In this document: positions 1-36,971 of the stretch, piece after piece
Position numbering within the stretch: the first letter of the stretch is position 1
Layout of the letters: each line of letters opens with the position of its first letter
Origin: a virus
Virus record (IMG/VR): IMGVR_UViG_3300037337_000108
Location: 1 to 36,971 of that record
Strand: one strand, 5' to 3'
DNA length: 36,971 nucleotides
Notes under the pieces: model-generated
The model's database searches: none
Told to the model about the DNA's origin: nothing
The model's input: only the letters and a program-made list of their open reading frames with translations
Made by a program: the position numbers and the translations under genes

Positions 1-214
1 AATTATAATAGCGAGTAATCAAATAGAGCAGAAACAAAAGAAGACCCTTGTTGGAAAAAACAGCACTAAGTGAGTACAAAAACTAAAGCTGAAAAAGAAG
101 CTTTGTAATTTCGCTTTATATAATCGAAAAATCAAAATTTCCATTTAACCAAAACGAAATTTCCACTTTTCAGCACAAACATACAAAACTTTAAACACAA
201 TTTAAACAACAATT
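1..214. other. Noncoding left flank, possible phage-end region
   Basis: No convincing reading frame is seen. The stretch is A/T-rich and lies beyond the terminator of the last phage gene. It contains two similar 12-mers 22 bp apart, CAAAATTTCCAT at 133-144 and CGAAATTTCCAC at 155-166. Read on the minus strand (outward) they resemble GCGGAAAATGTG at 36367-36378, which reads outward at the other end. Such inverted, repeated end sites would suit transposase binding, but similarity is modest and the terminal dinucleotides were not found. Confidence 0.3.
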
Positions 215-234
215 AAAGCCCCTTTCGGGGCTTT
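215..234 (-). terminator. Terminator closing the modification cassette
   Basis: Perfect 8-bp stem AAAGCCCC / GGGGCTTT with a TTTC loop, starting two bases past the stop codon of the formyltransferase gene. T-rich flanks on both sides could let it stop transcription in either direction; the run of T is better on the plus strand. Confidence 0.75.
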
Positions 235-235
235 T

Positions 236-898
236 TTAGCTACTTGCGGAAGCATTACGCTCAATCATCAATAAATCAGGTTTAAAAACATCCTTGACGT
301 CGGTATTAGGCTCAAAGGTGCTAAACTCCTTACGCTGTGGAATCTTCACGATGTTGCCGGCATGGATCTCCCGCAGGGTTCGCTCTATCAACCGCAACCC
401 CATAGCTTGCAACTCATGTTCCCACAGTATCTTTGCCGCCTTCTTTGGGTCAATACCATACAGCTTTGGGTCAATAAAGCAAATCTCCTGGTTAGCAATA
501 TCGCCACGATCTATCCCATTGTTGAGCCAAAACACCGTGCCACCTGTCACCGCATCGCGCATCCGCACCGCCCACTCAATAGACGAGCGTCCACGATGGC
601 GTGGCAACAAACTTGGGTGATAGCCAATCCACCCAAATTTTGCCTTATATCGCGTACGCTTGCCGATATAATCGAATGAATGAGCCGTTATACCTAAATC
701 TACATTATTAGGCATTGTGTCGCCGTTTAGCATTCCCGAAGGCACAATCGGAATTTCAAATATACGTGCTGTTTTACCGATATACTTATCGTCAAGCGCA
801 CAGCAAACACCAACCACTTCAACAAATTCTAAATTATTACACAAGTTCAACACCTGTTCGCCAAAATACTTTTGGCCACTTATAAAAACTCTAATCAT
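236..898 (-). CDS. Formyltransferase-fold enzyme of the modification cassette
   Basis: A 220-aa protein with the formyl_trans_N fold of methionyl-tRNA and GAR formyltransferases, which move a one-carbon unit from 10-formyl-tetrahydrofolate. The core is GWIGYHPSLLPRHRG (residues 89-103) followed by TGGTVFWLNNGIDRGDI (118-134). The catalytic His (H94) and Asp (D130) are present, but the usual Asn two residues before the His is Gly (G92). The C-terminal tRNA-binding domain of Fmt is absent, so initiator tRNA is an unlikely substrate. The start overlaps the acyltransferase stop by 8 nt, so the genes are probably co-translated. DNA here is visibly richer in GC than the tail genes. I infer that it supplies or transfers a one-carbon group in DNA-base modification; the substrate is unknown. 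Confidence 0.8.
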   Translation of the reverse strand: MIRVFISGQKYFGEQVLNLCNNLEFVEVVGVCCALDDKYIGKTARIFEIPIVPSGMLNGDTMPNNVDLGITAHSFDYIGKRTRYKAKFGWIGYHPSLLPRHRGRSSIEWAVRMRDAVTGGTVFWLNNGIDRGDIANQEICFIDPKLYGIDPKKAAKILWEHELQAMGLRLIERTLREIHAGNIVKIPQRKEFSTFEPNTDVKDVFKPDLLMIERNASASS

Positions 899-1319
899 TT
901 CCTAAATATTTAAAACTTTGAACCGCCCTAAAATGGCCACCATAACCGCAACCGGTTACACTCCCTTTTTTACCTGTTTTTACCATACTTGCATTACTTC
1001 TTTTTTTATTCGCGCCATAAAGCATCGCGCCAGTTTGTGTCCATTTTTGAGCGTTTCTCAAATAACCGCACAATTGAGGGTGTGACGTGTGAAAGAACGT
1101 GTGATACTTCCTTTGGCAACGTCCATTGCCCTCCAAGTGATATTGCATCACTTCATTTAAAAACGCCGTTCCAACTCCCGCGCCTTGCCACTCCGGCATA
1201 ACTACCAGTCGTGTCGCTCGATACGCATTTGCAGTAAACATCGGGCAAACCGCAACGTGAGCCACTAACTCACCATTTACCACACCGATAAAATATTCGG
1301 CAGCGGGTGGGTGTTTCAA
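891..1319 (-). CDS. Mom-like GNAT acyltransferase (5'-truncated in this frame)
   Basis: GNAT acyltransferase. The acyl-CoA pyrophosphate loop is RLVVMPEWQGAGVG (residues 37-50), followed by HTSHPQL (77-83), and the protein ends GGHFRAVQSFKYLG. This SHP...W...SF.Y.G pattern is that of acyltransferase domains fused to ABC ATPases (COG2401) and related to Mu Mom, which modifies adenine in phage DNA. TTG at 1319 is the first possible start by rule, but the frame stays open up to 1439. The added residues include KIDIFKVNGSYWKLFKEHYY, the conserved entry of this domain (W..F..HHYL), so real translation must begin upstream, probably by frameshift from the ATPase gene. It overlaps the formyltransferase gene by 8 nt. 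Confidence 0.8.
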   Translation of the reverse strand: MKHPPAAEYFIGVVNGELVAHVAVCPMFTANAYRATRLVVMPEWQGAGVGTAFLNEVMQYHLEGNGRCQRKYHTFFHTSHPQLCGYLRNAQKWTQTGAMLYGANKKRSNASMVKTGKKGSVTGCGYGGHFRAVQSFKYLGND

Positions 1320-1321
1320 AT

Positions 1322-2017
1322 CTAAATAATAATGCTCTTTAAAGAGCTTCCAATAACTTCCGTTGACTTTGAAAATATCAATTTTGATTTCAGGTCGCTT
1401 CCCGATTTCAATTTTTTTTTTAATACTTTGGTGTTTACGTCATACACCCAGTCTGGTTGAAGCCACTCGATAATATCATAATGGCACGATAATAAAACCA
1501 CTTTCTTTCCCTTGTTTTTCCTCCAATTCTTACCGAAGGCCAACGCGCCAACTTTCGCAATTTGTCGATCAATTACAGATGTAAATTCGTCAACCACCAC
1601 TTCATCTGGTGCATCAGAAACTAATCGAGCCAATCCAGCTCTAAACTGCTGACCGTTAGATAATGCATTGAACGGTCGTAGCCAAGAAGGAACATCACCA
1701 AGCCCAACCGATGCCAATGCTCCTGTAGCTTGATTAAAATCTCCAGTCGGCAAAATACAATCCACGATAGGCTTTGACGAATCCCAACCTTCATAAAGAT
1801 TGACTAATCTATCTTTGCCAAAAAATTGGCGCCCTAGCGATGTTTTACCACTTCCCGAAGTACCGACGATTAACCCGATACCCCAATCCATATCATCAAT
1901 CTCAATATTAAATTCCTGTGACCAGTTCGCGCCACTTTCGGCATTGAACAATGACTTTACTCTTTGAGCTCTGTAACTTTCAAACTCTTTACATGAATGA
2001 TTTACGTTAATTATCAT
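1322..2017 (-). CDS. ABC ATPase, COG2401 type, of the modification cassette
   Basis: ABC-class ATPase without membrane segments. Walker A is GTSGSGKT (52-59), the signature LSNGQ (119-123), Walker B VVVDE (140-144) followed by FTSVIDR, and the H-loop SCHYD (His 179). The phrases VVVDEFTSV.DR and SCHYDIIEWLQPDWVYD are characteristic of COG2401, where this ATPase is fused to a GNAT domain. Here frame 0 runs past residue 199 through an A10 tract and stops 30 residues later, while the GNAT sequence continues in -1. The gene starts inside the stop of a 45-aa gene (ATGA). It probably powers or gates DNA access for the acyltransferase; it is not a transporter component. Confidence 0.85.
   Translation of the reverse strand: MIINVNHSCKEFESYRAQRVKSLFNAESGANWSQEFNIEIDDMDWGIGLIVGTSGSGKTSLGRQFFGKDRLVNLYEGWDSSKPIVDCILPTGDFNQATGALASVGLGDVPSWLRPFNALSNGQQFRAGLARLVSDAPDEVVVDEFTSVIDRQIAKVGALAFGKNWRKNKGKKVVLLSCHYDIIEWLQPDWVYDVNTKVLKKKLKSGSDLKSKLIFSKSTEVIGSSLKSIII
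1412..1421 (-). other. A10 slippery tract joining ATPase and acyltransferase frames
   Basis: On the minus strand ten consecutive A follow TTATT... in the ATPase frame TTA AAA AAA AAA TTG. The acyltransferase frame is -1 relative to it (ATT AAA AAA AAA ATT). A AAA AAA is a well-known -1 heptamer, and homopolymers of this length also slip during transcription and replication. A shift here would give one protein of about 375 residues with the ABC-then-GNAT order of COG2401. The last about 30 residues of the ATPase read in frame 0 look like non-conserved filler. Confidence 0.7.
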
Positions 2018-2151
2018 ACTGTTACCACTTTTAACGTTAAACCCTCTTTTTGAAGCTTTTCAAAAATTTCTTTTTGCTCTTCCTCTGATTTACAAATCAC
2101 AATAACGCCGTATTGCTCTTTGTAATTAAAAACTTTCTTTTTAATTTCCAT
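2014..2151 (-). CDS. 45-aa protein at the head of the modification cassette
   Basis: Reads MEIKKKVFNYKEQYGVIVIC then KSEEEQKEIFEKLQKEGL and TLKVVTV. The predicted shape is beta-strand, long amphipathic helix, beta-strand. The stop overlaps the ATPase start (ATGA), so translation is coupled, and the start lies 40 nt after the pseudoknot element. My impression is that small proteins of this form accompany ABC/GNAT loci, but I cannot name a family. A regulatory or subunit role is inferred from position only. Even composition and tight coupling argue that it is real. Confidence 0.7.
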   Translation of the reverse strand: MEIKKKVFNYKEQYGVIVICKSEEEQKEIFEKLQKEGLTLKVVTV

Positions 2152-2190
2152 TCGATTTTTGATTAATGATTGATTATTCTATATTTGCAA

Positions 2191-2306
2191 TTCTCACGAT
2201 AATTTATAACATACTAAAGCCACAACATTAGAAGACCTATGTCCTCCAACGCTGTGGCTTTATGCTTAATTAAATTACCGTGAGAAGTTTTTAATTGTTG
2301 GAGGAC
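2191..2306 (-). ncRNA. Pseudoknot-capable leader of the modification cassette
   Basis: Three sets of complementary arms interlock. Arm A: TTCTCACGATAATTTA (2191-2206) pairs with TAAATTACCGTGAGAA (2271-2286), one mismatch in 16. Inside it, arm B: TAAAGCCACA (2215-2224) pairs with TGTGGCTTTA (2253-2262), 10/10. The loop of B holds GTCCTCCAAC (2241-2250), perfectly complementary to GTTGGAGGAC (2297-2306), which lies outside arm A. A nested hairpin whose loop pairs outside is a pseudoknot. Neighbouring genes are on the minus strand, so the RNA probably precedes the 45-aa gene. No U-run follows, so it is not a plain terminator. No known riboswitch or ribozyme class was recognised. Confidence 0.65.
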
Positions 2307-2337
2307 TATTTTTATTTCCCACCTCCCAGGAACTACA

Positions 2338-2709
2338 CTACACTAAATCATCGATACTCTTATAGCAATGATTTTTATCTATTTTATCCAAAATAAACGC
2401 AACCCCTTTTCCTAAACCATTCAAAGTATTATCCCTCTGATTTTTACCTAAAACACTACTTATCGTTTCCTTTCGTTTGCCAAATTCATAGCCGCTTGCG
2501 TGTTTTAAGCATAAATTAAATAAGTCTTTACACACGACATTACCCGATGCATCTATTGAAGTTGCAATACTTAAAAACTGCTCATCCAAACGCCTGAACG
2601 AAAACTTCCATTTTCGCTTGTATAGGTTAATGACAAAAGTCACCACCAAACCAAAAGGAAACAATATAAAAGCCATAAATAAGGCTACAAATGCTAAAGC
2701 TGTGCCCAT
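2338..2709 (-). CDS. Small membrane protein of unknown function
   Basis: A 123-aa protein with a strong N-terminal hydrophobic segment (about residues 2-28), then basic YKRKWKFSFRR and a soluble C-terminal part. This implies one membrane span with the bulk in the cytoplasm. The start overlaps the previous stop (TAATG), so it is the last gene of the tail-fibre operon. Not recognised; a membrane-acting accessory protein, such as one for lysis control or superinfection exclusion, is possible from topology and place. Confidence 0.65.
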   Translation of the reverse strand: MGTALAFVALFMAFILFPFGLVVTFVINLYKRKWKFSFRRLDEQFLSIATSIDASGNVVCKDLFNLCLKHASGYEFGKRKETISSVLGKNQRDNTLNGLGKGVAFILDKIDKNHCYKSIDDLV

Positions 2710-3068
2710 TAGTTATCGTTGTTTGTCGTTTTTTCCCAGTCAGCGGCCGTTGAAACATAAACCGGGTTCGTTTGCGTATCGAGCAATAAGCCGTCCTGAA
2801 CTTTTGCAAACTCCGTTTGCTTTTTTGTCATTCCTACATAGCTATTTATGCTCTCCAAATAATCACTCAAACTATTGAGTTGATCCCACGAACGAAAACA
2901 CTCCTTAGTGCCAATTAGAGTTGTGACATCGCCTTCTATGGCATAATCACAAACCGTATAATTGATGCCCGCTTCATTAACTTCCCAGCTTTTAACCGCT
3001 ATTTTTATGATTGCGCTTTTTTGCCCGTCCCGAACGTCGTATAATAATATTATTTTTGATTGTATCAT
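2709..3068 (-). CDS. Hypothetical protein after the fibre genes
   Basis: 119 aa, soluble, starting MIQSKIILLYDVRDGQ and ending in a polar Asn-rich tail. It has no recognised motif. It lies 4 nt after the fibre-tip gene and overlaps the next gene, so it belongs to the fibre operon. Fibre chaperones often sit here, but nothing in the sequence shows that role. Confidence 0.6.
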   Translation of the reverse strand: MIQSKIILLYDVRDGQKSAIIKIAVKSWEVNEAGINYTVCDYAIEGDVTTLIGTKECFRSWDQLNSLSDYLESINSYVGMTKKQTEFAKVQDGLLLDTQTNPVYVSTAADWEKTTNNDN

Positions 3069-3072
3069 TTTT

Positions 3073-3816
3073 TTAATTTATTGTACTTGTGATTATTCCC
3101 GCATTATTATAAAATTCAACCTTCCAATTTCTATTTATTAACTTTTGCAAGTTTATATCTATTCCGCCATTATCTACAGTTAAACAATCTTCGTGAGCTT
3201 TTATCAAGCCGTTATTAGCCATTGAACCATTAAAAAGACTTCCTCGTCCTCCGCTTGTTAACCTAGCAAATCTTTTTGTAACTCGTAAATCTATATAGGT
3301 CAATAAAGGTAAATTACTTAAACCGCCGTTTCCTGTGTTGTAATTACATAATGGTGCTTCAAATGTTTCTAATAATAAATTATTAATTATATCGCTGTTT
3401 CCGACGGATTGCTGGTTAATATTAATAGCATTTGGAAACAATAAGTTTTTAATTTTTGTGCCTACTATTTTTGGAAATCCGCCAAATGAAAAACTAGTCA
3501 GTCCATAAAGTTCTAAAACCGACAAATTTGAGGAACCATCAAATGTATTATTGCTTATTGCTTTAGCAAATTGACCATCGTCTTTATAATAAGTAATTGA
3601 TGTATCATTTCGAAACGCGGATGTCCCAACACCATAATTAGCTATAATCGTGCATTCAATATTTAACCCAATTACTTTGAAACCTTTGATAATAGATTGA
3701 TTTACCCCCAATCTTGTAGCCAATATTGCAGATGTGTTTATTGTAGCAGATACGCCTCCAATAAATAAATTAGGTTGCAACTTCACCCGCCCAAATATCG
3801 TTTTCCTGATTCTCAT
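3073..3816 (-). CDS. Tail-fibre tip or receptor-binding protein with LRR-like repeats
   Basis: 247 aa starting MRIRKTIFGRVKLQPNLFIGG. The middle contains degenerate BspA-type leucine-rich-like units, for example NLSVLELYGLTSFSFGGFP, KIKNLLFPNA and LLTYIDLRVTKRFA, a fold used in surface adhesins of Bacteroidota and their phages. It is the most distal structural gene of the tail cluster, and base composition here is richer in A/T than the baseplate genes, as expected for a fast-exchanging receptor-binding module. Host-surface binding is inferred. Confidence 0.6.
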   Translation of the reverse strand: MRIRKTIFGRVKLQPNLFIGGVSATINTSAILATRLGVNQSIIKGFKVIGLNIECTIIANYGVGTSAFRNDTSITYYKDDGQFAKAISNNTFDGSSNLSVLELYGLTSFSFGGFPKIVGTKIKNLLFPNAININQQSVGNSDIINNLLLETFEAPLCNYNTGNGGLSNLPLLTYIDLRVTKRFARLTSGGRGSLFNGSMANNGLIKAHEDCLTVDNGGIDINLQKLINRNWKVEFYNNAGIITSTIN

Positions 3817-3818
3817 AA

Positions 3819-4796
3819 TTACAGCCCAAATATTGAAATCTTATTAGAATCATTCGACCTTTGAATAAACGTAAAAATAGAATTTTGCGGAATTACCGCT
3901 CCGATATATGCACCAATAAACACCTTAGGGGCCGTGATGCCCATCGTAACACTAGCGGCTTCATCGACAATGCCCTCAAAGTTAAATCCAACCCGCAATC
4001 CAGCTGCAGGAATAGTCTGCGTAGTATTGGCCGAAAATGTAACCAACTTACCGTGCCACGCATCTTGCACCAAGCCGCTTGAATCCACATAAATTTGATT
4101 GTTAATCAATTGAAAAAAATCCAACTCATTATCTAAATTGGTTATTAGCGCATTAAGCGCAACATCCGCAAGATTTCTTGCAGTGCCTTCCGCGTTCAAT
4201 TCGGCTTTTAAATCAGAAAGGCTGCCGTCGTAACTTCCTTTTTCAGCTTTATTTTGATTTAAAAGCTTACCCATTTCAGCGGTCAACGCTTTCGTGGTTC
4301 CGCCCGTCGTTAGGTCATTGACCAATATGGTTGAAAGCGAAGTTTGAACTGTCTCAATTGCATCAATAATCTCCTGAACTGTGTCAAGATTGACGTTATC
4401 AGAAGCCAGCAATCCATTAATTCCGTTTATTTGGTTTTGCAAAATCTTCCCTTGCTCAGCCGTCAAAACCGCTTCAGTTCCGCCCGTAACCAAGTCATTG
4501 ACCGATTTCAAGTAACCAATTAAAATTTGACTAAATTCATTTAATGGTGCGTATCCATTCGCTTGACCTTTTTCACTTATACGCTGCAAATTTGCGTGCG
4601 CATTTGGGTCAATAACGTGGCTGTCAAACTGCGATTTTTCCGCTTTCGCGTTTAAAATCAGTTCCAATCCCGTAATTTTATTAGTCGGAATCGCCTCATC
4701 TTTATGCCAAAAGCTATCCATCCAAGCGTGAAATTGCGATTGTGTTGGTTTCAATCCAGTCAAAAACCAGTTCTTTATTGTTGCAAGTGCCGTCAT
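3819..4796 (-). CDS. Tail fibre protein
   Basis: 325 aa. The N-terminus (LKPTQSQFHAWMDSFWHKDEAIP) is a baseplate-attachment type sequence common in flavobacterial phage fibres. A repeated unit follows: DLVTGGTEAVLTAEQGKILQNQ and DLTTGGTTKALTAEMGKLLNQ. The C-terminus (FIGAYIGAVIPQNSIFTFIQRSNDS) resembles a beta-rich fibre end. It is coupled to the upstream fibre gene by a TAATG overlap. Confidence 0.75.
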   Translation of the reverse strand: MTALATIKNWFLTGLKPTQSQFHAWMDSFWHKDEAIPTNKITGLELILNAKAEKSQFDSHVIDPNAHANLQRISEKGQANGYAPLNEFSQILIGYLKSVNDLVTGGTEAVLTAEQGKILQNQINGINGLLASDNVNLDTVQEIIDAIETVQTSLSTILVNDLTTGGTTKALTAEMGKLLNQNKAEKGSYDGSLSDLKAELNAEGTARNLADVALNALITNLDNELDFFQLINNQIYVDSSGLVQDAWHGKLVTFSANTTQTIPAAGLRVGFNFEGIVDEAASVTMGITAPKVFIGAYIGAVIPQNSIFTFIQRSNDSNKISIFGL

Positions 4797-5608
4797 TAGG
4801 TAAGTGGTATTAAAATATATTCAAAACTTAAATTTTGTACAACCCCTGAAAGCTCACGAAGTGTTAATTTAAACGAGGTATTTGTTTTTTCGCGAATCAT
4901 GAAAATTACATCGTTATCAGAATCATAATTACTGCTTAACGACACCATCGTGCCAATTACCATATAATTATTAGTGCCAATGTCGGTAATAGTAACTGTG
5001 CGTATATTATCTGAGCCTGTTACGTCATTTACCGCAAAAGTATTCCGATGTAAAATAGTAACTACAGTTGGCCTATTTTTTAGAAAATCATCAGCACCAT
5101 TATTATTTTGATTCCAATCCGTTTGCACATTTACTTCCGCTCCTGCTGCAATACCGCTAACTTTTGTTGCAACGACAACAAAAGCATCAGCCAACGCGTC
5201 AAAAGCAGTTTGATCCGCTTTACCCAACAATCCAGCTGCAATGTCTTTCGTTGGAAATCCACGCTTGAAATCTGCCCATGTCATTGAGCCAGTTCCAACG
5301 CCAAACGTTAAGTATCGGGTTTTTACAACTGGATAAGAATTATTGTCCTTAAAAACTAGATTCGTGTTTTCCTCCACAATGATCACGGAAGCCTGAACCC
5401 CGCCGCCTCTAAATTCAAATACTTCGCCATTGACAAACACAACGCCATTCGTGACGCTTCCTCCAACGACATCACAACCGCTGATGATAGACTGATTGCC
5501 AGCCAAAGCACCAAGCGCGTTGAATATGGCAGCAGCCGTTTGCATACGTCCAAGAACCAATTGGTTCATTGGTAATCCGTTTAGTAAGCCAAAATTAATA
5601 CTGTTCAT
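4796..5608 (-). CDS. Proximal tail fibre or baseplate-attachment protein
   Basis: 270 aa. The central part VSGIAAGAEVNVQTDWNQNN plus GADDFLKNRP is a collar motif seen repeatedly in Bacteroidota phage fibres. The N-terminal 150 residues (MNSINFGLLNGLPMNQLVLG and GCDVVGGSVTNGVVFVNGEV) fit a baseplate-anchoring domain. It overlaps its neighbours by a few nt on both sides. Probably links baseplate to fibre. Confidence 0.65.
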   Translation of the reverse strand: MNSINFGLLNGLPMNQLVLGRMQTAAAIFNALGALAGNQSIISGCDVVGGSVTNGVVFVNGEVFEFRGGGVQASVIIVEENTNLVFKDNNSYPVVKTRYLTFGVGTGSMTWADFKRGFPTKDIAAGLLGKADQTAFDALADAFVVVATKVSGIAAGAEVNVQTDWNQNNNGADDFLKNRPTVVTILHRNTFAVNDVTGSDNIRTVTITDIGTNNYMVIGTMVSLSSNYDSDNDVIFMIREKTNTSFKLTLRELSGVVQNLSFEYILIPLT

Positions 5609-6072
5609 ATCTGAATAATTTTATAAGTTTTTCCAGCCAAAGTATAGAACTCAAGCGTAGCTATTATTTCATTTTCTTTTTGCAACCAAACGGCTGCGGG
5701 TACAAATACCACAAAGTCCACCTGTTCGCCTTGTGCTGTATAATCCAAATCTAAAAACATTGTGTCCAGAAAGAAGTCCAAATTTTCATCAGGTTGATAC
5801 AAATAATTTTCATCCAAAACAGGCACTTCATTAATGTAAATTCTGCGCAAATCATAGTCGGCAATGTCGTTGAGTGCTTTTCGCAAATAGCACTTTTGAC
5901 TGTTGTAGCTTATTTTGTTTAAGTTGAAATTACGCGTTCCAATCGTCCAATTGTAATGCAAACTTTCAACAGGCGAAACCAACGCTTTCACATAGCCAAA
6001 CAAAACAGGCTTACGCAAAAATGTTGGCAGCAGCAATAAAACAAGCCTATTAAAATCTACCTTATACCACAT
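5605..6072 (-). CDS. Baseplate protein in the Mu gp48 position
   Basis: 155 aa when started at ATG 6072 (MWYKVDFNRLVLLLLPTFLR); a longer frame begins 13 codons earlier but would overlap the preceding gene by 50 nt instead of 11. It contains paired aromatic-rich beta segments (YDLRRIYINEVPVLDENYLY). Mu, P2 and relatives place gp48/gpI tail proteins between the J-type protein and the fibres, which is this gene's place. The family is not recognised from sequence alone. Confidence 0.55.
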   Translation of the reverse strand: MWYKVDFNRLVLLLLPTFLRKPVLFGYVKALVSPVESLHYNWTIGTRNFNLNKISYNSQKCYLRKALNDIADYDLRRIYINEVPVLDENYLYQPDENLDFFLDTMFLDLDYTAQGEQVDFVVFVPAAVWLQKENEIIATLEFYTLAGKTYKIIQI

Positions 6073-6922
6073 AGCTAATAGTGTCAAAATTTGGAATAAC
6101 AAAATAACCACTTACTGGAACGGTCTTTACCGTAATTGGTTGAGCGGGTAAATAAGCAAGCGTACTGTTGTCATAAACCCGAGTTTCAGCATTCACAATA
6201 TTTGGAATTCGCACGCCGTCAACTGTTTTAATTTTTCTTTCCAAGTCAAATAAAACGAGTTCGCCATTAAAAGGCAATTCCTTCATATATTCCAAAATCG
6301 CATCTTCTACTGGAAAGTTTCCGTTTAAAATACTCATGCCTGAATCACTTAAAACAAGCGGATCTCGAAATATTTGTAACGTCAATAAGAGTTGATCAGG
6401 CAAATTGTTGATGACGGTATATTTCACGCCACAATCGGCAATTTCATCTATATAAGCATCAAAGGCGTTCTTTTCTGCCAAAGTTATCGGGCTCAATATC
6501 CCGCCTACTTCTTTCGCTATTTTTATAAACAACCGTCCCGCATTTGTCGTAACCGCCGCATATTTCACAATTCTTGAAGTTGCTATTTGTTCAGCTGTTA
6601 ATAACGAATTATCATAGCGGTCGGAATCTTCTATCAAATTATAACCATACTGGAATTCGAGTGCCTTGGTTCGGTACCAGCTTGGACGGTGCGGAAACCG
6701 CTCTTCGATAATGGTGGCGACTTCTTTTTTGTGCGTGTCGAAAATTTGTTCGAGTAAAAAAATAGAAAAAGACATCAAATCAAACCAAATGTTTTCTAAC
6801 GACAATAGCGAAAATTCAGTTTCAAACACAGCGCCTTGAACAAAGCCATAGCGAATTGCTAAAAGTTCATTATTCATAAATGAAGCCGTCATTTCCGTTT
6901 TTATTTCTTTTTTACTTCTCAT
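6062..6922 (-). CDS. Baseplate J-like wedge protein (Mu gp47 position)
   Basis: 286 aa. The second half has the layout of baseplate J/gp47 proteins: YAAVTTNAGRLFIKIAKEVG, then AFDAYIDEIADCGVKYTVIN, and LTLQIFRDPLVLSDSG. It follows LysM, gp25-like, spike and hub genes, the order of contractile-tail baseplates. It is shorter in the front half than classical J proteins. It starts inside the preceding stop (ATGA-type overlap). Role: wedge subunit joining hub to fibres. Confidence 0.6.
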   Translation of the reverse strand: MRSKKEIKTEMTASFMNNELLAIRYGFVQGAVFETEFSLLSLENIWFDLMSFSIFLLEQIFDTHKKEVATIIEERFPHRPSWYRTKALEFQYGYNLIEDSDRYDNSLLTAEQIATSRIVKYAAVTTNAGRLFIKIAKEVGGILSPITLAEKNAFDAYIDEIADCGVKYTVINNLPDQLLLTLQIFRDPLVLSDSGMSILNGNFPVEDAILEYMKELPFNGELVLFDLERKIKTVDGVRIPNIVNAETRVYDNSTLAYLPAQPITVKTVPVSGYFVIPNFDTISYVV

Positions 6923-7218
6923 TATCGTATTATAAATGTTTCTTCAATTGCCATCAAACCAATTCCAAAATCAATATTTATTATATTCTCATCATCAAAA
7001 GTGCTATTCGTGGCAATTTTTGTGTTTAAAAAATATTCCTTAATGCTGTTGCCTAAATATTCCGTTTCGCAAGGCGTCAATTCCGCGCCTACATTCAATT
7101 CGTCCGTAATAGACTTCCCGTTTTTTAACGCCAAATCAAAAGCCGCTAAAACACTGCCGCTTTCTTGCACCGCGATGTCAAACAAACTTTGTCCTTGATG
7201 TACAATTATATTACTCAT
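6922..7218 (-). CDS. LysM-like small baseplate protein
   Basis: 98 aa. The N-terminal IIVHQGQSLFDIAVQESGSV (4-23), continuing to LNVGAEL, fits a LysM-type beta-alpha-alpha-beta unit, as in gp53/LysM baseplate proteins of contractile tails. The C-terminal half lacks recognised motifs. It overlaps both the gp25-like gene and the J-like gene, suggesting equal production. Confidence 0.6.
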   Translation of the reverse strand: MSNIIVHQGQSLFDIAVQESGSVLAAFDLALKNGKSITDELNVGAELTPCETEYLGNSIKEYFLNTKIATNSTFDDENIINIDFGIGLMAIEETFIIR

Positions 7219-7549
7219 AAACCGAATCTATTTTTAAAGGCTTGTTTTTGGAAAATTCCAAAGATTTTACTTTCAATCCGTCGCGTTGCAAATGTTCCCG
7301 GATGCGCGACCTGAAACGCAAATAATCATCGTCCAATGTCAGTTCTGCAATCGCAACGCCTAATGTTGGCACATGCTTAAATTCGCCAGGATTCGCAATC
7401 AAAATCATTGCTTGTGTTTGGTTTTTGATTTCGCCAATTATTAATCCTTGCTCAATCTTTCCATCGGCATTGCGAAAGACTTCAATCTTCAAATCGATCT
7501 CTTCAGTTCCTGTGTTTCCATCCGTCAATTGGATTCCTCTATTTTTCAT
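7211..7549 (-). CDS. gp25-like baseplate wedge protein (Mu gp46/W position)
   Basis: 112 aa of the gp25/W family. It shows the family pattern of an acidic N-terminus, IEQGLIIGEIKNQTQAMILI, then GEFKHVPTLGVAI and the helical FRSRIREHLQRDGLKVKSLE. Family members form the inner ring of the contractile-tail baseplate. The gene sits one base from the spike gene. Confidence 0.75.
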   Translation of the reverse strand: MKNRGIQLTDGNTGTEEIDLKIEVFRNADGKIEQGLIIGEIKNQTQAMILIANPGEFKHVPTLGVAIAELTLDDDYLRFRSRIREHLQRDGLKVKSLEFSKNKPLKIDSVYE

Positions 7550-8056
7550 TTAATCGGTATTTAAAATAAGATTAAACATCAATTTTACATTATTTAAAGC
7601 CGTAATAGTCGAAGGAGCGATCGAGCCAGGACCCGCAGGAGTGATCAGAACCGCCGCACTTATTGCATCAATAAAACTATTGATCAAACTGCCGACATTG
7701 GCTTGAGAGTTTTTAATCGTAACCTTCTTGGTAACACCATCAACAATGAATTCAAAATCAGCATTTTTATAAGTCAGTGTGTCAATTTCATTAACCTTCA
7801 CGACCATCAGCGAACTTAACGTTCCCGTTTGACTCATCACTATTACTTCACTTCCTACTTTCGGTTTAATAATTAAACCATCTTCGCTTTCGCCAATGGT
7901 TGCCGTCAACCGAACATCCGACAGCTCCAATTCGTCTAAAAGTTTAATGGTACATGTTGACCCTTCCACAGAAACTACAGTTGCTGTCAATGGTAAGTTT
8001 GGGGTAATGCCCAAAACACTCATTAATGACTTCTTTATTTCTGCTGCTGTGTCCAT
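7550..8056 (-). CDS. Baseplate spike / gpV-like puncturing protein
   Basis: 168 aa. Residues about 20-110 form an OB-fold-like beta domain (ATVVSVEGSTCTIKLLDELE; KPKVGSEVIVMSQTGTLSSL), as in Mu gp45 and P2 gpV spikes. The C-terminal part (FEFIVDGVTKKVTIKNSQAN) suits a short beta-helix. It shares one base with the hub gene. No HxH iron site is seen at the tip. Confidence 0.65.
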   Translation of the reverse strand: MDTAAEIKKSLMSVLGITPNLPLTATVVSVEGSTCTIKLLDELELSDVRLTATIGESEDGLIIKPKVGSEVIVMSQTGTLSSLMVVKVNEIDTLTYKNADFEFIVDGVTKKVTIKNSQANVGSLINSFIDAISAAVLITPAGPGSIAPSTITALNNVKLMFNLILNTD

Positions 8057-9027
8057 TATAAACTTACTTTTATACCAATTTTTACTGTCCTTTTTCCTCC
8101 CGATGCACTATATTCAGTTGTCACACCAATCACATAATACCTTCCCGTTTTGTCGGGATAATCTTCATCTATAATCTTTGCCGAATAAGTGGGCTTCACA
8201 ACTGGAATAAGCCAGCCTGTCAAACTTCCTTCATAACCATCGGCGCTTCGTCTTATTAATTCGGCATCCGCTATTTTTTGTAAATCGCCTGTTGCGACTG
8301 AACCAACTCGTAATTTAACCACATCGCCTCCCGTGTTTCCTGCAGTAAAATTTTGAATTTTACCTTTTGAATCCGTACTTTCCACAACCACTTCAACCCT
8401 TCTGTCAATTTTCTTTCGATATTCCAATGCCGAGCTCTCGACATTTTCTTGCATCGAATACGTTACTTCGCCTCCTTTTTCTAAATAAGGCGGATGAATG
8501 TGCAATTCCTTTTTATCCGTGTTGAAATAAATGTTAGCTTTTGTTTCTTCAGCTAATTTTTTCAACACATCATAAGCCGTGGCTTGATGAATGACAAACT
8601 TTTCATAGCTAATGTCATAATCGCAAATCACTTTAAAGCCAGGATTAATTTGGCTAACCAAACTTTGAGCGATTTCTTTCATCGTCACCACTTTCATTTC
8701 CTGATTTTTTACGCCTACGCGAAAAAGAAACAAGGCATCTTCACACTTAATTGTCAATGAACTATTATTGGTCAGCACTTCTTGAACATAGCCCACGAAT
8801 TCCGTTACCAATGTTTTGTCATAGCCTAATTTTATCTTTACTTCCGAACCACGTTTGACCTGATCGCCAATGTTCAACACCTGATTCATCACTGCTTCAG
8901 GGAGCACGATTTCTGCCGTGTCTGCCAATGTATCGACTGATTCTTCAATCTTCAACGAATCCACAACTTGCAAGCTGTATATTTCGCCTTCGGTTTTGAA
9001 CCGTATGTCCCAAATCATGTTGAACAT
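8056..9027 (-). CDS. Baseplate hub, late-control D / Mu gp44 type
   Basis: 323 aa with the phage GpD/gp27-like hub pattern: an N-terminal ADTAEIVLP and DQVKRGSEVKIKLGYDKTLV barrel, then FKVICDYDISYEKFVIHQAT, AYDVLKKLAEETKANIYF and TDKKELHIHPP. Hub trimers connect the tube to the spike, and the next gene is a spike candidate. ATG at 9018 is an alternative start three codons in. Confidence 0.8.
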   Translation of the reverse strand: MFNMIWDIRFKTEGEIYSLQVVDSLKIEESVDTLADTAEIVLPEAVMNQVLNIGDQVKRGSEVKIKLGYDKTLVTEFVGYVQEVLTNNSSLTIKCEDALFLFRVGVKNQEMKVVTMKEIAQSLVSQINPGFKVICDYDISYEKFVIHQATAYDVLKKLAEETKANIYFNTDKKELHIHPPYLEKGGEVTYSMQENVESSALEYRKKIDRRVEVVVESTDSKGKIQNFTAGNTGGDVVKLRVGSVATGDLQKIADAELIRRSADGYEGSLTGWLIPVVKPTYSAKIIDEDYPDKTGRYYVIGVTTEYSASGGKRTVKIGIKVSL

Positions 9028-9038
9028 GGCGTTTTATT

Positions 9039-9701
9039 TTAAAATTCGTTTTCTCTAACCAATAGGCTGTAAGACGAATCACTTGTTAATTTCAAATCGT
9101 AAGCTTGTACATTTTCGCCTTTTGTAAAGGGAAAGTTATAATCTTCTACAACCACTTTTGTAATTCCAGCAACCTCCAAAGGATAGCAGTAAATAAAAAG
9201 TTCTTTGGCGAAAGTCAAATATTCAAACAAACGTTCCATATCTGTTTTTGGATAAGTATCTTCCGCAAGTCCAGTGGTAATTTTACCCATCAAAACGCCC
9301 GTTACACTTATATCAAAATCCTTTCTGCTCCATCGTTCTTTGACCGTTCCTATAAGTTTGTCGCCTTGCTTGGCCACATTTCTTTTAACAATATTATTAC
9401 CGCTGCCAAAAGTGATCATTGGCTCGTATGGAAACAACCATTTTACTCCACTTTCAGTAAAGCTAAACGACAAAGGAAAAAACTGCTGGTCTTCCGGAAC
9501 GGGAGCTTCAACCTCGTTAATCGTGAAATCATCGTTGTATTTTTGCTGTGCAATTTTGTCCTGGTCTCGAAGTGGCAAAAAAGGAATTCTAGGAATGTAC
9601 CTTTTAGACATTTCGTCCTGCACAACTTGTGTACGCTGCAAGATGCCGACTTTGTCAACACCCATCAAACTCGCAAAAACCAAATCTTTTTCTGTTAACA
9701 T
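9039..9701 (-). CDS. Tail protein between tape measure and hub (DUF6046-like)
   Basis: 220 aa. Residues 60-130 (PLSFSFTESGVKWLFPYEPM, ITFGSGNNIVKRNVAKQG and GTVKERWSRKDFDISVTG) resemble a Bacteroidota phage tail family I know as DUF6046; this match is from memory. Its place matches Mu gp43/N, a tail and circularisation protein. It likely contacts the distal tube and hub. A hairpin repeat lies just upstream of its start. Confidence 0.6.
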   Translation of the reverse strand: MLTEKDLVFASLMGVDKVGILQRTQVVQDEMSKRYIPRIPFLPLRDQDKIAQQKYNDDFTINEVEAPVPEDQQFFPLSFSFTESGVKWLFPYEPMITFGSGNNIVKRNVAKQGDKLIGTVKERWSRKDFDISVTGVLMGKITTGLAEDTYPKTDMERLFEYLTFAKELFIYCYPLEVAGITKVVVEDYNFPFTKGENVQAYDLKLTSDSSYSLLVRENEF

Positions 9702-9720
9702 TGTTTCATTTATTTTAGCT

Positions 9721-9750
9721 CCCTCCCCTTAGGGGAGGGTTGGGGTGGGG
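9721..9750. repeat. Palindromic, G-quadruplex-capable repeat, copy 1
   Basis: CCCTCCCCTTAGGGGAGGG is a perfect 8-bp stem hairpin, and the plus strand continues as TTGGGGTGGGG, giving GGGG-A-GGG-TT-GGGG-T-GGGG, a textbook four-run quadruplex. It fills the gap between the tape-measure stop and the next start. Related copies occur at 16583-16612, 29221-29251 and, degraded, 24397-24413. Such elements are widely dispersed in flavobacterial genomes. Confidence 0.8.
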
Positions 9751-9754
9751 CTTC

Positions 9755-11731
9755 CTATCCAGTCGCCGTTGACGCCATCGCCAACACTCTTAATAATTCG
9801 TCCGCCACTTCACTTCCTGCTTTATTTGCCGTTTCTCTAGTAGAAACACTCACGTCTTTCAGTCCGTTTAATTCTTTAATATTTATAGTGATATAGTTGT
9901 GTTTCGTGCCACCAGTCGCAACGGCTTCATTCGATTTTTTTGGGCCTTCAGCAACTTCCGCACCTCCAGAACCACTTCCAGCATTTGATACACCAGGAAC
10001 ACCTGGTTCTGCAATTCCTCCTTCAGTAATTGCCGTTCCGTCTTTTTTGAATTTAACCGAATCATAAGCCGCTTTAAATTCCATTGCAGCACCAATTGTT
10101 GTAGATGCTGCCTTTTTATAGCCGGCTTTAATTGATGCCTTTCGGTCTTCGACTTCCTGATTCAGCTGTGCTATTTCGGCATTGTTGGCTTTTTTTTCCC
10201 CAAGTCCCGACATATTTTTAAACTTAAGCCAAGCAATTTGAATCTTATTAATTCCAATCATAAAGCCATTTACCAGCATATTAAAGTTCGCATGTCCTGT
10301 TTCGACAAAAGCCTTAAATAATAATTTTGCTCCGTTCACCGTATGCTTCCACGCCTTACCCCAACCTTCTGTAGCATTAATTACATAGGCTAAAGCCGCA
10401 ATCAGTGCTATAACTGCCGCAATGACAATGTATATCGGGTTCAAAGCCATAACCACATTGAATGCGGCTTGAACTCCCGTCCAAACACTTGTGGCCATAC
10501 TTACAGCTCCAGTATAAAACGCTTGCAGTTTAGTAGCGTTTGTTAGGAATCCCAGGACCTGAAAAGCGCCTGAAAATATCGGAAGTAAATTGGCAAAATC
10601 CCTACTTACATCCCCAATTACCGAGGCGTAGCCAATGAAACCGTTTGTGCCATTAAAAAGCGATATTTTAAGATCATCCACCGCGGCTTTTAATTTTTTA
10701 TTCTTTTCCTCCTGCGACTTCATTACTGTTTCCGCTTGTTCAAAAGCGGTATTAGTTCCCTGAACCGCAGTAGTCAATCGCCCCATTTCATCCGTATTCG
10801 AAATCAAGGCAATTGCAGCTGCGTTATTTTCTTTACCAAATAACTTTGTGATGAGTGCCTGGTCGTTCATTATATTTTTAAGTGGCGAAAGTCGGTCTTG
10901 CAATGATTTGCTTTGATCCGTTAAATCAGCAATATTAACACCCGCACCTTGCAATTCCTTTTGAACATCCTTTGGTAAAAATCGACCTTGCGAAAGTGTT
11001 GCTAAAACATTTCGCAAAGCCACACCGCCTTCCGCGCCTTTCTTTCCGTTTTTGTCCAAAACTTGAATAGCGGCATTGGTTTCTGCAAAACTGACGTTTG
11101 CCGTTTTTGCCGAAAGTCCCGCCTGTTCTAATGCTTGTTTGATTTGTGGAAGTTCTGCCGATCCTTCTTTGGCAGCGGCCGACATCACGTTCATCATTCG
11201 CGCCATTTCTGCCGATGCTGCCGTTGGATCAGCCAACGAAACTTGGTACTGGTTCATTGCTGTTGTCAGTACCTCGGTTGCAGCCAAAGTGTCGCCACCC
11301 ATCGTTTTAGATAATATTGCCACCGAATTTCCCATTGCCTGTAAGGCTTTAGGTTGTTTAGCAATTTCAGGCGTTAATTGTGAAAGGATGAGTTTGTAAG
11401 CTTCCACACCTTGAGCGGCAGAACCGCCAAACGTCTTGGCATTCGCTCTGGCATACCCTTCAATTTCTTTTAGCTTTTCGCCAGTGGCACCCGTAATTGC
11501 CGAGAGGTCGGATAAACTGGTACCCAATGCGAGACCAGGACCATTCATTGCCGTCAATCCATCCGCTGCCGAATTGATATTCTGTATTAAATTATTCAAT
11601 CGAATGCCGTCCAACTGCCTTTGAATTCGACCAATACCCGTTTGAAAGCTTGATTGGAACGTATTAAAAGAACTATTGACTCTGTCAAAGTTGCTATTAA
11701 TCTGAATCATGTAACTTAAGGTATTGCTCAT
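9755..11731 (-). CDS. Tape measure protein, TP901 type
   Basis: 658 aa. Residues about 70-290 form the TP901 core: LGTSLSDLSAITGATGEKLK, KTFGGSAAQGVEAYKLILSQ and LATEVLTTAMNQYQ-like segments. Hydrophobic stretches follow near residues 380-460 (VVMALNPIYIVIAAVIALIA), and the C-terminus is Gly/Ala rich. Tape measures set tail length and enter the host envelope. The length predicts a fairly short tail. The start overlaps (ATGA) the -1 extension of the tail chaperone. Confidence 0.9.
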   Translation of the reverse strand: MSNTLSYMIQINSNFDRVNSSFNTFQSSFQTGIGRIQRQLDGIRLNNLIQNINSAADGLTAMNGPGLALGTSLSDLSAITGATGEKLKEIEGYARANAKTFGGSAAQGVEAYKLILSQLTPEIAKQPKALQAMGNSVAILSKTMGGDTLAATEVLTTAMNQYQVSLADPTAASAEMARMMNVMSAAAKEGSAELPQIKQALEQAGLSAKTANVSFAETNAAIQVLDKNGKKGAEGGVALRNVLATLSQGRFLPKDVQKELQGAGVNIADLTDQSKSLQDRLSPLKNIMNDQALITKLFGKENNAAAIALISNTDEMGRLTTAVQGTNTAFEQAETVMKSQEEKNKKLKAAVDDLKISLFNGTNGFIGYASVIGDVSRDFANLLPIFSGAFQVLGFLTNATKLQAFYTGAVSMATSVWTGVQAAFNVVMALNPIYIVIAAVIALIAALAYVINATEGWGKAWKHTVNGAKLLFKAFVETGHANFNMLVNGFMIGINKIQIAWLKFKNMSGLGEKKANNAEIAQLNQEVEDRKASIKAGYKKAASTTIGAAMEFKAAYDSVKFKKDGTAITEGGIAEPGVPGVSNAGSGSGGAEVAEGPKKSNEAVATGGTKHNYITINIKELNGLKDVSVSTRETANKAGSEVADELLRVLAMASTATG

Positions 11732-11919
11732 TTTGCAGCGTTTTCTTTTACTCGAATGTATTCTAACTCTTTATAACGTTGTGCCCAAACTTCGTCTGAC
11801 AAGTCATCAGGATTGGCTATGTGTAAGTAATAGCGCAATTGGGCATTATGGATGCGCAACCAGTCGTTGGCATCGACAGCTGATGACTCTAGTACTTTAC
11901 CAGCTCCGCTTTCTTGAAT
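11728..11919 (-). CDS. Frameshift extension of the tail assembly chaperone
   Basis: The -1 frame relative to the chaperone gene is open for 63 codons. It reads through WLRIHNAQLRYYLHIANP and DDLSDEVWAQRYKELEYIRV and stops exactly on the tape-measure start. The text is protein-like, yet the frame has no ATG, GTG or well-placed start. In many tailed phages a chaperone is made with and without such an extension by -1 slippage before the tape measure (lambda G/GT, Mu gp41/42 region). The shift must occur within 11892-11919, the overlap of the two frames. Confidence 0.6.
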   Translation of the reverse strand: MQESGAGKVLESSAVDANDWLRIHNAQLRYYLHIANPDDLSDEVWAQRYKELEYIRVKENAAK

Positions 11920-12218
11920 TCAATCACTTCGCCCAATCGGGAAGAAGCTGCAAGAAAAAGGCTGTCGTCTGTTTTTATTTCGTCGTCGCCACCAAGCCAA
12001 CAATTTTTTAAGATAATTTCGTTGAACTTCATCGGGTCAGAACCTTGAGTGGATGCAAAACTCAACGTCTTGCGGTCTGGCTTTTTTAGATAGCAAATTT
12101 TGTCTTCAATAATAATGGCAAAGAATTCGCCATGTGCGGCTTTCCATGCTGCAATTTGTTCCGGTGTTGCAATATTTGCTGAAACTTTTTGGTCTGTGTT
12201 TTCGTTTGTTGTGTTCAT
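11889..12218 (-). CDS. Tail assembly chaperone
   Basis: 109 aa starting MNTTNENTDQKVSANIATPE. Its place, between tube and tape measure, is that of the P2 E or Mu gp41 chaperone. The Gln/Ala-rich AAWKAAHGEFFAIIIEDKIC and the C-terminal KKAELVKY fit a small helical and beta cytoplasmic protein. The end of the gene overlaps an open -1 frame of 63 codons, supporting the chaperone call. It is separated from the tube gene by a 13-bp hairpin. Confidence 0.65.
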   Translation of the reverse strand: MNTTNENTDQKVSANIATPEQIAAWKAAHGEFFAIIIEDKICYLKKPDRKTLSFASTQGSDPMKFNEIILKNCWLGGDDEIKTDDSLFLAASSRLGEVIEFKKAELVKY

Positions 12219-12234
12219 TGTTTTTTGCTATTAA

Positions 12235-12263
12235 AATAATCCCGAGTGGTACTCGGGATTATT
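12235..12263 (-). terminator. 13-bp hairpin between tube and chaperone genes
   Basis: AATAATCCCGAGT, loop GGT, ACTCGGGATTATT: a perfect 13-bp stem followed on the minus strand by TTAATAGC. It probably acts as a partial terminator or RNA stabiliser that keeps tube mRNA abundant and the chaperone lower, matching copy-number needs. Confidence 0.7.
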
Positions 12264-12270
12264 AGATTTA

Positions 12271-12684
12271 TTACTTATTATCGTTCTTCATACCCAATGC
12301 CAGAAAGGGTAAAGTCACTGGCATAAACTTATCACCTTGTTTGGCCGCTTCTTCGGATTCTGTGAAACTCACACCTGTGATTTTCTTAAACCGCATCACG
12401 TCTCCTGTGCTTGGGTTGCCGTAGGAAACAATCATGTCGACCCGTAAGTCTAAAATGTTGCCACCGGCTGCATCTTCCAATGCATCGTAGCCAGACTTTA
12501 AAAGTTCGATTTCACCTTCATAAGAATCGTTACCCGATTGCATCGCAAACGGCTGACGTCCTTTCGCGTAAATAGGTTCTTTCTCTCTTTTTTTCTTGAC
12601 TTTTACAGCCCGAATTGTTAAGAGATCAGTTCCTCCTAAAACGACTGTAATGTCAGCCCACTCGTATTCTCTACTATTAAACAT
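12271..12684 (-). CDS. Tail tube protein
   Basis: 137 aa starting MFNSREYEWADITVVLGGTD. It has the compact beta pattern of myophage tubes: VKVKKKREKEPIYAKGRQPF and NSYEGEIELLKSGYDALEDA, then VIVSYGNPSTG-like and KKITGVSFTE. It follows the sheath gene by 3 nt, as M follows L in Mu, and precedes the chaperone and tape measure. Confidence 0.85.
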   Translation of the reverse strand: MFNSREYEWADITVVLGGTDLLTIRAVKVKKKREKEPIYAKGRQPFAMQSGNDSYEGEIELLKSGYDALEDAAGGNILDLRVDMIVSYGNPSTGDVMRFKKITGVSFTESEEAAKQGDKFMPVTLPFLALGMKNDNK

Positions 12685-12687
12685 AAG

Positions 12688-13881
12688 TTATGCGTTTAGG
12701 TTAAAGCCAATTGTAAATTCTAAGAATCTACCGTAGCCTTTTGGTTTTACACTTATTCTTCCCTGAATGATTCCCGTTGTAGCTACATTATTTGTAGTGT
12801 CCACTAATGCCAGAACTCCTGTGTCGTTCTGTTTTGTAACATCAATAGAGAGCTCGTTGTTTGCGCTCATTTCCTGTGCAATGACCCGCTCAATTTCCGC
12901 TTCGATTGTTCTTGCGTCAATTGGTGAAAGTTTTCCGCCGTCCAGCAAATTGAAGTCGTCCAAAATGTAATTGGTCAACGTTCCATTGGCCAAAACAAAA
13001 GCTTTGTCAATCACACGACGTCTTGTCAAGAAATGATAATCGTCTTCTACCGTACAAGCCAAATGATCGTCTACAAAATAGTAGCCTGATTTACCCACAT
13101 GCGTGGTCAAAGTGATGAATCCTTTGTCGTACAAAGCATTGATATTAACTTGTTCCACTGGTGTGTTGACGATGAAGAATTCAAGCGGTTTCAATGCGCC
13201 ATCTTTTACACGTCCAACATTTACATGCACTTGGTTCTTGGCAATTCGACCTCCTAGAACTCCAACTGCAGCACCTTTAGAAGCTGCCGCACCCGAACGC
13301 TTTTCTGTGTCGCCAATTAAGACAGCCACACGGTTGTTTGTTGCCAAACCAAATCCAACTAAGTCGGCAGCGATGCCAGCATAATTGTACGCTTCCAAAA
13401 CAAACACCACTGGGTGGATTTTGTTTACCGTATAATCGACGGCAATGGCTTGAGCCGCTGCAATAGTTGCAGGAAAGCCCGTGCGAAGTCCAGCCGTAAC
13501 CAGAACTTCCGCAACGCTTGGCGCGTATTTTACCAGTACAAAACGAATTCGACGGTTAGAAGCCGTGAGCAAAATTTCACTAGCTTCAACTAAATCGTCC
13601 ATTGTTTCGGTTTTGGCAATACCATAAATCCACAGCTCGGTTCCGTCTCCCGCTTCGGCATAAAACTCTTTGATGGTTTTATGCAGTTCATAGTTCGGAA
13701 TTCCGCCGATAATGCCCAAGTCTTCCGCTTCTTTCAGGCTAAAGACTGTATAAACAGTTTCTAAAGCAAAAGTTCCGTTAGCGGTGGCACTTGCTACAAT
13801 TCCGCAAACCCCGTCGGGATTTGTGGCGACAACGCCGAGGTTGCCGTTTTCAAATGCGATACTTACATTAGGTTTTCCCAT
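12688..13881 (-). CDS. Tail sheath protein
   Basis: 397 aa, contractile sheath. It starts MGKPNVSIAFENGNLGVVAT, contains FPATIAAAQAIAVDYTVNKI and the long EAEIERVIAQEMSANNELSI segment, and ends with a beta strand typical of sheath linkers (RFLEFTIGFNLNA). It is shorter than Mu L (about 495 aa), in line with the compact sheaths of Bacteroidota phages. Its presence identifies the particle as a myovirus. Confidence 0.85.
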   Translation of the reverse strand: MGKPNVSIAFENGNLGVVATNPDGVCGIVASATANGTFALETVYTVFSLKEAEDLGIIGGIPNYELHKTIKEFYAEAGDGTELWIYGIAKTETMDDLVEASEILLTASNRRIRFVLVKYAPSVAEVLVTAGLRTGFPATIAAAQAIAVDYTVNKIHPVVFVLEAYNYAGIAADLVGFGLATNNRVAVLIGDTEKRSGAAASKGAAVGVLGGRIAKNQVHVNVGRVKDGALKPLEFFIVNTPVEQVNINALYDKGFITLTTHVGKSGYYFVDDHLACTVEDDYHFLTRRRVIDKAFVLANGTLTNYILDDFNLLDGGKLSPIDARTIEAEIERVIAQEMSANNELSIDVTKQNDTGVLALVDTTNNVATTGIIQGRISVKPKGYGRFLEFTIGFNLNA

Positions 13882-13886
13882 TGTTA

Positions 13887-14294
13887 TTATTGAGTTTGTA
13901 CCGCTGCTTTAGCTGCTGCTAAAATCGGGTAGATTACATCTTTCTTTTTAGATTCAGACACTAGGCCTAAATCGCCAAACAGTTTTACAGCCGAATTATA
14001 ATCGGTTGTTTCCGCATCAAAAGCCATCAAAGCTTCATTTACCAGGACTGCCTTTTCATCTGCTTCTTTTTTAGCTTTTTCAGCCAATTCAAACGCTGCC
14101 ATTTCTTCTTCTTCAGAAGTCAATACCTCTTCGTCAACGACGTTAAGTTCGATTTCGTTATAAACAGCCTCAACCGTTTTGTCCTCCAAGGTTTTTGCGT
14201 GATTTTTCGCATCATTTTCTTGGTAAAAAGCTTGATCGTCACTAGTAACGAATGCCTTTTTTAATTGTGTGTTCTCTTCAAAAACTTTGTGCAT
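13887..14294 (-). CDS. Acidic helical protein of unknown function
   Basis: 135 aa. It starts MHKVFEENTQLKKAFVTSDD, has QAFYQENDAKNHAKTLEDK, and then an acidic helical middle (VLTSEEEEMAAFELAEKAKK). It lies between lysis genes and sheath, near the place of Mu gp35-38. Similar Ala/Glu-rich small proteins occur in Bacteroidota prophages; the function is not known to me. Possibly a virion or assembly cofactor. Confidence 0.6.
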   Translation of the reverse strand: MHKVFEENTQLKKAFVTSDDQAFYQENDAKNHAKTLEDKTVEAVYNEIELNVVDEEVLTSEEEEMAAFELAEKAKKEADEKAVLVNEALMAFDAETTDYNSAVKLFGDLGLVSESKKKDVIYPILAAAKAAVQTQ

Positions 14295-14298
14295 GATT

Positions 14299-14772
14299 TT
14301 AAAATTTAGATTTTATATAATGCCATCCTGCTAAAAGGAGCAAAAGAATGGCGAATATTCTGAATAAATAGATTTGTTGTTTTTGCCAAAATGTGAGCTC
14401 GTTTACCTTTTCAATCACTGTATTGGTCTGGACAACGATTTCGTGTGTACTTTTATATTGAGCCAATAACTCTTGTGCCCTGGATTCACAATCAATAAGC
14501 AACTGGTTGTTTTCAAGCCAAACCCTCGGGCTTTTTAAACTACGCCCTGATTCGGCTGAGACAACCTGTTTGATTACAACCTTACCGTTTTGGCACTCTA
14601 AAAGAGCATTGTAGTAAGAGCTGTCTTTTTCAATTTTGAAAATGGTATCACGAATGGTTTCCGTGATGGTAGTCGTTTTATTTTCGGTCACGATAGGTGG
14701 CTTCGAGCTTCCGCAAGAAGCCAGTACCGCGAACAAAACAAAACAACACAATCCTTTCAGTAAATTTTTCAT
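14299..14772 (-). CDS. Unimolecular spanin-like lipoprotein
   Basis: 157 aa. A signal peptide ends in the lipobox LASC (MKNLLKGLCCFVLFAVLASC), giving a lipidated N-terminus. The middle is polar and beta/helical, and the C-terminus has a transmembrane segment (LFRIFAILLLLLAGWHYIKS). Outer-membrane lipid at one end and inner-membrane anchor at the other is the diagnostic layout of a u-spanin (T1 gp11 type), which fuses the two membranes in the last step of lysis. It overlaps the amidase gene by 4 nt. Confidence 0.75.
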   Translation of the reverse strand: MKNLLKGLCCFVLFAVLASCGSSKPPIVTENKTTTITETIRDTIFKIEKDSSYYNALLECQNGKVVIKQVVSAESGRSLKSPRVWLENNQLLIDCESRAQELLAQYKSTHEIVVQTNTVIEKVNELTFWQKQQIYLFRIFAILLLLLAGWHYIKSKF

Positions 14773-15236
14773 GAGTATTCTTTTTTTGCGTCAAACGAAG
14801 GACATTCTTTTATCCGCTCCCAACTTTCGATAATGCCGTTTTTGTTTACGTCAGGCGAAAAGTCGCGGTGTCCTTGTGTGATAATTTTATTAGTGTTTCC
14901 GTTTTGTTTTAACCACGCTTTTGCTTCGGCAATGCAGTGATCTAATGCGCATTTTTGCTCAAGCGTTCGCGTGTCTTTGGCAATCCATTTGTTGCCTTTT
15001 TTTTCAACACCGCCAATATATGCGATGTTAATTATTTGATTATTGAATCCAAGAACTCCGTTAGAAGTTTTGCTGAAATCAAGTAACTCGTGAACGGTTC
15101 CGTCCACTTCAATCAGCTTATGGTAACCAGGTGACTTCCATCCTAATGTTTTCCAAAACGCTTCAATTGATTGGCGGTTTCCAAAACCTGCCGAACAATG
15201 AATCGCGATGTGTGTTATCCCTTTTGGCGTTCTCAT
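14769..15236 (-). CDS. N-acetylmuramoyl-L-alanine amidase endolysin
   Basis: 155 aa, amidase_2/T7-lysozyme type. Zinc ligands are visible: His in AIHCSAG near the start, His in ITQGHRDFSPDVN, and Cys in KECPSFD at the end. GYHKLIEVDGTVHELLDF is the family's substrate strand. It lacks a signal peptide, so it would need a holin. It is flanked by a TM/coiled-coil protein and the u-spanin, forming a lysis cassette. Confidence 0.9.
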   Translation of the reverse strand: MRTPKGITHIAIHCSAGFGNRQSIEAFWKTLGWKSPGYHKLIEVDGTVHELLDFSKTSNGVLGFNNQIINIAYIGGVEKKGNKWIAKDTRTLEQKCALDHCIAEAKAWLKQNGNTNKIITQGHRDFSPDVNKNGIIESWERIKECPSFDAKKEYS

Positions 15237-15571
15237 GTCTTTCCGTTGAGCTGTTTGTATTTTCGCAATTCCGACGTCATCGATTCAATTTCCTCAATCA
15301 ATAATTCAATCTTATCATCCCGATCTTTAATCCTTTTATCGCGGTGTTCAATGGCAGTAATGGCATCTTCCAACCGTTTACTCATGTCGTCGAGCAAATC
15401 TTTGTAAAAATTGGCACTTTTTATTTCGTTGTCAATTTCTCGACTTCGAGCCTCGGCGGTATCAATTTGTTTTTGAGTTCGTGGCTTGATCCAGTCCCAA
15501 AGTTTCGTCCCGGCAACGCCGATAAAGGCAAATAATGACGGATAAAGTACAGTCGTTAAAAATTCGTTCAT
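15233..15571 (-). CDS. Membrane-anchored coiled-coil lysis protein (holin or i-spanin-like)
   Basis: 112 aa. One N-terminal transmembrane segment (LYPSLFAFIGVAGTKLWDWI) is followed by a long charged coiled coil (KSANFYKDLLDDMSKRLEDA, AITAIEHRDKRIKDRDDKIE, LLIEEIESMTSELRKYKQLN). The topology matches an Rz-type inner-membrane spanin, but a u-spanin candidate already exists, so a single-span holin is equally possible. It overlaps the endolysin start by 4 nt. Confidence 0.6.
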   Translation of the reverse strand: MNEFLTTVLYPSLFAFIGVAGTKLWDWIKPRTQKQIDTAEARSREIDNEIKSANFYKDLLDDMSKRLEDAITAIEHRDKRIKDRDDKIELLIEEIESMTSELRKYKQLNGKT

Positions 15572-15582
15572 CGTTGAGAGGT

Positions 15583-15616
15583 AAAAAAAAAGCTACTACT
15601 CAACGCAGTAGCTTTT
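15583..15616 (-). terminator. Terminator after the major capsid gene
   Basis: On the minus strand AAAAGCTACT, loop, AGTAGCTTTT followed by a run of T. This is a strong intrinsic terminator between the capsid stop and the lysis cassette. It should favour high capsid mRNA and limit read-through into lysis genes. Confidence 0.8.
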
Positions 15617-15639
15617 GTTTATAAATCTAGTTTTTGAGT

Positions 15640-16548
15640 CTAGTAAATTGCTCCAATTTCTTTTGAATCAAAAGGCATCGCAATAAAGTAATGTCTGTAG
15701 TTCAATAAGTTCGTTTGAGCCGTTGGGTCGTTTTTCGCTTCTTTGAAGTACTGCTTTGTCATACCTGACTTTTTGGCAATTTGACCTGTCCAGAATGCGA
15801 ATGAACCTTGACGATCCGTAGCTGCTTTCACAGCTCCAAAAGCCTTTTTCACACCTAAAGCGGTATACAATGGATTTCCGTTGTATTCAAACAACTCAAA
15901 ACCTGCAATGACTGGGGCAGGCATACCTGTGTTGTAATTTACAAGTTTGTCTCCAAAGTTCTTACGGTCAACTAACAGATCATTGTAGTGTGCCGTTGAC
16001 AACACCAAACGTCTTCCTTCAGTCGAAACTTCCGCAACGTCCAAAGCTTCTTTCAATCTGACCATATCTTCATACGTCAAACTTGCTGGTCCGTCAACAA
16101 TTCTTGGCGTACCTGTTGCAGCGATAACCGGAGTTGCAGCTGTATTTGATGTTGGAGCAATTGCATGAGCCGCTTTCTGATACTTTTTAGTATTAATCGC
16201 GTTCGTGTGTGCCTTCGTTGCTGGGTCAATCACATCGTAAGATGCACCGATGATCTTGTCATCAGAAATTGACGTCGCTAGCGTTTGGTATTTCTCCAAA
16301 CTCACAACCGTTTCGTCATCCGTGTAGGCTTGAACCGCTAATGGGTAAGCTGTATTGTTGACCAATACGTCAGGATTGAACGACGTTCTAGGAATGTGAA
16401 TGATATTCAATTCCGAGGCATCACCTGATCCTACTTCCAACACATTCGTGTCCAATTCTGGAATTCCGTCCAACCATGGAGCCACGTTTTGTGTGGTTAA
16501 ATTTTGGCGCACTCTGGCAACCCAAACCTCTGCAAAATTTGCTGGCAT
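15640..16548 (-). CDS. Major capsid protein, HK97 fold, Mu gp34-like
   Basis: 302 aa starting MPANFAEVWVARVRQNLTTQ. It has a spine-helix region (LEKYQTLATSISDDKIIGAS), a P-domain stretch (GPASLTYEDMVRLKEALDVA, EGRRLVLSTAHYNDLL) and a C-terminal RHYFIAMPFDSKEIGAIY. It directly follows the protease/scaffold gene and precedes a strong terminator, as expected for the most abundant virion protein. The length is close to Mu T. Confidence 0.9.
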   Translation of the reverse strand: MPANFAEVWVARVRQNLTTQNVAPWLDGIPELDTNVLEVGSGDASELNIIHIPRTSFNPDVLVNNTAYPLAVQAYTDDETVVSLEKYQTLATSISDDKIIGASYDVIDPATKAHTNAINTKKYQKAAHAIAPTSNTAATPVIAATGTPRIVDGPASLTYEDMVRLKEALDVAEVSTEGRRLVLSTAHYNDLLVDRKNFGDKLVNYNTGMPAPVIAGFELFEYNGNPLYTALGVKKAFGAVKAATDRQGSFAFWTGQIAKKSGMTKQYFKEAKNDPTAQTNLLNYRHYFIAMPFDSKEIGAIY

Positions 16549-16582
16549 ATTTTCTACTTTTAAATTTAAAATCCGTTTTTAT

Positions 16583-16612
16583 CCCACTCCTTTGGAGGGG
16601 GCTAGGGGGAGG
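16583..16612. repeat. Dispersed C/G-rich palindromic repeat, copy 2
   Basis: CCCACTCCTTTGGAGGGGG then CTAGGGGGAGG. CTCCTTTGGAG forms a short stem, and the G-runs echo the copies at 9721-9750 and 29221-29251. It fills the gap between the protease/scaffold stop and the capsid start, so it may adjust their relative expression. Confidence 0.7.
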
Positions 16613-16615
16613 ATA

Positions 16616-17602
16616 TTATCCTACAATTTTTTTGTACTCCTCTGGGCTGTCTTTTTTGAAAGCCATTTGACCGTCAAAAGACAACTTCTGGAAGTCTTCC
16701 ATGTTTTTGACTTCAACCGCTCCAGTTCCACCTGGTACAATTACATTTGCACCAAAGTTTTGTTTGCCGGGAATTGCCTCAAGTGTCGCGGTTAACACTT
16801 CTGGCGAAGTCAAACCAAGGCTTACGAACGCTTCTTTTTTGTTCGCTGGAATCTTTCCTTCCGTAATGGCCAACTCCACTTGCGTAGTAATTGCCAATTT
16901 TGCAGCCGTTTCCTGTGCTTCTTTAGCCACCGAAGCCGCTAATTTCAAAGCCGTGTTTTCAGTGCTTAAATCGGTATTTTGTTTGGCCAATGCCAACACT
17001 TTCGCTTCAACTTCCGAAACGTCTAAACCGTCAGCGGGTTGGTCTTTGAAGCTTAACGCCATTAAAACCGACATTGATAAAATGATTTTTTTCATATCTA
17101 AATTTGTGTTTAACTCTTTTGGAGGTGTGGCCAGTTTTTCTGACACGGAAAGACAAAGTGATTTCACTTCCTCTTCTTTTAATAATTCGCCATCGACGCT
17201 ATAAATAGCAACGGCACCACGGTTGGAAGGCACAGGAATAATAGAACACTCTACAAGTTCACATTCCATCATGATCATTCGATCACCTACCCGTTCCACG
17301 CTGTCCCAGTTGGGAATGATTCCCATCGAACAGCCTTTTAAATAGCCACGGTCAACTTTGCCAGCTACATCTTTACCTAAATCAGTTTCTTCATCGAAGT
17401 TTGGTTTATGTTTTAAAAGCCCAGCTTCTTTTGTCGATTCAGACCAATTGCCAATGACGTTTTCTGTCGTGTTCGTGTGGTTGTTTAACATTACAGGATT
17501 GTCATTAAACCGGTCTAGGTTGATGCCAAGCGTGTTGATGTGAAAGCCGTACGAATTCTTTAGGTTTTCGTCATTAAAAACAAAATATTCTGGTCGCGCC
17601 AT
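16616..17602 (-). CDS. Prohead protease fused to scaffold (Mu I/Z-like)
   Basis: 328 aa. Residues 1-160 resemble a prohead serine protease: a His in VMLNNHTNTTE, and a Ser in GYLKGCSMGIIPNWD, followed by ECELVECSIIPVPSNRGAVA. The second half is coiled-coil scaffold (SEVEAKVLALAKQNTDLSTE). An in-frame ATG at 17095 (MKKIILSM) opens the scaffold half, giving a possible separate 159-aa product, as Mu makes Z inside I. It is the first gene of the leftward late operon and lies back to back with the terminase genes. Confidence 0.8.
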   Translation of the reverse strand: MARPEYFVFNDENLKNSYGFHINTLGINLDRFNDNPVMLNNHTNTTENVIGNWSESTKEAGLLKHKPNFDEETDLGKDVAGKVDRGYLKGCSMGIIPNWDSVERVGDRMIMMECELVECSIIPVPSNRGAVAIYSVDGELLKEEEVKSLCLSVSEKLATPPKELNTNLDMKKIILSMSVLMALSFKDQPADGLDVSEVEAKVLALAKQNTDLSTENTALKLAASVAKEAQETAAKLAITTQVELAITEGKIPANKKEAFVSLGLTSPEVLTATLEAIPGKQNFGANVIVPGGTGAVEVKNMEDFQKLSFDGQMAFKKDSPEEYKKIVG

Positions 17603-17642
17603 TTTAGTGATTTTCGTTAAGCGTTACCGCCTTTTGTGGTTA

Positions 17643-17670
17643 CAAAGATGCATTGAAGTACTTCGACAAA
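17643..17670 (-). promoter_or_regulatory. Candidate leftward late promoter with palindromic site
   Basis: On the minus strand TTTG (17667-17670), a 16-nt spacer, then CATCTTTG (17643-17650), one base off the Bacteroidota -7 box TAnnTTTG. The spacer is shorter than the usual 19-21, so it would be weak without help. The spacer contains the perfect palindrome GAAGTACTTC (17655-17664), a candidate regulator site. Position 40 nt before the protease gene suits late transcription. Confidence 0.4.
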
Positions 17671-17711
17671 AAAATTAATGCACGGCATCTGAACGCTTGT
17701 GTTTGAGTTCC

Positions 17712-17773
17712 TTACATAGTTGTAAAGTAAGTAAACAGGAATTTTTTTAGATGGTAGTATTTATTCAAATTTG
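17712..17773 (+). promoter_or_regulatory. Candidate rightward late promoter and upstream site
   Basis: CAAATTTG at 17766-17773 is one base from TAnnTTTG and sits 17 nt before the terminase start. The -33 region is only T-rich (17743-17749). An inverted repeat TTACA-TAGT-TGTAA lies at 17712-17725, about 55 bp before the putative start, where an activator could bind. Confidence 0.3.
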
Positions 17774-17790
17774 CTGTAAATCTTGACGAA

Positions 17791-18228
17791 ATGGGTTATA
17801 AAAAAGAGACTGAAAAAGAGTATGCCAAACTACTTTTTATCAAACAAGGACTTTCACAAAAGGAAATTGCTGAAAAGGTAAAGGTGACAGAAAAGACTGT
17901 TGGCCGTTGGGTAGCTGTGGGAAAATGGGACGAGCAAAAACGATCAATGATTTCCACGCGAACCAATATTATTTCGCAGTTTGAAGACCAGCTAACACGA
18001 TGGAACGCAGTTATTGAAAATCGAGAGGACCAATTGGCAAGTTCCAAAGAGGTTGACTTGCTCAACAAATTAGCCAGTGGTATTAAGAAACTTGAAACCG
18101 AAGTTGGCGTGGGAGAAATCATCACGGCAGTAATGGAACTGATTTCGTTTGTGCAAACGGTGGACTTTGAATTTTCAAAGAAACTGACGGAATATGCCGA
18201 CTTGTTTATTAATTCTAAAATCAAGTAA
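17791..18228 (+). CDS. Small terminase subunit (Mu gp27-like)
   Basis: 145 aa. The N-terminal helix-turn-helix (LFIKQGLSQKEIAEKVKVTE, then KTVGRWVAVGKWDEQKRSM) is followed by a helical oligomerisation region (EVDLLNKLASGIKKLETEVG). It recognises phage DNA for packaging in this class. Its stop overlaps the large subunit start (TAATG). First gene of the rightward head operon. Confidence 0.8.
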   Translation: MGYKKETEKEYAKLLFIKQGLSQKEIAEKVKVTEKTVGRWVAVGKWDEQKRSMISTRTNIISQFEDQLTRWNAVIENREDQLASSKEVDLLNKLASGIKKLETEVGVGEIITAVMELISFVQTVDFEFSKKLTEYADLFINSKIK

Positions 18229-19748
18229 TGTCAAAGCAAACTGAAAAGTCGTATGTAAAACTTTGGCAGGAATTTCGGGACAACACCCGGAAAGCAACGC
18301 CTGTAAATCTTGACGAAACCGCGGTTGATAAAGCCAAACGAATTGCACACTTGGAAGCCAATGACGAAGAATGGTTCAAATACTACTTTCCGAACTTTTA
18401 TACTTCGGAACCCGCTCCATTTCATTTGAAAGCGACAAAGCGAATTATGTCTAATTTGGAATGGTTTGAAGTTCGTTCCTGGGCTCGTGAACTTTCAAAG
18501 TCAGGACGGACGATGATGGAGGTGCTTAAACAGTCTTTAACTGGCAAAAAGAAAAACATTCTTATGGTGTCATCTACCTATGACAACGCCTGTAGATTGC
18601 TTTTACCCTACAAATCAATTTTAGAAGCAAACAACAGAATAATTAACGATTATGGACAACAGGAAAGTATTGGCAATTGGGAAGCCGGAGAGTTTGCGAC
18701 TAGAAAGGGCGTTAGCTTTAGAGCACTTGGGGCGGGTCAGAGTCCACGTGGTACCCGTAAAGATGAAGTCCGCCCGGATGTTATCCTTATTGATGACATC
18801 GACACAGATGAAGAATGTAGGAATCCAGAACGTATCAAACAAAAGGTCAAATGGATTGAGGAAGCGTTAATTCCTACCCGATCTATTTCAGGTCATTTGC
18901 AAATAATTGTTTGTGGAAACATTATTGCGAAGTTCTGTTGTGTTACGGAGTTGGCAAAAAAGGCCGACAAACACGACATCGTAAATATTCGCGATAAAGC
19001 GGGAAAAAGCACGTGGCCAAACAAAAATACGGAAGCGGCTATTGACAGAGTTTTACAAACGATTTCGTTTAATTCGGCTCAAAAAGAATACTACAACAAT
19101 CCAATATCTGAAGGGGATATTTTTAAGGAATTGACCTATGGCAAATGTCCGCCTTTATCGTATTGCGAAGACGTCGTAATTTATGCCGACCCTTCCACTT
19201 CAAACAAGGACAAAGGAAACGCATCGACAAAGGCAATTGCAATAGTGGGCTATCGTCAACAAAAATATTATATCTACAAAATGTGGGTCGATCAAATGAG
19301 CAACTCAAAGTTTGTGGATTGTTTGTATGAAGCTTTTCGGCACCTGACCTTGCACAAAGTAGATACTAAACGGATTTACATCGAAAATAATTCGCTGCAA
19401 GATCCTTTCTATGAACAAGTGCTTTTGCCATTGATTTACCAAAGAGGAAGAGACCAGGGTTTCACTATTCCGATAACTCCCGACTCACGACGTAAGCCTG
19501 ATAAATTTTTTCGTATCGAGGGAACCCTAGAACCACTCAACCGTTTAGGTCAATTGATTTTTAATACAACTGAAAAAGAAGAGCCGAACATGGTGAGAGC
19601 TCACGACCAAATGCTAGCAGTTTCGCCGACCACAAAAATAATGGATGCACCAGATGCAATTGAAGGTGCTTGCTGGTTAATTCAAAATAGGGTCGTTAAG
19701 AAAAATAGCACTTACTCAACAGGGCAAAGAAGCTCACGTAAATATTAA
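18228..19748 (+). CDS. Large terminase subunit (Mu gp28-like)
   Basis: 506 aa packaging motor. The ATPase part has SWARELSKSGRTMM (84-97), where the nucleotide-loop Lys is displaced relative to classical GKT, as in many terminases, and Walker B VILIDDID (185-192). The nuclease starts at VVIYADPSTS (Asp 321), with IYIENNSLQDPFYEQ and DAPDAIEG carrying further acidic residues. In Mu-like phages it cuts headful lengths including flanking host DNA. Confidence 0.9.
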   Translation: MSKQTEKSYVKLWQEFRDNTRKATPVNLDETAVDKAKRIAHLEANDEEWFKYYFPNFYTSEPAPFHLKATKRIMSNLEWFEVRSWARELSKSGRTMMEVLKQSLTGKKKNILMVSSTYDNACRLLLPYKSILEANNRIINDYGQQESIGNWEAGEFATRKGVSFRALGAGQSPRGTRKDEVRPDVILIDDIDTDEECRNPERIKQKVKWIEEALIPTRSISGHLQIIVCGNIIAKFCCVTELAKKADKHDIVNIRDKAGKSTWPNKNTEAAIDRVLQTISFNSAQKEYYNNPISEGDIFKELTYGKCPPLSYCEDVVIYADPSTSNKDKGNASTKAIAIVGYRQQKYYIYKMWVDQMSNSKFVDCLYEAFRHLTLHKVDTKRIYIENNSLQDPFYEQVLLPLIYQRGRDQGFTIPITPDSRRKPDKFFRIEGTLEPLNRLGQLIFNTTEKEEPNMVRAHDQMLAVSPTTKIMDAPDAIEGACWLIQNRVVKKNSTYSTGQRSSRKY

Positions 19749-19752
19749 TTTT

Positions 19753-19986
19753 ATGTTACCACACGATTTACAAATTAGAAAGTTATCGAATCACTCTAAA
19801 TTCGCGAACGCTCAATATCCTCAAAAAATAAGAGTAACCTATCAAATAGGCGTTGATATTTTAGGTTTTCCAATTTATGTTGAGCATGAAGTTTATAGAG
19901 GCGAACAAGCCGACACTACAAATAGGCTTCACGAAATAAGAACTTATTGGGTTCGAGTTCTTGAAAAAATCATTAAACAACATTAA
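19753..19986 (+). CDS. Hypothetical protein in head operon
   Basis: 77 aa, basic, no known motif: MLPHDLQIRKLSNHSKFANA, then YQIGVDILGFPIYVEHEVYR. It lies 4 nt after terminase and 2 nt before the gp36-like gene, so it is expressed with them. Not recognised. Confidence 0.6.
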   Translation: MLPHDLQIRKLSNHSKFANAQYPQKIRVTYQIGVDILGFPIYVEHEVYRGEQADTTNRLHEIRTYWVRVLEKIIKQH

Positions 19987-19988
19987 TT

Positions 19989-20444
19989 ATGTTTTTAGCA
20001 AAAATCGATTTAGGCAGCGTTATTTACAGCTATCAAGTAGACCAAATCACGGAAGGTAATGACGATCTCGTGCTGCAAGCTTTATCGGCTGCGGAAGAGG
20101 AAGCGAAGAGTTATTTAACGCCAAACATCAATAGCATGAATGCTTTTGACGGTCGTGTTTTATACGACACGGCTGCGATATTTAACGCTAGTGGTTTAGA
20201 CCGTAATGCGTTGATTTTGCAACATTGTTTGACGTTGGCAAAGTTTCACATTGCCACGCTTTGCAATGCTGATTTCATTTACGAACAAGCCAAAGAACGC
20301 TACGACCGCGCCATTGATTGGTTTACGAAACTTTCAAAAGGAACGCTGGTGCTTACGAGTTTACCGCAAATTACAATTACGGATCAAAACAACACGAGAC
20401 AGCCGTTTAGTAGCGGTTCGCGTGCAAAATTTAACCACGAATAA
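19989..20444 (+). CDS. Mu gp36-like (DUF1320) head-tail protein
   Basis: 151 aa starting MFLAKIDLGSVIYSYQVDQI. The acidic TEGNDDLVLQALSAAEEEAK followed by SYLTPN, and the helical LILQHCLTLAKFHIATLCNA, are the DUF1320 pattern found in Mu gp36, thought to act in head completion. In Mu it lies after the capsid gene; here it precedes the portal. Confidence 0.75.
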   Translation: MFLAKIDLGSVIYSYQVDQITEGNDDLVLQALSAAEEEAKSYLTPNINSMNAFDGRVLYDTAAIFNASGLDRNALILQHCLTLAKFHIATLCNADFIYEQAKERYDRAIDWFTKLSKGTLVLTSLPQITITDQNNTRQPFSSGSRAKFNHE

Positions 20445-20448
20445 TAAA

Positions 20449-21648
20449 ATGGAAAATCCAACTTTTCAATTGGCAAATCAAACAGGACAATGGAAGTTAA
20501 AGAAAAGCAATTCTTTAGCCGTCACTATTGCACCAAAATCAATATCTCGAACACGTCAGGACATCAAGAACTGGAACGACGCACTGAACTTGGCCAACAA
20601 TGTAGATCAGGCCAAACGCTTCCCGTTGTACAACCTCTATGATAATATTATGATTGACCTGCATTTGCAGTCACAAATCAATAACCGGATGTTGAAATCC
20701 CTTTCTCAACCTTTTTTAATCAACGATTTAGCGGGTAAGAAAAACGATGATTTAACCGCTTTTTTGCAAAATAAAAAGTGGGTGTACGCGATTAATAAAG
20801 CGATTTTGGAAACGGTTTACTATGGTCATTCATTGGGTGAGTTTAATTACATTAACGAAGAGATCGTTTTTGATTTGATTCCGCGACAAAACGTTGATCC
20901 TGTCAAAGGATTTCTTTTTGCCGACTATGCGGAAGACAAAAAAATAGACTACCGCCTACAAAAAGAATACGGTTCTTTTTTGATTGAATTCGGCAGCAAC
21001 AAAGAGTATGGATTGCTCAATGGTTGTGTGCCTCATGTCCTGATGAAACGGTTTGCACAAAGTTGTTATTCTGAACTTTGCGAAATTTACGGCATTCCAC
21101 CACGAGTTTTGAAAACAAACACACAGGATCGGGCAATGGTAAGTCGTGGCGAAAAGATGTTGCGTGATATGGGTTCGGCGGCTTGGTTCATCATTGATGA
21201 CAACGAAAGTTTTGAATTTGCGCAAGGCGTCTCAACAAACGGTGATGTGTACAAAGGTTTGCTTAATGTTTGTAATAATGAAATGTCGATGGGTATTTCA
21301 GGAACTGTGGTTGGTCAAGACACGAAGAACGGATCGAACTCAAAAGAAAAGAGTTCGCTGACTATCTTGCAAGATTTAGTCGATAGCGATTTATCGTTAA
21401 TTGAGCAAGGCTGGAACACAGTTGTGATTCCTGCTTTGGTAAAATTAGGTTTAGTTACTGGCGATGCCGTTTTTGCTTTTCCACCTTCAGAAGATTTAGA
21501 CATGCTTTGGACCATGACAAAAGACGCCGCCAACTTTTTAGAGATTGATCCTACTTGGGTCAAAGATACATTTGGCATTCAAGTTTTGGGAGCCAAAAAA
21601 ACAGAAGCACCAACTAAACTAAATTTCGACGCTGATTTTTTCGTCTAG
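20449..21648 (+). CDS. Portal protein, DUF935 / Mu gp29 type
   Basis: 399 aa from ATG 20449 (MENPTFQLANQTGQWKLKKS); the frame is open further upstream but lies over the previous gene. Core motifs are DLHLQSQINNRMLKSLSQPF, VYYGHSLGEFNYINEEIVFD, IPPRVLKTNTQDRAMVS and GTVVGQDTKNGSNSKEKSS, all DUF935-like. It is shorter than Mu gp29 (about 510 aa), mainly at the C-terminus, and ends ADFFV at a T TTT TTC heptamer leading into the MuF frame. Confidence 0.85.
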   Translation: MENPTFQLANQTGQWKLKKSNSLAVTIAPKSISRTRQDIKNWNDALNLANNVDQAKRFPLYNLYDNIMIDLHLQSQINNRMLKSLSQPFLINDLAGKKNDDLTAFLQNKKWVYAINKAILETVYYGHSLGEFNYINEEIVFDLIPRQNVDPVKGFLFADYAEDKKIDYRLQKEYGSFLIEFGSNKEYGLLNGCVPHVLMKRFAQSCYSELCEIYGIPPRVLKTNTQDRAMVSRGEKMLRDMGSAAWFIIDDNESFEFAQGVSTNGDVYKGLLNVCNNEMSMGISGTVVGQDTKNGSNSKEKSSLTILQDLVDSDLSLIEQGWNTVVIPALVKLGLVTGDAVFAFPPSEDLDMLWTMTKDAANFLEIDPTWVKDTFGIQVLGAKKTEAPTKLNFDADFFV

Positions 21649-21667
21649 GCCCTGAATATTTTGGGGC
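21636..21667 (+). other. Candidate -1 frameshift site, portal into MuF
   Basis: The portal ends GAT TTT TTC GTC TAG. T TTT TTC (21636-21642) is a perfect X XXY YYZ heptamer, and the -1 frame reads on as RLGPEYFGALHLRIGN into MuF. Six nt downstream GCCCT (21649-21653) can pair with GGGGC (21663-21667), a small hairpin at the usual distance. The MuF frame opens at 21636 with no ATG before codon 81 of the annotated gene. Confidence 0.55.
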
Positions 21668-21668
21668 G

Positions 21669-23135
21669 TTGCATTTGCGAATTGGTAATTTGTACACCTG
21701 CGGTTGCGAAGACTGCAAGGACAAACCGCTGCAACTTGCTTTAAGTGACGGACTGTTTAAAAAACTTTTAAACGTCGGTAAAAAAGCATTTAAACAGTTG
21801 CACAAATTGGGAACTTACAAGCCCGAAGATTTGAAAACCGTGAAGGAGTACAAAACCTTGATTGATGAAACCTATAATGTTTTTAACAAAGCGATTTTGT
21901 CGCACGAAATGCCAGACACGATGCGGAAGGCTTTACAAGATGATGCGTTCTTGTTTGGTGGATTAAAAACACACGCTCAATTGTTTGAAGCTTCAAAGTT
22001 GCTGTTGGACGATAAAGGCGAATTGAAACCATTTACCACGCTGGATAAAGAGTTTGACGATTTAGGCATTAATTACAACCGCAACTATTTGCAAGCCGAA
22101 TATGAGTTTGCCACATCTTCATCACAAATGGCGAGTAAGTGGGAAAACTTTGACAGCTCTGGCAGGTACAATTTGCAATACCGAACCGCTAAAGACAACC
22201 GAGTGCGGGAAGAGCATGCGAAGCTTGCTGATATTACGCTCCCAAAAGAAGATGCTTTTTGGACGGAGTACATGCCACCCAACGGCTGGAACTGCAGATG
22301 TACTGTGGTGGAAGTTTTGAAAGATAAATTTCCTGAAAGTGATTCCGAAAAGTCAATTCTCGCAGGTCAAGAAGCCACAACGCAAGAAGGTAAGGACGGC
22401 AAAAACCGCCTTGCGATATTCCGGTTTAATCCTGGGGTGGAAAAAAAAGTATTTCCGCCAGCACATCCGTATAATAAAGTAAAAGGAGCAATTGTTATTA
22501 AGGAAGAAGTACAAAATATTCCAAAAAATATTACTGAATATGAAAAACGATTAGGAATTAAAGTAAACAAAGATATCTTTAAGCATTTAAAAAAAGAAAC
22601 ACCTCTACTACTTAAAAACGCAGATGGTACAGTTGCAAAAGGAGCTTATTACAATCCTAATACAAATGATGTAGTTATTCCGATTAACCAACGTAGAAAA
22701 AATAGTAAATGGTACGCACAGGCAGTAATTCATCACGAATTTGGGCATGCCATAGATTTTCAAAGAGGGTATCAATCACGTCAAGAAGTTAAGGATGTGA
22801 TGCAAAAATATAAAAAGATTTTTTCAAAAAATAAAAACGAAATATTTAAACAAATACAGGTTAATATTAATGAGACTAGGCTTGAAGCCTTGCGTAATTT
22901 AAACTACGATACAATTGAAAAAACAGGTGCATGTGCTGACACAATTATGTCGTTAAATAGAAAATTCGGGTATGGTCACACAATAGCGTATTTTAAAAGG
23001 AAGGGCTCGTCTGAAGCGGAATTTATAGCACATGTGTTTGAAAATAAATTTAGCGGCAATGAGGTGTTTAAAAGAATAATGCCAGAACTCTACGACGACA
23101 TGATAAAGTTAGCGGATGATTTGAATACTAAATAA
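21669..23135 (+). CDS. MuF head protein with C-terminal zincin-like toxin domain
   Basis: 488 aa from a TTG start, although the frame is open from 21636 and may be fused to portal by -1 shift. Residues 1-220 are the Mu F domain: YRTAKDNRVREEHAKLAD (171-188) and TEYMPPNGWNCRCTVVEV (199-216). Residues about 270-488 are different: IHHEFGHAID (354-363) carries an HExxH zinc-protease motif with a later acidic EAEFIAH (449-455). DNA from about 22450 on is clearly richer in A/T. This is the layout of MuF polymorphic toxins, where a minor virion protein carries an exchangeable toxin. Confidence 0.8.
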   Translation: MHLRIGNLYTCGCEDCKDKPLQLALSDGLFKKLLNVGKKAFKQLHKLGTYKPEDLKTVKEYKTLIDETYNVFNKAILSHEMPDTMRKALQDDAFLFGGLKTHAQLFEASKLLLDDKGELKPFTTLDKEFDDLGINYNRNYLQAEYEFATSSSQMASKWENFDSSGRYNLQYRTAKDNRVREEHAKLADITLPKEDAFWTEYMPPNGWNCRCTVVEVLKDKFPESDSEKSILAGQEATTQEGKDGKNRLAIFRFNPGVEKKVFPPAHPYNKVKGAIVIKEEVQNIPKNITEYEKRLGIKVNKDIFKHLKKETPLLLKNADGTVAKGAYYNPNTNDVVIPINQRRKNSKWYAQAVIHHEFGHAIDFQRGYQSRQEVKDVMQKYKKIFSKNKNEIFKQIQVNINETRLEALRNLNYDTIEKTGACADTIMSLNRKFGYGHTIAYFKRKGSSEAEFIAHVFENKFSGNEVFKRIMPELYDDMIKLADDLNTK

Positions 23136-23361
23136 AAACTACATCCTGAAGATTGTACTCGTCATAGATTATATCAGAGTTTGTGATTTTGTCATTAATG
23201 CTTAATTTTTTGTTTTGCAGCGATGCTTTTTCTAACAACTTATAAACATTATCTCCTAAATGTGCTAAAAGTGTTTCCAAAAGTTGGGCATATTCATCGG
23301 CTTTAGAACCTGAATAATCACGTTTAGAAGTTAATTCACTATATAAGTTTTTTCCCGACAT
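23128..23361 (-). CDS. Candidate immunity protein opposite the MuF toxin
   Basis: 77 aa, charged and helical (DEYAQLLETLLAHLGDNVYK). It is convergent with the MuF gene, overlapping its last 8 nt, and lies alone on the minus strand inside a plus-strand operon. It has its own promoter and shares the A/T-rich composition of the toxin region. Constitutive expression from the prophage would protect the lysogen. No family recognised; immunity is inferred from arrangement. Confidence 0.55.
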   Translation of the reverse strand: MSGKNLYSELTSKRDYSGSKADEYAQLLETLLAHLGDNVYKLLEKASLQNKKLSINDKITNSDIIYDEYNLQDVVFI

Positions 23362-23365
23362 AGTG

Positions 23366-23394
23366 CAAAACTACAAAATTAATATGAATAACAA
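23366..23394 (-). promoter_or_regulatory. Promoter of the candidate immunity gene
   Basis: The minus strand shows TTG, an 18-nt spacer, and TAGTTTTG (23366-23373), an exact TAnnTTTG -7 box. The start of transcription would fall at or next to the ATG at 23361, so the mRNA is probably leaderless. Confidence 0.55.
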
Positions 23395-23412
23395 TACTTT
23401 AGAAGTAAAATA

Positions 23413-23946
23413 ATGGATAGTGATAATTTTATTAAAAACATACTAAAAGACATTCGTGTTGATTTGACTGATGAGTTTGACCGCAACTTTGAACGGAAAG
23501 CTTTTTTTGACAAAGCTTGGGAAGACACAAGAATTCCCAACCGAAAGGGAAGTTTAATGATGCGAACCGGTAAGACTAGACGATCGATAAAGTCAACCGA
23601 AAGTCCTACTGATGTAAAATGGACTAGTTCGTTACCGTATGCCAATATGCTGAACGAAGGTGGCGAAATTGTCGTAACTGAAAAGATGAAACGCTTTTTT
23701 TGGGCGATGTTTTACAAAGCTTCAGGAGCTGTAACATCATCAGGAAAAGGCGAACGCAACGCCAGACTTTCGGAAGAGGCAAAAACGTGGAAGGCATTGG
23801 CGTTGCAGAAAGTGGGAAAGGTGATGATCATAAAACAACGGCAGTTTATTGGCGACCATCCCGAAGTGAGGAGACGCATAGAAGCGATTGTAGATCAAAA
23901 CATGCAAGCCGTAAAACAAGACATTTTAAATAATTTGCGACGATGA
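23413..23946 (+). CDS. Mu gpG-like virion morphogenesis protein
   Basis: 177 aa. MRTGKTRRSIKSTESPTDVK then SSLPYANMLNEGGEIVVTEK is the motif of the phage virion morphogenesis family (Mu gpG, P2 gpS-like), followed by MIIKQRQFIGDHPEVRR near the end. It acts in tail completion or head-tail joining. It overlaps the next gene by 4 nt. Confidence 0.8.
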   Translation: MDSDNFIKNILKDIRVDLTDEFDRNFERKAFFDKAWEDTRIPNRKGSLMMRTGKTRRSIKSTESPTDVKWTSSLPYANMLNEGGEIVVTEKMKRFFWAMFYKASGAVTSSGKGERNARLSEEAKTWKALALQKVGKVMIIKQRQFIGDHPEVRRRIEAIVDQNMQAVKQDILNNLRR

Positions 23947-24395
23947 AAATAATACTGCAGAACATACAAGAGCGAATTGCCACCATTGCTGAATTAAAAT
24001 ACGTGGATGAGAACTGGGGACAAATGGACGACTATTCGCCTAATCCGCCTACTCAATTTCCGTTGGCCTTAATTGACGTGGGAAACTTGCAATACACCGA
24101 CATCGGACGGAATCGGGACGCCAATCCTGAAATGCGACAAATGGGAAGCGGAACGGTTACGATTAAGATTGCCAATTTGAAACTCGTGAACTCCAGTGCT
24201 AGAGCTCCACAAGCTATGAAGAATTTATCTTATTCCATTTGGGATTTAATAGAAAGCGTTCACGCCAATTTGCACGGCAAAGTAATTGGTGGTGCTGCAG
24301 GTGCGTTGATGCGAACGTCGTTGCGGAAAGTGACCCGCGATGATGGTATTCAGATGTTTGAGTTGACGTATAGTGTTGGAGTTACAAATGTCTAA
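23943..24395 (+). CDS. Mu gp37-like (DUF1834) tail terminator
   Basis: 150 aa. MKIILQNIQERIATIAELKY plus DNWGQMDDY-type start, FPLALIDVGNLQYTDIGRNR, and a C-terminal FELTYSVGVTNV strand suit DUF1834/gp37-type tail terminators, which cap the tube. It is the last gene of the head operon. Confidence 0.7.
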   Translation: MKIILQNIQERIATIAELKYVDENWGQMDDYSPNPPTQFPLALIDVGNLQYTDIGRNRDANPEMRQMGSGTVTIKIANLKLVNSSARAPQAMKNLSYSIWDLIESVHANLHGKVIGGAAGALMRTSLRKVTRDDGIQMFELTYSVGVTNV

Positions 24396-24396
24396 T

Positions 24397-24413
24397 CCTC
24401 TTTAAAGGAGGGG
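24397..24413. repeat. Degraded palindromic repeat / weak terminator
   Basis: CCTCTTTAAAGGAGGGG lies between the convergent gp37-like gene and the next minus-strand gene. It looks like a shortened copy of the C/G-rich dispersed repeat and can form an imperfect hairpin that may stop transcription from both sides. Confidence 0.4.
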
Positions 24414-24665
24414 CTAATTAAATAAGCTCAATTGTTGTTCGATAAGGTCTTCTACTTTTTTAAGTTCTGAAGTAACAGACGTGCAAAGCACTTCATAAAG
24501 CGTAGTTCTTGAAATTGGGTAAATAGGAAAAATGTATTTTCGCCAAACGACTGTTGTGGGAATGTCTTCGTTTTTATGCTTGTTGTACAGTTCCTTAATG
24601 AGTTTGTAGCGTAAAAGTTTGTTACGCTGCATTCCAAGGCTTCTATTTAAGGCAACGTTTTGCAT
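24414..24665 (-). CDS. Small hypothetical protein
   Basis: 83 aa, basic, starting MQNVALNRSLGMQRNKLLRY and containing IPTTVVWRKYIFPIYPISRT. It is isolated between a terminator and the end of the head operon. TATATTTG at 24671-24678 (minus) is an exact -7 box placed so that transcription would begin next to the ATG. Similar small proteins seem common in Bacteroidota; the function is unknown. Confidence 0.6.
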   Translation of the reverse strand: MQNVALNRSLGMQRNKLLRYKLIKELYNKHKNEDIPTTVVWRKYIFPIYPISRTTLYEVLCTSVTSELKKVEDLIEQQLSLFN

Positions 24666-24696
24666 ATAAGCAAATATAAATAAAATTTTGGTATAA

Positions 24697-24722
24697 AAAA
24701 ACCCACTTTAATAAGTGGGTTC
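24697..24722. terminator. Bidirectional terminator
   Basis: AACCCACTT, loop TAAT, AAGTGGGTT: 9-bp stem with A/T runs on both flanks (a T7 run on the minus strand). It closes the XRE gene unit. Confidence 0.85.
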
Positions 24723-24730
24723 TTTTGTTG

Positions 24731-25039
24731 TTAATTTTTGGGTAATTTGTCAGCTCGTCTGCCCAGTGCTTCCATTGCTCTTTCCATGCATTGATTTAGA
24801 TCTGTTTTTGATTCCTGATCTTCAAAAAAGAAGTTCACTTTTACGGCTTTCGCCACTTGAAGAAACATATCTAAACTTGGCTTGTATTTTAGCGAAAAGA
24901 ACCGGCTAATATTAGACTGAATTAAACCAGTGGTTTCAGCGATTTGCAGTTGCGTGATGCCTTTATTATCGGCAATTTCTTTAAGAAGTAAAACGAGCAA
25001 CTTCCATTGCTCGTTTTGATTTATTGGGTTTACATTCAT
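24731..25039 (-). CDS. XRE-family transcription regulator
   Basis: 102 aa with a clear HTH_3 at residues 24-70: GITQLQIAETTGLIQSNISR and FFSLKYKPSLDMFLQVAKAV. It has no peptidase domain. It lies 8 nt after an unknown gene in a unit with its own promoter and terminators on both sides. It may regulate late genes (no Mor/C homologue was recognised), or be a lysogenic accessory regulator. Confidence 0.8.
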   Translation of the reverse strand: MNVNPINQNEQWKLLVLLLKEIADNKGITQLQIAETTGLIQSNISRFFSLKYKPSLDMFLQVAKAVKVNFFFEDQESKTDLNQCMERAMEALGRRADKLPKN

Positions 25040-25046
25040 GTTATCT

Positions 25047-25454
25047 TCAATAATTATACCAGTTATTTAATTCACTTTCTTTGATGTCTTGGTATTGAAT
25101 CTCTCCTTGAAAGCTGAAGTCGTAAACTAATTCAGTTCCGTCAAACCTTCCGACTCCCCAGTAATTGCTTGCATAATTACCTCTCCAGTTGTTTTTATCA
25201 AAAGTGCGTTCAGTATAAACAGTGACTTCTTGAGCGGTTTCAAAATCCCCATCTTCATCAATTACTTCAATTTCTAAAATTTCAGAATATAAATTTCTAA
25301 ATTGATTCTCCCACACATATTGACCGGGATAAACGTTTGCTAAAGTTTCATTTAAAAACGATTCAGCATCTTTTAAGTTTTCAAAAGATTTTAATAAAAG
25401 AATGTTTGTATTATCATCGCTTTCAATTCTTGTTTGTACGTTGTAAGTTTTCAT
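25047..25454 (-). CDS. Hypothetical acidic protein paired with the XRE gene
   Basis: 135 aa, strongly acidic and aromatic (VYPGQYVWENQFRNLYSEIL; NNWRGNYASNYWGVGRFDGT), no known motif. It is co-transcribed with the regulator. Gene pairs of this sort include toxin-antitoxin systems, but nothing catalytic is visible. Confidence 0.6.
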   Translation of the reverse strand: MKTYNVQTRIESDDNTNILLLKSFENLKDAESFLNETLANVYPGQYVWENQFRNLYSEILEIEVIDEDGDFETAQEVTVYTERTFDKNNWRGNYASNYWGVGRFDGTELVYDFSFQGEIQYQDIKESELNNWYNY

Positions 25455-25531
25455 CTTAATTTTTGCCGTATTTTCGAGTTGCCGCCTCTTTTGATGAATT
25501 TGCCGTGATAATCACTTCCTTAATTCTTTTA

Positions 25532-25539
25532 CAAATATA
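25532..25539 (-). promoter_or_regulatory. -7 box of the two-gene XRE unit
   Basis: TATATTTG on the minus strand is an exact TAnnTTTG match in very A/T-rich DNA about 80 nt before the 25454 start. The -33 element is not clear. The stretch 25455-25606 is otherwise noncoding. Confidence 0.45.
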
Positions 25540-25602
25540 TGTCAAATATGATATATAAATACTATAGATTAAAACTTTAACATATTTATTTTTTTGGGGC
25601 AT

Positions 25603-25632
25603 AAAAAAACCCGCTGGATTGGCGGGTTTTGT
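25603..25632 (-). terminator. Terminator of the early operon
   Basis: AAACCCGC / GCGGGTTT stem followed on the minus strand by seven T, directly after the last early gene. Strong intrinsic terminator. Confidence 0.9.
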
Positions 25633-25633
25633 T

Positions 25634-25837
25634 TTAATAATCTAAAATTTTAAAGTGGCCTAATTTCACTAAAGCTACAACTTGAGGTAAATCTAATATA
25701 CCGCATTGATAAAATCTTTCTAGTGTCTTTTGAAGCTGACTACCATACAGTCCCGTTACCAACATAAAGTCATGTATGTCGTATAAGTTATAAGGCAATC
25801 TTATAAAAGGAATATTTACTACTATATCTTCATTCAT
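25634..25837 (-). CDS. Small hypothetical early protein
   Basis: 67 aa (MNEDIVVNIPFIRLPYNLYD; LYGSQLQKTLERFYQCGILD), no recognised motif. It follows the secreted-protein gene by 2 nt and is last in the operon before the terminator. Confidence 0.55.
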   Translation of the reverse strand: MNEDIVVNIPFIRLPYNLYDIHDFMLVTGLYGSQLQKTLERFYQCGILDLPQVVALVKLGHFKILDY

Positions 25838-25839
25838 AA

Positions 25840-26304
25840 TTAATACGATTTAACGATACTAACTGAATTTTCATTCGTAACGTATTTATACTTAAGTGAT
25901 TTATCTACTCTATATTCGTTATCGGTGGCCGTAAAGTTTGCCTTCCAAAATGGTAGTAAAACATCAGGCTGATTATATACTTCAGCAAAAGTAAAACCGC
26001 TGTCCGTAACGCGCCACACTACTAATAAGCATTGTGCTTTTTCCTCTATACTGAATTCCTTTTTATCTTCAGCAGTAAACGAGGAAGGCGTGTAAACCAC
26101 AACCTTAAATTTTTCTTCCCGCAAAGAACGATCCGTTGTTTTGTAATAGTCAAACTGCTGTGAAGAAGTTTGTACTATTTTATCCGAAGCCTGCTTAATT
26201 TGCTCAAGCGATTGCGAACTAACAAATGCGTTAATTGTTGCTGTGTCTTGAGCGTTGGCGGCGATGCCAATTAATATTGCGAATGTGAATATTAGATTTT
26301 TCAT
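25840..26304 (-). CDS. Exported hypothetical protein
   Basis: 154 aa with a cleavable signal peptide (MKNLIFTFAILIGIAANAQD; AXA-type cleavage before QD). The mature part is a small globular protein without known motif. It lies 30 nt after a membrane-anchored gene. A prophage gene for a periplasmic or outer-membrane product suggests lysogenic conversion. Confidence 0.65.
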   Translation of the reverse strand: MKNLIFTFAILIGIAANAQDTATINAFVSSQSLEQIKQASDKIVQTSSQQFDYYKTTDRSLREEKFKVVVYTPSSFTAEDKKEFSIEEKAQCLLVVWRVTDSGFTFAEVYNQPDVLLPFWKANFTATDNEYRVDKSLKYKYVTNENSVSIVKSY

Positions 26305-26334
26305 TTTACTTATAGTTATTAATTTTTTAGTACT

Positions 26335-26958
26335 TTATCGTAATTTATTACCTCTTGCCTTAAAGTAGGCTAAAGTGTTTTTAATAGAATTAAGCTGTTT
26401 TGTAGAGATATTCTTTACCTCGACATAGTTATCACCAACCAACTTAACCTTTGCAGTTTTTGCGTTAGCCAAGGCCTCAACAATTGCCATAGAGCCATCA
26501 TAAGAGCTAACACCAATATCGAACCATTCAGTAATACCAGTTTCATCATTATCTCTCTTCGTTTCATCAGGCTTAAAGCTATAAGGTTTGTCGTCAATTA
26601 AAAATTTATACTCCTTAATAAAAAGCCAATCGTCCGAGTGAAATTGATAAACAAATCTCAAATTGTTTTCTGAAAAATAACAATAAATTCCATTAGAGTT
26701 TCTATATGCCGGAGCCGCCTTGGGTGTTATCCACTCGGTTTTATTCTCACTAAATTCATCTTTTCGATTTGTGAAAAGCCCTTTGAGTTCTTTTATTTTT
26801 GCACTATCTACTGTTGTTTCGGCAGCAATAGGTTCATTCTCAATAGTTGTAATTTCTCCGATTGAAACGACCTCTTCTTTTGCGTCGGCACTTGGAATTA
26901 ACAACATTAATACAACAAATGCAATAAATCCGATTGCAATCCATTTTAGTACTTTCAT
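26335..26958 (-). CDS. Membrane-anchored or exported hypothetical protein
   Basis: 207 aa from ATG 26958 (MKVLKWIAIGFIAFVVLMLL); a start nine codons upstream is possible but less likely. The N-terminal hydrophobic segment may act as signal (ADA-KEE) or anchor. The external part contains GITEWFDIGVSSYDGSMAIV and VKLVGDNYVEVKNISTKQLN, and looks beta-rich. Not recognised. Likely an accessory (moron) gene with its own promoter. Confidence 0.65.
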   Translation of the reverse strand: MKVLKWIAIGFIAFVVLMLLIPSADAKEEVVSIGEITTIENEPIAAETTVDSAKIKELKGLFTNRKDEFSENKTEWITPKAAPAYRNSNGIYCYFSENNLRFVYQFHSDDWLFIKEYKFLIDDKPYSFKPDETKRDNDETGITEWFDIGVSSYDGSMAIVEALANAKTAKVKLVGDNYVEVKNISTKQLNSIKNTLAYFKARGNKLR

Positions 26959-26982
26959 AATATTGATTTTTAATAAGTTAAA

Positions 26983-26990
26983 CAAATGTA
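26983..26990 (-). promoter_or_regulatory. -7 box before the exported-protein genes
   Basis: TACATTTG on the minus strand is an exact TAnnTTTG match, 25 nt before the 26958 start. No clear -33 element is seen, but an internal promoter here would let the two exported proteins be made in the lysogen. Confidence 0.4.
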
Positions 26991-26997
26991 GTTAAAA

Positions 26998-27513
26998 TTA
27001 ATATTTTTTGTTTGTCCAGTGAATAATTTTTCCTTTAAAATCTTCGTTGAAGTACTCAAAGAAGTCTTCTATTGTGTCGAAGCCGTCGTTTTGCGCGAGT
27101 TCTAGCATTTTATGAGTTTCAATTTGGTCAACGGTATAGATTGATTTCCCGTCAACTTTTACCCAAGGTCGGTCGCCACAAACAAACCCGATCCACTTAA
27201 TCTCAACTTTCTGCGTACTCACAACTGGCAGAACCGGAGCGAAGCGAAACATATTAGGCTGGCGGCAATTGATAAAGAAATGAATTTTATTTCCCACTTT
27301 CCATCGGTCGTTTTTGTCTTCGCGGATGGTGTGCAGTTTTGGGTGGCATTCGGCAAGAACGGAAATATCAAAGTCTTCATGCGCCAAATCCATATCGAAT
27401 ATTCTCATCAAGTCATTTTGAACCAACCCGCTGTGTATTTTCTCTACAAAATAAGTGGGTTTTCCGTTTAAATTTGTGCTAAAGGGTAGTATCATGGTTT
27501 CACATTGTTTCAT
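26998..27513 (-). CDS. ASCH/PUA-like domain protein
   Basis: 171 aa. It starts MKQCETMILPFSTNLNGKPT and contains CHPKLHTIREDKNDRWKVGN followed by KIHFFINCRQPNMFRFAPVL. The K.HTIR..D..W..G..I pattern resembles ASCH/PUA-like domains, which bind nucleic acids or act on modified nucleosides. The family is common in Bacteroidota phages and prophages. The link to modified bases is only an inference. Its start overlaps a small membrane gene by 14 nt. Confidence 0.55.
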   Translation of the reverse strand: MKQCETMILPFSTNLNGKPTYFVEKIHSGLVQNDLMRIFDMDLAHEDFDISVLAECHPKLHTIREDKNDRWKVGNKIHFFINCRQPNMFRFAPVLPVVSTQKVEIKWIGFVCGDRPWVKVDGKSIYTVDQIETHKMLELAQNDGFDTIEDFFEYFNEDFKGKIIHWTNKKY

Positions 27514-27646
27514 TAATTAAAGCTACAGCGAGGATAAATCCGATCACCATTCCGACCACGAAAAAAGAACCAAGTACAATTACGTGAATGTAGCCCTCTT
27601 TTCTTAACTCATTGGCAAACTGATTGCCGTGTTTTGTGTTTTTCAT
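27500..27646 (-). CDS. 48-aa single-span membrane protein
   Basis: Starts MKNTKHGNQFANELRKEGYI, followed by a transmembrane segment (VIVLGSFFVVGMVIGFILAV) and ends ALINETM. Its stop lies 14 nt inside the next gene. It fills an otherwise empty gap in the operon. A basic/polar N-terminus before one span suggests N-in topology. The function is unknown. Confidence 0.65.
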   Translation of the reverse strand: MKNTKHGNQFANELRKEGYIHVIVLGSFFVVGMVIGFILAVALINETM

Positions 27647-27660
27647 GTTGTTTTGTTGTT

Positions 27661-28116
27661 TTAGGCTTTACTCCAATCGTCCTCGAAGTAACGCTGATTA
27701 ATGTATGTTGATAAATGTGCTTGTGCTATTCGCTTGCGTAGCAAGTAATCTTTATACTTGGGAACTGAAATAAAGATTTTGATAACGTCCGCCTCTTTAA
27801 GCTTTAGAAATTGCTTTTCGCTTTCGTGGCGTTTTACTTTGTTATCGTACAAATTCCAAAGGCTTTCAAAATCCAACTTTGCGGGCGATACGTCAATTTC
27901 AAATTTATCTTTGTATCCTTTTGATTTCATCCAAACACTTTTCATTAAACTTTCATTTGCTGGAAAATTGGGGCTAAATAGCCAAATCATCTGCTTGTCG
28001 TTTAATATTCCTTCTGATATTTCAAACAGCTTTAAATTGCCATTTAAATCATATTTAAAGAGGAAAATTAGTCCGATGTCTTTTCCTTTGGCTCTATAAG
28101 TGGTTAATTGCTCCAT
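27661..28116 (-). CDS. Hypothetical protein with replication-type C-terminus
   Basis: 151 aa. The C-terminal segment FESLWNLYDNKVKRHESEKQ and then RIAQAHLSTYINQRYFEDDW resembles tails of phage replication-module proteins (helical K..A..F.kL...TYl....W pattern). The N-terminal half is beta-rich. The assignment is weak. Overlaps the DUF4406 gene by 13 nt. Confidence 0.6.
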   Translation of the reverse strand: MEQLTTYRAKGKDIGLIFLFKYDLNGNLKLFEISEGILNDKQMIWLFSPNFPANESLMKSVWMKSKGYKDKFEIDVSPAKLDFESLWNLYDNKVKRHESEKQFLKLKEADVIKIFISVPKYKDYLLRKRIAQAHLSTYINQRYFEDDWSKA

Positions 28117-28442
28117 GATTTCAATTTTAGAATATAAAGCCCAGTTTTTGAATAGTGGAAAAAGGGTATTTCTAAACTATTGGCTAGTTTTGCCTCAATC
28201 AATGCCCCACTTGAATTTTTCCAATCTTGAAGCATTACAATACCATCGCATTCCGTTAATTTTGCGATGCAAAGTCGCATTGCAACATTCCAATTTGTAT
28301 CCCAATTGCCAACTACCTCTATTGGGTTTATCGCTTCAAATCCTAGTTCTTCAATTGCTTTCTGTGCATTCGCAAACTTGGCAGTGCATTCGGCTCGATC
28401 TTCACCAGTAACTTTACCAGCTATGTAAATTTTCTTTTTCAT
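28104..28442 (-). CDS. DUF4406, nucleoside deoxyribosyltransferase-like
   Basis: 112 aa. KKIYIAGKVTGEDRAE (3-18), GFEAINPIEVVGNWDTNW, and CDGIVMLQDWKNSSGALIEA followed by KLAN are the DUF4406 pattern, a fold related to nucleoside 2-deoxyribosyltransferases. The conserved Asp and Glu positions are present. It may act on nucleotides or nucleoside-like ligands. ATGA-type overlap with the neighbour. Confidence 0.85.
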   Translation of the reverse strand: MKKKIYIAGKVTGEDRAECTAKFANAQKAIEELGFEAINPIEVVGNWDTNWNVAMRLCIAKLTECDGIVMLQDWKNSSGALIEAKLANSLEIPFFHYSKTGLYILKLKSWSN

Positions 28443-28744
28443 TCGTCGTCAATTAAATAGTTCATACTGCTTGAAAAAATCATAAATTGTTCCGTCATGA
28501 TGTACGGTTTTGTTACTTTTGAAATAACAACTGGCTTTATAGCTGGCGGTAGTTCTTGTTTATCAGCTAAAGAAGTAATGCACTCTAATTTTTTTTTAGC
28601 GCTTCGTTGTTTATACCTGAAATGGCTCTTGTTTGGATATTTTAAATTTTCCAAGTCTTGCTTTGTCCATTGGTTCCGTGGCGTTTCCCACAGATAATGA
28701 TTAGGCAGCTCTCGAAGTTTTAAAATTTCTTCTTGTTTAGTCAT
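28439..28744 (-). CDS. Hypothetical basic protein
   Basis: 101 aa, basic N-terminal two thirds (LKYPNKSHFRYKQRSAKKKL), no recognised domain. Overlaps its neighbours by 4 nt on each side. Its charge would suit nucleic-acid binding, which is not otherwise supported. Confidence 0.6.
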   Translation of the reverse strand: MTKQEEILKLRELPNHYLWETPRNQWTKQDLENLKYPNKSHFRYKQRSAKKKLECITSLADKQELPPAIKPVVISKVTKPYIMTEQFMIFSSSMNYLIDDE

Positions 28745-29076
28745 GCTAATTGCTGGTTTAAATGTGATTTGACGTAATGCAACACATTACGATCATAGTC
28801 TGATAATGGCTGACATTCGGCCATCAATACAAATTGCTCTAAATAATGTGCCTCATAAATTTCTAATTTTACCTTGAACTTTTTAGGCTTTGAAAAAAGC
28901 GTTGGCGTAAAACTTTCGGCTGCTTCTTTCTTTTTAAAACTGATCACTGTTTTGTCTAAAATCGAGCGTGCTACTTTTGCTTCCCGTGTTCTGCAAGGCA
29001 ATGGCTTGACGAAGCTGTCGTAGCAATAGATTAAAACTTTTAAGTTTTGCAGGGAAAGATTTAGCGCTATTTTCAT
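28741..29076 (-). CDS. Hypothetical early protein
   Basis: 111 aa from ATG 29076 (MKIALNLSLQNLKVLIYCYD), chosen because it begins just after the preceding stop. It contains CRTREAKVARSILDKTVISF and a helical C-terminus (HYLEQFVLMAECQPLSDYDR). Not recognised. Confidence 0.6.
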   Translation of the reverse strand: MKIALNLSLQNLKVLIYCYDSFVKPLPCRTREAKVARSILDKTVISFKKKEAAESFTPTLFSKPKKFKVKLEIYEAHYLEQFVLMAECQPLSDYDRNVLHYVKSHLNQQLA

Positions 29077-29077
29077 G

Positions 29078-29260
29078 TTAACATTCGGTTTTAGGTTCTG
29101 CGAGTTCTTTGCCACAATCGGCACAAACTAATTGTGTGGTTTCGCAAGTCACGCAGGTCAATATTACATTGATTACTGCTATGTCGTGGTTGCAAACTTC
29201 TGTGATGCTGTATCCTTTCGCTCCCTCTCCTTTGGGGAGGGTTGGGGTGGGTATGCTCAT
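29078..29260 (-). CDS. Small Cys-rich protein with a repeat-derived N-terminus
   Basis: 60 aa. CVTC and CADCG (with a final Cys) form a zinc-ribbon-like set. Residues 3-14, IPTPTLPKGEGA, are encoded by the dispersed palindromic repeat at 29221-29251, which therefore lies in frame after codon 2. The start overlaps the previous stop (ATGA), supporting translation. Confidence 0.6.
   Translation of the reverse strand: MSIPTPTLPKGEGAKGYSITEVCNHDIAVINVILTCVTCETTQLVCADCGKELAEPKTEC
29221..29251. repeat. Palindromic, G-quadruplex-capable repeat, copy 3 (in a gene)
   Basis: CTCCCTCTCCTTTGGGGAGG then GTTGGGGTGGG. The plus strand has four G-runs (GGGG-A-GGG-TT-GGGG-T-GGG), close to copy 1 at 9721-9750. 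It is inside the reading frame of the Cys-rich gene and adds PTPTLPKGEG. Confidence 0.8.
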
Positions 29261-29724
29261 TTGTAAGTTGATTTTACAACGCCCTTCAACGCATTAATTG
29301 TTTTTTCTAATTCCACATTGTCCTGTTGTGTAAGTGGTTTTTTTATAGGTGCTTTTTCTTTAATCCACTTTGCAAATCTTGACATATCTGGTATTTCTTT
29401 CAATCCGTCCATAACCGTCCAGTTGGCTTGATAAAGCAGTGAAAGAATGACCTTGTGTTTTTGGTTTGCGTTATCAAAAACTTTGAACTCATCAATAGAT
29501 GGGTCTTGTGTTTGCCCGGTTTGTTGCTTTAATATCTTGACCGCCTCGGCTTGTGTGATGCTTTTCAAACTGGTGCGGTTTACATCGCCTGTTACCCATT
29601 GTACATACTCGTTTTTTGTCTCCACCTGGTACGAACAGTTATTCATTATGCGTTTAATTTGAAACGGTGTTATTGGGAGGTCGTTGCCGTAAATTGGTGG
29701 TTGTTTTGTGGTTTTAATTGTCAT
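29257..29724 (-). CDS. GemA-like early protein (weak)
   Basis: 155 aa. ITPFQIKRIMNNCSYQVETK, VTGDVNRTSLKSITQAEAVK followed by ILKQQTG resemble the arrangement in Mu gp16/GemA (DUF1018)-type proteins: an N-terminal helix pair, then S..LT..EA..I. It has a Lys-rich end. The assignment rests on this pattern and on its place in the middle of the early operon. Confidence 0.55.
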   Translation of the reverse strand: MTIKTTKQPPIYGNDLPITPFQIKRIMNNCSYQVETKNEYVQWVTGDVNRTSLKSITQAEAVKILKQQTGQTQDPSIDEFKVFDNANQKHKVILSLLYQANWTVMDGLKEIPDMSRFAKWIKEKAPIKKPLTQQDNVELEKTINALKGVVKSTYK

Positions 29725-29736
29725 TGTGTTTTATTT

Positions 29737-29934
29737 TTATAAATTTTCTAACTTCTTTATTTTCTTGAACAATTCTGTGCTTTTGGCTTGAAATTTCTGC
29801 GTTTGAATTTGAAAATTCAATTGATCAAGTTGTGTAGGGTTCTTGGCGTAATGCCTTATCGCATCTTCATTATTTGCATGATATTGCTTTAAGACTTCTA
29901 TTTGATGCGGTATTGGAAGGGTGTTAAGTTCCAT
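29737..29934 (-). CDS. Small helical early protein
   Basis: 65 aa, entirely helical and Gln/Lys-rich (LKQYHANNEDAIRHYAKNPT; FQAKSTELFKKIKKLENL). It follows the tRNA-like element by about 23 nt. Not recognised. Confidence 0.6.
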   Translation of the reverse strand: MELNTLPIPHQIEVLKQYHANNEDAIRHYAKNPTQLDQLNFQIQTQKFQAKSTELFKKIKKLENL

Positions 29935-29957
29935 GCTGTTTTGTTTTTAAAATTAGT

Positions 29958-30009
29958 TCCCGAGGTAGGATTCGAACCTACACGACTTTCATCGACCAAT
30001 TACTCGGGA
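29958..30009 (-). ncRNA. 52-nt tRNA-like element (acceptor stem and T arm)
   Basis: On the minus strand TCCCGAG at the 5' end pairs perfectly with CTCGGGA at the 3' end (7 bp). A canonical T arm precedes the latter: GTAGG-TTCGAAT-CCTAC. Only 21 nt lie between, with a D-loop-like AATTGGTCGA but no anticodon arm. The next bases are ACTAA, so CCA is not encoded. It occupies the gap between two early genes, 6 nt after a stop. Acceptor plus T arm is enough for RNase P and RNase Z in known minimal substrates, so it could be an mRNA cleavage site. A decayed tRNA is the alternative. Confidence 0.65.
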
Positions 30010-30015
30010 GACCAG

Positions 30016-30216
30016 CTAATAGATGTAGCTTGCTTTTGGATGCTTTTTAGCCTCTGAATTGTCAATGACATTTCTTTTGTGCTCGTGAAAAGATTTCAAT
30101 TCATTTGCGGTGAGTTCCTGCCTTGCAAGCCAGTTGCCGTTGGTGTCTTTATAGACTTCCTTACCGTTCACGCTGTAGCTTTCGTGTTCGACTATTGGTT
30201 TAATTACAATGCTCAT
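30016..30216 (-). CDS. Small hypothetical early protein
   Basis: 66 aa from ATG 30216 (MSIVIKPIVEHESYSVNGKE), preferred over an upstream start that lies deeper in the previous gene. It has a beta start and a helical, basic end. It overlaps the DUF3164 gene by 17 nt. Not recognised. Confidence 0.6.
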   Translation of the reverse strand: MSIVIKPIVEHESYSVNGKEVYKDTNGNWLARQELTANELKSFHEHKRNVIDNSEAKKHPKASYIY

Positions 30217-30910
30217 TTTCCTCTTCTTTAATGCCGTTATAAAAGTCAAATTTGTAGCCTTGCGAAAAATCGACCGAGCTCAAGGACAAAGGGATAGCTG
30301 TTTTAGAACCGTCATCATTTATAAGCGAAGCTTCGATGTACCAAACGGAGCGTGTTGGATTGTGCGATTCAAGAATGATTTGAACGCCGTCTTTAAAGTC
30401 TTCGTTTTCGACCTCTTTGCTCAATTTTTGCAGTTCTAATACCCGTGAGCCTTTCAGGTTTCCTTTAGCGTCTTTTTTTAGTAATCTAAAAACCATCGAT
30501 ACTAGTGCAGCGGATTCTTGGTCCTTTGCTAATGAAGTAATGTATCTTTCTACCTTTGCAATTCCAGCGTTAACCGTATCGTCCCAAGCATCGTTGATGC
30601 GGTACCCAATTGTTACTTCGCTTTTTTCATCTGAAAAGGTGTGGGACTGTTGTGTAGATTTAATTCCGTACACGTCGGCTTTAAGTTCCAGTGCCTCTTC
30701 AAAGAACTTAAACACTTCGGTTTTTGCGTTCGAAAGGATTTCCGATGCGGTGCAAAGCTTAAAAATTGCTCTGGGCACAGTTTGCAATACCAGTTCTTTA
30801 TAAGCCGTGCGGTCGTCGTCTTTTTGTGCTTCGCGACGTGCGAGTTCTGCCTTTAGTTCGGCGGTGTTCATCTTTGAGATGTCAATTGTTTTTTCTGCTG
30901 CTGTTTCCAT
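30200..30910 (-). CDS. DUF3164 protein
   Basis: 236 aa, a family typical of Mu-like phages' early regions. The N-terminus is coiled coil (MNTAELKAELARREAQKDDD); the middle has IAKVERYITSLAKDQESAAL and VFRLLKKDAKGNLKGSRVLE, then DFKDGVQIILESHNPTRSVW as in DUF3164. The role is unproven, and no separate Gam protein is visible in this phage. Confidence 0.8.
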   Translation of the reverse strand: METAAEKTIDISKMNTAELKAELARREAQKDDDRTAYKELVLQTVPRAIFKLCTASEILSNAKTEVFKFFEEALELKADVYGIKSTQQSHTFSDEKSEVTIGYRINDAWDDTVNAGIAKVERYITSLAKDQESAALVSMVFRLLKKDAKGNLKGSRVLELQKLSKEVENEDFKDGVQIILESHNPTRSVWYIEASLINDDGSKTAIPLSLSSVDFSQGYKFDFYNGIKEEENEHCN

Positions 30911-30912
30911 GT

Positions 30913-31182
30913 TTAAATATTGATTAAAGTTTCTACTTGTGCCAAATAGGCGTTTGATAAATTATTGTTTCTGATTTGTGATAATACAAAATCAACTTTT
31001 TCGTTGACGCTGGCGTATTGTTCAAATTTCGGGTTGGGAAAATCCCGCATTAGGTTTGCGCGTTCCTGATTAATGCATATCCGGTGCTGTACGGATAGGT
31101 AACTTGATCCGTATGCTGCTGCGGTATCGGTGTCAAAGATCAATACCGCAAATAGTTGTGCTAGACGTTTATTTTCCTTCAT
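30913..31182 (-). CDS. Hypothetical early protein
   Basis: 89 aa from ATG 31182 (MKENKRLAQLFAVLIFDTDT), chosen to limit overlap with the upstream gene to 14 nt. It contains SVQHRICINQERANLMRDFP. No recognised family. Confidence 0.6.
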   Translation of the reverse strand: MKENKRLAQLFAVLIFDTDTAAAYGSSYLSVQHRICINQERANLMRDFPNPKFEQYASVNEKVDFVLSQIRNNNLSNAYLAQVETLINI

Positions 31183-31387
31183 TTTCGGCGGTTTTAAATT
31201 TGTGTTCTCGAATGTCGAATGTGTTGCGCTCAAAGCTTCGATTGCTTTCGAGTTCTGCTAGCTGTTCCTTTAATTTTCGCAAATCGGTCTGAATGCTTAC
31301 GACTGACAAATGTTCGGCGTGGTTAAACTTTAGCCAACCTTCGCGTTCCGCAATGCGGGTTTTAAGCGTTTCTATATCAGTTGGCAT
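31169..31387 (-). CDS. Small coiled-coil protein
   Basis: 72 aa, nearly all heptad-like (IETLKTRIAEREGWLKFNHA; SIQTDLRKLKEQLAELESNR). Overlaps genes on both sides. Probably a dimerising accessory protein; the function is unknown. Confidence 0.6.
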   Translation of the reverse strand: MPTDIETLKTRIAEREGWLKFNHAEHLSVVSIQTDLRKLKEQLAELESNRSFERNTFDIREHKFKTAENEGK

Positions 31388-31751
31388 AAAATACTACGGT
31401 GTTGGTTATGAACTGATTTGAAAAATCTTTGTTCCGTCGGATGGCCTCAATTAGTGGCTGTGGAAAGATCACTTGCATTTGTGCCGTGCAAGCCTTGTAA
31501 TGTCCTTCCAGTTCTACTACATTGTTTGGTATTATTTCGGCAATCTTCAAGAAGTTAGCCTCGCATTTTGCGTGTTCGCGCATGTACCAACGATTGACAG
31601 ATGCGTTGGCCAATAGCTGCTGAATGACGGACGGGTACATGCCGTATTTCTGGCACCACATCAAAATGGATAGAAAAAGGCGTTCTTCGTATTCTTCTGT
31701 GGACCATTGTAGGCGATCGATGACTTGGTTTTTTAATGATGTTGTTTTCAT
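31377..31751 (-). CDS. Hypothetical early protein
   Basis: 124 aa starting MKTTSLKNQVIDRLQWSTEE and containing LFLSILMWCQKYGMYPSVIQ. Mostly helical, no catalytic motif. It lies 11 nt after the RecA-like ATPase gene and may be its partner. Confidence 0.6.
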   Translation of the reverse strand: MKTTSLKNQVIDRLQWSTEEYEERLFLSILMWCQKYGMYPSVIQQLLANASVNRWYMREHAKCEANFLKIAEIIPNNVVELEGHYKACTAQMQVIFPQPLIEAIRRNKDFSNQFITNTVVFYAN

Positions 31752-31762
31752 AATGTGTTGTT

Positions 31763-32389
31763 TTAATCTTTAATTTGACTTCCGTGATACAGCATCGCTG
31801 TCTGATCATTAATTGTTATTATTCCTCCCGGACAGCGCCCTCCGACAAATGCTGTTAACCCTTCAACTCTAAAATACACGTTACACAATTTCTTTGCGAG
31901 CCGTGCGGTTGCCGTGGTTGGTTCATTTTTTTCCATGTGCGCCATTATGATGAATAGCGTGTCTGGAAATTGCCTTTTTAATCTTCGTAACACTGCCGTT
32001 TTCAAATCGTCGACGTAAGCGGTTGTATTATCAATTACCATTATTTTAGCCGATTGTCGTTTTGCTAAAATCGCCTCCATTTCGTTTATTTCGAGGTAGT
32101 CAAAGAAGCGAATTTTGGTATTCTTAAAATCAATTTTCGCTCGGGCTAAATTCTGCTGAAAGGTGAAACCAGTTCCTTCTTCAGCTGAAACAAAATTCAA
32201 TTTGTCAAATTTTGTAAGGTATTCAGCGAGCAAAAGTGCGAGGGTGGTCTTTCCGTTTTTTTCATTTCCAAAAATGACCCAAATCCCGCCTCGTTCTTGT
32301 TCACCTAAAATCTTTTCCCAAATGCCGTCAAACTTATAGGTCTTAAACGTCTTATTAAGCAGTGTTTTGGCTGTGATTCCATTTGCCAT
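31763..32389 (-). CDS. RecA-like P-loop ATPase next to MuB
   Basis: 208 aa. The P-loop GNEKNGKTT (41-49) follows GIWVIF, and Walker B is AKIMVIDNTTAYVDD (about 114-128), with IIMAHMEKNEPT as a sensor-like strand. The single-domain RecA/KaiC-like core lacks DNA-binding extensions. The start overlaps the MuB-like stop (TAATG). Mu has no equivalent in this place. It could aid transposition, replication or recombination; the role is unknown. Confidence 0.7.
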   Translation of the reverse strand: MANGITAKTLLNKTFKTYKFDGIWEKILGEQERGGIWVIFGNEKNGKTTLALLLAEYLTKFDKLNFVSAEEGTGFTFQQNLARAKIDFKNTKIRFFDYLEINEMEAILAKRQSAKIMVIDNTTAYVDDLKTAVLRRLKRQFPDTLFIIMAHMEKNEPTTATARLAKKLCNVYFRVEGLTAFVGGRCPGGIITINDQTAMLYHGSQIKD

Positions 32390-33267
32390 TAAACGCCTAT
32401 TTTAATAAGTGTTTCCAAATACCGAAGCGTTGTTTCCTTTGAAATGCACTTGTTGACTAGCGGCTTTATTTTCGATTTATCTTCAACATTCGCACTTGCA
32501 ACCGCTCCAATTAGTTCAGTGTAGTAGGCTTGGCGGTCGGCTTTCCCGTTTGGCACTAGCTTTATAAATTCATCGGAAAAGCGGCTAAATATTTCGGCAT
32601 ATCCCACTTTTTGAGCAGACAATCCTTTTTGTATTTTCTTTCTCAATCCATCCGCTCCCATCATGTACCAACCGCACACGCCGTCGGTTCCGTTCCAGAT
32701 TCCTTTTAGTTCCAAGAAGGCATCGTATTGCAAGTCGCCCGCTTCGTCAAGGATGATTAAAGGCTTTTCGAGCGTTGTAATGTAATATTTCACATTGTCA
32801 AGGATTTCATTGTACTTCCCGTTGTTATCAATACCGATGGTTCTGGCCAATAGCTTAATGAACATTTGCTTTGATTTGGCTTGCGAACAATCAACGTAAA
32901 ATGTGTTTTTCATTTTACGAATGATGTGCTTGGTGCAGAATGTTTTGCCAATTCCGCAATCGTCAACCAAAACCATTGATTTTGACAATTCTTTGCAAAA
33001 ACTCAAATTGTCCTCAATTTCTGTGTAAACAGACGTGCGTGCTACTTTCCAATTGTCCTCATATACTTTCACTTGAAGTAATCTTCCGATGGTAATCCAA
33101 GCGGTGTCGCTTAAAATCTTTTCGGTTTCGCCTTTTTTCAAGCGTGAAAAAACGGCGTTATTCATCTGCAATGATTTAGAAAAATCAGCATCTGAACCGC
33201 CATAATTGGCGCGCTTTTCTAAAATAGCTAATCTTACTTTTGCTTTAAAATCGTTTGTTAGGTTCAT
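32389..33267 (-). CDS. MuB-like AAA+ target-selection ATPase
   Basis: 292 aa. An N-terminal helix-turn-helix (SDADFSKSLQMNNAVFSRLK, 25-44) is followed by an AAA+ core with Walker A DDCGIGKT (102-109), Walker B LIILDEAG (170-177) and a sensor-like GWYMMGADGLRKK. MuB binds target DNA, delivers it to MuA and gives target immunity. It immediately follows the transposase gene (11 nt). Confidence 0.9.
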   Translation of the reverse strand: MNLTNDFKAKVRLAILEKRANYGGSDADFSKSLQMNNAVFSRLKKGETEKILSDTAWITIGRLLQVKVYEDNWKVARTSVYTEIEDNLSFCKELSKSMVLVDDCGIGKTFCTKHIIRKMKNTFYVDCSQAKSKQMFIKLLARTIGIDNNGKYNEILDNVKYYITTLEKPLIILDEAGDLQYDAFLELKGIWNGTDGVCGWYMMGADGLRKKIQKGLSAQKVGYAEIFSRFSDEFIKLVPNGKADRQAYYTELIGAVASANVEDKSKIKPLVNKCISKETTLRYLETLIKIGV

Positions 33268-33278
33268 TTTTGGTGTTT

Positions 33279-35315
33279 TTATAGGTTAAAATTAGATCGC
33301 CATCCAGGAGCGGCATTTGTACTTGGTTGAAATTCTTCTTCGGTGTCTTGATCGTCTGCGAATACTTCCACTGGTTCTTCTTTTACTTCAAATCGCTTCA
33401 AGTTTGAAATTTTGAAATTTGAGTTAACAGTTTGAGGCGTTCCGTCAATGATCTGTATATTCTCAATCTTGTTTCGCTGGCGTTTTTCAAAGGCTTCAAC
33501 CGATAGCGCGTAGGCACTTTGAATTTTCAACGCTTCCGCATCAGCATCGGTGCGTTCGATTCTTGCGCGGTTGTATTTAGGCATTTCCATCACTTCACAA
33601 ATCACCCGGTTATTCAAATAAACCAAGGCTTTCATCACTTGACCGTCGTTGCCGTCTAACCAGTAAACATCAAACTCTTTGCCTTCAATAACTCGCATTT
33701 TCTGAATAAGAGCTTCGCCAGTGAGGATTTTGCCGTCTTCCGCTAATGCTCTTTTTTGTCCTTGCAGTCGGATGTAGCCAACGTTGCAGGAAGTGGTTGT
33801 CTGGTGTCCAATTACTGGAAGGATCGCTTCCCAATTGGTCGGCTTTAAGTTCGGGTTTTGGTTGGCCGTGAAATAATCCCAACGGCTCAAGCCTTTATTT
33901 TCTGGATGTTCTGAATTGTTCCATTTTTCGAGTTCCAAAAGCCGCTCGTTAACCAAAATATCGTAGGGAATGATTTCTTTTTTTGCAGCACTCAACTGGT
34001 TGGCTTCACTTTTCGCTGTTGGTCGTGCAAGCCATCCCGATGCTGATTTTTCAACCTCATACCGGAGCTTTCCGTTCATACGCTCGATGTATTTTCCTCT
34101 GGCGTTATTGGCTTCGATTTTAACTTCTTGGAACATTGCACCAGGGCGAAGTAATGTGTCTTTAAAACTACTATTTAACGAACTTTCGCACTCTAGTTCG
34201 TACGGAAGACAAAATCCCCATTCTGTGTAGTTCCGAACCATCTGACGATAGAAGTCAACGATGATCCCCTCTTTGGTTTTTCCGTAAACGAAAGTTGTGA
34301 AACATTGCGAAGCGATATCAACGCCAAGATAGAACCAAACCCGATCGCCTTTTGTATTGTAAACAAATGGCGGTTGTCTGTCATCAATGGAAATGATTGA
34401 TCCCGCTAATTTTGGTAATTCCATTTGATGGTGTGGCGTGAAACTTCCCATATAGACCTGACGGTCGCCACTTCTAGCCTTGTGGGTTGCGATCTTATTT
34501 TCCCACTTGTTTATGTAGCTGATCACAGTTGTGTTAGATAACGATTTGAAGCCTTTTGGGTCGTACATTTCGCCCGTTTCCTGATTATAGACTTCCGCGT
34601 ATCCGTTTAGGAATGCGTCGTAATTTCGAGCCACTTCGGTAGGCGTTGGCTTGTGCAATTGATTTTTGAATAGGCCGTTGAAAATCATTTCGGTGCGGTC
34701 ATCTACCTTTCGAGCGTTATTGATGCGTCCGCCTTCTGGGTCCTTGATCAATGGAAAGTATAAATCGGTTTTGCACGATTTTATAAGCATTTTGAACTGT
34801 TTTTCAGAACCTGGCAAATTGTGCGACACCTCATGTTTTACCTTCAGGGTGTTATTGAATTTCTCAACGTCCTTTACAACAGTTGCCATAATTCCACGTA
34901 GCGATCCTTTTAGCTTGATGCGTTCTTGCGTTCGCGCCTGTTCTAATTTAATAGCTGCTTTCATTACAGAAGCGTTGATGATGTACCGTTCCTGTTCGTC
35001 GGCCTCTAATTTGTTACCAGCACGTTTGAACCGTGAATAGTAACGCACTGCATCAGCATCGAACTCAAAGAACGTCTCCAACGGATTGTCAACACGTCTT
35101 GGATCACCAAGTGCTTCTTGGATATGTGGCTTTAGGGTGTCGAAGTCGATGAGCAACTTGCGACCGTTACCTCCAACTTGCAACCGCTTAATTCCGAACG
35201 GCTTTTCTTGGTAGCGTTGGATTTCTTTTTGAAGCGATCCAAGCGTATTCCAAAAACTAGGAATCAAATCGTCTGACTCGACCGCAATATTATTATTTGA
35301 AAATAGGTAGGCCAT
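33279..35315 (-). CDS. MuA-like DDE transposase
   Basis: 678 aa from ATG 35315 (MAYLFSNNNIAVESDDLIPS); a longer start lies over the preceding gene and was rejected. The catalytic rve core shows the first Asp in IISIDDRQPPF (D311/D312), a second strand LPYELECESSLNSSF (about 371-385) where a Glu stands where MuA has Asp, and the final Glu in NNARGKYIERMNGKL (E412). A basic C-terminal domain follows. It catalyses strand transfer in integration and replicative transposition. Confidence 0.9.
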   Translation of the reverse strand: MAYLFSNNNIAVESDDLIPSFWNTLGSLQKEIQRYQEKPFGIKRLQVGGNGRKLLIDFDTLKPHIQEALGDPRRVDNPLETFFEFDADAVRYYSRFKRAGNKLEADEQERYIINASVMKAAIKLEQARTQERIKLKGSLRGIMATVVKDVEKFNNTLKVKHEVSHNLPGSEKQFKMLIKSCKTDLYFPLIKDPEGGRINNARKVDDRTEMIFNGLFKNQLHKPTPTEVARNYDAFLNGYAEVYNQETGEMYDPKGFKSLSNTTVISYINKWENKIATHKARSGDRQVYMGSFTPHHQMELPKLAGSIISIDDRQPPFVYNTKGDRVWFYLGVDIASQCFTTFVYGKTKEGIIVDFYRQMVRNYTEWGFCLPYELECESSLNSSFKDTLLRPGAMFQEVKIEANNARGKYIERMNGKLRYEVEKSASGWLARPTAKSEANQLSAAKKEIIPYDILVNERLLELEKWNNSEHPENKGLSRWDYFTANQNPNLKPTNWEAILPVIGHQTTTSCNVGYIRLQGQKRALAEDGKILTGEALIQKMRVIEGKEFDVYWLDGNDGQVMKALVYLNNRVICEVMEMPKYNRARIERTDADAEALKIQSAYALSVEAFEKRQRNKIENIQIIDGTPQTVNSNFKISNLKRFEVKEEPVEVFADDQDTEEEFQPSTNAAPGWRSNFNL

Positions 35316-35319
35316 AATA

Positions 35320-35532
35320 TTATAGTGTTTTGTCAATAAGATTTTGAACAGTTGCTTTGTTAGCATTTTCCATTGTCAGGTAGTCTTTCTTGATAGCATC
35401 TGGCGTAACTCCTTGTTTATTTCCGTTGATACTTTGGCGGATGTAATATTTTGAAAGTCCATATTTTAAAAACAATGCATCTAAAATGTTTGAATCATAG
35501 GATTTATACTTTTTTGTTATACTTTTGTTCAT
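35320..35532 (-). CDS. Small DNA-binding-like protein in Ner position
   Basis: 70 aa. A helix-turn-helix-like stretch (ILDALFLKYGLSKYYIRQSI, 16-35) follows a basic start. First gene after the early promoter, directly before the transposase, which is the place of Ner in Mu. Role as early repressor of lysogenic or early transcription is inferred. Confidence 0.6.
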   Translation of the reverse strand: MNKSITKKYKSYDSNILDALFLKYGLSKYYIRQSINGNKQGVTPDAIKKDYLTMENANKATVQNLIDKTL

Positions 35533-35558
35533 TGTCTTTTTAGTTTTAAATATTGAAA

Positions 35559-35589
35559 CAAAGATATAAACAAGTTTATATTATACAAA
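35559..35589 (-). promoter_or_regulatory. Early lytic promoter
   Basis: TTTG (35586-35589), 19-nt spacer, TATCTTTG (35559-35566): an exact match to the Bacteroidota consensus TTTG-N19-21-TAnnTTTG. It reads into the Ner-position gene and the transposase operon. Confidence 0.8.
35564..35581. promoter_or_regulatory. Repressor operator O1
   Basis: ATATAAAC-AA-GTTTATAT, a perfect 8-bp inverted repeat with a 2-bp centre, placed between the -33 and -7 boxes of the early promoter. A half-site ATATAAAC follows at 35594-35601 near the repressor start. Binding would block the early promoter and could modulate the repressor gene. Confidence 0.75.
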
Positions 35590-35622
35590 TAAAATATAAA
35601 CTATTTTTAAAATATTTTTTAT

Positions 35623-36312
35623 ATGTCTGAACTCGAACGAATTAAATTAGCGGTCAAATCCTTGATTAGTCTAGGAATTGCGAAGAATCAGGAGGAAATA
35701 GGGACTATGATGGGTTACAAAAGTAAGTCGTCATTTTCGCAGGTCCTTAATGGGTTAGTACCGTTGCCTCAGAGTTTTGTAGATAAATTGTGCGCTTTAG
35801 ACGATAGAATAGAAAAATGTTGGCTCCTTTACGAAGAGGGCCACGTTTTGAAAGAATATAAACAAGTTATTAATCCTCCGCTGGATGAAGTTTCAGAGCC
35901 TGATGATGATTATATGAAAAATGTTGGCCTGCCTCTTATTCCAGTTGAAGCAATGGCCGGATATGGTGCAGGAGATTTTCAAGTGATGGAGTATGAAACC
36001 GAAAAATTTATTATCCCAACTTTTAAAGGATCAGATTATTTAATTGGAGTCCGTGGTAGCTCGATGTATCCAAAATATAATAGTGGCGACATTGTGGCCT
36101 GTAAGCATTTGCCATTAGACACCTTCTTCCAGTGGAATAAAGTTTATGTCGTCGATACTGAACAGGGAGTGTTGATAAAAAGGATTTGCAAGGCACAAAA
36201 AGACGACTTTGTAACTATGGTTAGTGATAATAAAAGCTATGACTCTTTCGACTTACATAGGTCCGCAATTAGATCATTAGCAATCGTAATGGGTGTAATC
36301 AGGCTAGAGTAA
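35623..36312 (+). CDS. S24-family phage repressor
   Basis: 229 aa. An N-terminal helix-turn-helix (NQEEIGTMMGYKSKSSFSQV, 22-41) is joined to an S24 peptidase. The autocleavage site is Ala112-Gly113 (EAMAGYGAG), the nucleophile Ser147 in RGSSMYP and the general base Lys186 in LIKR. This is a LexA/CI-type protein inactivated by RecA-stimulated self-cleavage, unlike Mu c, so the prophage should be SOS-inducible. It is transcribed away from the early operon. Confidence 0.9.
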   Translation: MSELERIKLAVKSLISLGIAKNQEEIGTMMGYKSKSSFSQVLNGLVPLPQSFVDKLCALDDRIEKCWLLYEEGHVLKEYKQVINPPLDEVSEPDDDYMKNVGLPLIPVEAMAGYGAGDFQVMEYETEKFIIPTFKGSDYLIGVRGSSMYPKYNSGDIVACKHLPLDTFFQWNKVYVVDTEQGVLIKRICKAQKDDFVTMVSDNKSYDSFDLHRSAIRSLAIVMGVIRLE

Positions 36313-36464
36313 TACGTTTTTTTAAAAACAAATCAGACCTAAAAAATTATAAAGTATTGATATACAGCGGAAAATGTGATTTATTTTTATCTTTCACTGT
36401 ATTTAAAAGTGCCGTGAGTTTGCAAAAATTATACATAAATTGACCTTAAAGCATTAAAAAATAT

Positions 36465-36482
36465 ATATAAACTTGTTTATAT
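36465..36482. promoter_or_regulatory. Second copy of the repressor operator, O2
   Basis: ATATAAAC-TT-GTTTATAT is the exact reverse complement of O1. It lies 153 bp after the repressor stop. No exact TAnnTTTG promoter overlaps it (TAAACTTG at 36468 is one base off). It could help looping with O1 or control a short transcript. Confidence 0.7.
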
Positions 36483-36492
36483 TTTAATAGGA

Positions 36493-36549
36493 ATGTCCAC
36501 CCAACTGTCCATCCAACTGTCCATCCAAAGTAAAAAAGGTAAAAAATAA
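36493..36549 (+). CDS. Possible 18-aa peptide from a tandem repeat
   Basis: ATG after AGGA gives MSTQLSIQLSIQSKKGKK and stop. It spans three tandem 12-bp units (TGTCCACCCAAC, TGTCCATCCAAC, TGTCCATCCAAA; 36494-36529). It begins 10 nt after operator O2. Real translation is uncertain; the repeat may act as DNA instead. Confidence 0.25.
   Translation: MSTQLSIQLSIQSKKGKK
36494..36529. repeat. Tandem 12-bp repeat, three units
   Basis: Unit TGTCCAYCCAAM repeated three times without gaps, near the likely phage end and just beyond operator O2. It may be a binding array or part of a tiny reading frame. Confidence 0.7.
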
Positions 36550-36579
36550 ACAAAATGATCACTGGCGAATAATCCATAA

Positions 36580-36604
36580 AAAAAGCCCTCAAATTGAGGG
36601 CTTA
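36580..36604. terminator. Terminator-like hairpin
   Basis: AAAAGCCCTC, loop AAATT, GAGGGCTT: 8-bp stem with an A-run before it (a T-run on the minus strand). It may stop transcription entering from the right. Confidence 0.6.
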
Positions 36605-36829
36605 AATGATCTTTAAAAGCGGTTTAATATCAATAAAATGTAGGTTTAAGCACTTATTTAGTCCATAGTGGTAGTTTACCGGTTACTGTGTGTAATTAAT
36701 GTTTATATCAATGGTATTAAAATGGTAGATAACGGTAATTAAAGGAAGTTTTGTTTTGCGCTTAATTCAGGACTTATTTTGCGTGAAGTATTGATTTTAT
36801 TGGTTTTTTCGACCTTTTTTATATTGTAG

Positions 36830-36971
36830 ATATTGGAAGGTTTGTTTGGTAGCCCATACATAGAAGCTATAAATTTATTTAATTTATTAAATCTAGCAGA
36901 CCCTATTTTAGCAGATGAACGAAAAAGGTACATCAAAAGAAAAAAGGACGAAATTCAAAAATTCGGCGTTG
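36830..36971 (+). CDS. Partial reading frame at window edge, possibly host
   Basis: Open from just after a TAG at 36827-36829 to the window end. It reads EGLFGSPYIEAINLFNLLNL then ADPILADERKRYIKRKKDEI and QKFGV, with protein-like composition and a possible TTG start at 36833. The opposite strand also has a 65-codon frame here (36739-36936), judged less protein-like. It could be the start of a host gene next to the insertion site. Confidence 0.3.
   Translation, partial: MLEGLFGSPYIEAINLFNLLNLADPILADERKRYIKRKKDEIQKFGV

Follow-up and report, generated by a model that had tools for sequence, protein, structure and literature searches.

Introduction

According to a prediction by Iyer, Aravind, and colleagues, members of the phage ABC ATPase–GNAT family acylate a nucleobase in DNA (PMC7824862, which cites a 2013 paper of theirs); the text of PMC7824862 mentions neither frameshifting nor a formyltransferase. 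The gene studied here belongs to the same family, and the example given in that paper, Tenacibaculum phage pT24, is relative L163 of our set (42% aligned over the ABC part). The original prediction for this locus, which was made from the sequence alone and proposed the ABC ATPase and GNAT as candidates for DNA modification, is in this respect in line with a recognized family and a published proposal.

The com-mom genes of phage Mu are similar in their position at the late end of a Mu-like phage and in encoding a GNAT-fold acyltransferase, whereas the present cassette has no Com and contains, in addition, an ABC ATPase and a formyltransferase. The description "Mom-like" did not survive as a statement of kinship, which was undetectable in the sequence: the hhalign probability against Mu Mom was 0.1%, and the PHROGs differ (1384 vs. 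11143).

The same order of genes is found in two described phages. Genes 1–3 of Gordonia phage BiggityBass encode a small module (fused to ParB in Gordonia), ABC-GNAT, and a formyltransferase, and CDS 29–31 of Pseudomonas phage Komp_PAO1_1 encode the module, ABC-GNAT, and formyltransferase. In contrast to the gene described here, both have an in-frame ABC-GNAT fusion, with an SD-like AAGGAG-NNN-CTT in BiggityBass and TGGGGG-NNN followed by CAT in place of CTT in Komp_PAO1_1.

The closest described recoding systems are the −1 frameshift of dnaX (A_AAA_AAG; tau/gamma) and the +1 frameshift of prfB (RF2; AGGGGG UAU CUU UGA C). The gene described here resembles dnaX in the slip heptamer, in a hairpin that is present in family members with a short A-run, and in the apparent production of an ATPase with and without a C-terminal extension. 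It differs in that it is a phage gene, the ATPase fold is another one, and the frameshift would yield the longer product, whereas in dnaX it yields the shorter.

Results

Organization of the Cassette

The window (the whole stretch of 36,971 nt that was analyzed) contains genes for a MuA-type transposase (phrog_310), a MuB-type protein (phrog_296), a terminase, portal, sheath, and tape measure, which bears out the proposed location at the late end of a Mu-like phage; the cassette is located past the tail genes, where the late region ends. The structured leader and the terminator-like 3′ hairpin that had been described were both found (Table 1). The cassette consists of three genes: the small gene, one frameshifted gene, and the formyltransferase gene. 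The four overlapping minus-strand reading frames described previously are all present, but the GNAT is not a gene of its own, and the apparent frameshift that joins it to the ABC ATPase had been overlooked.

Table 1. Positions of the cassette features in the window.
Feature	Position	Strand	Evidence or comment
45-aa ORF	2014..2151	−	phrog_28816, E = 8e-14; 4-nt overlap with ABC start
ABC ATPase, zero-frame product, 231 aa	1322..2017	−	phrog_11143 residues 2–194, E = 2e-83
Slippery heptamer A_AAA_AAA	1412..1418	−	Last seven of ten A's (1421–1412)
Zero-frame stop TAG	1322..1324	−	Within codons for conserved H-Y-Y-L-D of GNAT frame
Transframe ABC-GNAT, 375 aa	891..2017	−	Reconstructed; −1 frame from 1412
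GNAT domain, −1 frame	891..1412	−	Acetyltransf_1/7 above cut-off
Formyltransferase, 220 aa	236..898	−	Formyl_trans_N, E = 2.5e-16; phrog_9240, E = 5e-43
Post-operon hairpin, terminator-like	215..234	−	Scan; 8-pair stem
Leader hairpin	2191..2286	−	Two-part stem, core GGAGGAC-AUAG-GUCUUCU; 38 base pairs in window
GTCCTCCAAC, complement of leader hairpin's GTTGGAGGAC	2297..2306	−	Possible alternative pairing partner

The ABC ORF contains Walker A (GTSGSGKTS), signature (LSNGQ), and Walker B (VVVDEF) motifs. In a set of 320 relatives with both ABC and GNAT, the small module was present in 305 and the formyltransferase in 268, and therefore the grouping of these genes is not due to chance. A PADLOC search gave weak matches to ABC proteins only.

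The ABC and GNAT Reading Frames Form One Gene

A single protein family, phrog_11143, spans both frames, with family positions 2–194 corresponding to the ABC ORF and 228–351 to the GNAT. The listed GNAT ORF begins at a TTG past the ABC stop; the frame is open upstream of this TTG, through a run of ten A's near the 3′ end of the ABC gene, and it is this upstream part that encodes the first strand of the GNAT domain and its invariant residues (R, H-x-Y-L). Because the frame is open through the A-run and relatives encode ABC-GNAT as one protein, the GNAT is not a separate gene. A −1 slip at A_AAA_AAA would join the ABC residues to '...KKIEIGKRPEIKIDIFKVNGSYWKLFKEHYYLD...', and the resulting 375-aa product aligns end to end with the in-frame fusions of Gordonia, Pseudomonas, and Porphyromonas phages, among others.

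The same frame relation was found in 67 distinct IMG/VR relatives, all of which have an in-phase heptamer (AAAAAAA in 50, AAAAAAG in 17). The A-run is 9 to 11 bases long in 55 of these and 6 or 7 in the other twelve (the lengths seen being 6, 7, 9, 10, and 11), with seven A's in eleven relatives and just A_AAA_AAG in one. The ABC frame was closed at one codon position and nowhere earlier in 64 of 64 scored sequences, compared to 5.6 expected when synonymous codons are drawn at random according to the codon usage of each locus, although these expected counts, here and below, treat related sequences as independent and are guides rather than probabilities. As in the window, the stop is formed from the codons of a conserved H-Y-Y-L-(D/K) in the GNAT frame.

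When all members of the −1 clade were pooled, there was little signal of downstream RNA structure, and a signal emerged only on splitting by A-run length. In the eleven seven-A members, a hairpin starts 5 bases past the heptamer. Its cells are 100% paired, three of its pairs have changes on both sides, and the covariation score was 0.44, compared to 0.28 in shuffled controls and at most 0.10 when the hairpin was slid. No downstream hairpin was seen in members with 9–10 A's (mean z only −0.5 to −0.9), and the slip site of the window itself has no clear downstream stimulator. This pattern is consistent with a ribosomal slip whose dependence on a stimulator decreases as the A-run lengthens; polymerase slippage could contribute where the run is at least nine A's long.

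In-Frame Relatives Carry an RF2-Like +1 Site

We also evaluated 173 distinct in-frame fusions from viruses and from bacterial genomes (Pseudomonadota, Planctomycetota, Verrucomicrobiota, Chloroflexota, Acidobacteriota, and others), in which the slip codons were assigned by alignment-based parsing. It was found that the homologous junction reads NGG(A/G)GG-NNN-CTT-(C/T)GG-C, with the full NGGRGG-NNN-CTT present in 122 of 173 (1.1 expected from codon usage) and CTT at the junction in 147 of 173 (22.7 expected). The +1 frame is open for about 27 codons and then stops at the same HYYL codon in 173/173, compared to 75 expected, the type of stop (TAG, TGA, or TAA) following the local codons. The hexamer persists both where it is read as Arg-Gly and where it is read as Gly-Arg, and therefore selection acts on the nucleotides.

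These sites share with prfB the SD-like hexamer, the 3-nt spacing, and the CUU codon. They differ in the A-site position, where CGG, CGA, TGG, CAA, or AGG stands instead of a stop codon, so that the site is RF2-like rather than RF2-identical; moreover, the shift would shorten the protein instead of completing it. The efficiency of the +1 shift may be low, because the position of the prfB stop is taken by a slowly read sense codon. Bacteroidota in-frame members keep the CTT and the stop and have no SD-like hexamer, which we infer to reflect the weak use of Shine–Dalgarno sequences in that phylum.

Both arrangements extend to distant phages. In phages of Lactococcus (P335), Streptococcus (Javan141, Javan523), Oenococcus (Vinitor-27), and Thomasclavelia (TR-TP1), the gene is broken at this same codon position, and the GNAT lies in frame −1. 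The in-frame form was found in phages of Pasteurella (Pmp13), Leptospira (LE4), Rhodococcus (Jace), and Pseudoalteromonas (SL25); in these, the SD-like hexamer is present, the slip codon is CTT or GTT, and there is a +1 stop. Aeromonas phage PX29 is an exception, with neither slip site nor stop. On the tree of ABC sequences, the label 'in frame' versus '−1' required 4 changes, compared to 54 in shuffles. As judged from these sequences, ABC and ABC-GNAT appear to be the two products of a single gene, which is recoded in opposite directions depending on the lineage.

The Small Protein Is Related to ParB-Like Proteins

The 45-aa protein matches the last 40 residues of ParB-like proteins encoded 5′ of the ABC gene in many relatives, and gene 1 of BiggityBass, for example, ends in a module of this type. 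A search with an HMM of the module placed it at the C-terminal end of ParB_N proteins from phages of Streptococcus, Lactococcus, Oenococcus, and Rhodococcus. The 45-aa protein is a stand-alone copy of this C-terminal module. A Com analogue was considered and rejected, as the protein matches phrog_28816 and the ParB C-terminal module, whereas Com is phrog_13819. Because the module ends ParB_N proteins in relatives, the core set of partners consists of ParB_N with the module, ABC, and GNAT, the ParB domain being gone in the lineage of the window. In Acinetobacter phage-like plasmids, ParB_N adjoins an ABC protein with no GNAT, an indication that ABC can function with no GNAT attached.

Properties of the GNAT Domain

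For the in-frame relative L082, AlphaFold and Foldseek gave an ABC fold. Foldseek with the whole fusion returned ABC domains only, and therefore the GNAT was modeled alone; this model had a pLDDT of 85 and matched SpeG, PaiA, and GCN5. The GNAT sequence alone gave no match in the PDB. The fold is that of a typical CoA-binding GNAT, and the sequence keeps a typical CoA-binding loop, PEWQGAGVG.

The Formyltransferase

The formyltransferase adjoins ABC-GNAT in 173 of the 199 loci that have at least 1.5 kb downstream; a lack of conserved linkage had been named beforehand as an outcome that would refute the original prediction, and the linkage held in the subfamily of the window. In loci without a nearby formyltransferase, mostly no common replacement gene was found. 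By eye, the downstream gene in two such loci resembles a small terminase subunit. The enzyme was absent from distant phages that keep ParB-ABC-GNAT, and therefore any one-carbon chemistry would be an add-on, peripheral to the core.

The 220-aa protein is a single Formyl_trans_N domain (Pfam, 60 bits vs. a cut-off of 26), and scores against the PurN, Fmt, and ArnA equivalogs (NCBIfam) were all far below the curated cut-offs. The best match in a profile search was the hydrolase domain of 10-formyl-THF dehydrogenase (4qpd, E = 2e-39). The catalytic His94 and Asp130 are invariant in 96/96 formyltransferases, whereas the catalytic Asn used by PurN, Fmt, and ArnA is absent in 96/96, with Gly, Ile, or Val instead. 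The hydrolase domain of 10-formyltetrahydrofolate dehydrogenase (ALDH1L1) is similar in having YHPSLLPRHRG, the His, and the Asp and in having lost the Asn, which is Ile in the profile alignment. The phage enzyme differs from the dehydrogenase in having no acyl-carrier and no aldehyde dehydrogenase domain. Because the dehydrogenase's hydrolase domain passes formyl to a phosphopantetheine thiol, a reasonable guess is that the phage enzyme would provide a CoA- or carrier-linked formyl donor for the GNAT; alternatively, it might formylate a transferred aminoacyl group.

Leader and Post-Operon Hairpins

The leader hairpin (about 96 nt) separates the 45-aa gene from the gene upstream of it and lies in a region that folds strongly (−62 kcal/mol). 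The fold persists in about 40 relatives despite sequence change, with a conserved GGAGGAC...GUCUUC core. The pairs included 190 G-U compared to 11 A-C mismatches, and therefore the sense-strand RNA is the conserved form. In most of 43 relatives, CTCC or CCCCC, the complement of GGAGGAC, precedes the hairpin by about 5–22 nt, and it is possible that the leader switches between two pairings. A search of the window, leader included, against Rfam gave no match. The post-operon hairpin has a weak T tail on the minus strand and a better T run on the plus strand and is possibly bidirectional.

Discussion

Two-product recoding of the ABC-GNAT gene is very probable, given the conserved sequence signals described above, and the combined reading, a phage operon with a two-protein core gene and a role in acyl modification, has in our estimate a probability of roughly 0.6. 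According to this reading, ribosomes that stay in frame would terminate after the ABC ATPase, and a −1 slip at A_AAA_AAA would yield ABC-GNAT. The ABC subunits would form dimers that are loaded onto DNA together with the ParB-type module, and the frequency of slipping would set the number of subunits that carry a GNAT, as it sets the ratio of tau to gamma in dnaX. With a CoA thioester as donor, the GNAT would acylate an amine, which most likely belongs to a DNA base, and the formyltransferase would supply or cap this group with formyl from 10-formyl-THF, either by charging a phosphopantetheine thiol, as in its closest relative, the dehydrogenase domain, or by formylating an aminoacyl group after its transfer, in the way that PurN and Fmt formylate their amine substrates.

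Several other explanations of the reading frames have to be weighed against recoding. The listed GNAT ORF, with its TTG just past the ABC stop, could be a separate gene translationally coupled to the ABC gene, an arrangement that PMC3711429 describes as common for ABC transporter gene pairs; but a protein started at this TTG would be without the first strand and the invariant R and H-x-Y-L, and the in-phase heptamer is present in 67/67. Furthermore, upstream of HYYL, the GNAT frame has no ATG in 62 of 66 relatives and none of ATG, GTG, and TTG in 43 of 66, so that separate initiation is unlikely and two coupled genes are, in our view, very improbable indeed. A sequencing error or gene decay as the cause of the frame break is hardly credible. 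In favor of it, errors are frequent in a homopolymer of ten A's, the near-identical L082/L003 is in frame with a run of eleven, and L104 and L131 resemble single indels; but the −1 relation recurs in 67 distinct sequences over all five A-run lengths, with the stop fixed at one codon and the GNAT conserved. The fusion might instead be made by transcriptional slippage, or the A-run might be a phase-variation switch. The runs of 9–11 A's are long enough for polymerase slippage and lack a hairpin, but the twelve members with 6–7 A's, of which eleven have the covarying hairpin at ribosomal spacing, the seventeen heptamers that end in AAAAAAG in phase, and the RF2-like ribosomal signal of the relatives make this an unlikely, though not negligible, substitute for a ribosomal slip. 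In the in-frame clade, the +1 stop could be an 'ambush' stop for accidental frameshifts or a consequence of protein constraint, since codon choice alone can give an out-of-frame stop (97/173 expected at that Leu). Ambush selection favors early stops, however, and none precedes this codon in 173/173 (131 expected); together with the excess of NGGRGG-NNN-CTT and the keeping of the hexamer as either Arg-Gly or Gly-Arg, this makes an ambush stop or mere protein constraint very unlikely.

The substrate is less certain than the recoding. The published prediction (PMC7824862), the ParB_N partner, and the terminase genes that neighbor ABC-GNAT in several phages favor DNA as the acylation target, which we hold at about even odds. 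The opposing proposal, that the operon modifies a protein, tRNA, or small molecule, is a real possibility of somewhat below even odds: Foldseek places the GNAT beside acetyltransferases of polyamines and proteins, and tRNA, sugars, and peptides are all substrates of Formyl_trans_N enzymes, although the ParB_N partner, the packaging neighborhood, and the prediction for DNA weigh against it. It is doubtful that formyl is part of the final group.

We found neither −1 nor +1 recoding of this gene in the open papers searched, and the ABC-GNAT gene is not mentioned in the passages retrieved from three of them: a frame-transition survey, a recoding review, and the PRFect paper. PMC3711429 reports that the direction of frameshifting is conserved among orthologues that use programmed ribosomal frameshifting. 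The most far-reaching interpretation of our results is that one family keeps ABC and ABC-GNAT across many phyla, that the direction of recoding changed at least twice (RF2-like +1 vs. −1), that the frameshift fixes the number of acyltransferase arms on a ParB-linked ABC complex, and that this complex, with a dehydrogenase-type formyltransferase, writes an undescribed formylated or formyl-derived DNA base; we consider it unlikely that all of this is correct.

The homologues seemingly reach the same two products by opposite shifts, which would amount to a natural experiment on the evolution of recoding, and the alternative-frame stop lies at one codon across phages of Bacteroidota, Actinobacteria, Firmicutes, and a Spirochaete. 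Recoding in two directions to the same products is a strong reason to think that the ABC-only form is needed. The annotation of many phages is corrected as well, in that genes listed as 'separate GNAT' or 'hypothetical' are parts of one protein. If the prediction of DNA modification is true, the operon would encode a regulated, multi-subunit writer and would offer a route to a possibly new base.

Probable recoding of the ABC-GNAT gene in relatives

The relative L082/L003 carries eleven A residues where the window has positions 1412-1421, and its fused ABC ATPase and GNAT acyltransferase is read in frame. It shares about 99% identity with the window across the ABC protein. Either the longer run is natural variation, by which this relative avoids the need for a frameshift, or it results from a sequencing error in the homopolymer. 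In Thomasclavelia phage TR-TP1 (L328) the ABC frame ends at the HHYL codon, and the GNAT lies in the -1 frame, despite the annotation of the ABC protein and acetyltransferase as two separate genes. An ABC-GNAT protein is also present in Aeromonas phage PX29 (L335), which has neither the CTT slip site nor the alternative-frame stop; here recoding has apparently been lost.

Flanking RNA elements and gene variants

Features of the window and its relatives
Feature	Record	Position	Strand	Description
Leader RNA hairpin	window	2191-2306 (with upstream complement)	minus	long, covarying; GGAGGAC/GUCUUC core
GC hairpin	window	215-234		T run on plus strand
ABC-GNAT	PX29 (L335)	1339-2517		
ABC and acetyltransferase	TR-TP1 (L328)	1297-2693		
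ParB_N protein and GNAT-less ABC ATPase	L323	1827-3485		4-nt overlap between genes

The leader hairpin, upstream of which lies a CCTCC complementary to its core, has no family in Rfam. About 40 relatives (for example, L083, L085, L098 and L117) also have a covarying hairpin leader ahead of their small gene, whereas it is missing from L087, L091 and L096. Because of the orientation of its T run, the hairpin after the operon may also stop transcription entering from the host side.

Porphyromonas phage records (L162 and others) label the 45-aa module an 'acr candidate'; their formyltransferase has a shortened N-terminal half and a length of about 160 aa. On an Acinetobacter baumannii plasmid (L323), a thioredoxin gene comes next after the ParB_N/ABC pair. 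ABC matches of this kind were found in about 890 plasmid records, many of which are probably phage-plasmids.

Follow-up and report, generated by a model that had tools for sequence, protein, structure and literature searches.

The left end of the virus record IMGVR_UViG_3300037337_000108, a Mu-like element whose full 36,971 bases we call the window, carries an ATPase-GNAT locus in which an ABC-type ATPase and an acyltransferase domain lie in different frames, divided at a run of ten A residues. Are these two genes, one broken gene, or one gene read in two frames? Comparison of the locus with its relatives makes it very probable that the two open reading frames form a single gene whose expression involves a programmed change of frame, and both resulting products appear to be needed.

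On the minus strand, frame 0 at the junction reads ...GTA TTA AAA AAA AAA TTG... (Table 1). The ATPase frame comprises an ATPase domain of about residues 1-195 and, 3' of the tract, a 29-residue tail, and matches PF00005 (E 5.7e-06). The GNAT frame is open from the tract onward, and the region read in both frames closes at the frame-0 TAG (1322-1324), a stop position common to the family. The 45-aa ORF, the ATPase ORF, the GNAT frame and the formyltransferase-like gene overlap successively, all on the minus strand. By arithmetic, a -1 shift at the A10 tract would join 202 residues to 173, giving 375. The profile of PHROG 11143 (357 positions) covers both parts, with ATPase residues 2-202 aligning to positions 2-194 (E 2e-83) and positions 198-351 matching the -1-frame GNAT (E 7.8e-54), so both parts are read there as one protein. 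An earlier note on this DNA had described an ATPase and acyltransferase split at the A10 tract, with the latter in the -1 frame. This split is an observation, borne out by our reading of the window and by PHROG 11143. The domain entry has no start codon, also as described: the first ATG, GTG or TTG after the tract is the TTG at 1319, which lies past the conserved entry.

Table 1. Features located in the window
Feature	Positions	Strand	Basis and remarks
Formyltransferase-like gene	236..898	-	PF00551, E 2.5e-16; phrog_9240; 8-nt overlap with end of GNAT frame
GNAT acyltransferase domain, -1 frame	891..1412	-	173 codons plus stop at 891-893; PF00583, E 3.7e-07
Dual-frame overlap	1322..1411	-	frame-0 tail of short product plus first GNAT strand and helix
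ABC-type ATPase ORF, frame 0	1322..2017	-	231 codons; TAG at 1322-1324
A10 slippery tract, putative -1 frame-change site	1412..1421	-	frame 0 TTA AAA AAA AAA
Small conserved upstream ORF, 45 aa	2014..2151	-	phrog_28816; 4-nt overlap with ATPase start
DNA transposition protein, like MuB	32389-33267		phrog_296
Mu-type transposase	33279-35366		phrog_310

Relatives were collected in three viral scans and one genome scan, taking the best 80 of 265, 259, 253 and 386 relatives, a sample that favours loci close to the window and to two other split ones. Merging identical junction sequences reduced the 261 loci with both domains, the window counted, to 159. In 64 of these distinct loci, the window among them, the gene is split with the GNAT at -1; 93 carry the ABC ATPase and GNAT domain in frame in one protein; and two are disrupted. 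The latter, the Tenacibaculum piscium and Riemerella columbipharyngis copies (L191 and L242, respectively, the second with an A8 tract), look frame-disrupted, unlike other members of the A-tract clades, and were dropped from later counts. Four loci stand outside the classification, namely L001 (the window's own record, plus-strand matches only), L023 and L183 (no GNAT near) and L263 (motif not found). The homologues share descent, and locus counts are not independent.

At the junction of every one of the 64 split loci, 35 or 38 nt past the start of the PDW motif, stands a heptamer in frame, either A_AAA_AAA or A_AAA_AAG; in the window, the earlier note had read the frame-0 A AAA AAA as allowing a -1 shift. 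Over these genes, A_AAA_AA[AG] heptamers in the ATPase frame occur 106 times at the junction (more than the number of genes, as long tracts contain two) and five times elsewhere, and the junction heptamer is therefore not a product of chance; runs of seven or more A residues in any frame number 62 at the junction and 33 elsewhere. Comparing tract length in related phages, as the earlier note had proposed, gave A9-A11 in 53 split loci (A10 in the window), A7 in nine and A6G in two, such that a long homopolymer is not found in the 11 short-tract loci. All 64 split loci close frame 0 with TAG. The split and its tract are kept down to 57% ATPase identity to the window, and a programmed frame change at the junction, whether by ribosomal -1 shifting or by transcript slippage, is strongly supported by this comparison. 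The 23 distinct A-tract loci sampled from named genomes all belong to Bacteroidota, including Flavobacterium, Tenacibaculum, Chryseobacterium and a Capnocytophaga metagenome-assembled genome (MAG).

Of the four options in the earlier note, programmed frameshifting and transcript slippage both amount to such a frame change; the other two, replicative phase variation and a decay or assembly error, did not fare as well. Error or decay might be suspected from L003, a locus 98% identical to the window that is in frame with an A11 tract, from L242 and L191, which look off-phase, and from two split copies (L014 and L015) with an extra early stop in the ATPase frame. The same split nevertheless recurs in independent metagenomes and in isolates including Flavobacterium sasangense, F. 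palustre and several Chryseobacterium, and stands twice, both times with A9, in the complete chromosome of Chryseobacterium sp. ZHDP1. Assembly error is thus contradicted, and for the clade as a whole, in which both frames are open, the overlap is constrained and heptamer and TAG are universal, so is decay; we regard either as having next to no probability. A DNA-level switch of a modification enzyme by change in tract length is slightly easier to entertain. A run of more than five A residues stands at the junction of only two of the 93 in-frame loci, L003 and L203 (A10), and both adjoin split copies on the tree, L003 with the window and L002, and L203 with L027-L029, L194 and L195. Changes in tract length can thus plainly fuse the gene. 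Nonetheless, the frame is changed at the tract in only three (L003, L203 and L242) of the 68 distinct loci with at least A6, and one would not expect a phase-variable gene to come in A7 and A6G versions equipped with RNA stimulators, making phase variation improbable as the main role of the tract. A further alternative, that the GNAT is initiated separately and coupled translationally to the ATPase stop, draws on the TTG that lies closely 3' of that stop in the window and on the TTG, GTG or ATG codons present in the overlap of some relatives. Between the preceding stop and the HYL motif, however, the GNAT frame of 44 of the 64 split loci has none of these codons, and only two have ATG. In an AlphaFold model of the natural in-frame fusion L003 (25-sequence alignment, mean pLDDT 78, pTM 0.69), the first GNAT strand (214-218) and helix (220-226) both lie inside the overlap, and a start at the window's TTG, which would fall at about residue 234, would lose them. 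Separate initiation is therefore very improbable, though less so than error or decay.

The in-frame relatives, too, show signs of recoding. A CTT codon stands at the junction in 78 of the 93 loci, with 16.0 expected from each gene's own Leu usage (not from a phylogenetic model), and the 30 CTT genes with a GC content of 0.58 or more use CTT for 13% of their own Leu codons on average. The other 15 loci have CCC (six), CAT (three), GCC (one), an in-frame A tract (two) or, in the exceptions L158, L179 and L182, no CTT or like codon; CCC is a +1 shift codon in Listeria phages (PMC5009743). The codon after CTT is a sense codon in all 78 loci, with no in-frame stop right after. Just 5' of CTT, 36 of the 78 loci carry a Shine-Dalgarno (SD)-like element within the top 1.5% of the gene's own anti-SD sites, and in 18 it is the single best such site of the gene. 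In 24 of the 36, exactly 3 nt separate the end of the purine run from CTT, and in the other 12 the gap is 0-2 nt. As our automated pick took another CTT in L061, where the real one has AGGGGG, the division into SD and SD-free loci is better given as 37 and 41. The residues encoded by the element vary (RG, GR, RR, WR) and the element itself is kept. Where the sampled loci come from named genomes, all 10 with the SD form lie outside Bacteroidota, whereas 24 of the 26 with the SD-free form are from Bacteroidota; the element is absent before CTT in the 24 named Bacteroidota CTT loci.

With the GNAT as reference, the +1 frame of these relatives corresponds to frame 0 in the split loci, and it ends at the same place. 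A +1-frame stop at the Leu of the HYL motif was present in 150 of 150 loci scored, against an expectation of 61.5 that takes account of each gene's Leu codon usage and of the following base, again not of a phylogenetic model. These 150 come from 157 loci; outside the tally are two A6G loci, two in-frame A-tract loci and three loci with Met at that place. By the same ruler the +1 stop of L037 falls at codon 35, at the same motif, and L259 has a further +1-frame stop before its own GCC codon. Neither this shared stop nor the +1 site was within view of the earlier note. Divergence at fourfold sites was lower in the overlap than downstream for the split set (0.40 against 0.69), the A10-A11 loci (0.23 against 0.62) and the SD-free CTT set (0.39 against 0.69), but hardly lower in the SD set (0.60 against 0.63), in which a selected tail is therefore unsupported. 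Taken with the stop data, these values indicate that the place of the stop is kept nearly everywhere, whereas only the Bacteroidota-type sets show clear constraint on the overlap. Part of that constraint in the A7 loci must come from an RNA stem.

This stem, of 9 bp and located 5 nt 3' of the tract in the nine A7 loci, shows covariation, as three of its nine pairs are changed on both sides and only one of 81 cells is broken. The two loci with A6G only (A_AAA_AAG; L087 and L248) have SD-like GCGGGAGGG and GAGGGAGGG 9 nt upstream, which rank as the second-best and best anti-SD sites of their own genes, and a strong stem 4-7 nt after the A6. Regions downstream of short tracts (n=11) are more structured than those downstream of long ones (n=53), with a minimum free energy of -14.1 vs -8.2 (Mann-Whitney p 1.5e-6) and a folding z of -2.27 vs -0.52 (p 8.4e-5). 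The covarying stem and the SD-like element with its stem favour ribosomal -1 frameshifting as the probable event in A7 and A6G members.

For the A9-A11 genes, including the window, RNA polymerase might instead slip, yielding mRNAs with one extra A that need no special ribosomal event. Such slippage would keep the two products and move the shift to transcription, and we give it serious weight, somewhat short of an even chance. It fits the 9-11 A residues of these loci and the failure to find conserved downstream RNA structure in alignments of A10-A11 loci (18 of 25, the window's group) and of A9 loci (24 sequences, 23 of the 28 A9 loci plus L085), as well as the lack of an SD-like element beside the window's tract (anti-SD rank 0.54). 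Against it, the same site in relatives is A7 with a covarying stem or A6G with an SD-like element and stem, and A9G members hold A_AAA_AAG, which in E. coli is shiftier than A_AAA_AAA and others (PMC5009743). The weaker shifting of A_AAA_AAA in E. coli and the lack of a conserved RNA stimulator in the A9 and A10 alignments weigh, for their part, against the programmed frame-change reading. Long tracts seem to replace RNA stimulators, and at the unstructured A10, polymerase slippage and a ribosomal shift appear about as likely.

Under the two-product reading that we prefer, decoding in frame 0 would give a 231-aa ABC ATPase ending at the conserved stop, and the fraction shifting -1 at the A tract would give an ATPase-GNAT fusion of 375 aa, probably the enzyme for which Iyer, Aravind and colleagues predicted DNA acylation. 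Both forms appear to be required. In most relatives the 0 frame would encode the fusion, and a prfB-like site would shift some ribosomes +1 to the same stop, yielding the short ATPase; the window's clade would be inverted, with the short form as default and -1 shifting leading to the fusion. Polymerase slippage, ribosomal slippage or both may act in the A9-A11 loci, the window among them. The case is built by comparison, on the conserved tract and stop, the absent starts, the conserved CTT and SD-like element and the covarying A7 stem. From it we infer that shifting occurs at some rate, that mixed ATPase/ATPase-GNAT dimers assemble and that the target is DNA; the ratio of ATPase to ATPase-GNAT would then set the make-up of the ABC dimer.

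More distant phages extend the pattern. Of 81 phage records found, 15 were taken, 11 of them in frame. Five of the 11 have CTT, among them Leptospira LE4 (AGG AGG TTG CTT TGG C), Pasteurella Pmp13 (CGG AGG TCG CTT TGG C) and Pseudoalteromonas SL25 (AGG GGG AGT CTT AGG C). In two actinophages GGAGG is followed by GTT, and Pseudomonas Komp_PAO1_1 carries CAT; a further three (L273, L274 and L276) are without CTT, GTT or CAT; in the last, Aeromonas AsFcp_2, the +1 stop at the motif is also absent. Across the family, L275, L277, L267, L240, L246 and L250 keep a G-rich SD-like element, with GTT or CAT rather than CTT as the codon at the putative shift position. The remaining four phages, all of Firmicutes (Lactococcus P335, Streptococcus Javan141 and MismyG, and Oenococcus Vinitor-27), share a -1 split and a U-rich junction with related viral contigs (L280-L292). 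This group of 17 loci (L270, L271 and L278-L292), several near-identical, has GTT TTT CAA or CGA at the junction in 14 and a T8 run in L292, and no classical heptamer is common to all 17. Annotations, where present, treat the parts as separate genes or as hypothetical ones. In L280 the GNAT frame is interrupted by stops further along.

How the recoding types are related was explored with a quick tree of 166 rows. Its outgroup rows did not form one side of a branch, leaving the root unsure; as rooted, the SD-CTT type lies around the base, and nested inside are the SD-free CTT type plus two clades with A tracts (SH-aLRT 98 for the one of 54 rows, 100 for the one of 12). The A-tract trait requires two changes on this tree, and an AU test of one clade did not reject a single origin (p 0.315). 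We propose that Bacteroidota lost the SD-assisted +1 site and that one or two of their lineages replaced it with A-tract -1 shifting, inverting the default. The anti-SD is occluded in Bacteroidia and altered in Weeksellaceae, which also have no prfB frameshift, and shifting at the prfB motif is poor in F. johnsoniae (PMC8710568, PMC12421855). SD-dependent +1 shifting is not impossible there, however, since the SD-like prfB site persists in 523 of 726 Bacteroidia genomes, that of F. johnsoniae among them (PMC8710568), and the SD-like elements beside A6G in L087 and in L248, the Capnocytophaga MAG, argue against an occluded anti-SD as the driver. On balance we think it reasonably probable that the family keeps two products while the direction of recoding and the default product are inverted. 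Outside Bacteroidota, this would mean SD-assisted +1 shifting at a CUU followed by a sense codon, with the fusion as default; Bacteroidia would have an SD-free CUU, other Bacteroidota A-tract -1 shifting with the short form as default, possibly as their ribosomes hide or alter the anti-SD, and Firmicutes phages a further, U-rich site for -1 shifting. If so, a prfB-like cassette would be working outside prfB, opposite frameshift solutions would have been switched in nature, and the choice between them may be tied to ribosome biology, namely the anti-SD state of Bacteroidia and Weeksellaceae.

Whatever the recoding type, the ATPase-GNAT gene sits in most loci between the formyltransferase-like gene and the 45-aa ORF. 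The formyltransferase neighbour is present in 49 of 53 A9-A11, nine of nine A7, 36 of 42 SD-free CTT and 23 of 36 SD CTT loci, with three, none, five and six, respectively, of the loci without it having too little sequence to tell. This suggests a modification cassette of three genes. The best 60 of 122 matches in a PDB sequence search and the 50 matches listed in a fold search held generic ABC ATPases; NCBIfam gave only matches under curated cut-offs, and PADLOC weak partial ones. No title or abstract in the open-access literature searched describes this frameshift, and a text search did not find the word 'frameshift' in the hankyphage paper (PMC12135933) or the ParB-fold paper (PMC12704722). 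If the two-product reading holds, a large recoded gene family from outside virion structure would join the known programmed phage frameshifts. Gene calling would miss one product of each gene, the short form in fused relatives and the fusion in split ones, and knowledge of the two conserved forms would give biochemical work on the predicted DNA acyl-modification system a definite starting point.

Several known systems share parts of this design. Mu Mom, like this protein, has a GNAT fold, and the window's gene lies at one end of a Mu-like phage record; Mom is, however, a GNAT without this ATPase. By its domains the window's ATPase-GNAT would belong to the predicted DNA-modification family, with acyl modification of a DNA base as a prediction: the same ABC ATPase-GNAT pair has been named as a predicted DNA-acyl-modification system, although the description given of it there does not mention frameshifting (PMC7824862). 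The A_AAA_AAG heptamer of the A6G and A9G members is identical to that of dnaX, the SD-like element and stem around the tract in L087 and L248 have the dnaX layout, and in both cases the two products share an ATPase N-terminus. The dnaX shift yields a truncated product, whereas the -1 shift here would yield the extended one, and in most members the A tract is longer and no conserved stem accompanies it. The prfB (RF2) cassette consists of AGGGGG, three nucleotides and CTT (AGGGGG UAU CUU UGA C; PMC8710568, PMC12421855). Many in-frame relatives have AGGGGG or GGGAGG, usually a 3-nt spacer, and CTT, and L068 is identical over AGGGGGTATCTT; the next codon is nevertheless a sense codon (CGG, TGG, AGG, CAA, CGA and others) rather than UGA, and +1 shifting would lead to a truncated rather than full-length product. 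The predicted site of the in-frame relatives is thus one that would work like the prfB +1 site without belonging to that type. The Ty1 +1 site, CUU AGG C (PMC5009743), is matched exactly as CTT AGG C in L034, L061 and phage SL25 (L268), but here the ribosomes are bacterial, and L061 and L268 add an SD-like AGGGGG. Finally, related phages also reach the second product of tail and capsid genes by different shift directions, as in lambda G/GT and in Listeria PSA and A118 (PMC5009743), whereas in the present family the gene encodes a predicted DNA-modification enzyme and the default product itself appears to be inverted between clades.
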